Assembly (NCBI GenBank): GCA_025360645.1
Contig: JANYBT010000123.1
Coordinates: 1-32,953 of the forward strand
Reading direction: 5' to 3'
DNA from: Acidobacteriaceae bacterium
GTDB lineage: Bacteria > Acidobacteriota > Terriglobia > Terriglobales > Acidobacteriaceae
Length of the DNA: 32,953 bases
Shown here: positions 1 through 32,953 of the stretch, one piece after another
How the letters are laid out: each line of letters opens with the position of its first letter
Position numbering within the stretch: position 1 is the first letter of the stretch
Made by a program: the position numbers and the translations under genes
Notes under the pieces: model-generated
The model's input: the letters and a program-made list of their open reading frames with translations, nothing else
What the model was told of the DNA's origin: nothing
Databases searched by the model: none

Positions 1-2
1 GT

Positions 3-527
3 GGGGCTGTGGTGGCGGACGTGAATGGCGATTGCAAGCTCGATATCGTTGCCATTATCCAGCATCCGTTTGCACCTCTAGACATTCGAGTCTTGTTGGG
101 CAACGGCGACGGGACGTTTCAGCGTGCAGTAGTTGTGAACACGCAAGTTCCGACCGGAGGGCCGACCAACGTGCTTCTGACCGACGTGAACGGAGACGGG
201 ATTCCGGACTTGATTTACTCCGCCAATCACAACACTGTCCTGCAAATCGGCAACGGGGACGGAACTTTTCAATCTGGCGTGGTGTTTACGGCTGTCACGA
301 TAGCCGTCACAACCGGAGATTTCAATTCTGATGGTGTTGTCGATTTGTTCATTGCGGGCGGCCTAGGGGGAGTCGGGGTGGTTTATCTGGGCAACGGAGA
401 TGAAACCTTTCGGGCGGGGCAAACAATCCCCATTACGGTGACATCACATGTGCGCGCCGGGGACTTCAATAAGGATGGATTGCTCGACTTATACGAAGGC
501 GTGGACGCCATCGTGCTGCAGCAGTAG
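3..527 (+). CDS. FG-GAP/VCBS repeat protein, 3' end (partial)
   Basis: The reading frame is open to the left edge of the window, so the N-terminus, including any signal peptide, is missing. About 174 codons remain. They contain four calcium-binding-type loops of the form DxNxDGxxD (DVNGDCKLD, DVNGDGIPD, DFNSDGVVD, DFNKDGLLD), alternating with LGNGDGTF-type turns. This is the signature of FG-GAP/VCBS repeats, which build beta-propellers in secreted or surface proteins. The last repeat ends abruptly at VLQQ, so the propeller may close with blades upstream. Function cannot be given beyond a probable extracellular adhesion or binding role. The gene is unrelated to the ffh block that follows, which has its own promoter-like sequence. 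Confidence 0.85.
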   Translation, partial: GAVVADVNGDCKLDIVAIIQHPFAPLDIRVLLGNGDGTFQRAVVVNTQVPTGGPTNVLLTDVNGDGIPDLIYSANHNTVLQIGNGDGTFQSGVVFTAVTIAVTTGDFNSDGVVDLFIAGGLGGVGVVYLGNGDETFRAGQTIPITVTSHVRAGDFNKDGLLDLYEGVDAIVLQQ

Positions 528-624
528 CGTGCGTTTAGAGTAGTCTGACTGCACTTACGAAATGCGGAGCTCTCGGCTGGTCCACCCGGTTCCCGCCCCA
601 TTGGGACTCCGATCCCTGCTGCGC

Positions 625-633
625 TGCTAAAAT
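625..633 (+). promoter_or_regulatory. Putative extended -10 promoter of ffh
   Basis: TGcTAAAAT matches an extended -10 element (TGnTATAAT). It lies 14 nt before the ffh ATG, which would give a leader of only about 8 nt without a Shine-Dalgarno sequence. No convincing -35 is seen at 17 nt. A TTGGGA lies further off with a 21-nt spacer. Confidence 0.4.
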
Positions 634-647
634 AAACACTCACCCTT

Positions 648-2006
648 ATGTTTGAAAATCTCCAGGAAAAACTGCAACGCGCGTTCAAGAGCCTGCGCGG
701 TCAGGCGGTGTTGAGCGAAGAGAACATTACCGAGGCTCTGCGCGAGATCCGCGTCGCCCTGCTTGAGGCAGACGTCAACTTCAAAGTGGTCAAAGACCTG
801 ATTGACCGCATTCAGGCCAAGGCGGTCGGCGCGCAGGTCATGACCGCGCTTTCGCCCGGTGAGCAGGTCATCAAAATCCTGCGCGACGAGCTGGTGGAAA
901 CCCTTGGCAAAGACACCGCCAAGATGAAGTTTTCGTCGCAGCCGCCGTCGGTGATTCTGATGGCTGGTCTGCAAGGCTCGGGCAAAACCACCACCTCGGG
1001 CAAGCTGGCGAATTGGTTGAAGCAGGGCGGGCACCGTCCGCTGCTGGTGTCGGTCGACGTGTACCGTCCCGCGGCGCGCGAGCAGTTGAAAGTGGTGGCG
1101 CAGGCGATCAAGGCGCACATTTATGAAGGCGAGGTCGGGGAGGCCAACACCGCCACCGTCGAACGCCTGGCCAAGGAAGCGCGGCGCGAGGCCATCATCA
1201 CCGGCTGCGACGTACTGATCGTCGACACCGCCGGCCGCTTGCACATCGACGAGCAGTTGATGGACGAGATGCAGTTGCTCAAGAAGCTGCTCAACCCGTC
1301 CGAGATCCTGTTCGTGGCCGACGCCATGACCGGGCAGGATGCGGTGCGCTCCGCCGATGAGTTCCACAAGAAGCTGACCCTGACCGGCGTGGTGCTGACC
1401 AAGATGGACGGCGATGCTCGCGGCGGCGCGGCGCTCTCGATTCGCCAGGTGACCGGGCAGCCCATCAAGTTCATTGGCATCGGCGAAAAATACGATGCGC
1501 TGGAGCCGTTCCACCCCGACCGCATTGTCAGCCGCATTCTAGGCATGGGCGATTTGCTGTCGTTGATTGAAAAGGCCGAGCAGCAGATCGACAAGAAAAA
1601 AGCGCAGGAAATGGCGACCAAGGCGCTCAGCGGCGACGGTTTTTCGCTGGAGGACTTTCGCGAGCAACTGCGCCAGGTCCGCAAGATGGGGTCCATCAAG
1701 AGCATCCTCGGGATGCTGCCCAGCGTGGGCCCGCTGGCCGGCATGCAAAAAGCCGCCGACCAGGTGGACGAAAAGCAGATCAATCGCGTGGAAGCGATCA
1801 TCGACTCCATGACCCAGCACGAGCGCCTGCATCACGAAGTGATCAACGGCAACCGGCGTAAACGAATTGCCCGCGGCTCAGGGACGAGTGTGCAGGAAGT
1901 AAACAACCTGCTGCGGCAGTACGCGCAAATGCGCAAGATGTTCAAGCAGATGGGAAAACCCAGCTTCGCACGGCGCATGGCAGGGATGAAGATGCCGGGA
2001 AGGTAG
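648..2006 (+). CDS. ffh: Signal recognition particle GTPase Ffh (SRP54)
   Basis: The 452-aa product is the protein subunit of the signal recognition particle. It binds signal peptides of nascent membrane proteins together with 4.5S RNA and docks with FtsY at the membrane. The order is an N-terminal helical N domain (residues 1-90), a G domain with P-loop GLQGSGKT (107-114), DTAGR (193-197) and TKMDG (251-255), then a methionine-rich M domain. The M domain carries the RNA-binding stretch RRKRIARGSGTSVQEVN (403-419) and ends in KQMGK and MAGMKM. Length is normal for the family. The ATG start gives the canonical MFENLQEKL. No Shine-Dalgarno sequence is evident. The position just ahead of the rpsP operon is a common bacterial arrangement, here interrupted by a repeat and a peroxiredoxin-like gene. 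Confidence 0.97.
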   Translation: MFENLQEKLQRAFKSLRGQAVLSEENITEALREIRVALLEADVNFKVVKDLIDRIQAKAVGAQVMTALSPGEQVIKILRDELVETLGKDTAKMKFSSQPPSVILMAGLQGSGKTTTSGKLANWLKQGGHRPLLVSVDVYRPAAREQLKVVAQAIKAHIYEGEVGEANTATVERLAKEARREAIITGCDVLIVDTAGRLHIDEQLMDEMQLLKKLLNPSEILFVADAMTGQDAVRSADEFHKKLTLTGVVLTKMDGDARGGAALSIRQVTGQPIKFIGIGEKYDALEPFHPDRIVSRILGMGDLLSLIEKAEQQIDKKKAQEMATKALSGDGFSLEDFREQLRQVRKMGSIKSILGMLPSVGPLAGMQKAADQVDEKQINRVEAIIDSMTQHERLHHEVINGNRRKRIARGSGTSVQEVNNLLRQYAQMRKMFKQMGKPSFARRMAGMKMPGR

Positions 2007-2013
2007 AAGGACG

Positions 2014-2270
2014 GTTGCCAGTTGCCAGTTGGCAGTTGGCAGTAGCCAGTTTCAAGTTTCGAGTTAGCAGTTTCGAGCTGCTGGTTTCAATAGTCGAAAA
2101 AGGGCGACCTGCTCTCCCGTGCCATTCCCAGACCTCAGGAGCTAACTTGCCCTTCAATCTTGAACTTGAAACTCGAACTTGCAACTTGCAATTCGAAACT
2201 CGAACTCGAAACTTGAATCTCGCAACTCGAACTTGCAACTTGCAATTCGAAACTTGAAACTCGAAACTGT
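2014..2270 (+). repeat. Low-complexity inverted repeat array (CTTGAAACTCGAA words)
   Basis: The left arm (2014-2090) is built from words such as GTTGCCA, GTTGGCA and TTTCAAG. The right arm (2155-2270) is built from ACTTGAA, ACTCGAA and ACTTGCA, the opposite strand of the same kind of word. A perfect 15-nt inverted match pairs 2048-2062 with 2247-2261. The right arm also holds a 31-bp direct repeat (2170-2200 and 2224-2254, period 54). A roughly 65-bp core between the arms (about 2091-2154) is of ordinary complexity. The array fills the space between ffh and the next gene and ends 4 nt before that gene's ATG. Any frame read through it gives low-complexity protein, so it is not taken as coding. 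Confidence 0.85.
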
Positions 2271-2274
2271 ATTC

Positions 2275-2967
2275 ATGAAGTGGCGCGGGCTCGAAGAATC
2301 GGCGGCTGGGACGGACATGCGTCCGCTGCGGGAGATTTTCGCCGAGCGCAAGCTGCTCATCCAAAAATATGTGCCGGCAGACATCCTGACCCTGCACGCG
2401 GGTGTTATCGCCGGTCTCAAGCAGGCCCGCCTGGCTGCGCTCAGTCTTCAAGCGGGCGAGAAAGCTCCCGCATTCGAACTCAAGGACCACAGCGGCAAGT
2501 TGGTCTCGTCCGCGGACCTGCTCGCGACGGGGCCGCTCGTCATCTGCTTCTTTCGCGGCCGGTGGGATTCATTTTGTTGCGGCCAGATGGAAGCCATGAA
2601 CGCGGTGCTGTCGCAGATTACCGGAGCCGGAGCCGGGCTGGTCGGCATCTCGCCCCAAACGGTGCAGCAGTCGTTCTTCATGGCCGATCAGCACAAGCTC
2701 GGCTTCCCGCTCTTGAGCGATGCCGGCAACCGGGTGGCTCGCGCTTTTCGGCTGGTTTACCAGGTGCCGGAAAATCAGAAGGCAATCTATCAGCGGGCCT
2801 TCGTCAATCTGCCGTTCGTGAACGGGGATGCCAGCTGGGAACTGCCGATTCCTGCGACCTACGTGGTTGATCGCGGCGGGACGGTGCGGTTTGCCTCGCC
2901 GAATGAAGATTATACCGAGCGGCCCGAACCGGCGGAGATTGTCCAGCGATTGCTATCCTTGCCGTGA
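2275..2967 (+). CDS. Peroxiredoxin-like (AhpC/TSA fold) protein
   Basis: The 230-aa protein has a thioredoxin-like peroxiredoxin fold: GEKAPAFELKDHSGK (61-75), the active-site strand FFRGRWDSFCCGQ (92-104), ISPQT, the FPLLSD turn and a late IPATYVVDRGG strand. It probably reduces hydroperoxides or acts as a thiol reductase in the cytoplasm. The usual RGxWCPxC site is changed: Asp replaces the first Cys and a Cys-Cys pair (101-102) follows. About 60 N-terminal residues precede the fold. The frame stays open further upstream through the repeat array, but that part is low-complexity. The ATG at 2275 is chosen as the first start outside it, and ATG 2317 (MRPLREIF) is an alternative. The peroxiredoxin-like assignment is secure, the substrate is not. 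Confidence 0.8.
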   Translation: MKWRGLEESAAGTDMRPLREIFAERKLLIQKYVPADILTLHAGVIAGLKQARLAALSLQAGEKAPAFELKDHSGKLVSSADLLATGPLVICFFRGRWDSFCCGQMEAMNAVLSQITGAGAGLVGISPQTVQQSFFMADQHKLGFPLLSDAGNRVARAFRLVYQVPENQKAIYQRAFVNLPFVNGDASWELPIPATYVVDRGGTVRFASPNEDYTERPEPAEIVQRLLSLP

Positions 2968-2993
2968 GTCGGTGCGGGAGTGGATCATGGCGC

Positions 2994-3022
2994 TTGCGAT
3001 TCTGCTCCGCGTCCGGCATAAT
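2994..3022 (+). promoter_or_regulatory. Putative sigma-70 promoter of the rpsP operon
   Basis: TTGCGA (2994-2999), a 17-nt spacer and CATAAT (3017-3022) match the -35 box at 4 of 6 and the -10 box at 5 of 6 positions. Transcription would start near 3029, leaving a leader of about 44 nt that contains the AGGAAAGG ribosome-binding site at 3053-3060. Confidence 0.65.
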
Positions 3023-3072
3023 TAGAGTTTGTCCGACCCATCGGGCAGGCCCAGGAAAGGAAACCAAGCTCT

Positions 3073-3333
3073 GTGTTAATGATTCGTCTAGCGCGCCGTG
3101 GTGCGCGCAAACAACCGTATTACCGCGTGGTGGTGATTGAGAAGGAACGCGCGTGCAATGGCCGTCCGGTCGAAGTGGTCGGGACCTACAATCCCCGCAC
3201 CAATCCGGCCAGCGTCGAGCTGAAGCGTGAGCGCGTGGAATATTGGGTGTCGAAGGGCGCCCAGATGTCGAGCCGCGTGGGCAAGCTGTTTGCCAAGCAT
3301 GCTGCGGCCCCGGCCATCAGTTCTGCTGCTTAG
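3073..3333 (+). CDS. rpsP: 30S ribosomal protein S16
   Basis: The 86-aa small-subunit protein binds 16S rRNA early in 30S assembly. IRLARRGARKQPYYRVVV at the N-terminus, then VEVVGTYNPRTNP and VEYWVSKGAQMSSRVGKL, are the conserved S16 blocks. The GTG at 3073 is preferred over ATG 3079 because AGGAAAGG lies 12 nt ahead of it (18 nt from the ATG). The resulting (M)LMIRLAR start also resembles what I recall of acidobacterial S16 proteins. It heads an operon with khpA, rimM, trmD and rplS, which couples ribosome synthesis with tRNA and rRNA maturation. The short alanine/serine-rich tail is unremarkable. Confidence 0.95.
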   Translation: MLMIRLARRGARKQPYYRVVVIEKERACNGRPVEVVGTYNPRTNPASVELKRERVEYWVSKGAQMSSRVGKLFAKHAAAPAISSAA

Positions 3334-3384
3334 TTCCGCCGCGAATTCGCGTTCACCCATTCCTGCCATCACTGAGGAACCTTT

Positions 3385-3636
3385 ATGAGCCAGCCAAATG
3401 GCGACATACGGTCGTTGATCGAGTACCTGACCAAGGGGCTGGTGGATGCCCCCGGCGCGGTGGTCGTGGACCAGTACGAGGACGGCGACGAGACCGTGCT
3501 TGAGGTGGAAGTCGCTCCTGAAGATGTGGGCAGGGTCATTGGACGCCAGGGTCGCACCGTCCGGGCTCTGCGCACGATTGCCAGCGCTGCGGGCGCGAAG
3601 CAAGACAAGCGCTACGCGGTCGAAGTCGTGGAATAG
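3385..3636 (+). CDS. khpA: KH-domain RNA-binding protein KhpA
   Basis: This 83-aa single type-II KH domain protein is usually found between rpsP and rimM. Helix-turn residues VIGRQGRTVRALR (51-63) contain the GxxG loop that contacts single-stranded RNA. IRSLIEYLTKGLVD at the N-terminus is the usual first helix. KhpA typically pairs with KhpB/EloR (Jag) as a global RNA chaperone affecting cell shape in Gram-positive bacteria; the partner is not in this window. The ATG follows GAGGAACCTTT, giving a reasonable ribosome-binding site. Its stop is 10 nt before the proposed rimM start. Confidence 0.93.
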   Translation: MSQPNGDIRSLIEYLTKGLVDAPGAVVVDQYEDGDETVLEVEVAPEDVGRVIGRQGRTVRALRTIASAAGAKQDKRYAVEVVE

Positions 3637-3646
3637 GCGGGCCGCC

Positions 3647-4216
3647 ATCGCAGGCGAGTTCATTTCGGTCGCGCGGGTGGTGAAGACGCAGGGCCGCCAC
3701 GGCGAAGTCGCAGTGGAGTTGCATACCGGAGCTCCGGAGCGGTTTCGCGAAGACGCCAGGCTGTTTGCGCTGGCACTGGACGGGACCCGCCGGGAAGTGA
3801 CGGTGGAAGAGTCATGGCCGCACAAGACGTGGCTGGTGCTCAAGTTTGCCGGCATCGATTCGATGTCGGACGCGGAAACGCTGCTGCGCACCGAGTTGCA
3901 AGTGCCGGTGGCGGAGAGGGCGGCGCTGGATGCGGGATGGAACTACATCAGCGACTTGACTGGCTGCAAAGTTTTTGATGGCGACCGTGAGATTGGCGCC
4001 ATCGCAGATGTTCAGTTTGGGGCGGGAGAAGCGCCGCTGCTGATGGTGACCGCCGACCAGGGCAAGACTTACGAGATTCCGTACGCGGAAGCGTATCTGG
4101 TGAAACTGGATCTCGCGGCAAAACAAGTTTACATGCGGCTTCCCGAGGGGATACTGGAGATCAACTCTCCACTCTCCGGCGCGGAAAAGCGTAAGCAGAA
4201 TAAAGGCGGCGAGTAA
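3647..4216 (+). CDS. rimM: Ribosome maturation factor RimM (start codon unusual)
   Basis: RimM helps mature the 30S head around S19. The frame shows the RimM N-terminal barrel (EFISVARVVKTQGRHGEVAVEL), then WPHKTWLVLKFAGIDSMSDAETL, and a C-terminal PRC-barrel (GCKVFDGDREIGAIADVQFG and PLLMV). It fits between khpA and trmD. No ATG, GTG or TTG lies just ahead of the conserved N-terminus. The best-placed codon is ATC at 3647, 6 nt after an AGGCGG on the khpA stop. ATT at 3662 after AGGCGAG is an alternative. The nearest conventional codons are GTG at 3677, which would cut the first strand, and a TTG near 3580 inside khpA. Either a rare start codon is used or the ATG has been lost by mutation or sequencing error. 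Identity is sure, the start is not. Confidence 0.85.
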   Translation: MAGEFISVARVVKTQGRHGEVAVELHTGAPERFREDARLFALALDGTRREVTVEESWPHKTWLVLKFAGIDSMSDAETLLRTELQVPVAERAALDAGWNYISDLTGCKVFDGDREIGAIADVQFGAGEAPLLMVTADQGKTYEIPYAEAYLVKLDLAAKQVYMRLPEGILEINSPLSGAEKRKQNKGGE

Positions 4217-4241
4217 GCCGAGGTGTTTCAGGTTTCCGCGA

Positions 4242-5048
4242 ATGAAGATCGACATCTTGACGATCTTTCCAGACTTTTTTCGCGGACCGCTGGATTACGG
4301 CATTGTCCGCCGGGCGCGGGAAACCGGCTTGGTGGAAATTGCTCTTCACGACCTGCGGAGCTTTACGCACGACAAGCACCGCACCGTGGATGACCGCCCG
4401 TTCGGCGGCGGCGAAGGCATGGTGCTGAAGCCGGAACCGATCTTTGAATGTATTGAAACGCTGGGGCTGGCTTCGCGGCAAGATCGCGTTGCCGCCAAAG
4501 CGCCGCAATCGGTGATTTTGCTTTCACCGCAGGGCAGGCGACTCGACCAGCCGGTGGCGGCGGAAATCGCGCGACTGGAGCGGGTAGTTCTGATTTGTGG
4601 GCGGTATGAAGGCGTGGACGAGCGAGTCAGCGACTACATCGCCGATCGGGAAATCTCGATTGGCGACTATGTGCTGAGTGGAGGCGAGATGGGCGCGGCG
4701 GTGATTGTGGATAGCATCACGCGGCTGCTTCCCGGAGCTTTGGGGAATGAAGCGTCTTCGCGGCAAGAGTCGTTTACGCTGCACCCGGAGTTGACGGGCG
4801 ACGGGCCGAGTTCGACCTGTGTGTCAGGCGGATTGCTGGACTATCCGCACTACACGCGGCCTGCGGATTTTCGAGGGATGAAGGTACCCGAGGTTTTGCT
4901 CGAGGGCAATCACGACGAGATTCGGCGACTGCGCCGCAAGAAGGCTTTGGAAAAGACGTTGCGAAACCGCCCCGATCTTTTGGATCGAGTGACGCTAAGC
5001 AGCGAAGACGAGAAATTACTGGCCCAGATCAAGGGCAACGAAATCTAA
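4242..5048 (+). CDS. trmD: tRNA (guanine-N1)-methyltransferase TrmD
   Basis: The 268-aa SPOUT-family enzyme methylates G37 of tRNAs reading CNN codons from S-adenosylmethionine, preventing +1 frameshifts. Visible blocks are MKIDILTIFPDFF, DDRPFGGGEGMVLKPEP (50-66), the catalytic CGRYEGVDERV (119-129), and the trefoil-knot SAM loop SIGDYVLSGGE (139-149). The substrate-binding GNEASSRQESF follows. The length is slightly over the family norm because of the C-terminal helix. The ATG start gives the canonical N-terminus. It sits 25 nt after rimM and 18 nt before rplS, consistent with one transcript. Confidence 0.97.
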   Translation: MKIDILTIFPDFFRGPLDYGIVRRARETGLVEIALHDLRSFTHDKHRTVDDRPFGGGEGMVLKPEPIFECIETLGLASRQDRVAAKAPQSVILLSPQGRRLDQPVAAEIARLERVVLICGRYEGVDERVSDYIADREISIGDYVLSGGEMGAAVIVDSITRLLPGALGNEASSRQESFTLHPELTGDGPSSTCVSGGLLDYPHYTRPADFRGMKVPEVLLEGNHDEIRRLRRKKALEKTLRNRPDLLDRVTLSSEDEKLLAQIKGNEI

Positions 5049-5066
5049 AACGTAAGGACTACGAAA

Positions 5067-5411
5067 ATGCGCAACCAGGTAATTGAAAAACTTCTGGCCA
5101 AGACCCGCCGGACCGACCTTCCCAGTTTCGATTCCGGCGACACGGTTCGGGTGCAGGTGAAAATCCGCGAAGGCGAAAAAGAACGTCTCCAGGCCTTTGA
5201 GGGCGTCGTGATTGCGTGCTCCAAAGGCGCGCAGGCCAGCTTTACGGTCCGCAAAATCAGCTTCGGACAGGGCGTCGAAAGAATTTTCCCGCTGAACTGC
5301 AAGGTCATCGACAAGGTGGATGTTTTGCGCTCGTCCAAGGTGCGCCGCGCCAAGCTGTATTACTTGCGCGGGCTCAAGGGCCGGGCCGCTCGTCTGCGCG
5401 ACGCCGAATAA
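5067..5411 (+). CDS. rplS: 50S ribosomal protein L19
   Basis: This 114-aa protein of the 50S subunit lies at the 30S-50S interface. The diagnostic core is [29 protein letters not shown], followed by [21 protein letters not shown] and [21 protein letters not shown]. The ATG is preceded by GTAAGGACT, a usable ribosome-binding site. It is the last ribosomal gene of the rpsP operon. A strong GC hairpin starts 17 nt after its stop. Confidence 0.97.
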
Positions 5412-5427
5412 TTTCGAACGTCTCCGG

Positions 5428-5451
5428 GCCGGCGGAGTTTCCTCTGCCGGC
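5428..5451 (+). terminator. GC-rich hairpin after rplS
   Basis: GCCGGCGGAG (5428-5437), a TTTC loop and CTCTGCCGGC (5442-5451) form a 10-bp stem with one G-U pair. No T-run follows, so this may be a processing or attenuation hairpin, or a terminator that needs no T-tract. It would reduce read-through into rnhB. Confidence 0.45.
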
Positions 5452-5533
5452 TCCGGCATTTCCAGCTTGCACTCTTTCCCGCCTTCGGCGACTATCTCTC
5501 TAGTTCGCCTTGCCGCCCGAACTCCAACTCGCG

Positions 5534-6241
5534 ATGGAAAGACCCGTCTCAGCCGCCACCGCAAAACTGCGCCTGCTGAAGAGTCTGCGTTGCACTCTGC
5601 GCTTTGAGAAGCGGGCGTGGCTGGCCGGAGCGCTCCGGGTGGCCGGAGTGGACGAAGTCGGGCGCGGCTCTCTATTTGGGCCAGTGGTGGCAGCGGCAGT
5701 CATTCTGGACCCGCGTTATCGCATCCGCGGCTTGCGCGATTCCAAGCTCTTGCCCGCCGACCGCCGCGAAATTCTGGCCGACCGGATCCGGGAGCACGCG
5801 CTGGCGTTTGCGGTTGCCGCAGTGGATGCCGAGCAGATCGATCGCATCAACATTTATCAGGCCTCGCGGGTGGCAATGCGCGACGCCGTGCTGCTCCTGT
5901 CCCCAGCCGCAGACTATCTTCTGGTGGACGCGATGAAGCTGGACTGCGAGGTGCCGCAAGACCCCATCATTCATGGCGACGCTTTGTCCGCCTCGATTGC
6001 GGCCGCGTCCATTGTGGCCAAAGTGCATCGCGACCGCATGATGAAGGAGTGGGACCCGATCTTTCCGGCGTACGGGCTGGCTTCCAACAAGGGATACAGC
6101 ACGCCGTTCCATTTGGCGGCGCTCCGCGATCACGGCCCCTGCCCACTGCATCGCCAGTCGTTCGCGCCGGTGTGGGGTGCGCCCCCGCAGGAGGCGTTTG
6201 AGTTTATGCAGAAAGACGCCGCGGAGCTGGAGCCAGGATGA
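5534..6241 (+). CDS. rnhB: Ribonuclease HII
   Basis: The 235-aa enzyme cleaves RNA in RNA-DNA hybrids and at single ribonucleotides in DNA. The acidic active site is seen as VDEVGRGSLFGPVV (39-52; D40, E41), RDSK (68-71) and the later LLVDAMKLD. The family stretch ASIVAKVHRDRMM and YGLASNKGYST are also present. ATG 5534 is used. A TTG at 5510 in the same frame would add eight residues but has no better ribosome-binding site. Roughly 35 residues precede the catalytic core, a little more than in short RNase HII proteins. It follows rplS as in many bacteria. Confidence 0.93.
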   Translation: MERPVSAATAKLRLLKSLRCTLRFEKRAWLAGALRVAGVDEVGRGSLFGPVVAAAVILDPRYRIRGLRDSKLLPADRREILADRIREHALAFAVAAVDAEQIDRINIYQASRVAMRDAVLLLSPAADYLLVDAMKLDCEVPQDPIIHGDALSASIAAASIVAKVHRDRMMKEWDPIFPAYGLASNKGYSTPFHLAALRDHGPCPLHRQSFAPVWGAPPQEAFEFMQKDAAELEPG

Positions 6242-6264
6242 CGGACGTGGCATAAGCGAAAACC

Positions 6265-6503
6265 TTCACCACAGGGTACACAGGGTCACACGGGGTAAAC
6301 CGCTCAATTTCTTTTTTGTCTGCGTTTCAGTTGTTGTTTTCTGCGAGGTCGCACCAGCCTTGAACTGGCCCCGCTCTAAGTTTTTGGATTTACCCTGTGA
6401 TCCCCTGTGTCCCCTGTGGTTCGCGCATTTGCCTTTCCGCCGCCCCCGCTCTACGTTTTTGATTTACCCTGTGCAACCCTGTACCCCTGTGGTTCACGCT
6501 TTT
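6265..6503 (+). repeat. CCCTGTG-word repeat, one inverted and two direct copies
   Basis: One copy at 6265-6300 (CACCACAGGGTACACAGGG and on) is the reverse complement of two copies at about 6371-6430 and 6447-6503 that share CCGCTCTA(A/C)GTTTTT, GATTTACCCTGTG and CCCCTGTGGTTC. The arms can pair across about 70 nt of unrelated sequence. This fills the rnhB-tmk gap; no gene is seen here. The last copy ends just before the tmk promoter. Confidence 0.85.
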
Positions 6504-6505
6504 AC

Positions 6506-6514
6506 TGATATTAT
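6506..6514 (+). promoter_or_regulatory. Extended -10 promoter of tmk, leaderless spacing
   Basis: TGaTATTAT is an extended -10. Exactly 6 nt separate it from the tmk GTG, so transcription would begin at or within a nucleotide or two of the start codon. No Shine-Dalgarno sequence precedes the GTG. Confidence 0.55.
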
Positions 6515-6520
6515 TTTCGC

Positions 6521-7222
6521 GTGGCGGATCGCGGAAAATTCATCACCTTCGAGGGTTTGGACGGCAGCGGCAAGAGCACGCAACTGGAAAAGCTCGCCAG
6601 CGCCCTTCAGTCTCGCGGACTGCCGGTGACCGTCACTCGAGAGCCGGGCGGCACCGAGGTGGGCGAAAAGATTCGCGGTATTTTGTTGGACTCCGCCACC
6701 AAGTCGCTCTCTCCCTTGGCCGAAATGGCGCTGATGTTTGCGGCCCGCGCCCAGCATGTGGCTCAGGTCATTGAACCCGCGCTCGCCCAGGGTCACGTGG
6801 TTCTGTGCGACCGCTTCACCGACTCCACCGAAGCGTACCAGGGGGGCGGCCGCAAGCTGGGAAGCCAGCCTGTCCTTGATCTGCATCGCATTCTGTGTGG
6901 CGATGTGCAGCCCGACGTGACCATCCTGCTGGATACCGACTCGGCCAAGAGCGTCCAGCGGGCGCGCCGTCGCAACCGCACCACCGCCAAGACCCACGCC
7001 AACGCTGACGAGGGTCGCTTTGAGCAGGAGAGCCGCGCATTCTTTGGCCGAGTGCGCGCAGCGTTCCTGGACATCGCCTACCGCGAACCCGAGCGGGTGC
7101 AGGTGGTCAATGCTCGCGGCACTCCATCCCAGACTCATGCGAAGATCATGCAGATCGTTGTCCCGCGACTTGGGGAGCCCGGCACGACTCCACGGACGCG
7201 TCAACGCGTTTCCTCACGATAA
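6521..7222 (+). CDS. tmk: Thymidylate kinase
   Basis: The enzyme phosphorylates dTMP to dTDP in dTTP synthesis. In 233 aa it shows the P-loop FEGLDGSGKST (10-20), the TREPGGT loop (39-45) and the DRFTDSTEAYQGGGR motif with the catalytic DR pair. A lid region with RARRRNR follows. The C-terminus is slightly extended and basic (TPRTRQRVSSR). The GTG at 6521 is chosen because the frame has the canonical RGKFITFEG right after it and a -10 element lies 6 nt upstream. The stop overlaps the holB ATG by one base (TAATG), suggesting translational coupling. Confidence 0.96.
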   Translation: MADRGKFITFEGLDGSGKSTQLEKLASALQSRGLPVTVTREPGGTEVGEKIRGILLDSATKSLSPLAEMALMFAARAQHVAQVIEPALAQGHVVLCDRFTDSTEAYQGGGRKLGSQPVLDLHRILCGDVQPDVTILLDTDSAKSVQRARRRNRTTAKTHANADEGRFEQESRAFFGRVRAAFLDIAYREPERVQVVNARGTPSQTHAKIMQIVVPRLGEPGTTPRTRQRVSSR

Positions 7223-8331
7223 TGGCTTTCTCTGATTTCTACGGTAATGCGGAAACCGTCCACCAGCTTCGGGAGATGCTGGCGCGCGATCATTTTCCGC
7301 ATGCCGTCATCCTCGCTGGGCCCCCGGGATCGGGCAAATACACACTGGCCCTGATGCTGGCCCGCGCCATGAATTGCCTGTCGCCCACCACCAGCGACGG
7401 GCTGCCTGACTTCTGCGGCAAGTGCTCGAACTGCACTCGCATGGCGCAGGCTGAAGACTTGAATGCCCGCGTCGCCGAGGCGGTCGAGGCGCGCGAAAAC
7501 CTCCGCGAAACCGACAAGAAAGAAACTCGCATCCTGGTGCAGGTGCATCCGGACCTGCTGGTCATCCCTCCCGACCCGCCTCAGTTGCTGATCAAAGTGG
7601 ACCAAGTCCGGCGTTTGAGTGAGAGCATCTACTACCGGCCTGCCGAAGCCCGCGAGCGGGTGTACATTTTCACCAGTTCGGCCTTCATGAAAGAGGCGGC
7701 GAATTCTCTGCTCAAGGTCTTGGAAGAGCCGCCCAGCTTCGCCACCCTGTTCCTGCTCACCGACAACCCCGGCGAGTTTCTGCCGACGATTCGTTCGCGC
7801 TGCATGATCTTGACCCTGGCAGCGCTGCCGCCGCCGGAGATTGAAAGCTTGTTGGCAGCTCGGCGTCCAGACTGGAACGAGAAGCAGCGCGCCCTGGTGG
7901 CCCGGCTGTCGGAGGGCGCCGCCGGCCACGCTCTGACCTTCGACATTGCCACCTACAGCGCGGCGCGGGCGAACGCGCTGGTGATTCTGAATGCCGCCGC
8001 TCGCGCCGGGGATCATAGTGATCTGTTCAAGGTCACCGAAACCTATCGTCCAGGAGCCGACGGCCGCGAGAAGACCGACCAGTTGCTGCGCGCGCTCTAC
8101 ATGCTGCTGGAGGATCTGATGTACCTGGGCAACGGTACGCCGCACCTGGTCCGCAACACCGACATCCAGGGAGAGCTCAAAAGGCTTGCCGAGGCGGTGG
8201 ACTTTGACTGGATTGTGCGGGCCGCCCACGGTCTGAACGACGTGGAGAAAGGGATTCGGAGGAACCTGCTGCGTTCGCTGTCTCTGGACGCTTTCGCCGC
8301 GACCGAACACCCTTCTCGATTTTCGGGTTGA
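7222..8331 (+). CDS. holB: DNA polymerase III delta-prime subunit
   Basis: This clamp-loader subunit acts with DnaX and HolA to load the sliding clamp. The 369-aa AAA+ protein has a P-loop variant GPPGSGKY (33-40), a four-cysteine zinc site (C52, C65, C68, C71), the NSLLKVLEEPP stretch and the SRC sensor (IRSRCMIL). A long insert with many acidic and basic residues lies between the zinc site and VHPDLLVI. The C-terminal collar domain is divergent. Neighbour tmk-holB coupling is typical of bacteria. Confidence 0.93.
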   Translation: MAFSDFYGNAETVHQLREMLARDHFPHAVILAGPPGSGKYTLALMLARAMNCLSPTTSDGLPDFCGKCSNCTRMAQAEDLNARVAEAVEARENLRETDKKETRILVQVHPDLLVIPPDPPQLLIKVDQVRRLSESIYYRPAEARERVYIFTSSAFMKEAANSLLKVLEEPPSFATLFLLTDNPGEFLPTIRSRCMILTLAALPPPEIESLLAARRPDWNEKQRALVARLSEGAAGHALTFDIATYSAARANALVILNAAARAGDHSDLFKVTETYRPGADGREKTDQLLRALYMLLEDLMYLGNGTPHLVRNTDIQGELKRLAEAVDFDWIVRAAHGLNDVEKGIRRNLLRSLSLDAFAATEHPSRFSG

Positions 8332-8483
8332 CCTACACCCGAATACTTGTGGTAGGTTAGTGTCAAAGCGCACACACCCAGTGGTTGAGAACCAAGTGGT
8401 TACCCCATGCTTGGTTACCGATTGTTGAAGTGTGACGAACCCCGCAAATCAAACGCAGTTTCGTTAAAAGAAAGTTCTCACTC

Positions 8484-8852
8484 ATGCCTGCAGAACGACC
8501 ACTGCAACCAGATGTGACCGCCAACCGCAAACTCATCCGGCCGACCCTCAGCCGCCTGGAACCCAACTTTAACCATGGCCCCGTCAGCATGGAGCGCCGC
8601 GAACGTCCCTCTCCCGCAGCAGCCAAGAAACCAGCTCCCCTGGACCAGACCAACGCCGAAAACTTCTATTATCAAAAGCAAATGCAGGGCAAAACGCCGA
8701 TGGTGGTGGTTTTGCGCGACGGAGAACTGATGCACGGCGTCATCGAATGGTATGACCGCTACTGCATCAAGTTGAATCGCGACGGCCAGCCCAATGTGAT
8801 GATCTACAAGCCGGCTATCAAGTACATGTACAAAGAAGGCGAAGCAGGCTAG
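8484..8852 (+). CDS. hfq: Hfq-like Sm RNA-binding protein with N-terminal extension
   Basis: The 122-aa product has about 57 disordered, proline- and basic-rich residues, then an Sm fold (about 58-118) running from ENFYYQKQMQGKTP through VVVLRDGELMHGVIEWYDRYCIKLNR (split Sm1) to VMIYKPAIKYMYKE (Sm2). Hfq forms hexameric rings that anneal small RNAs to mRNAs. Here the usual YKHAIST of Sm2 reads YKPAIKY, so the His that lines the proximal RNA site is replaced by Pro. The ATG at 8484 has a weak purine-rich site (AAAAGAAAG); ATG 8590 would shorten the extension. A 150-nt leader separates it from holB. The Sm assignment is firm; canonical Hfq function is likely but not certain. Confidence 0.85.
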   Translation: MPAERPLQPDVTANRKLIRPTLSRLEPNFNHGPVSMERRERPSPAAAKKPAPLDQTNAENFYYQKQMQGKTPMVVVLRDGELMHGVIEWYDRYCIKLNRDGQPNVMIYKPAIKYMYKEGEAG

Positions 8853-8870
8853 GAACGCTGGGCCTTCCCG

Positions 8871-8899
8871 CGGGTTCTGCGCCAAGAGCGGAGAACCCG
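8871..8899. terminator. Bidirectional terminator-like hairpin between hfq and dcd
   Basis: CGGGTTCT (8871-8878) and AGAACCCG (8892-8899) form a perfect 8-bp stem around a 13-nt loop, between two convergent genes. There is no T-run on either side. Confidence 0.5.
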
Positions 8900-8954
8900 G
8901 CATGAAACCCGGCACCGCGAAACCAGGGCACGAGCCCGCGACTCCTACCCCTTC

Positions 8955-9506
8955 CTACAGTTTCGGCAGCACGATCCCCTTCTGGTCCTGGTACTTCCCT
9001 TTGCGGTCTTTGTAGCTGACCTCGCATACCTCGTCCGACTGGAAGAAGAGAATCTGGCACAGTCCTTCATTGGCGTAAATCTTTGCGGGTAAGGGAGTTG
9101 TGTTGGAAATCTCCAGCGTTACGAAGCCCTCCCACTCGGGCTCGAACGGCGTCACATTGACGATGATGCCGCAGCGCGCATAGGTGGATTTCCCCACGCA
9201 AATGGTCAGCACCTCGCGTGGAATCTTGAAGTACTCGACCGATCGGGCCAAAGCAAAGGAATTGGGGGGCACAATCGCCACATCGGAGCGAATGGTCACA
9301 AACGACCGTTCATCGAAGTTCTTTGGATCCACCACGGTACAGTTGACGTTGGTAAAAATCTTGAACTCGTCGGCTACGCGCAGGTCATACCCATAGGAAG
9401 ACAAGCCGTAAGAGATCACTCCCTGGCTTACCTGCTTCTCGGAAAAGGGGTTGATCATGTCCTGTTCCAGGGCCTTGCGGCGAATCCAGCGGTCACTTTT
9501 CAGCAT
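8955..9506 (-). CDS. dcd: dCTP deaminase
   Basis: Dcd deaminates dCTP to dUTP, feeding dTMP synthesis, and belongs to the trimeric dUTPase fold. The 183-aa frame has [27 protein letters not shown], the active-site strand [24 protein letters not shown] and [11 protein letters not shown] near the end. The start at 9506 is set by AAGGAGCAC immediately before the ATG; the frame remains open further upstream but lacks conserved sequence there. The bifunctional dCTP deaminase/dUTPase type cannot be excluded. The gene converges on the hfq-like gene. Confidence 0.95.
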
Positions 9507-9629
9507 GGTGCTCCTTCGTACACCTCGCGCTCGGCGAGTGTGGAATTTGGCCCCGGATGGCAAAAAACGCCACGCCGCGACGATTGCAGGCTGGTAACAG
9601 TAGTGCCATCTTACGGCAAGCCAGTCCCG

Positions 9630-9658
9630 TTGACAATCTCTGTTATGTTCCGTAGCAT
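9630..9658 (+). promoter_or_regulatory. Putative sigma-70 promoter of the HU gene
   Basis: TTGACA (9630-9635), a 17-nt spacer and TAGCAT (9653-9658) give a full -35 match and a 4 of 6 -10 match. The start codon lies 24 nt downstream, with GGGAG at 9668-9672 as the ribosome-binding site. Confidence 0.6.
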
Positions 9659-9682
9659 CAAGCACTTGGGAGTGTTTCGCGT

Positions 9683-9952
9683 GTGATTAAGCTCGACATC
9701 ATCAACGAAGTGGTGGCCCGGACCGGGATTACCAAGACCAAGGCCGAGTTGGCGGTCGAGGCGGTTTTTGAGAGCATGAAGAGCGCCCTGGCGAAGGGAC
9801 ACCGGATCGAATTGCGCGGTTTCGGAGTGTTCAACGTCCGCCGCCGCAAGACCGGCATTGGGCGCAACCCCCGCACTGGCGCCGAAGTCTCCATTCCCCC
9901 CGGAAAGTCCGTTCGCTTCAAGCCGGGGAAGGAACTCCAGACCATCGACTGA
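9683..9952 (+). CDS. HU/IHF-family DNA-binding protein
   Basis: This 89-aa nucleoid protein bends DNA as a dimer. It has the full HU pattern: [15 protein letters not shown] and [17 protein letters not shown] helices, [26 protein letters not shown] (split beta arm with the intercalating-proline region RNPRTG), and [14 protein letters not shown] is the start, with GGGAG 10 nt upstream. IHF-like and HU-like forms cannot be told apart by eye, so no symbol is given. It is flanked by divergent dcd and by a membrane protease gene. Confidence 0.94.
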
Positions 9953-10005
9953 GTCGGCCCATCCCCAACCAGCTTCGCGATTAAGAGCAGTGCTCAAGGC
10001 ACCCG

Positions 10006-11019
10006 ATGTCTGAACCGACTTCTTCCCTCCCCATCCCGATCGAGCCGCCGGTTGCCCTGTGGGTAATCAAACCCCGCCGTCAGATGTATTGGCTGCACGC
10101 CCTCTTGCTGGCCGCCACTTTTCTGACCACCACCATTGTCGGCGCCCGTTTGGAATTCAACTACCTGCACAACCTGCCGACGTTCGCCATGGGCGACGAG
10201 GGGGGCCTGCCGCTGTTCCCCGTCCGATGGATCCTGTCGCAGCCGTCGCGACTGTGGCTGGGGCTTCCGTTCTCACTCACGTTGATGTTTATCCTGCTGG
10301 CGCACGAGATGGGGCATTACCTGTATTGCCGCTTCTATGGGGTGCAAGCCACGCTGCCGTACTTCATCCCGGCACCGACGCTGATCGGGACGCTCGGGGC
10401 ATTCATCCGCATTCGCGGCGCCATTCGCTCGCGCACCGCGCTGTTTGATATCGGAATTGCCGGGCCTATCGCCGGATTCGTGGTCGCGCTAGGAGCCTTG
10501 GCCTGCTCGCTTGGCCTCTCCCGGCCATTTCCCCTGGGAGCGGGGCCAGAGAGCGATTTGGGATTCCCGTTGATTTTCCTGCTGGTCCACCGGGTGCTTG
10601 CGTTTCTGTCTCACGGCGTGGCGGGGTTGCCGTTGAGCCAGGTGGTATTGCACCCGATGGCCATCGCGGCCTGGGTGGGCATGTTCGCCACCGCGCTCAA
10701 CTTGCTTCCGGGAGGCCAGCTCGACGGCGGCCACATCGTTTTCTCACTGTCGCCCAAGCTCCACAAATGGGTGTCGCGCCTGACCATCCTGGTTCTGGCG
10801 CCTATGGCCGTCTATTACTGGGCGGGATGGCTGGTGTGGGCGGTTTTGCTGGGGCTGAGCAGCATGCGGCATCCTCGGGTGGCGGATTGGCCGCGGGTTT
10901 CGGGCAAGCGAGGTTGGCTGGCGGTGCTGGCACTGTTGATGTTGATCTTGACCCTGACTCCCGCTCCCTTCGTGGGCGGTTCCCTGCGGGCAGTGGTGCA
11001 CGAGCTGCGCGGCCGGTAA
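10006..11019 (+). CDS. Site-2-type (M50) membrane zinc metalloprotease
   Basis: The 337-aa polytopic protein cleaves substrates inside the membrane. Catalytic zinc ligands are seen in HEMGH (100-104) inside the segment LTLMFILLAHEMGHYLYC and in LDGGH (239-243) after NLLPGGQ. There are about seven hydrophobic segments, including two after the second motif. No PDZ domain is visible, unlike RseP, so it fits the shorter S2P/SpoIVFB-like and EGY1-like group with the PYFIPAPTLIGTLGAFIRI block. The substrate is unknown. It ends 34 nt from the convergent priA stop. Confidence 0.9.
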   Translation: MSEPTSSLPIPIEPPVALWVIKPRRQMYWLHALLLAATFLTTTIVGARLEFNYLHNLPTFAMGDEGGLPLFPVRWILSQPSRLWLGLPFSLTLMFILLAHEMGHYLYCRFYGVQATLPYFIPAPTLIGTLGAFIRIRGAIRSRTALFDIGIAGPIAGFVVALGALACSLGLSRPFPLGAGPESDLGFPLIFLLVHRVLAFLSHGVAGLPLSQVVLHPMAIAAWVGMFATALNLLPGGQLDGGHIVFSLSPKLHKWVSRLTILVLAPMAVYYWAGWLVWAVLLGLSSMRHPRVADWPRVSGKRGWLAVLALLMLILTLTPAPFVGGSLRAVVHELRGR

Positions 11020-11053
11020 TACCCTTGCCGGATACACCGAGGGTGCGACGCGC

Positions 11054-13486
11054 CTACATCATCCAGAGCGCGTCCACATCCACCACCACCTGGGTGCGCG
11101 GGATCTTCTGAGCTGCGGCGTGGGCCAGCATCGCGCGCAACAGTGTATTCAGTTTCTCGCGGCTGGGCGACTTCAGCACGAAGTGATAGCGGTAATCGCG
11201 CTTGAGGCGCACAATCGGGGCCGCGGCCGGGCCCATCACGCGGATGCCTTCATGCCGCGTCTTCTCAAACCATCGCCCCAGCGTTCCCGACCACTGCAGA
11301 GCTTCCTCCAGCTTGTTGCTGCGGACCAGCACATTGGCCAGCGCGGAGTAGGGCGGATAGTGCATCCAACTGCGAAAACGCAATTCCTTCTCGTAGAAGC
11401 CGGTGAAATCATGCTGCGCGGCATATTGCACGGCGTAGTGGTCGGGAAAGTAGGTCTGCAACACGACTTTGCCGGGAGTCTCGCCGCGTCCCGCCCGCCC
11501 CGCCACCTGGGTGAGCAGTTGGAAGGTGCGTTCGGCGGCGCGGAAGTCGGGCATGCCTAGCGCCATGTCCGCCCCCACCACGCCTACCAAAGTCACGCCG
11601 TGGATGTCATGCCCCTTGGCGATCATCTGCGTGCCGACCAGAATGTCCAGCTCGCCCGCGTTCATTGCGGCCAACATGCGTTCAATGTCGTCGCGCCCGC
11701 GAGTGGTGTCGCGATCCAGCCGCCCAATCCGTGCCTGCGGGAACATCCCGTGCAACAGCTCTTCCAATTTCTCGGATCCAGTGCCTAGAAAATAGACAAA
11801 CTCGCTGCCGCAGTGGGTGCAGTGTTCCGGGACTTGCGCCACAAATCCGCAGTGGTGGCATTCCATCTTGCGCTTGCCCTTGTGATGCGTCATGGAGACC
11901 GCGCAGTTCTGGCATTGCAGCGTCTTGCCGCAGGTCCGGCAGAGCACCACTGGAGAATAGCCGCGCCGGTTCAGCAACACCATCACCTGTTCATGCTTGT
12001 CCAGACGCTCCTGGATCTCAGCGGCCAGCTTGCGCGAGATGACCTGCTCCTTGCCGGTTTCCTGATACTCCTGGCGCATGTTGAGGATTTCGACTTCCGG
12101 CATAGGGCGAAGTTCCACCCGGTCGGGCAAATCCACCAGCGAGTACTTGTTTTGCTTGGCGTTGAAATACGATTCGAGCGAGGGGGTGGCCGAACCCAGC
12201 ACCACGGCAGCATTGGCCATCTTGGCCCGCACCACGGCCACGTCGCGGGCGTGATAGCGCGGGTTCTCTTCCTGCTTGTAAGACGAATCGTGCTCCTCGT
12301 CCACAATAAGCAGCGCCAGATCGCTGACGGGAGCAAACACTGCGGAGCGCGTTCCCACCACCATGCGGGCCTCGCCGCGACGGATGCGATGCCATTGCTC
12401 GGCCCGCTCCGCATCGGTCAGCCCAGAATGAAGAATCGCCACTTCCTCGCCGAACACCTCATGCAAGTCCGCGGCAACCGCCGGAGTAAGGCCGATTTCC
12501 GGCACCAGCAGGATGGCCGAGCGCCCCTGCTTCAGCACCTCGGTCATTCCCGCAAGATAGACCGCCGTCTTGCCGGAGCCGGTGACCCCGTGCAATAACA
12601 TCCCGGAGAACTTGCCGCTGTTGACCGCCGCATGAATCTTCTGCAGGGCATCGGTTTGCGCAGTGCTGAGGTCAAACGTGAAGGAAGACCTCCCCTTCGC
12701 CGATGACAGGAGAAACTCCGCCGGCACTTCCTCAATCGCCACTAGACCGCGCTTCACCAGGGTAGCCAGCGTGGTGCGCGGAACATCCAGCGCGTGCAGC
12801 GCCTCGACTTGCAGCTTTCCGCCCGCTGCCGTGAGAGTTTCCACCAGCAGCCGTTGATTCTCGTTCAGCTTGCCCTCGGCACTCAGCAACGACGCCACCT
12901 TCACCACCCGCTTGGCGTCACGGGAGCCTGACACATCTTCGCGGACGATCCATTTCTTGCGCGCCATGCTGGCCAGCACTTCGCGAGTTACACCAGTGGC
13001 GGTCCGCACTGATGGTTCGCGCGCCGATTCCCGCTGCGCCAGATAGTCCAGTACGCGGACCTCGATCATTTGGTCTTCGGGACCGCGCTTGGATCGTCCC
13101 GGCGAACCGGTGGTCCCCGCCGCGTGAAGCGCCATGTGACCCACTTCGGTAATGCTGTAGTTGATCGCCTTTTTGAATTCCGCGTTCAACGGCAACATGC
13201 TGCGGAACACTTCGCCCAGGGGCGACAGGTAATAGTTGGCGATCCACTGGCCTAGTTTCAGCAATTGTTCATCCAGCACCGGAGTCAGGTCGAGCGCTTC
13301 CAGCAGGTTGCGCGCCTGCACCGACGGCGGACGGTCATGCAGTTCCACCACAATCCCCGGGGTGCGCTTCTGCCGGAACGGCACCAGCACGCGTCCCCCG
13401 ACGATGGGCTCCATCCCCGCGGGAATGCGGTAGGTGAAGAGCATGTCGAGCGGAAGTGGGATGGCGACATCGCAGAATTCAGACAT
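11054..13486 (-). CDS. priA: Primosomal replication restart helicase PriA
   Basis: PriA recognises stalled forks and reloads DnaB. The 810-aa protein has an N-terminal 3'-DNA-binding domain (ALP-type start VAIPLPLDMLFTYR), Walker A GVTGSGKT (300-307), Walker B DEEH (396-399), GSATPS (431-436) and eight zinc-binding cysteines (516, 519, 525, 528, 543, 546, 556, 559). Late motifs VGTQMIAKGHD and QVAGRAGRG complete the superfamily-2 helicase. ATG 13486 (MSEFCDVA) is chosen over a GTG 36 nt upstream because the conserved domain starts right after it. It follows mraY by 52 nt, probably co-transcribed with the cell wall genes, an unusual place for priA. Confidence 0.94.
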   Translation of the reverse strand: MSEFCDVAIPLPLDMLFTYRIPAGMEPIVGGRVLVPFRQKRTPGIVVELHDRPPSVQARNLLEALDLTPVLDEQLLKLGQWIANYYLSPLGEVFRSMLPLNAEFKKAINYSITEVGHMALHAAGTTGSPGRSKRGPEDQMIEVRVLDYLAQRESAREPSVRTATGVTREVLASMARKKWIVREDVSGSRDAKRVVKVASLLSAEGKLNENQRLLVETLTAAGGKLQVEALHALDVPRTTLATLVKRGLVAIEEVPAEFLLSSAKGRSSFTFDLSTAQTDALQKIHAAVNSGKFSGMLLHGVTGSGKTAVYLAGMTEVLKQGRSAILLVPEIGLTPAVAADLHEVFGEEVAILHSGLTDAERAEQWHRIRRGEARMVVGTRSAVFAPVSDLALLIVDEEHDSSYKQEENPRYHARDVAVVRAKMANAAVVLGSATPSLESYFNAKQNKYSLVDLPDRVELRPMPEVEILNMRQEYQETGKEQVISRKLAAEIQERLDKHEQVMVLLNRRGYSPVVLCRTCGKTLQCQNCAVSMTHHKGKRKMECHHCGFVAQVPEHCTHCGSEFVYFLGTGSEKLEELLHGMFPQARIGRLDRDTTRGRDDIERMLAAMNAGELDILVGTQMIAKGHDIHGVTLVGVVGADMALGMPDFRAAERTFQLLTQVAGRAGRGETPGKVVLQTYFPDHYAVQYAAQHDFTGFYEKELRFRSWMHYPPYSALANVLVRSNKLEEALQWSGTLGRWFEKTRHEGIRVMGPAAAPIVRLKRDYRYHFVLKSPSREKLNTLLRAMLAHAAAQKIPRTQVVVDVDALWMM

Positions 13487-13538
13487 GGCGATTCGAGATG
13501 ATGTACCAGTAAACCATGCCACAGAAAATGGCGGGAGG

Positions 13539-14672
13539 TTACCGCAGTTTCAGCGTGGTCAATGCGAACAACGCAAACACCAGCGATGCGATCCAGAAGC
13601 GCACAATGATTTTCGATTCCGACCATCCCATCAACTCAAAGTGGTGATGGATGGGAGCCATCTTGAAAATCCGTTTCTTGCGCAGTTTGTAGGAACCCAC
13701 TTGCAGGATCACCGACAGCGCTTCAATCACGAACACCCCGCCGATGAATGGCAGCAACAGTTCCTGTTTGATGATGACCGCCACGGTTCCAATGGCTCCG
13801 CCCAACGCCAGCGAGCCTACGTCCCCCATAAAAATCTCCGCCGGATGCGCGTTGTACCAAAGGAACCCGATGGCCGCTCCTATCATCGCCCCGCAAAACA
13901 CGGTGACTTCGCCGACCTGCGGCATGCGCTGCAATTCGAGGTAAGTGGAAAACGTCGCGTGTCCACTTACGTAGGTGAGTACGACCAGCGCGCCGGCCGC
14001 GATGACCGTGCAACCAATCGCCAGCCCATCCAGGCCATCCGTCAGGTTGACGGCGTTACTCGATCCCACAATGACCAGGCACACGAAAACGACAAAGGGG
14101 AGGAATGCCAATGGCCACCAATGCGGACTATGCACCAGAGCCTCGATCACCAAATCCGGACGGAACTGCTTAAAGAACGGCACGATCAGCTTGGTGGAGT
14201 AGAGGCCCCGCGTCTGCATGGCAATCAGCGCCGCTGCAATGGCCACGCTGGCGGCAACCTGGAACCCAAGTTTGGAGCGAGCGGTGAGCCCTAAATTGCG
14301 GCGATGCACAACCTTGGTATAGTCGTCGGCAAAACCAATGGCTGCGAAGGCTGCTGTGGCCAGCATCGCCAACCAAACGAACCGGTTGCTGAGGTCCGCC
14401 CAGAGCAAAGTGGGCACCAGAATCGTGATCGCAATCAGCAGGCCGCCCATAGTCGGCGTGCCGGCTTTTTTCTGGTGCGCCTTGGGACCTTCTTCGCGGA
14501 TGTATTGCTGAATTTGGAAATCGCGCAACCGCCGGATCACCCAGGGCCCGATCACCAGCGCAGTGAACATTGCGGTCAGGCTGGCAAAGGCGGTGCGAAA
14601 TGTCAGGTAACGAAAAATCCGGAATAGCGGATAGTGAGGGAATAGTTTGATGTACAGCAGCCAGTAAAGCAA
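13539..14672 (-). CDS. mraY: Phospho-N-acetylmuramoyl-pentapeptide transferase MraY
   Basis: MraY transfers phospho-MurNAc-pentapeptide to undecaprenyl phosphate, making lipid I at the inner membrane. The 377-aa polytopic protein shows MGGLLI (the KAGTPTMGG block), FADDYTKV with the catalytic Asp pair, SSNAVNLTDGLDGLAIG, and EIFMGDVGSLALGG. The histidine-rich MAPIHHHFELMGW loop follows. The start is TTG at 14672, supported by GGAGGCG just upstream and by the family-typical MLYWLLY opening. It follows murF by 28 nt. All hallmark residues appear intact. Confidence 0.96.
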   Translation of the reverse strand: MLYWLLYIKLFPHYPLFRIFRYLTFRTAFASLTAMFTALVIGPWVIRRLRDFQIQQYIREEGPKAHQKKAGTPTMGGLLIAITILVPTLLWADLSNRFVWLAMLATAAFAAIGFADDYTKVVHRRNLGLTARSKLGFQVAASVAIAAALIAMQTRGLYSTKLIVPFFKQFRPDLVIEALVHSPHWWPLAFLPFVVFVCLVIVGSSNAVNLTDGLDGLAIGCTVIAAGALVVLTYVSGHATFSTYLELQRMPQVGEVTVFCGAMIGAAIGFLWYNAHPAEIFMGDVGSLALGGAIGTVAVIIKQELLLPFIGGVFVIEALSVILQVGSYKLRKKRIFKMAPIHHHFELMGWSESKIIVRFWIASLVFALFALTTLKLR

Positions 14673-14700
14673 TCCGCCTCCGTTCGATTTCTAGGATGAC

Positions 14701-16080
14701 TTACTGCGGCGCTTTCGCGGCGCGTTGCCACCCTTGCAGGGCCCGCTCCAACTTTACACCGCGCGACCCCTTGAGCAGCACCCACTCTCCCGCGCGGGTG
14801 TTAAGAGCCAGCCACTCCGCGGCGTCTTCGGGAGTGGCTACAAATTCTGACGACAATCCCGCTTGCTGGGCAGCCTCAACCATCCACCGCGCCTGGCCGC
14901 GCACGCCAACCAGGGCACTGATGTTCTTGGTGGCGATGTACTGTCCACAGTCCCGGTGCAGGCGCTCACTCTCCGGCCCCAACTCCAGCATTTCACCAGC
15001 AACCACGATGCGACGCGACGCCGGAATGTCTGCCAGCGTATCCACCGCCGCCATCAACGCCTGGGGGCTGGAGTTGTAGCAATCATTCAGCACATGCACT
15101 CCCCCCACCTCGATGACCTGACCACGCTTGTCGGCAGTTTGCAAGTGAGCCAGCGCCTCCGCGATGTCGTGCATCGACACGCCGATTGCGAACGCAACCG
15201 CCGCTGCCCCTAGCGCATTGTAGATATTGTGCCGCCCTAGCAGTGGAATGGTAACCCTCGTCCGCTGCCCGCTCATCACCAGATCAAACTGGGATCCGCT
15301 CGGTCCGAGGCTTTCTATCGCTTCCGCCCTCACGTCTGCTGGAGCACGAATTCCAAAGCTCACGACGCTGCCCGCGAACCCGCGCCGCATCGCCGCCACC
15401 CGCTTATCGTCGGCATTCAAGACGGCCGTGCCGTTGGCCGGAAGCGCATCAATCAGCTCGCGTTTGGCTTGCGCTATGCCATCCAGAGAAGCGAAATTCT
15501 CCAAATGCACCGGAGCCACGTTGGTCACCACGCCCAGATCGGGCGCTGCGATTTTGGCCAGGGCGGCGATCTCTCCCGCATGCGACATGCCCATCTCGAT
15601 CACTGCCATGTCGTGCTCCGGCTCCAGTTGCAACAAGTTGAGCGGCAAGCCAAACTGATTATTGAAGTTGCCCTGGGTGCGATAGACGCGGTACTTGGTC
15701 TCCAGCACCTGTGCGATGGCGTCCTTGGTGGTGGTCTTGCCCATCGAGCCGGTCACTCCCACCACGCGCTTGCCCCACTGGCGTCGGACGGAAGTCGCCA
15801 GTGCCTGCATCGCGGTCAGGGTTTCGTCCACCGCCAACAATCCCGCCCGCTTGGGATAGCGCTGCAACTGGTCCCGCCGCACCACCGCTCCCACCGCGCC
15901 GCTGGCCAGCGCCTGCTCAACAAAGTCGTGTCCGTCGAGCCGGTCGCCTTTCACCGCGAAAAATAATTCGTTCGCTCTTACGGTCCGAGAATCAATCGAA
16001 TATCCCTGGGCCACCGGGTTGGAGTCGAACTCTCCGGAAGCGGCAAGAATCCTGGCGACCTCGCCGAGTGCAAGCTTCAT
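14701..16080 (-). CDS. murF: UDP-MurNAc-tripeptide D-alanyl-D-alanine ligase MurF
   Basis: MurF adds D-Ala-D-Ala to complete the UDP-MurNAc-pentapeptide in the cytoplasm. The 459-aa Mur ligase has an N-terminal substrate domain (SIDSRTV, FFAVKGDRLDGHDFV), the ATP loop GVTGSMGKTTTKD (108-120), the NFNNQFGLPLNLL stretch, and a C-terminal domain with VLNDCYNSSPQALMAA. The ATG overlaps the murE stop by 4 nt (ATGA), so translation is probably coupled. Length is normal. Confidence 0.96.
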   Translation of the reverse strand: MKLALGEVARILAASGEFDSNPVAQGYSIDSRTVRANELFFAVKGDRLDGHDFVEQALASGAVGAVVRRDQLQRYPKRAGLLAVDETLTAMQALATSVRRQWGKRVVGVTGSMGKTTTKDAIAQVLETKYRVYRTQGNFNNQFGLPLNLLQLEPEHDMAVIEMGMSHAGEIAALAKIAAPDLGVVTNVAPVHLENFASLDGIAQAKRELIDALPANGTAVLNADDKRVAAMRRGFAGSVVSFGIRAPADVRAEAIESLGPSGSQFDLVMSGQRTRVTIPLLGRHNIYNALGAAAVAFAIGVSMHDIAEALAHLQTADKRGQVIEVGGVHVLNDCYNSSPQALMAAVDTLADIPASRRIVVAGEMLELGPESERLHRDCGQYIATKNISALVGVRGQARWMVEAAQQAGLSSEFVATPEDAAEWLALNTRAGEWVLLKGSRGVKLERALQGWQRAAKAPQ

Positions 16081-17615
16081 GCGCCTGCTCCCGCGCTGCC
16101 CGTCTCCCCCGAGCCGACAAATCCCAAGTCCTTCAGAATTTCCCTGGCCACCGCGACGTCATCGAAGGGAACCACTCCCTCACGCGTGGTCTGGGTCTTC
16201 TCGTGTCCTTTTCCGGCGATCAAAACAATGTCTGAGCTGCCGGCCTCGCCCACTGCAAGCGCAATCGCAGCGCGACGATCTGGCTCCATCACATACTTGG
16301 CTCCGGTCCGCTGCAAGCCCACCATCGCATCGTTCAGGATCGCAAGCGGATCCTCGCTGCGCGGATTGTCGGAGGTGAGCACCACGAAGTCGCTACCCTG
16401 GCCCGCCGCCTTGCCCATCAGCGGTCGTTTGGCGCGGTCACGATCACCGCCACATCCAAACAGCGTGATCACCCGTCCCTTTTGTCCTCCGCGCACCGCA
16501 AATTCGCGGGCCAGCGCAGTCAGATTGCGCAGCGCGTCATCGGTGTGCGCGTAGTCCACCACAACCGTGAAGGGCTGCCCGCAATCCACGCGCTCAAAAC
16601 GCCCGGGCACGCACTGTAGCGCCAAGACTCCTTTGGCGATGGCATCGTTTCCGCATCCGCGAGCATAAGCCGCGCCCGCCGCTGCCAGAATGTTGTAAAC
16701 GTTCACTCGGCCGATCAAGGGAGACCACAATTCCACTGGTCCCGCCGGAGTGATGGCCTGCATGCGTGTCCCGCGGGCGGTGATCTCAACGTTCTTCGCA
16801 GCAAAGTCGCCTGCCTCCCACCCGTAGGAAAATACCTCCGTGCTAATTTTCTTGCTCAGCTTCAGGATCTGCTTGCCGTATTCGTCATCGGTGTTGATGA
16901 CGGCTGCTCGGGGGGGCTCGGTGCCGCAGCCCTCGAAGAGCGTCTGTTTGGCGCCGAAGTATTCCTCCATGGAGCCGTGATAATCCAGATGATCGCGGGT
17001 GAGATTGGTGAATACAGCCACGTCGAAAGGCACGCCCCAGACCCGCTGTTGCTGAAGCGCATGGGAGGAGACTTCCATCACGGTTTCAGTCACCCCGAGG
17101 CCCAACGCTTGCGACAGTAGTTGGTTCAGTTCCAGCGCTTCGGGAGTGGTGTGCGGAGCGGACAGGGTTTTCCCGGCAACGTGATACTCAATGGTCCCCA
17201 CCAGTGCAGTCTTGCGCCCCGCCGCCTGCAACATGGATTCGATCAGGAACGCGGTCGTACTCTTCCCGTTGGTGCCGGTAATTCCAGTGTTGGCGAGCCG
17301 TTCCGCCGGACGCTTGTAGAAGTTCGCGCTCAACCTTGCCAGCGCTCGCCGGCCATGGGGAACCACCGCCCATGCCACCCCCGGTCGAGGCGCTTCATAG
17401 TTTGAATCGCCAGGATTCGAATCGCTGACCACCGCCACGGCTCCCACGGCAATCGCCTGGTCAATGAAGCGGTTGCCGTCGCTAGTCTCACCCTTCATGG
17501 CTACAAACACACTTCCGGGCTTGACTCGTCGCGAGTCATACTCCACGCTGCCAACGCTCGGATTCCCTCTCTGCGAGAGAATTTCCGCGCCGGTCAGAAG
17601 TTGTTCGAAGGTCAT
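16077..17615 (-). CDS. murE: UDP-MurNAc-tripeptide synthetase MurE (meso-DAP type)
   Basis: MurE adds the third peptide residue to UDP-MurNAc-dipeptide. The 512-aa ligase has VEYDSRRV, the ATP loop GITGTNGKST (111-120), the carbamylated-lysine region GAKQTLF (221-227) and the C-terminal VVDYAHTDDAL. DNPR at 416-419 is the motif that selects meso-diaminopimelate over lysine, so the peptidoglycan is predicted to be the DAP type. The C-terminal tail after KDLGFVG is a short glycine/alanine extension. It starts 46 nt after ftsI. Confidence 0.96.
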   Translation of the reverse strand: MTFEQLLTGAEILSQRGNPSVGSVEYDSRRVKPGSVFVAMKGETSDGNRFIDQAIAVGAVAVVSDSNPGDSNYEAPRPGVAWAVVPHGRRALARLSANFYKRPAERLANTGITGTNGKSTTAFLIESMLQAAGRKTALVGTIEYHVAGKTLSAPHTTPEALELNQLLSQALGLGVTETVMEVSSHALQQQRVWGVPFDVAVFTNLTRDHLDYHGSMEEYFGAKQTLFEGCGTEPPRAAVINTDDEYGKQILKLSKKISTEVFSYGWEAGDFAAKNVEITARGTRMQAITPAGPVELWSPLIGRVNVYNILAAAGAAYARGCGNDAIAKGVLALQCVPGRFERVDCGQPFTVVVDYAHTDDALRNLTALAREFAVRGGQKGRVITLFGCGGDRDRAKRPLMGKAAGQGSDFVVLTSDNPRSEDPLAILNDAMVGLQRTGAKYVMEPDRRAAIALAVGEAGSSDIVLIAGKGHEKTQTTREGVVPFDDVAVAREILKDLGFVGSGETGSAGAGA

Positions 17616-17661
17616 TGCTGTGAACTACAAGGGTGCACAATTTGAGGAAAGCCAGAGAGAA

Positions 17662-19809
17662 TCACTTGCCAAGCCTCACTACAACGCGGCTTCCCGCTGG
17701 CGCACGCGAACCTGCCGGCGGCGCTTGTTCTTTGACTACTCCGACCGTGCCCATCGGCTCCAAATCAAACCCGCCTGCGGAAGAAATCTCCAGCGCAGCC
17801 CGCAAACTCTTGCCCACCAGCGATGGGACCTCCACGCTTTCCTGGTCGAACACCACTGTGCCAGCGAGCTTGGTCGCGGGCGCCGTTAGCGGCACGGTCG
17901 GCTCTCCGAGTGGACGAACTTCCTCTTCCTTCTCCTGCCAATGATTGGCGGCCGGCTGCATTTTGGTCGCGATTACTGGCGTCCTGGCGACTGCGGACGA
18001 GACGTGGTCCGGCGTTTCCGCAGCTACCAGGGTCGCGCCCAGATGGTCCGGCGAATCTTCTGCCACGTCGCCAGTTTTGGCATTACGCCGCGCCAACAGT
18101 AGCTTTCGGTCCGGCGAAATCTCAACATCATGCGCCACATGCTGATACTCCAGCACTTGCTGCATGATGCGCTGAAACACCGGCGCCGCCACCTGTCCGC
18201 CCTGGTGCAGACCTTGCGCGGAATCCAGGATCACCGCCACCGTGAGCGCAGGATTGTTCACCGGGGCAAAGCCTGCAAACGACCCAACATACTTCGTCTT
18301 GGAGTAAGTGCCGGTCGCTGGATCCAGCTTCTGCGCCGTCCCAGTCTTGCCGGCGGAACTGTAGCCTTCCAGAATCGCTTTCGGAGCCGTTCCGTGCAAC
18401 ACAACTCCCTGCAGCATCTGTCGCATCTGGGCTGCGGTCACCGGCGAGAGCACACGCCGTCCTTCAGAAGGGTGAAACATAATTTGTTGCGGCGAGTTCT
18501 TGGGTTCAACGGTGCCCGCGACCACATGCGGCGGCAGCCACACTCCATCGTTCGCGATGCTGGACATCATCGCCGCCAGTTGAATGGGGGAGACTCCAAT
18601 CTCCTGTCCCATCGCGATCGCCGCCAACGACATGTGCGACCAGCGTTCCACCGGCTTGGTCATTCCCCGCGTCTCTGCCGGCAACTCCACTCCCGTAGGC
18701 TGTCCAAACCCGAATAAGCGAATGTATTTGTAGAAACGCTGGTCCCCCAACCGCATGGCGATTTTGATGGCGCCCACGTCGCTGGAATGGGCGATGATGT
18801 CTGACACCGGCATCAAGCCAAAGGGTTTGTGATCGTGGATGGTTACTTTGTCAATCACGATCTTGCCCATCTGGCAGTCGAAAATCTCATCCGGCTTGGT
18901 GACCTTCTCCTCCAGAGCCGCTGCTACCGTCACTACCTTGAAAGTGGAGCCGGGCTCGTAGATGTCGCTCACGGCGCGGTTCTTCAGTCCCTCGTTGGTG
19001 ATCGCCTTACGCCGATTGGGATTGAAAGTCGGCCAGTTGGCTAGCGCCAGCACCTCGCCCGTCCGCGGGTTCATCACGATGACGGTGCCGGCGATCGCGT
19101 GCGTCTCCTGGATGGCGCGCTCCAACTCGCGCTCCGCGACGTACTGAATGTACTCGTCAATGGTCAGAACAATGTTACTGCCCGGTTCGCCCTCGGTTTC
19201 GGTTCGGTTGTACCAGTGCTTCCGCGCGTCCACGGAAATGACCATGGCGCCCGGCTGGCCTTGCAGTTGCTCTTCGTACAAGCGTTCAATTCCGCTCAGG
19301 CCCTGGTCATCCCCCACATAGCCCAGCAACTGTGCAGCCAGTTCCTTTTGCGGATAATACCGCTTGGGTTCTCTCTGAAAGTGAATCCCACGCAAGTTGA
19401 GGTTGCGAATGCGCTGAATGGTCTCCGCATCGGCTTTGCGAGCCACCCAGCAAAACGTCTTGCCGCTCTGGCAATTCGCCAGCGCGACATGCGGGTCGTC
19501 GCCGGTGATTCCGGTGACCAGGGAAACCGCGCTCGCCAAGTCTGGCGCTTCGCCGGGAACAATGAAGGCCGATTCCACCATCACCGAGGCGGCGAGTTCA
19601 TGGCCCAAGCGGTCGTAAATGGTGCCGCGCTTGGCGGCCAGCGGAATGTAGCGATCATGCTGCTTGGCTTCTCGATCGCTGTAGTCGCGATACTGGAAAA
19701 TCTGAAGGTTCACCAGACGGAAGACGACGGCCAGCGTCCACAGCACGAAAACGCCGCCCATCGCCAGCAGCCGTTTTTGCGCGCTATTGTGAAAGCTGTT
19801 CGTCGCCAT
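17662..19809 (-). CDS. ftsI: Septal penicillin-binding protein FtsI with PASTA domain
   Basis: This class B transpeptidase cross-links septal peptidoglycan. Its 715 aa comprise a signal anchor (residues 15-37), a dimerisation domain (about 50-210), and the transpeptidase domain with STFK (288-291, catalytic serine), SSD (342-344) and KTG (488-490). A long linker (about 555-650) follows, then one C-terminal PASTA domain (about 655-714). Asp replaces the Asn of the usual SxN motif. PASTA domains bind muropeptide or beta-lactam-like ligands and are uncommon in Gram-negative FtsI. The linker contains many polar residues and low conservation is expected. The gene lies 86 nt after ftsL, as in the standard cluster. 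Confidence 0.94.
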   Translation of the reverse strand: MATNSFHNSAQKRLLAMGGVFVLWTLAVVFRLVNLQIFQYRDYSDREAKQHDRYIPLAAKRGTIYDRLGHELAASVMVESAFIVPGEAPDLASAVSLVTGITGDDPHVALANCQSGKTFCWVARKADAETIQRIRNLNLRGIHFQREPKRYYPQKELAAQLLGYVGDDQGLSGIERLYEEQLQGQPGAMVISVDARKHWYNRTETEGEPGSNIVLTIDEYIQYVAERELERAIQETHAIAGTVIVMNPRTGEVLALANWPTFNPNRRKAITNEGLKNRAVSDIYEPGSTFKVVTVAAALEEKVTKPDEIFDCQMGKIVIDKVTIHDHKPFGLMPVSDIIAHSSDVGAIKIAMRLGDQRFYKYIRLFGFGQPTGVELPAETRGMTKPVERWSHMSLAAIAMGQEIGVSPIQLAAMMSSIANDGVWLPPHVVAGTVEPKNSPQQIMFHPSEGRRVLSPVTAAQMRQMLQGVVLHGTAPKAILEGYSSAGKTGTAQKLDPATGTYSKTKYVGSFAGFAPVNNPALTVAVILDSAQGLHQGGQVAAPVFQRIMQQVLEYQHVAHDVEISPDRKLLLARRNAKTGDVAEDSPDHLGATLVAAETPDHVSSAVARTPVIATKMQPAANHWQEKEEEVRPLGEPTVPLTAPATKLAGTVVFDQESVEVPSLVGKSLRAALEISSAGGFDLEPMGTVGVVKEQAPPAGSRAPAGSRVVVRLGK

Positions 19810-19895
19810 GCCAGACTCTCAGACCCGCTTCGTAAATGCAGATGGCGGCCCAGTCAGAGCCGCCAGCTTCATTGCTGCGTTGTTATCAATTCCGT

Positions 19896-20360
19896 TCACT
19901 GCACAGAAATCACAGATACCGGGTTCAGGGTCGCCACCTGTGCGCTTGCGCCCTCGGCCACAGAGACATCCAGGTGCAGCACCTGGGTCGCGTCCGGCGG
20001 TTGCATCCCCATCGCCCGCGCCAATTGATCGATTCGTTCGGGCGAGCGCAAGGTGGAGTCTTCCACCCGCAGCGCGTGGTTCTGGTCCACCATCGTGTCT
20101 CGCTCCCGCTTCAGGGTTTCAATCTTGTAGCCGTATTCGATCGCCTTGAAGTGCTGCCAGGCATAGCCCATCACAATCGCAAACAGCAGGCTGATGGCCA
20201 GCAGAAATTGCCGCGTCTCCCGGGCGCGCGTCGGGTCGGCCACCTCCACCAGACGGGAGTTGTCGATGGCCTTGGCGAAATACACCTCGGGAGTGCCGTT
20301 CCAGCAGGACGGCTGCTCGCACGGTGCATTCAGGTTTAGCGAGTTGGTGGCTGCGCTCAT
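19896..20360 (-). CDS. FtsL-like cell division protein
   Basis: The 154-aa bitopic protein has a cytoplasmic N-terminus of about 50 residues, one membrane segment (residues 52-70, LLAISLLFAIVMGYAW), and a short coiled coil (IETLKRERDTMVDQNHALRVED). SPERIDQLARAMGM, the FtsL/DivIC-type end motif, follows. FtsL links FtsB, FtsQ and the FtsWI synthase at the septum. Sequence identity in this family is low. The call rests on topology, the terminal motif and position between rsmH (3-nt gap) and ftsI. The N-terminal extension is longer than in E. coli FtsL. Confidence 0.8.
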   Translation of the reverse strand: MSAATNSLNLNAPCEQPSCWNGTPEVYFAKAIDNSRLVEVADPTRARETRQFLLAISLLFAIVMGYAWQHFKAIEYGYKIETLKRERDTMVDQNHALRVEDSTLRSPERIDQLARAMGMQPPDATQVLHLDVSVAEGASAQVATLNPVSVISVQ

Positions 20361-20363
20361 AAC

Positions 20364-21308
20364 TTACCCTTTCAAGACTTTTTCTGCGGCCCGCATCTTG
20401 GCGCTGCGCGACCGCGGGTTCACCGCAATTTCTGCTTCCCCGGCCGTGACCGGTTTTTTCGTCAACACCCGGTAGTAGCCTTTGGTCAAACCCTCCCGGA
20501 ACGCGTCTTTCACGATCCGGTCTTCCAGAGAATGAAAGCTGATGATCACCAGCCTTCCTCCCGGCTTCAGCAAACGGGGCGCAACTTGCAGCAGCTCCCG
20601 CAAATCGTCTAACTCGCGGTTTACGAATATTCGGATGCCCTGGAAAGTCCGGGTCGCTGGATGAATCCGCCGTTCTGCCTGGTTCATTGGCCGGGCCGCA
20701 GCCGAGATGATCTCTGCTAAATGCGCAGTCGATCGAATCGGCCGCGACCGGACAATGGCTCTGGCGATTCTCCGCGACCTCCTTTCCTCTCCGTATTCGT
20801 AAATCACGTCAGCGAGTGTTGGCTCGTCGAGACGATTTACCACTTGTTCGGCGGTGCGCTCTTCATACGGATCCATTCGCATGTCCAGCGGCCCTTCCGC
20901 CTGAAAACTAAATCCGCGCTCGGCGTTCCCCAGTTGCAGGCTGCTCATCCCCAGGTCGGCCAGCATCCCATCGAGCGATGCCTTCTCCGCCCACTTGCCC
21001 ACTTGCGCGAAGGAGCCTTGCTCCAACCTGATCTCCGGCCAGTCACCGCTGTCTGCGCCGGTCAATCTCGCTTGCGCCACCTGCAAGGCCTGCGGGTCTT
21101 TATCGCAACCAATCAAACGACCCTGTGCGCCGAGGCGTTTTGCGATTTCGCAACTGTGCCCGCCCAGCCCTACGGTGGCATCCAGATAACTCCCGCCACG
21201 CTTTACGGCTAAAAAATCGATCGCTTCTGGTAAGAGAACTGGAACGTGGCCAACTTCCGAACCACGCCCATCCCCCTCGGGGATGTTTTCTCTCTCCACC
21301 CTGCCCAC
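20364..21308 (-). CDS. rsmH: 16S rRNA m4C1402 methyltransferase RsmH (MraW)
   Basis: RsmH methylates the N4 of C1402 in the ribosomal P site using S-adenosylmethionine. The 314-aa frame has HVPVLLPEAIDFL, the SAM loop DATVGLGGHSCEI, CDKDPQALQ, LADLGMSSLQL, and the C-terminal FHSLEDRIVKDAFR. The GTG start overlaps the mraZ stop by one base (TAGTG), which argues for coupled translation. A roughly 20-residue acidic/glycine-rich lead precedes the conserved part, slightly longer than usual. Confidence 0.95.
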   Translation of the reverse strand: MGRVERENIPEGDGRGSEVGHVPVLLPEAIDFLAVKRGGSYLDATVGLGGHSCEIAKRLGAQGRLIGCDKDPQALQVAQARLTGADSGDWPEIRLEQGSFAQVGKWAEKASLDGMLADLGMSSLQLGNAERGFSFQAEGPLDMRMDPYEERTAEQVVNRLDEPTLADVIYEYGEERRSRRIARAIVRSRPIRSTAHLAEIISAAARPMNQAERRIHPATRTFQGIRIFVNRELDDLRELLQVAPRLLKPGGRLVIISFHSLEDRIVKDAFREGLTKGYYRVLTKKPVTAGEAEIAVNPRSRSAKMRAAEKVLKG

Positions 21309-21745
21309 TAGATGCCCATTTCGTCGAGGGTCTTTTGATCATCGGTCGTGAATGGCTCTTCCACTTCCTTTTTCAACGCCTCTATGTCTTGAACTTCCAG
21401 GTAAGTCTGGTACCCCACCACCGCCACATCCCCTTTGAGCCCGGCATCATCGCGCAGGATTTGCGGCAGTAACAGGCGGCCTTGACTGTCCATCTCCACC
21501 AAGCCTCCCCAGTAGCCCACTCGCTTCAGAAATTTGCGTTTGGTTGGGTTGAATTGCGAGACCGCAGCCAGCTTCTGCTCGATGCGCTCCCATTCTTCGT
21601 AGGGGTAGATTTGAGCAACTTTCCCATCCAAGCTGGTGATGTAAAACTTGCTGCCGTACTTTTCTTCGATCACGCGCTTGTGGTCCGCGGGGACTTTGAG
21701 CCGTCCTTTTTCGTCCACGCGGGTTGGGCAGTTTCCCAGAAACAT
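21308..21745 (-). CDS. mraZ: Transcriptional regulator MraZ
   Basis: MraZ is the first gene of the division and cell wall cluster and represses its own promoter. The 145-aa protein has two AbrB-like half domains: MFLGNCPTRVDEKGRLKVPAD at the N-terminus and VEMDSQGRLLLPQILRDDAGL in the middle, each with the DxxGRxxxP signature. The ATG has only a weak ribosome-binding site. Three evenly spaced GTGG boxes, the known MraZ target pattern, lie about 140 nt upstream. Confidence 0.95.
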   Translation of the reverse strand: MFLGNCPTRVDEKGRLKVPADHKRVIEEKYGSKFYITSLDGKVAQIYPYEEWERIEQKLAAVSQFNPTKRKFLKRVGYWGGLVEMDSQGRLLLPQILRDDAGLKGDVAVVGYQTYLEVQDIEALKKEVEEPFTTDDQKTLDEMGI

Positions 21746-21883
21746 GTGCTATGCTCACCACGGCAGCCATCATGATCAGAATCTCAGCATCGCTCGGGCT
21801 CGGTTTGGGAGTGTCAGTTGTTTCCACTGGCGCCTCTCGAATCGGTTGTACCGTTAGAACTGATTGCCTGATCTACCAATAGC

Positions 21884-21907
21884 CCACTTTGGGCCACTTT
21901 TGACCAC
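21884..21907 (-). promoter_or_regulatory. MraZ operator, three GTGG boxes
   Basis: Read on the minus strand, GTGG occurs at 21907, 21897 and 21887 with an exact 10-nt period; the last is GTGGG. E. coli MraZ is known to bind TGGGN-type boxes repeated with 5-nt spacers, the same period. The boxes lie just downstream of the candidate promoter. Confidence 0.75.
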
Positions 21908-21914
21908 CGTCGCC

Positions 21915-21943
21915 ATCCTCAACTTTCCGCTCGCGATTGTCAA
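21915..21943 (-). promoter_or_regulatory. Putative dcw promoter upstream of mraZ
   Basis: On the minus strand TTGACA (21943-21938), 17 nt, then GAGGAT (21920-21915). The -35 is perfect and the -10 is weak (3 of 6, keeping the A at position 2 and the final AT). The expected start falls on the first MraZ box. The rest of 21746-22155 holds no gene that I can support. Confidence 0.55.
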
Positions 21944-22155
21944 GAGAATTGTTTTCACCCCCATTTCTGCGATATGGGCCCTTGACGAACCATTGTGTAA
22001 AACGCCATCACTTGTGGTTCTCGACGCCTATGGCCACAACCAGTTGGGTTTACCGCAGTGGTGCGCGCCCTCCAGAAATGCCGGCTTTTAGCGGCCTTTC
22101 GCAAAAATTCCTGTGGAAAACTTTACCGTTCGCAGCGGAATACAATCTCAGTACC

Positions 22156-22653
22156 GTGATTCACAAATTCAGTGCCGAGCAATGGGTACCATTCCCCTTG
22201 CCCGATGTGTTCCGCTTCTTTGCCGACCCGCGCAACCTGCCTCGCATCATGCCCGCCTGGATGGACATCAAGCTGGAGCGGCTGGACGTGGTTCCTCCCC
22301 CGGGGTTGACGGCAGTTTTCGCCGGCATTGGTTCCGAGCTGGAAGCCTCCTACCGCGCCATTCCCTTCCTGCCGCTGCGGGTGCGTTCGGTCGCCATCAT
22401 CACCGACTTCCGCCTGAACCAGTATTTCGAAGACGTGCAGGGCAAGGGGCCGTTCCAGAGCTGGCATCACCGGCACGAGTTTGCCGAGGAGACGCGCAAC
22501 GGCATTGTTGGCACCATCGTCCGTGACCGGATTGCTTACGACGCGGGATTCGGCGCGGTGGGCTCCTGGGGACAGCGCTTCACCATCGCTCCTCAACTGC
22601 AACGAACGTTCGACCATCGCCAGCGGGTATTGCCGGGACTGTTGGGATCGTAG
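22156..22653 (+). CDS. SRPBCC-family (START-like) protein
   Basis: The 165-aa protein begins IHKFSAEQWVPFPLPDVFRFFADPRNLPRIMPAW, the typical first strand and helices of a polyketide cyclase/START-like lipid or ligand pocket. FEDVQGKGPFQSWHHRHEF and VRDRIAYDAGFGAVG, a DRV-type core, continue the fold. Ligand and role are unknown. The GTG at 22156 is chosen because conservation starts there. The frame stays open upstream, and TACAAT sits 9 nt before the GTG, so a very short leader is possible. The gene is divergent from mraZ. Confidence 0.75.
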   Translation: MIHKFSAEQWVPFPLPDVFRFFADPRNLPRIMPAWMDIKLERLDVVPPPGLTAVFAGIGSELEASYRAIPFLPLRVRSVAIITDFRLNQYFEDVQGKGPFQSWHHRHEFAEETRNGIVGTIVRDRIAYDAGFGAVGSWGQRFTIAPQLQRTFDHRQRVLPGLLGS

Positions 22654-22773
22654 CCATTCGCAATCCTCCTGCGCGCGTCTGCTCCCGGCCTGAGGGAACA
22701 GTTCTCCCTTTCACCGCCCGCGACGCGGGTGTACACTTGGCGCGGTTTCCAATACATCTTCTGCGGAGTCGCC

Positions 22774-23196
22774 ATGCGTGTGAACAGCACAAGAGTGTGG
22801 ATCGGTGGAGTAGCCGGAGGGGTGGTGTGGTTGCTGTGGAGCATCTTCATCAACCTGCGCCTGGGGAATGCGCGTTACGAGGCCATGCAGGCAGCGGGAA
22901 TCTTCCTCAAGCAGCCGCGCTATCCCTTCTTCATGGCGACGTGGACGATCATGCTGTTTGTTATGGCCATCTTGCTGGCTTACCTCTATGCCTGGACGCG
23001 CAACACTCTCGGCGCAGGCCCCCGGACGGCCCTGAAGATCGGCATGATCGTTGGCTTCTTCGCCGGATTCCCCGACAACTTCGGTCAGGCCACCTGGTCG
23101 GCCGCACCTCGCGTCTTTCCGCTGGCATGGATGCTGGAGATGTGGGTGGGCTGCATCCTGGCCACTTTGGTCGCGGGATATATTTACAAGGAATAA
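22774..23196 (+). CDS. Small four-helix membrane protein, unknown function
   Basis: The 140-aa protein has four likely membrane helices: WIGGVAGGVVWLLWSIFIN, WTIMLFVMAILLAYLYAW, IGMIVGFFAGF and MWVGCILATLVAGYIY. No catalytic motif is evident and I do not recognise the family. Short polar loops contain YEAMQAAGIFLKQPRYPF and DNFGQATWSAAPRVF. ATG 22774 has GCGGAG upstream; a frame extension to 22729 exists but lacks a ribosome-binding site. It lies between an SRPBCC gene and a lipid-kinase-like gene, so a membrane-lipid link is possible but only by position. Confidence 0.65.
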   Translation: MRVNSTRVWIGGVAGGVVWLLWSIFINLRLGNARYEAMQAAGIFLKQPRYPFFMATWTIMLFVMAILLAYLYAWTRNTLGAGPRTALKIGMIVGFFAGFPDNFGQATWSAAPRVFPLAWMLEMWVGCILATLVAGYIYKE

Positions 23197-23270
23197 AGGG
23201 CTTGTGAGCACCGGTGGGCTGCAAGCCGAGCGTCGCTGGCCTCATTCTTCCGGTTTACAATGCTGCCCTG

Positions 23271-24143
23271 ATGCGCGCCGCCGTCATCTTCGGGCTGGGA
23301 TGTCCGTCCCGCTCTCTGCATCCCTTTCAGCAAGACTCCGCCACCAGTTGGCAGATCGGCCTCCCCGCGTCTGCCGGCGATTGCGACGCGATCCTGCTGT
23401 TCGGCGGCGATGGCACCCTTCACCGCCATCTCGCCTCGCTAGTCAAGCTCGATCTGCCCGTGCTGATTGTGCCGGCGGGCAGCGGTAACGATTTCGCGCG
23501 CGCACTCCATCTGAAAAATCCGAAAGACTCCCTGGCAGCGTGGCGCTCGTTTGAAGCCGGGGCCGGTAACATCCGCGCCATTGACCTTGGCAAGATCATC
23601 CCGCTGGACTCTCCCGCTCTGGCTCACTACTTCGCCAGCATCGCGGGATGCGGGCTCGACGGCGCGGTGGCCCGTCGCGCCAATGCTCTGCCCCGCTGGC
23701 TGCGTGCCCGCGGTGGATACCTGCTCAGCCTTCCTGGCGCCGTGCGCGCTTTCCAGTTGCAGGCCATGCGCCTCTCCGTTGGCGTCGACAACGGCGATTT
23801 CGAGCTGCACAGCGACGATCCCGCCTTTCTGATCGCCTTCGCCAACTCGCCGGCCTACGGCGACGGCATGAAGGTCGCTCCCCGCGCCCGTCTCGACGAC
23901 GGCCTGCTCGATGTTTGCCGCGTCGGCGATGTCGGCAAGCTCAATCTGCTGCGCCTGTTCCCCACCGTCTATCTGGGACGTCACCTCGGCATTCCGCAAG
24001 TCACATATTTCACCGCCCGCAGTCTTCGTCTGGAGGCCGATACGCCTCTGGACATTTACGCCGACGGCGAATTCGTCTGCCAGACTCCGGTCCAGGTGGA
24101 AATTGCGGACTGCCAATGGAAAGTCATCATTCCCGCAGGGTGA
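23271..24143 (+). CDS. Diacylglycerol/lipid kinase family protein
   Basis: The 290-aa protein belongs to the DAGK catalytic family (YegS/BmrU-like). GGDGT (45-49) is the nucleotide loop and PAGSGNDFAR (68-77) the second signature. DGMKVAPRARLDDGLLDV and DIYADGE in the C-terminal beta-sandwich are typical. Such enzymes phosphorylate lipids such as diacylglycerol, or sphingoid-like bases, at the membrane face; the substrate cannot be read here. The N-terminus is short, with the usual NP.S.G start replaced by IFGLGCPSRSL. ATG 23271 is chosen; TACAAT lies 9 nt before it. Confidence 0.85.
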   Translation: MRAAVIFGLGCPSRSLHPFQQDSATSWQIGLPASAGDCDAILLFGGDGTLHRHLASLVKLDLPVLIVPAGSGNDFARALHLKNPKDSLAAWRSFEAGAGNIRAIDLGKIIPLDSPALAHYFASIAGCGLDGAVARRANALPRWLRARGGYLLSLPGAVRAFQLQAMRLSVGVDNGDFELHSDDPAFLIAFANSPAYGDGMKVAPRARLDDGLLDVCRVGDVGKLNLLRLFPTVYLGRHLGIPQVTYFTARSLRLEADTPLDIYADGEFVCQTPVQVEIADCQWKVIIPAG

Positions 24144-24204
24144 CATTGCCCCTCGCCGCGCGTCCCTCTGATATTGTCCTTAGAGCGGTTCCCACTTGGG
24201 GTTT

Positions 24205-25422
24205 ATGGATTCGTCAACACTGCGCAGGATTTTTAAAGCATTTCAATATAGCGATTTCCGCCTGATGTGGATTGGCGCCTGCACCTCCAGCATCGGCACC
24301 TGGATGCAGATCGTGGCCCAGGGCTGGCTCATCTATCGCCTCAGCCATTCCGCTTTCTTGCTCGCGCTCGACCAGTTTCTCGGCGGCATCCCCATATTTT
24401 TGTTCTCGCTGCTGGGCGGCGTGGTCGCGGATCGCATCGAGCGCCGCCGCATTCTTCTCGGTTCCCAGTATTTGCAGTTGGCCAGCGCGGCCACCCTGAC
24501 CGTGCTGGTGGCGACTGGCACCGTGCACGTCTGGCATATCCTGTGCCTCTCGTTTGTCTCTGGCTTCGCGCAGGCCTTCGGCGGCCCCGCCTATCAGGCC
24601 CTGATTCCGACGCTGGTCAAGCGGGAAGACATGCCCAACGCCATCGCGCTAAATTCGATTCAGTTCAACATGGCGGTGATGATTGGTCCCGCGCTGGCCG
24701 GGCAGACCCTGGCCCGCCTGGGTGAGAAATGGTGCTTCGGCCTGAACGCCGTTTCTTTTCTCGCGCCCATTATTTCCCTCTCCCTCATCTCCGCCCGCTT
24801 CCTGCCCGAGAAGACGACCGAGTCCATGCTCAACAGCCTGAAGCAGGGCATCGCATTTGTGCGCAAGCAGCACGCCATGGAAGCGCTCATCGTACTCGCC
24901 TTCTGCATGACCGCTTTGAGCATGTCGATGCGCACTTACATTCCCGTGTTCGTCAAAGACATCTTTCATCGTGGCCCGGAAACCTACGGCAACCTGCTCG
25001 CACTGATGGGCGCCGGTTCGATCTTTGGATCTCTGACCATCGCAGCGATGGGCAATATCCAGCGCAAGGGACGGGTTGCCCTGGTCATGCTCATCTGCCT
25101 GGGCGCGGGGATTTCCGGATTCGGCCTGTCGAAATCGCTGCCTTTCAGTTACGCCATGTTGGTTCTGGTGGGTTTTTCCATGATGGCGGTCTTCGCCACA
25201 GTGAATTCGCTGGTGCAGTTGATCACCACCGACGCCATGCGCGGGCGCGTCATGAGCGTTTACAACTTCGCCTTCCGCGGCGGCATGCCCATGGGCAACC
25301 TCTTGTCGGGATGGCTGGTTCCTCTGCTGACCGCGCCCGTAGTGTTGGGGATCAATGGCATGCTGCTGATTCTGGTGGCTCTCTACTATCTGGTGGTGCA
25401 ACGGCGAGTAGCGGCGCTGTGA
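24205..25422 (+). CDS. MFS transporter (EntS-like exporter group)
   Basis: The 405-aa protein has about 12 membrane helices. FRLMWIGACTSSIGTWMQIVAQGWLIYRL opens helix 1, and GGVVADRIERRRIL is the MFS loop-2/3 motif. The second half begins at MEALIVLAFCMTALSMSMRTYIPVF. TTDAMRGRVMSVYNFAFRGGMPMGNLLSG near the C-terminus is the block found in the enterobactin-exporter-like/DUF894 family. The exported compound is unknown. ATG 24205 is used. A TGaTATTGT at 24170-24178 is a possible extended -10. Its stop overlaps the next gene by 4 nt. Confidence 0.88.
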   Translation: MDSSTLRRIFKAFQYSDFRLMWIGACTSSIGTWMQIVAQGWLIYRLSHSAFLLALDQFLGGIPIFLFSLLGGVVADRIERRRILLGSQYLQLASAATLTVLVATGTVHVWHILCLSFVSGFAQAFGGPAYQALIPTLVKREDMPNAIALNSIQFNMAVMIGPALAGQTLARLGEKWCFGLNAVSFLAPIISLSLISARFLPEKTTESMLNSLKQGIAFVRKQHAMEALIVLAFCMTALSMSMRTYIPVFVKDIFHRGPETYGNLLALMGAGSIFGSLTIAAMGNIQRKGRVALVMLICLGAGISGFGLSKSLPFSYAMLVLVGFSMMAVFATVNSLVQLITTDAMRGRVMSVYNFAFRGGMPMGNLLSGWLVPLLTAPVVLGINGMLLILVALYYLVVQRRVAAL

Positions 25423-26888
25423 GGCAGTGCACGCAGACTGGCGCAGCGCGGCATCGCCGTCGGCTCGCCATATTCCTGATCACCATCAAGCCATTTAGCA
25501 TCTATTTTGGAGTTTTGTTTTGCGCGCTGGCGGCTTCCGGCCAAGTCCGCCCAACCCTTCCCCCAGGCCAGGTGACCGAAGCCGTGCAATGCGCCGCCGA
25601 GCCCGACGAGACCTACTCCCTTTACCTGCCATCGGGGTACACGCCAGCCAGGCCGTGGCCCATCATCTACGCTTTCGATCCGGGAGCGCGGGGCAAGACG
25701 CCGGTGAAACTGTTGCAAGCCGCAGCCGAGAAGTACGGCTACATCGTCGTCGGCTCCAACAACTCGCGCAATTTCGCTATTGCAGAAGCTTCGCGCGCCG
25801 CCAATGCGATGTGGCAGGACACCCATGCACGCTTCCCGATTGATGAGCGGCAAACCTACACCACCGGTTTTTCGGGAGGAGCGCGGGTCGCGGGACTGGT
25901 CGCGTTGCGGTGTGCACCGTGCAAGATTGCGGGAGTGATTGCGCAGGGCGCGGGCTATCCCAATACGGAAAAACCGCCGCAGCCCGATCGCTTGCTCTAT
26001 TACTTGAGCGTGGGCGACCAGGATTTCAACTGGCCGGAAATCGTGGCGGTGCGGCGCGAACGCGAGCAGAGTGGCAGCCCCTACCGCTTTCGCACTTTTG
26101 CCGGCGAGCACCAATGGGCGCCAGCCAGTGTGATGGAAGACGCGGTGGAGTGGATCTACCTGAAGGCCATTCAGGCTGGGTCGCAAGCCAGGGACGAGGC
26201 GTTTCTGGACCGCGCATTGCAGCGCATGCAGGCGGAAGCGGTGGATGCAGAACAGCGGGGCGACGCCATCGCACAACTCAGCGCCTTGCGCTCGCTGGCC
26301 TCCGACTTCCGCGGCCTGCGAGAGGTGAAGGAGTACGAGGCGAAGCTGGCAAAGCTGAAGCCCTCATCCGCGTTGGACAAGGCCTTGAAGAAAGAGCAGG
26401 AGGCGATGGCAAGCCAGGAAGCGATAGTGAGGCCCATCGCGGCACAACTGGCCAACCTGGGCGACGCCGACGACTCTCAACGGCGAGTGTTGCAGTTGAA
26501 CGTCGCCACCGGCATGAGACAGCTCAAGGCGCAGGGCGAGCACTCCAAGGACGCGGACAAGCGCCTGGTGATGCTGCGCGCCGTCAACGACCTGTGGGCG
26601 CAGGGCATCGAAGCCGGACAATCGCGGCTGGAACGCAAAGAGTTCGAGACGGCCGCTCTTTATTTCGGGTTGATGGAAGACATTGCGCCGTCCGAACCCT
26701 GGCCCTCTCTGTTACTGGCCGAGACGCGGGTAGCGGAGGGCAACAAAAAGCAAGCGTTGAAAGACCTTCGCGAAGCAGTGAAGCGCGGGCTGAAGAATCC
26801 AGAAGTGCTGGAGCGAGACCCGGACCTGCAGCCCTTGCGCGCAGACCCGGAGTTTCAGAAGATCGTGGAAGGGATGAAAAAAGAGTAG
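25419..26888 (+). CDS. Secreted alpha/beta hydrolase with helical C-terminal domain
   Basis: The 489-aa frame starts at a GTG overlapping the MFS stop (GTGA). Its N-terminus has RHRRR followed by a hydrophobic stretch (FLITIKPFSIYFGVLFCALAASG), a plausible signal peptide ending near ASGQ. Residues about 55-245 resemble an esterase/PHB-depolymerase-like hydrolase: YSLYLPSGYTPARPWPIIYAFDPGARG, the nucleophile elbow GFSGGA, SVGDQDFN, and a late GEHQW that may carry the catalytic His. The remaining 240 residues are helical and charged and end in TPR-like sequence (ALYFGLMEDIAP and LAETRVAEGNKKQALKDL). The substrate is unknown. The frame is open far upstream, across the MFS gene, but that is a shadow. 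Co-transcription with the exporter is likely. Confidence 0.75.
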   Translation: MRQCTQTGAARHRRRLAIFLITIKPFSIYFGVLFCALAASGQVRPTLPPGQVTEAVQCAAEPDETYSLYLPSGYTPARPWPIIYAFDPGARGKTPVKLLQAAAEKYGYIVVGSNNSRNFAIAEASRAANAMWQDTHARFPIDERQTYTTGFSGGARVAGLVALRCAPCKIAGVIAQGAGYPNTEKPPQPDRLLYYLSVGDQDFNWPEIVAVRREREQSGSPYRFRTFAGEHQWAPASVMEDAVEWIYLKAIQAGSQARDEAFLDRALQRMQAEAVDAEQRGDAIAQLSALRSLASDFRGLREVKEYEAKLAKLKPSSALDKALKKEQEAMASQEAIVRPIAAQLANLGDADDSQRRVLQLNVATGMRQLKAQGEHSKDADKRLVMLRAVNDLWAQGIEAGQSRLERKEFETAALYFGLMEDIAPSEPWPSLLLAETRVAEGNKKQALKDLREAVKRGLKNPEVLERDPDLQPLRADPEFQKIVEGMKKE

Positions 26889-27054
26889 GGGGCGGTATCG
26901 AGTGAGCGATGGTGCATCGTCGTCACCTTGCAAAAACCGCAGGGTGGGGCACCCTTCGGCATAACTCGATCCTCCCGAGGTCATCCGAATTCAATTGCCA
27001 ATTCTCCTTGCTCACAAGTTCCTTCACGCTCACTAATCGAATGGCTTTGCCCGC

Positions 27055-27128
27055 TTGGGGCGGACGCCCCCGGCCGCCGCGGTTGGGGTTGCTTTTGCCA
27101 GCGGCGGACAGGAGTGTCTGGCCTGCAC
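27055..27128 (+). repeat. REP-like element pair in the efp upstream region
   Basis: GCGGCGGACAGGAGTGTCT at 27101-27119, followed by GGCCTGCAC, belongs to the dispersed family also at 29541, 32394, 32516 and 32611. A degenerate opposite-strand partner, GGGGCGGACGCCCCC then GGCCGCCGCGG, lies at 27057-27082. The 26889-27274 gap otherwise holds a CGATG-GTG-CATCG hairpin near 26908 and the efp leader; no gene is seen. Confidence 0.65.
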
Positions 27129-27132
27129 CGTG

Positions 27133-27138
27133 TAGAAT
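27133..27138 (+). promoter_or_regulatory. Candidate -10 box for efp
   Basis: TAGAAT lies right after the repeat end. No good -35 is present at 16-18 nt. If used, the efp leader would be about 130 nt. Confidence 0.3.
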
Positions 27139-27182
27139 ATGAGTTCGGTCTTCGCACTGCGGCGAAAGCCTGTCCTGAACGC

Positions 27183-27244
27183 AATCGTCGGTACGATTCG
27201 CGGATTTTCCGCAGGCTATGGCGAGGGTCTGAGGTACCAGACCC
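27183..27244 (+). promoter_or_regulatory. Structured leader of efp (three hairpins)
   Basis: Perfect short stems occur in order: AATCG/CGATT (27183-27187 with 27194-27198), GCGGA/TCCGC (27200-27204 with 27208-27212), and GGGTCTG/CAGACCC (27225-27231 with 27238-27244). AAGGAG follows about 13 nt before the efp ATG. The piece CCTGTCCTGAACGCAATCG resembles a widespread bacterial repeat, so part of the structure may be repeat-derived. Confidence 0.4.
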
Positions 27245-27274
27245 GAACAGTTCCTAAGGAGAGTTGAATCCGCA

Positions 27275-27835
27275 ATGTCTATCCCCGCCACCCAGCTACG
27301 CCCGGGCATGATCATCAAGCACAATAACGAACTACATTCGGTGTTCAGCGTGGAACACCGGACGCCTGGCAACCTGCGGGCGTTCATCCAGGCCAAGTTA
27401 CGCAACCTGCGTACCGGGGCCATGTTTGAGCACCGTTTCCGCTCGCCCGACCCCATCGAACGGGTGGTGGTGGACGACGTGGATATGGAATATCTCTACA
27501 GCGACGGCGACGACTACTACTTCATGAACACCCTGAACTTCGAGCAGACCAACCTGACGCGGGAGATTCTGGGCGACAGCGTGGATTACCTGACCGCGAA
27601 CCTGCAAATCAAAGTGGAGTTCTTTGACGGCAAGGCGGTGGGCATTGAACTGCCGCAGACCGTGGAATTGACCGTGATCCAGACCGAGCCGGGGATCAAG
27701 AGCGCCACCGCATCCAGCGTCAGCAAGCCGGCCAAGACGGAAACCGGCCTGGTGGTGCAGGTGCCGCCGTTCATCAATGAGGGCGAGAAGATCAAAGTGG
27801 ACACCTCCGATGGGGCCTACCTCTCGAGAGCCTGA
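27275..27835 (+). CDS. efp: Translation elongation factor P (PGNLR loop)
   Basis: EF-P rescues ribosomes stalled at polyproline by reaching the P site. The 186-aa protein has three beta-barrels: an N-terminal KOW-like domain (1-65), a middle OB domain (67-125) and a C-terminal OB domain ending VQVPPFINEGEKIKVDTSDGAYLSRA, the EF-P signature. At the tip of the first domain, where E. coli has PGKGQ with modified Lys34, this protein has PGNLRAF (31-37), with Asn33 in the lysine position and Arg at 35. Lysylation by EpmA is therefore not expected; modification, if any, would be different. It has an AAGGAG site and its own leader. Confidence 0.93.
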   Translation: MSIPATQLRPGMIIKHNNELHSVFSVEHRTPGNLRAFIQAKLRNLRTGAMFEHRFRSPDPIERVVVDDVDMEYLYSDGDDYYFMNTLNFEQTNLTREILGDSVDYLTANLQIKVEFFDGKAVGIELPQTVELTVIQTEPGIKSATASSVSKPAKTETGLVVQVPPFINEGEKIKVDTSDGAYLSRA

Positions 27836-27837
27836 AA

Positions 27838-28172
27838 CATTTGGTAATTTAATAATTTGGTAATTTGGTAATTTGGTAATTTGAAAACTCCCCAGGCTGG
27901 ATTTGGTGGTTTGGCAATTTAAGATTTCCAAGCTGATTTGGAAGTTTCGTAATTTAACGATTCCAGCGGCTGGTTTAGCAGTTGGGTTACCAGATGAGTT
28001 GCAACCTTGACCCCATCAGCTCGGGGTTTTTAAATTACAAAATTACCAAATTACCCAATGCCTCGCGCTGGTTCAAGTCGAATTGGTACCAGATGAGTTG
28101 CAAGGTTGACCCCATCAGCTCGGAATTTTTAAATTACAAAATTGCCAAATTACTAAATTACCCAATTACCAA
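27838..28172 (+). repeat. AATTTGGT-word inverted array with duplicated 99-bp core
   Basis: The left arm (27838-27883) repeats TAATTTGG; the right-hand parts repeat AAATTACC. A perfect 13-nt inverted match is 27854-27866 with 28040-28052. Between them a unit with TACCAGATGAGTTGCAA and TTGACCCCATCAGCTCGG occurs twice (27988-28024 and 28087-28123), period 99. Each unit ends in ACAAAATT(A/G)CCAAATTAC followed by (A/C)AATGCC, and the second CAATTACCAAATGCC supplies the acyP start codon. No gene lies here. Confidence 0.85.
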
Positions 28173-28463
28173 ATGCCTTCGTCTCTCCTAGCTCGCCGTT
28201 TTGTAGTGCGCGGGCGTGTGCAAGGAGTAGGCTTCCGGTGGTTTGTGGAGCGGGAAGCGCACATCCTCGACATCGCGGGCTGGGTGCGCAACAACTCGGA
28301 CGGATCGGTTGAGGTACTGGCCATGGGGACACACGAGCAGTTGGCGGGGTTGCGGTCGCGGCTGCGTGAAGGATCGCGAGCGGCGCGGGTGGACGACGTC
28401 CAGGAGTCGGAAGCCGAGCCGGTAGCGGGACTGAAAGCATTTCGAATCGAAGGAGCCTGGTGA
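28173..28463 (+). CDS. acyP: Acylphosphatase
   Basis: This 96-aa enzyme hydrolyses acyl phosphates. The catalytic Arg is in VRGRVQGVGFRWFV, and the catalytic Asn in GWVRNNSDGSVEVLA; both are intact. Length is typical. The ATG lies at the edge of the preceding repeat array, and no Shine-Dalgarno sequence is visible. The next gene, apt, begins immediately after the stop (TGAGTG), so the two are probably one transcript. Confidence 0.93.
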   Translation: MPSSLLARRFVVRGRVQGVGFRWFVEREAHILDIAGWVRNNSDGSVEVLAMGTHEQLAGLRSRLREGSRAARVDDVQESEAEPVAGLKAFRIEGAW

Positions 28464-29009
28464 GTGAACCCAAGAACTGAGTTCGATGGCGCTGGCCTGA
28501 AGAAGCTGATCCGGGAGATTCCGGATTTCCCCAAGCCAGGCATCTTGTTTTACGACATCACCACCCTGTTGAAAGACAAGACCGGGTTTGCCATGCTAAT
28601 TGACGAGCTGGCGCACCACTACACCGGGAAAGGGATTGACCTGGTGCTGGGGATGGAGGCGCGCGGATTCATCTTTGCGCCGGTGCTGGCGTACCGTTTG
28701 AATGCAGGGTTTGTGCCGGTAAGGAAGCCAGGGAAACTTCCCGCGGAGACCGCGAAGTTCGATTACGCGCTCGAGTATGGGACCAACACGCTGGAGATCC
28801 ACAAGGATGCGATCCAGAAGGGCCAGCGAGTGATTATTGTGGATGACTTGCTAGCGACGGGAGGCACTGCGGAAGCTACGGCGAAGCTGGCGCTCGGCTT
28901 GGGAGCGGAAATTGCTGGCCTGGCATTCGTCGTGGAACTGGATTTTCTCCATGGCCGTGACAAGCTAACGCAGTACGACGTGCTTTCGCTACTGCACTAT
29001 GACAAATAG
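28464..29009 (+). CDS. apt: Adenine phosphoribosyltransferase
   Basis: Apt salvages adenine to AMP using PRPP. The 181-aa protein has [16 protein letters not shown] (21-36), [15 protein letters not shown] (63-77) and the PRPP loop [16 protein letters not shown] (123-138), where the two Asp residues and GGT are intact. The start is GTG with AAGGAGCC upstream inside acyP. It ends 18 nt before a convergent microprotein frame. Confidence 0.95.
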
Positions 29010-29027
29010 AGCTCGCGACAAATAGGG

Positions 29028-29165
29028 TTAGCGATGTAGCGCCACCGTGATCGCGTGAACGGCTCCGATCCACATACCAAAACTCGCGGCAAAGGCACCG
29101 GTAATCCCCAGCAACGCCGACCAGTTGAAGGCTCCGTCTTCGATTCGAACCACTCGTTTGCCCAT
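29028..29165 (-). CDS. Possible 45-aa single-pass membrane microprotein
   Basis: A short frame begins ATG GGC AAA CGA and reads MGKRVVRIEDGAFNWSALL, then GITGAFAASFGMWIGAVHAITVALHR. It has a basic and acidic head and one hydrophobic helix with glycines. AGGA lies very close to the ATG and AAAGGG about 10 nt before it, so the site is usable. The residue composition is protein-like, unlike the other frames here. I do not recognise a family. Confidence 0.5.
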   Translation of the reverse strand: MGKRVVRIEDGAFNWSALLGITGAFAASFGMWIGAVHAITVALHR

Positions 29166-29540
29166 GATCCTGGGTCCCTTTCTCTGCCCATCGATAGTAC
29201 GACAGCACTAACAATTGGATGCAAACTATCACGGGTTTGCTGCCTGCGGAATGGCGAGTAAGGTGCTGCCGCTCCGCTGAAGCATATGAACCCCGCTTGT
29301 CTGAAAGTGTTGCACGCGAGTTGCCGAAATCGTTGGCGTATGCAAGTTATTGATTTACAACGGTGTTGGCGCAGGAGGGTGGCTGTGGGGAGAGGAAATT
29401 CTTGACGTAGAGGAGTAGAAAACTCGCGGTTCGCGGAACCATCGCGACGAAAAGCAAAACCGCCGCGCCAAAAAGTAGAAAGCGCGGTTCCGCTCACCGT
29501 GGCTGCTCCGGCTGCCGTTGTCGATGCTCTTGATTGCGAG

Positions 29541-29620
29541 TGTAGGGCGGACACTCTTGTCCGCCGCCGTTGCCGTTGCTCTTGATTTCTGAGACCGAGC
29601 ATCAAGATCAAAAACAAAAG
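29541..29620 (+). repeat. REP-like element copy
   Basis: TGTAGGGCGGACACTCTTG then TCCGCCGCCG (29541-29569) is the reverse complement of the 32516 and 27101 copies. It is followed by TTGCTCTTGATTTCTGAG and ATCAAGATCAAAAAC, which recur in altered form at 32440-32610. The 29166-29693 gap has a GGTTC/GAACC stem near 29420 and no believable gene. Confidence 0.75.
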
Positions 29621-29693
29621 AAGAGCGCGATGGGCAGCGAGGTCCGCAGCCTCAACATGCGAAGAGCGGCGAGCGAGCGAGCGGAGGACCCCT

Positions 29694-30260
29694 TTAGCGA
29701 GAAGATCCTGGGGTGTCGTCCCCGCCTCGACCTTGACCGACTGGCGGCGCAACCCCAGTCGACTTCTGCCAGAAATCTTTGGCGGCGGGCGGAAGTTTCT
29801 GGGTGCGGGTGAGGAAGGCCGCGATCTTCCACATGTCAGGCTCAGTCAGGACGTTCTCCCACGCCGGCATGGCGGTGTAGCGGATGCCGGTGCGAGTGAG
29901 AAAAAAGACCTGCCACTCGGGATCGTCCACGCCGCGCAGAATGAGCTGGGGCGGCGGCGGATAAAAATTCTTGGCCAAAGGCGAGGGCTTCAAATCGAGT
30001 CCGCCATGGCAGAGGGCGCAGTTCATGGTGTAGAGCTTCATGCCATCGATCAGGTTGTCGTCGGTCGGGGGCACGGGACTGTTCAGATGAGGGGCATGAC
30101 GATCAATGGAGGCGTCGAGAGCGGTGTTGGCAATTCGCATCTCGATGCGCGGAGGAGCTACGTTGGCCCGGCTGGGGAAAAAACCGAGTAGCAGCAATCC
30201 GAGACCGCCGAACGCCAGAACCGCGAGCGTACCTAAGATGCCGAGGACGAAGTTGCGCAT
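29694..30260 (-). CDS. Monohaem c-type cytochrome
   Basis: The 188-aa protein has an N-terminal membrane anchor (residues 5-27) and a periplasmic class-I cytochrome c domain. The haem site is CALCH (81-85) and the likely axial methionine is M131 in TAMPAWE. WKIAAFLTRTQKLP closes the fold. The C-terminal tail is glycine-rich. Such anchored cytochromes pass electrons to oxidases or dehydrogenases; the partner is not in the window. GGAGG lies 5 nt before the ATG. Confidence 0.9.
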   Translation of the reverse strand: MRNFVLGILGTLAVLAFGGLGLLLLGFFPSRANVAPPRIEMRIANTALDASIDRHAPHLNSPVPPTDDNLIDGMKLYTMNCALCHGGLDLKPSPLAKNFYPPPPQLILRGVDDPEWQVFFLTRTGIRYTAMPAWENVLTEPDMWKIAAFLTRTQKLPPAAKDFWQKSTGVAPPVGQGRGGDDTPGSSR

Positions 30261-30299
30261 GAAACCTCCGGAACAATAAGGGACCGACCAGCGGTCGGA

Positions 30300-30578
30300 T
30301 TAGAACTCATCCACGGGCGCAGTTTCACGCAGGATGGCCAGAGCACTCTCCGCTTCCGATTCCCTCACCTGCAATCGAATCCCACCCAGTATATGCGCGT
30401 GCCAGCCTCCGATGCGCATCATGTGCTCATTGAGCGCGAAGCATTCCACTCCGGCGGATTCCAGGCGAGTGCGGGCGAGCAGGAATTCGGGCTCGCTGTG
30501 AAAGGAAGCGATGGTGACCAGGCTCTCGTAAGTTTCCTCTTCGAGGCCGGCGGATAGATCCCGCGGGTCAATAGGCAT
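30300..30578 (-). CDS. DUF2007-type putative signal-transducing protein
   Basis: The 92-aa protein has YESLVTIASFHSEPEFLLARTRLESAGVECFALNE (split as usual) followed by GGIRLQVRESEAESALAIL, the pattern of the DUF2007 ferredoxin-like domain. Molecular role is unknown. The ATG at 30578 overlaps the end of pdhB by 11 nt, so it is likely co-translated with it. The longer reading frame upstream is a shadow of pdhB. Confidence 0.8.
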   Translation of the reverse strand: MPIDPRDLSAGLEEETYESLVTIASFHSEPEFLLARTRLESAGVECFALNEHMMRIGGWHAHILGGIRLQVRESEAESALAILRETAPVDEF

Positions 30579-31542
30579 GGAGCTTGCGCGCCTCCCGCAC
30601 CACGTCGCTGACCTTGGGCAGGTAAAACTCTTCCTGCGGCGGAGAAAATGGGACCGGCGTATCGGGGGCGGTGATGCGGACGATGGGGCCGTCGAGCGCG
30701 TCGAAGGCTTTCTCGTTGATGATGGCGCTGATTTCGCCGGCCAGGCCGCCAGTGCGGGCGTGCTCATGCAGGATGATCACTTTGCTGGTCTTCCGCACCG
30801 TTGCCGCGATGGCTTCGCGATCGAGCGGCGAGACCGTGCGCAGGTCTACCACCTCCAGCTCGATTCCCTCTTGCGCCAGCAACGCAGCCGCCTCCAGCGC
30901 GGTGTATACCATGGCGGCATAAGTGATCACGCTCAGGTCGCAGCCTTCGCGGGCGATACGCGCCTTGCCGATGGGGACAATATAGTCTTCGGCGGGCACT
31001 TCGTCCTTGATGCGGCGATACAAGTACTTGTGCTCGAAAAAAATCACCGGACTGTTGTCGCGAATGGCGGCCTTGATCAGGCCCTTGGCGTCATAGGCGG
31101 TGGCCGGGCAGACCACTTTGAGGCCGGGCGAATGCACGAACCACATTTCCGGATTCTGCGAGTGGAAGGGGCCGCCATGCACATTGCCGCCGCTGGGCCC
31201 GCGAATCACCAATGGCGCCGGCGCATTCCAGCGATAGTGCGACTTGGCCACCATGTTGACGATCTGGTTGAAGGCGCAGCCGATGAAGTCCATGAACTGG
31301 AACTCGGCGACGGGCCGCAAGCCGGTGAGCGAAGCGCCAAACGCCGCGCCCACAATGGCCGACTCGGCGATCGGCGTATCGATCACCCGCTCCGGACCGA
31401 AGTGGTCAATGAAGCCGTCGGTGACCTTGAAGGCCCCGCCGTAGATGCCGATGTCCTCGCCAATGCAGAACACGGCGGGGTCGCGTTCCATCTCTTCCCA
31501 GATTCCCTGGCGGATGGCTTCGAGGTAGGTGAGTTGAGGCAT
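30568..31542 (-). CDS. pdhB: Pyruvate/2-oxoacid dehydrogenase E1 beta subunit
   Basis: With the alpha chain, E1 decarboxylates a 2-oxoacid by thiamine diphosphate and hands the acyl group to lipoyl-E2. The 324-aa beta chain has GEDIGIYGGAFKVTDGF, the TPIAESAIVGAAFGAS segment (the Glu activates ThDP), RGPSGGNVHGGPFHSQ, and the C-terminal domain VVDLRTVSPLD with HEHARTGG. All conserved blocks are present. Pyruvate or branched-chain substrate cannot be decided by eye. The alpha subunit usually lies directly upstream; here a decayed toxin-antitoxin pair occupies that place. The ribosome-binding site is weak. Confidence 0.9.
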   Translation of the reverse strand: MPQLTYLEAIRQGIWEEMERDPAVFCIGEDIGIYGGAFKVTDGFIDHFGPERVIDTPIAESAIVGAAFGASLTGLRPVAEFQFMDFIGCAFNQIVNMVAKSHYRWNAPAPLVIRGPSGGNVHGGPFHSQNPEMWFVHSPGLKVVCPATAYDAKGLIKAAIRDNSPVIFFEHKYLYRRIKDEVPAEDYIVPIGKARIAREGCDLSVITYAAMVYTALEAAALLAQEGIELEVVDLRTVSPLDREAIAATVRKTSKVIILHEHARTGGLAGEISAIINEKAFDALDGPIVRITAPDTPVPFSPPQEEFYLPKVSDVVREARKLHAY

Positions 31543-31582
31543 AGAGGATTCTAGATGCTAGGTTTACTTCCGCAAGCTGATT

Positions 31583-31616
31583 GTACAAAATGTACTATGA
31601 TGCAATTTGTACATTT
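31583..31616 (+). promoter_or_regulatory. Palindromic operator of the toxin-antitoxin pair
   Basis: GTACAAAATGTAC (31583-31595) is an inverted repeat with 5-bp arms. ATTTGTACATTT (31605-31616) repeats the TGTAC half in the other orientation. A possible -10, TACTAT (31593-31598), overlaps the first. Such operators are normal for autoregulated antitoxins. Confidence 0.5.
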
Positions 31617-31631
31617 GGCACGGAGGGATTG

Positions 31632-31881
31632 ATGATGACCCCAAAGTTGACCCGCCACTGCCGCGCGCCAGAGCTTCTCTGACATGGTAAACTGGGCCGC
31701 CTATGGCGGCGAGAGAATTGTAGTGCATCGTAGGAAGAAGCCGGTGGCCGCCGTCGTTCCTCTAGCGGACTTGGAATTGCTGGAACAAATGGACGACCGG
31801 CGCGACGTGATCGAGGCCCGCAAGCGCCGTCGTGAGCCAACCGTACCGTGGACAAAGATCAAGAGGGACCTGAAGCTGTAG
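31632..31881 (+). pseudogene. Phd/YefM-type antitoxin, frameshifted
   Basis: ATG 31632/31635 has an excellent GGAGGG site (31622-31627) and begins MMTPKLT. After that the frame goes to a stop at 31680. The next frame reads ATAARQSFSDMVNWAAYGG, then ERIVVHRRKKPVAAVVPLADLELLE, a classic Phd/YefM antitoxin. Removing one C from CCC at 31651-31653 rejoins them as LTATAARQSFSDM. The C-terminal part, including the toxin-binding tail, is intact, and an internal ATG (31684) could still give a fragment without its first DNA-binding residues. A sequencing error in the C-run is the alternative. Confidence 0.75.
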
Positions 31882-31896
31882 CGGGGGAAGCACCCC

Positions 31897-32040
31897 ATGC
31901 GCTATTCCCTCGAGTTCACCAAGTCCGCGCTGAAGGAACTGCAGTCTCTGGACCGGAAGATGCAACTCCGGGTCGCTGCAAGGACGTCCGAATTGTGCGC
32001 CGATCCATTCGGTGCCGGAGCCCGGAAGTCTGGAGACTAG
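31897..32040 (+). pseudogene. RelE/ParE-type toxin, truncated
   Basis: The frame starts 15 nt after the antitoxin stop and reads MRYSLEFTKSALKELQSLD, then RKMQLRVAARTSELCADPFGAGARKSGD and a stop: 47 residues of a family of about 85. It matches the first helices of RelE/ParE toxins. The central strand normally reading WRxRxGDYR is only hinted at in the +1 frame as VWRLADRR (about 32028-32051), and the C-terminus cannot be found. The toxin is judged inactive. Confidence 0.75.
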
Positions 32041-32164
32041 CCGACCGTCGCCTGAACATGTCGAGTCGCAAAGTTGTACAAACATTGCAAAAATATTCAC
32101 AGTTATGGCTACCGTGTTGAGTACAAACAGGTTAGCAGCGTATTGGCGTCCAGGGTCGTACTGG

Positions 32165-32192
32165 AGGCGTTTCTCATAACCCGAAAACGCCT
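32165..32192. other. Perfect 8-bp hairpin in the gene-free stretch
   Basis: AGGCGTTT (32165-32172) and AAACGCCT (32185-32192) flank a 12-nt loop. The word TAGGTGGCC then occurs twice (32192-32200 and 32218-32226), and GCCAC/GTGGC can pair near 32223-32239. There is no T-run. The 32041-32684 stretch holds no gene I can support. Confidence 0.4.
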
Positions 32193-32300
32193 AGGTGGCC
32201 TTCGCGTAGAATGCCCGTAGGTGGCCACAGGAAGCCCGTGGCGCGACTACAGGGTGCGAGGTGGCACTTCGGGTCATCCCGCGTTCCAGGCGAGCTCAGA

Positions 32301-32316
32301 ACGCGTTTAAACGCGT
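32301..32316. promoter_or_regulatory. Perfect 16-bp palindrome
   Basis: ACGCGTTTAAACGCGT reads the same on both strands with no spacer. Such a site suits a dimeric DNA-binding protein. Nothing nearby identifies which. Confidence 0.45.
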
Positions 32317-32373
32317 CTCAGCCGTTGTGGGATGTAAGAGTTACACTGTTCCTATCTTTATCTTAGAGCTATT

Positions 32374-32395
32374 CATTGTGATGTACCTCACAATG
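32374..32395. promoter_or_regulatory. CRP/FNR-like palindromic site
   Basis: CATTGTGA, 6 nt, TCACAATG: arms are perfect over 8 bp and contain TGTGA-N6-TCACA, the consensus core for CRP-type regulators. It lies about 290 nt before hemB and touches the REP-like copy that begins at 32394. Confidence 0.5.
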
Positions 32396-32640
32396 TAGGG
32401 CGGACACTCTTGTCCGCCGCCTTGGGTTTTGATTCTTCTTTTGTTTTTGATCGTGATGATCAAGTCCCGTATTTGTGCTCTTGATGCGCTCAGAAATCAA
32501 AAGCAACAGCAACCTCGGCGGACAGGAGTGTCTGCCCTGCACTTTTGATCTTGATGATCGAGTCCCGTGTCTTTGATCTTGATGCTCGGAAAATCAAGAG
32601 CAACAGCAACGGCGGCGGACAGCCTAGTCCCGTCCACACA
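32394..32640 (+). repeat. REP-like cluster: head-to-head pair plus tandem copy
   Basis: TGTAGGGCGGACACTCTTG then TCCGCCGCC (32394-32421) faces CGGCGGACAGGAGTGTCTG then CCCTGCAC (32516-32542). A diverged third copy, GGCGGCGGACAGCCTAGTC (32611-32629), follows. The spacer unit with GATGATC(A/G)AGTCCCGT and ATCAA(A/G)AGCAACAGCAAC occurs twice with a 98-bp period (32455 and 32553). This forms a small BIME-like cluster ending 44 nt before hemB. Confidence 0.8.
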
Positions 32641-32672
32641 GGCTTGAGTGTCCCGCCTCCACGCAACTGCGC

Positions 32673-32678
32673 TAAAAT
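32673..32678 (+). promoter_or_regulatory. -10 box of hemB, leaderless spacing
   Basis: TAAAAT lies 6 nt before the hemB ATG, the same distance as for tmk. No Shine-Dalgarno sequence precedes the ATG and no -35 is found at the normal distance. Confidence 0.45.
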
Positions 32679-32684
32679 TCCTGC

Positions 32685-32953
32685 ATGGCCTTTCCCATCA
32701 CCCGAATGCGCCGCATGCGAAGCAGCGAAGCGTTGCGATCCCTGGTGCGCGAGACGCACCTGACTCCCGGCTCGTTTGTTTATCCCATGTTTGTGTGCCC
32801 CGGGGAGGGAGTGCGCAAACCCGTCCGCTCCATGCCGGGGGTTTCGAATTTGTCGGTGGACGAGGCGGTGAAGGAAGCGCGCGAAGCGCTGGGCCTGGGC
32901 GTGCCGGCGGTGATTCTGTTTGGACTTCCCTCGGCTAAGGATGAAGTTGCCAC
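32685..32953 (+). CDS. hemB: Delta-aminolevulinic acid dehydratase HemB, N-terminal part
   Basis: HemB (porphobilinogen synthase) joins two 5-aminolevulinate molecules in haem synthesis. Only 89 codons are in the window. The frame reads MAFPITRMRRMRSSEALRSL, then VRETHLTPGSFVYPMFVCPGEG, RSMPGVSNLSVDEAV, and LGVPAVILFGLPSAKDE, a full match to the HemB N-terminal arm and first barrel strands. The metal site and the Schiff-base lysine lie beyond the window. The ATG shown gives the expected R.RR start of the family. Confidence 0.92.
   Translation, partial: MAFPITRMRRMRSSEALRSLVRETHLTPGSFVYPMFVCPGEGVRKPVRSMPGVSNLSVDEAVKEAREALGLGVPAVILFGLPSAKDEVA

What the first reader, a model, noticed from the sequence alone, without database searches (positions are those of the whole stretch)
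2014..2270. Low-complexity inverted array between ffh and a peroxiredoxin gene
Degenerate 7-8-nt words built around CTTGAA/CTCGAA fill two opposite-strand arms around a core of normal complexity. A perfect 15-nt inverted match joins 2048-2062 with 2247-2261. It is neither an exact tandem repeat nor a known insertion sequence, and its right arm ends 4 nt from a start codon. It may fold into a long imperfect hairpin in the mRNA leader or be an arrested simple-sequence expansion.
Basis: partly seen in the sequence, partly recalled or inferred. Interest (0 to 1): 0.6.

Follow-up and report, generated by a model that had tools for sequence, protein, structure and literature searches.

The report
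Swappable hairpin arrays after stop codons
The odd stretch between two genes is one of many hairpin-forming arrays of sloppy 7-letter words that often sit just after stop codons in these bacteria, and close relatives can carry a different word in the same slot, which suggests that position and hairpin shape matter more than the letters.

Summary
Window 2014-2268 is an inverted pair of degenerate 7-nt arrays between ffh and a peroxiredoxin gene; its RNA fold beats 200 of 200 shuffles (z -4.9), and the word pattern occurs 89+87 times in the genome against 0+1 for the reversed control. It belongs to something larger. In 823 sampled gene gaps period 7 is significant in 88 and period 8 in 28 (about 13 expected each); periods 5, 6, 9, 10 and 11 give 7-19. 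Words differ between loci. Two-armed arrays mirror word order in 26 of 34 cases, and same-strand ones start within 10 nt of the stop codon in 25 of 29. At one gene gap, relatives, even within one genus, carry different words, 8-nt arrays, GC palindromes or nothing (at least 11 and 8 changes of type at two gaps on a 19-species tree). One family is copied around a genome (43 near-copies of a 28-mer). Best reading: fast-turnover hairpin elements in slots after stop codons, spread by copying and kept paired by DNA fold-back copying, probably acting as intercistronic or 3'-end hairpins. Closest known kind: convergent heptamer repeats of Xanthomonas. Function and maker are inferred, not shown.

The parts
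648..2006 (+). ffh (SRP54) gene upstream
   Evidence: SRP54, SRP54_N and SRP_SPB Pfam matches
2014..2090 (+). left arm, degenerate heptads (GTTGCCA/GTTGGCA/GTTTCRA); begins 7 nt after the ffh stop codon
2091..2151 (.). core of normal complexity, not repeated elsewhere in the genome
   Evidence: search with 2090-2158
2152..2268 (-). right arm, the same kind of heptad on the opposite strand; ends 6 nt before the next ATG
2048..2062 (+). one side of the perfect 15-nt inverted match (partner 2247-2261)
   Evidence: read directly
2247..2261 (-). other side of the perfect 15-nt inverted match
   Evidence: read directly
2159..2268 (.). 54-nt tandem doubling (91% matches) inside the right arm
2275..2967 (+). 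peroxiredoxin (AhpC-TSA) gene downstream; this ATG is supported by relatives that align from residue 1
27839..27889 (+). second inverted array, left arm, 8-nt word (ATTTGGTA), 3 nt after the efp stop codon
28032..28059 (-). second inverted array, inner right arm (AAATTACC)
28124..28174 (-). second inverted array, outer right arm (AAATTACC)
27275..27835 (+). efp (elongation factor P), gene before the second array
28206..28463 (+). acylphosphatase, gene after the second array (this start is my gene finder's choice)

Best explanation
The stretch is one member of a large, fast-turnover class of hairpin elements: two mirrored arms made of degenerate 7-nt (or 8-nt) words around an unrelated core, lodged between consecutive genes with the left arm starting right after the upstream stop codon. 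SHOWN here: period, inverted architecture, mirrored word order, position after the stop codon, presence/absence and change of word between close relatives at one site, and one multi-copy family inside a genome. INFERRED: (1) new elements arrive as copies of resident families and replace or nest in older ones; (2) the arms are kept matched at the DNA level by fold-back (template-switch) copying, with slippage changing arm length; (3) in the cell the transcribed hairpin acts as an intercistronic or 3'-end structure (protecting the upstream message, uncoupling neighbouring cistrons), so that slot and shape are kept while the letters are free. Step 3 is the weakest.
For: Period 7 significant in 88 of 823 gaps and period 8 in 28, against 7, 16, 19, 10 and 18 for periods 5, 6, 9, 10 and 11 (about 13 expected each); period 7 together with an inverted repeat 24, 10.7 expected. 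Genus of G027: period 7 in 52 of 318 gaps, periods 5, 6, 8-11 in 4-9 each (62 of these gaps, those of G027, are also in the 823). Mirrored word order: block-shuffle P<=0.05 in 26 of 34 two-armed arrays. Left arm starts within 10 nt of the stop codon in 25 of 29 same-strand two-armed cases, 12.9 expected. ffh-prx gap: arrays in 7 of 13 genera in which prx follows ffh, words differing (all seven significant); in the genus of G027, 10 of 11 readable species by eye, three of them with one arm, five clearly different words; efp gap 7 of 30 loci. Arms of one locus resemble each other (mean score 20.6 at ffh-prx, ten array-bearing species; 17.6 at efp, seven) more than the same arm does between species (9.6 and 9.4). 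At least 11 type changes on 19 species at rplK-rplA and at least 8 on 17 labelled species at rplJ-rplL. Copies: 28-mer with up to 3 mismatches 43 in G027, 23 in G061, 7 in G062, 1 in G071, control 0; 16 of 20 inspected copies begin 0-11 nt after the stop of an open frame of at least 60 codons, such a stop being within 25 nt of 19% of random positions. Arrays with an inverted repeat by orientation: 27 of 564 same-strand, 3 of 112 convergent, 1 of 147 divergent gaps.
Against: No transposase or other agent found. G-U-type and A-C-type mismatches are equal in same-strand arms (94 and 92; 53 and 60 in the strict set), so nothing shows selection on the RNA strand. Six of 13 genera have no array at ffh-prx (several of those gaps are very short), so the hairpin is dispensable. 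Many arrays have one arm: 31 of 112 array gaps have a significant inverted repeat, and in an earlier test of 66 single arrays 17 had an inverted but 14 a direct partner above shuffles. Of seven orthologous gaps with at least four congeners, three had no period-7 array in any. Ends at start codons are not enriched for two-armed arrays. At one site (gap 32,33) same-arm similarity between species (22.5) exceeded arm-arm similarity (18.6), though that comparison included conserved promoter flank.
Confidence: 0.5

Rival explanations
1. Neutral mutational debris: polymerase slippage with a 7-nt preference, plus fold-back copying, turns unconstrained intergenic DNA into such arrays. No function and no mobility; they end at stop codons only because coding DNA resists them.
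For: Equal G-U-type and A-C-type mismatches; few or none in some genomes' samples; 54-nt doubling in the right arm. A polymerase-footprint idea for heptamers is cited in PMC4692102 (Discussion read).
Against: The same ordered 28-mer with one odd heptad occurs 43 times in G027. Words of both arms differ between close species at one site. Debris should often leave native sequence between stop codon and array, but 25 of 29 two-armed same-strand arrays start within 10 nt.
Confidence: 0.27
2. REPIN- or MITE-type mobile elements moved by a transposase in trans (for instance the Y1/RAYT enzymes present in these genomes); position and function are by-products.
For: Conserved arms with unrelated cores, tens of copies, copy number differing among congeners. 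Y1_Tnp counts correlate weakly with array rate (Spearman 0.51, P 0.03, 18 genomes; with AGTTTCR hits 0.40, P 0.05, 25 genomes).
Against: Of 30 Y1_Tnp loci inspected (of 47 listed in 9 genomes; some at contig ends) none has a 7/8-nt array in its 300-nt flanks by my detector; 20 have flanking inverted repeats above shuffles, mostly GC-rich palindromes. No fixed tag or target duplication was established.
Confidence: 0.15
3. Repeated binding sites for a sequence-specific DNA- or RNA-binding protein with a 7-nt step, each word read by its own factor.
For: Array gaps resemble each other more within a genome than between genomes: scores of at least 20 in 47 of 903 against 178 of 11658 pairs (some of these pairs share other elements). 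The AGTTTCR word recurs in several phyla.
Against: Words change between congeners at the same site; mirrored order of degenerate variants is not needed for binding.
Confidence: 0.05
4. Intrinsic transcription terminators.
For: Hairpin directly after stop codons.
Against: No terminator-like site on the + strand in 1850-2450; several arrays lie between genes that are likely in one operon (ffh-prx, rplK-rplA, rplJ-rplL).
Confidence: 0.03

Closest known systems
GGGAATC / GGGGA(C/T)T heptamer repeats of Xanthomonas and Nostoc (Rehm et al. 2015, PMC4692102; abstract, sections 10, 14, 16 and passages read)
   Same: 7-nt degenerate units, dispersed, intergenic, mostly between same-strand genes, under-represented between divergent genes, convergent inverted pairs (70 and 75 cases), sense copy near the stop codon or antisense copy near the next start.
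   Different: That paper follows one G-rich, quadruplex-forming word; 83% of sites keep a G-rich repeat between two species. Here the words are not G-tract words, there are many per genome, both arms can carry another word in a congener, and 8-nt versions and GC palindromes share the slot.
TAACTGA direct repeats of Beggiatoaceae, Cyanobacteria, Bacteroidetes (MacGregor 2015, PMC4679880; abstract and section 10 read)
   Same: Intergenic heptamer arrays, indels in 7-nt steps, related species with empty gaps.
   Different: One word, direct repeats (one indirect repeat in the main genome), mostly just before start codons there (more varied in other species); here inverted pairs anchored at stop codons with many words.
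REP / REPIN elements with RAYT or TIRYT transposases (PMC3733652; search listing and passages read; PMC3116915 and PMC8049555 seen in listings only)
   Same: Dispersed hairpin elements in intergenic DNA.
   Different: Heptad arms; not found beside the Y1 transposases inspected here; letters change at a fixed site.
Template-switch hairpins (Monttinen and Loytynoja 2022, PMC8794818; abstract and opening of introduction read)
   Same: A replication error that makes or repairs reverse-complement arms in one event.
   Different: Described for RNA genes; not linked to heptad arrays or stop-codon slots in the part I read.

Membership tests
Xanthomonas/Nostoc G-rich heptamer repeats | 7-nt degenerate tandem unit, dispersed, intergenic | tested here: met
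Xanthomonas/Nostoc G-rich heptamer repeats | convergent inverted pairs, sense arm close to the stop codon | tested here: met
Xanthomonas/Nostoc G-rich heptamer repeats | antisense copy close to the next start codon | tested here: inconclusive
   all same-strand arrays 23 of 86, 16.7 expected; two-armed 9 of 29, 14.5 expected
Xanthomonas/Nostoc G-rich heptamer repeats | G-tract unit able to form quadruplexes | tested here: not met
   words AGTTTCR, AGTTGCC, TTTGGTAA have no run of three G
Xanthomonas/Nostoc G-rich heptamer repeats | same unit kept at the same gene pair in relatives | tested here: not met
   (some species do share a word, e.g. seven of 17 labelled at rplJ-rplL)
TAACTGA repeats | unit TAACTGA as direct repeats | tested here: not met
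   words and inverted layout
REP/REPIN with RAYT | dispersed inverted doublets forming hairpins | tested here: inconclusive
   AGGTCAG family of G027: 9 of 20 inspected copies show the partner arm by a pattern within 190 nt
REP/REPIN with RAYT | same repeat flanks the tyrosine transposase gene | tested here: not met
   0 of 30 inspected Y1_Tnp loci (of 47 listed)
REP/REPIN with RAYT | GTAG or CGTC end tag | not tested
   no systematic scan of arm ends
MITE | terminal inverted repeats with target-site duplication | tested here: inconclusive
   inverted arms yes; filled and empty sites seen but duplications were not looked for
Intrinsic terminator | GC stem followed by T-run on the gene strand | tested here: not met
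   window gap only
Known structured RNA | Rfam match | tested here: not met
   0 matches up to E 1 in 1900-2500

The most novel reading that the evidence does not exclude
Bacteria of several phyla carry a letter-blind hairpin system: an unknown copying activity places mirrored heptad arrays exactly behind stop codons, and the cell keeps a hairpin in the slot while its letters are replaced again and again, so that function rests on shape and place alone.
Probability: 0.2. Interest if true: 0.85.

Novelty: new variant of a known kind. Interest (0 to 1): 0.6.

Why it matters
It would turn a scattered curiosity (heptamer repeats, in the papers I read discussed in terms of quadruplexes or a translational regulator) into a general, letter-independent class whose common traits are period 7, mirrored arms and the stop-codon slot. 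The congeneric series gives natural swaps of hairpin type at one position (rplK-rplA, rplJ-rplL, ffh-prx), so what such hairpins do, and how they are made, becomes directly testable. It also warns that such gaps give short fake reading frames: an 80-codon open frame, 2015-2257, spans this array.

Tried and rejected
RAYT mobilisation: weak correlation of counts, but no array beside the 30 inspected Y1_Tnp genes of 47 listed. Genome-wide lag spectrum: lag 7 is raised in non-coding DNA by only 0.77% (z 4.6), lag 6 by 0.80% and lags 1 and 3 as well, so arrays fill little of the intergenic DNA and this test did not single out 7; per-relative spectra were mostly unremarkable; the gap-by-gap test replaced it. 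RNA selection by G-U excess: none. Promoter or terminator in the window gap: none on the gene strand. Rfam: nothing. Start-codon anchoring: 23 of 86 same-strand arrays end within 12 nt of the start (16.7 expected) but 9 of 29 two-armed ones (14.5 expected), so rejected as the main rule. Papers: nine searches; among the titles and abstract openings listed I saw none on such arrays in Acidobacteria. Only the top of each listing was shown, a Solibacter genome paper (PMC3174227) was listed and not read, and most subscription journals are not held, so this is not proof of absence.

Flavobacterium isolates among the records show that such arrays are not only an assembly artefact. The 34 two-armed arrays were chosen from 64 gaps with a significant inverted repeat, which favours mirrored arms. 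One search compared only array-bearing species (one-armed ones at ffh-prx left out). In one search eight rplK-rplA slots were labelled GC palindrome, four by the automatic test and four by eye; G072 at rplJ-rplL was relabelled by eye, G067 there left unlabelled; the tree is a quick one with four poorly supported forks. No arrays were found in the samples of G010, G012, G021 and G028 (0 of 13 gaps each), but G010, G012 and G021 do have AGTTTCR matches elsewhere (30, 19 and 14) and G028 has 170, so an empty sample is not an empty genome.

Full report
What is there. Between ffh (648-2006) and a peroxiredoxin gene (2275-2967) lie two arms of degenerate 7-nt words on opposite strands, about 2014-2090 and 2152-2268, around a core that is unique in the genome. 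The fold is far better than shuffles (z -4.9, 0 of 200). The right arm holds a 54-nt tandem doubling. A second inverted array with an 8-nt word lies between efp and acylphosphatase in the same window (27839-28174).

It is common. The word pattern of this array occurs 89+87 times in the genome (reversed control 0+1), 37 of 61 genomes had a match, with totals from 0 to 176 inside the family. A word-free test on 823 gene gaps (319 of the own genome, the rest from 21 relatives) found period 7 significant in 88, period 8 in 28, and periods 5, 6, 9, 10, 11 in 7, 16, 19, 10, 18, with about 13 expected by chance for each. In coding DNA mainly multiples of three stand out. Rates differ by genome: period 7 in 17 of 49 gaps in G001 and 11 of 62 in G027, but 0 of 13 in each of G010, G012, G021 and G028, although all four do have AGTTTCR matches elsewhere; G016 and G018 had none in either call.

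Anatomy. Words differ from locus to locus. In two-armed arrays the order of word variants is mirrored: shuffling the blocks of one arm lowers the arm score with P<=0.05 in 26 of 34 cases (mean z 3.0; the set was chosen for a significant inverted repeat). In same-strand gaps the left arm starts within 10 nt of the upstream stop codon in 25 of 29 (12.9 expected), while the right end is not tied to the next start codon (9 of 29, 14.5 expected). Arrays with a significant inverted repeat: 27 of 564 same-strand, 3 of 112 convergent, 1 of 147 divergent gaps; so most array gaps (81 of 112) pass only the period test. In an earlier test 17 of 66 single arrays had an inverted and 14 a direct partner above shuffles.

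Turnover. At the ffh-prx gap, 7 of the 13 genera in which prx follows ffh have an array, with different words (all seven significant; several of the six others have very short gaps). In the genus of G027, whose ffh proteins are 88-90% identical to our query, 10 of 11 readable species have an array right after the ffh stop codon (by eye; three with one arm only), with five clearly different words, and one (G071) has none; 6 of 6 that fell into the automatic orthologue table were significant, while of the seven gaps in that table three had no period-7 array in any species. The efp gap has arrays in 7 of 30 loci, again with different words, one of them nested: one inverted array inside another. 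Among array-bearing species the arms of one locus resemble each other more than the same arm does between species (20.6 against 9.6 at ffh-prx; 17.6 against 9.4 at efp), although three ffh-prx species share a word and score 16-25 with each other; a third site gave the reverse (18.6 against 22.5), but its comparison included conserved promoter flank. In rplK-rplA the slot between the rplK stop codon and a conserved leader holds, among 20 congeners, heptads in 5, octads in 4, GC palindromes in 8 and nothing clear in 3 (four of the eight palindromes labelled by eye; 4 of 24 genomes searched had no rplA match). On a tree of 19 of these species the type changes at least 11 times; at rplJ-rplL, with 17 species labelled, at least 8 times. 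In one gap two species lack the array (59 and 75 nt against 110-167 nt), and a species with one word still shows what looks like an arm remnant of another (G069, my reading). G069 at rplK-rplA keeps a short scar that fits deletion between arms (my reading).

Copies. In G027 a 28-mer of four heptads, one of them odd, occurs 43 times with up to 3 mismatches, 23 times in G061, 7 in G062, once in G071, control 0. Of 20 copies read, 16 start 0-11 nt after the stop of an open frame of at least 60 codons; at random positions of the same stretches such a stop lies within 25 nt in 19%. Seven have a stop triplet directly before the arm (4% at random), and 9 show the partner arm within 190 nt by a loose pattern. 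Cores look unrelated to each other, and several hold an inner array (by eye). Array gaps within a genome score 20 or more in 47 of 903 pairs, between genomes in 178 of 11658; some of the best within-genome pairs share other elements such as GC palindromes, so this is only a rough measure.

How it may work. Copies in order, whole-word swaps and nesting point to arrival of complete elements. Mirrored order points to copying of one arm from the other on DNA, as in template switching (PMC8794818, abstract and opening read). G-U-type and A-C-type mismatches are equal (94 and 92; strict set 53 and 60), so base pairs are not visibly repaired by selection on the RNA; with such fast turnover there may be little time for it. 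Occupation of one slot by heptads, octads or GC palindromes alike suggests that a hairpin behind the stop codon is what is kept, most likely as an intercistronic or 3'-end structure. That last step is inference; free slots in some species show that it is not essential.

Known relatives. Xanthomonas heptamers share period, degeneracy, convergent pairs and placement, but the paper follows a G-rich word that is kept at 83% of sites between two species (PMC4692102, sections 10, 14, 16). TAACTGA repeats are direct and, in the main genome of that paper, mostly sit before start codons (PMC4679880, abstract and section 10). REP-type elements differ in unit, and of 30 Y1 transposase loci inspected none had a heptad array beside it, while 20 had flanking inverted repeats, mostly GC-rich (such terminal repeats beside tyrosine transposases, also in Koribacter, are described in PMC3733652, passages read). 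An inverted-AGTTTCR pattern found 38 stretches in named genomes, among them Acidobacteria/Pyrinomonadaceae, Flavobacterium isolates, Phycisphaerales and others. Of these, 21 lie between same-strand open frames, 3 convergent, 1 divergent, 9 inside a spanning open frame, 4 at contig edges; 9 of the 21 lie within 13 nt of both neighbours by a crude open-frame rule (my count).

Verdict. Function and maker remain to be shown.

Noticed in passing
window 27985-28155: Inside the second inverted array a segment of about 65 nt (ACCAGATGAGTTGCAA..TTGACCCCATCAGCTCGG plus part of an AAATTAC arm) stands twice, about 100 nt apart.
   Followed up: no
L275-L304 (Y1_Tnp loci): 20 of 30 inspected RAYT-like tyrosine transposase loci have flanking inverted repeats, mostly GC-rich such as GCCCAGCGCTTCAGCGCTGGG, as described for TIRYTs in PMC3733652.
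   Followed up: partly
L201, L152, L159, L192: Another intergenic hairpin family, TTGTCATCCTGAGCGAAGCGAAGGA with its inverted partner, recurs in gaps of several genomes.
   Followed up: no
L152 726-974; L256; L274: Nested inverted arrays: an AGGTCAG array with a GAGCTACG-like array in its loop, at several loci of one genome (by eye).
   Followed up: partly
L317 (G070) and L318 (G074), rplJ-rplL gap: These arrays look like 8-nt versions of the 7-nt AATTTGT arrays of their congeners, hinting that unit length can drift.
   Followed up: no
L075 (G000:C16): This 2-kb contig of the own genome reads only N, so it was left out of the gap and array counts.
   Followed up: no
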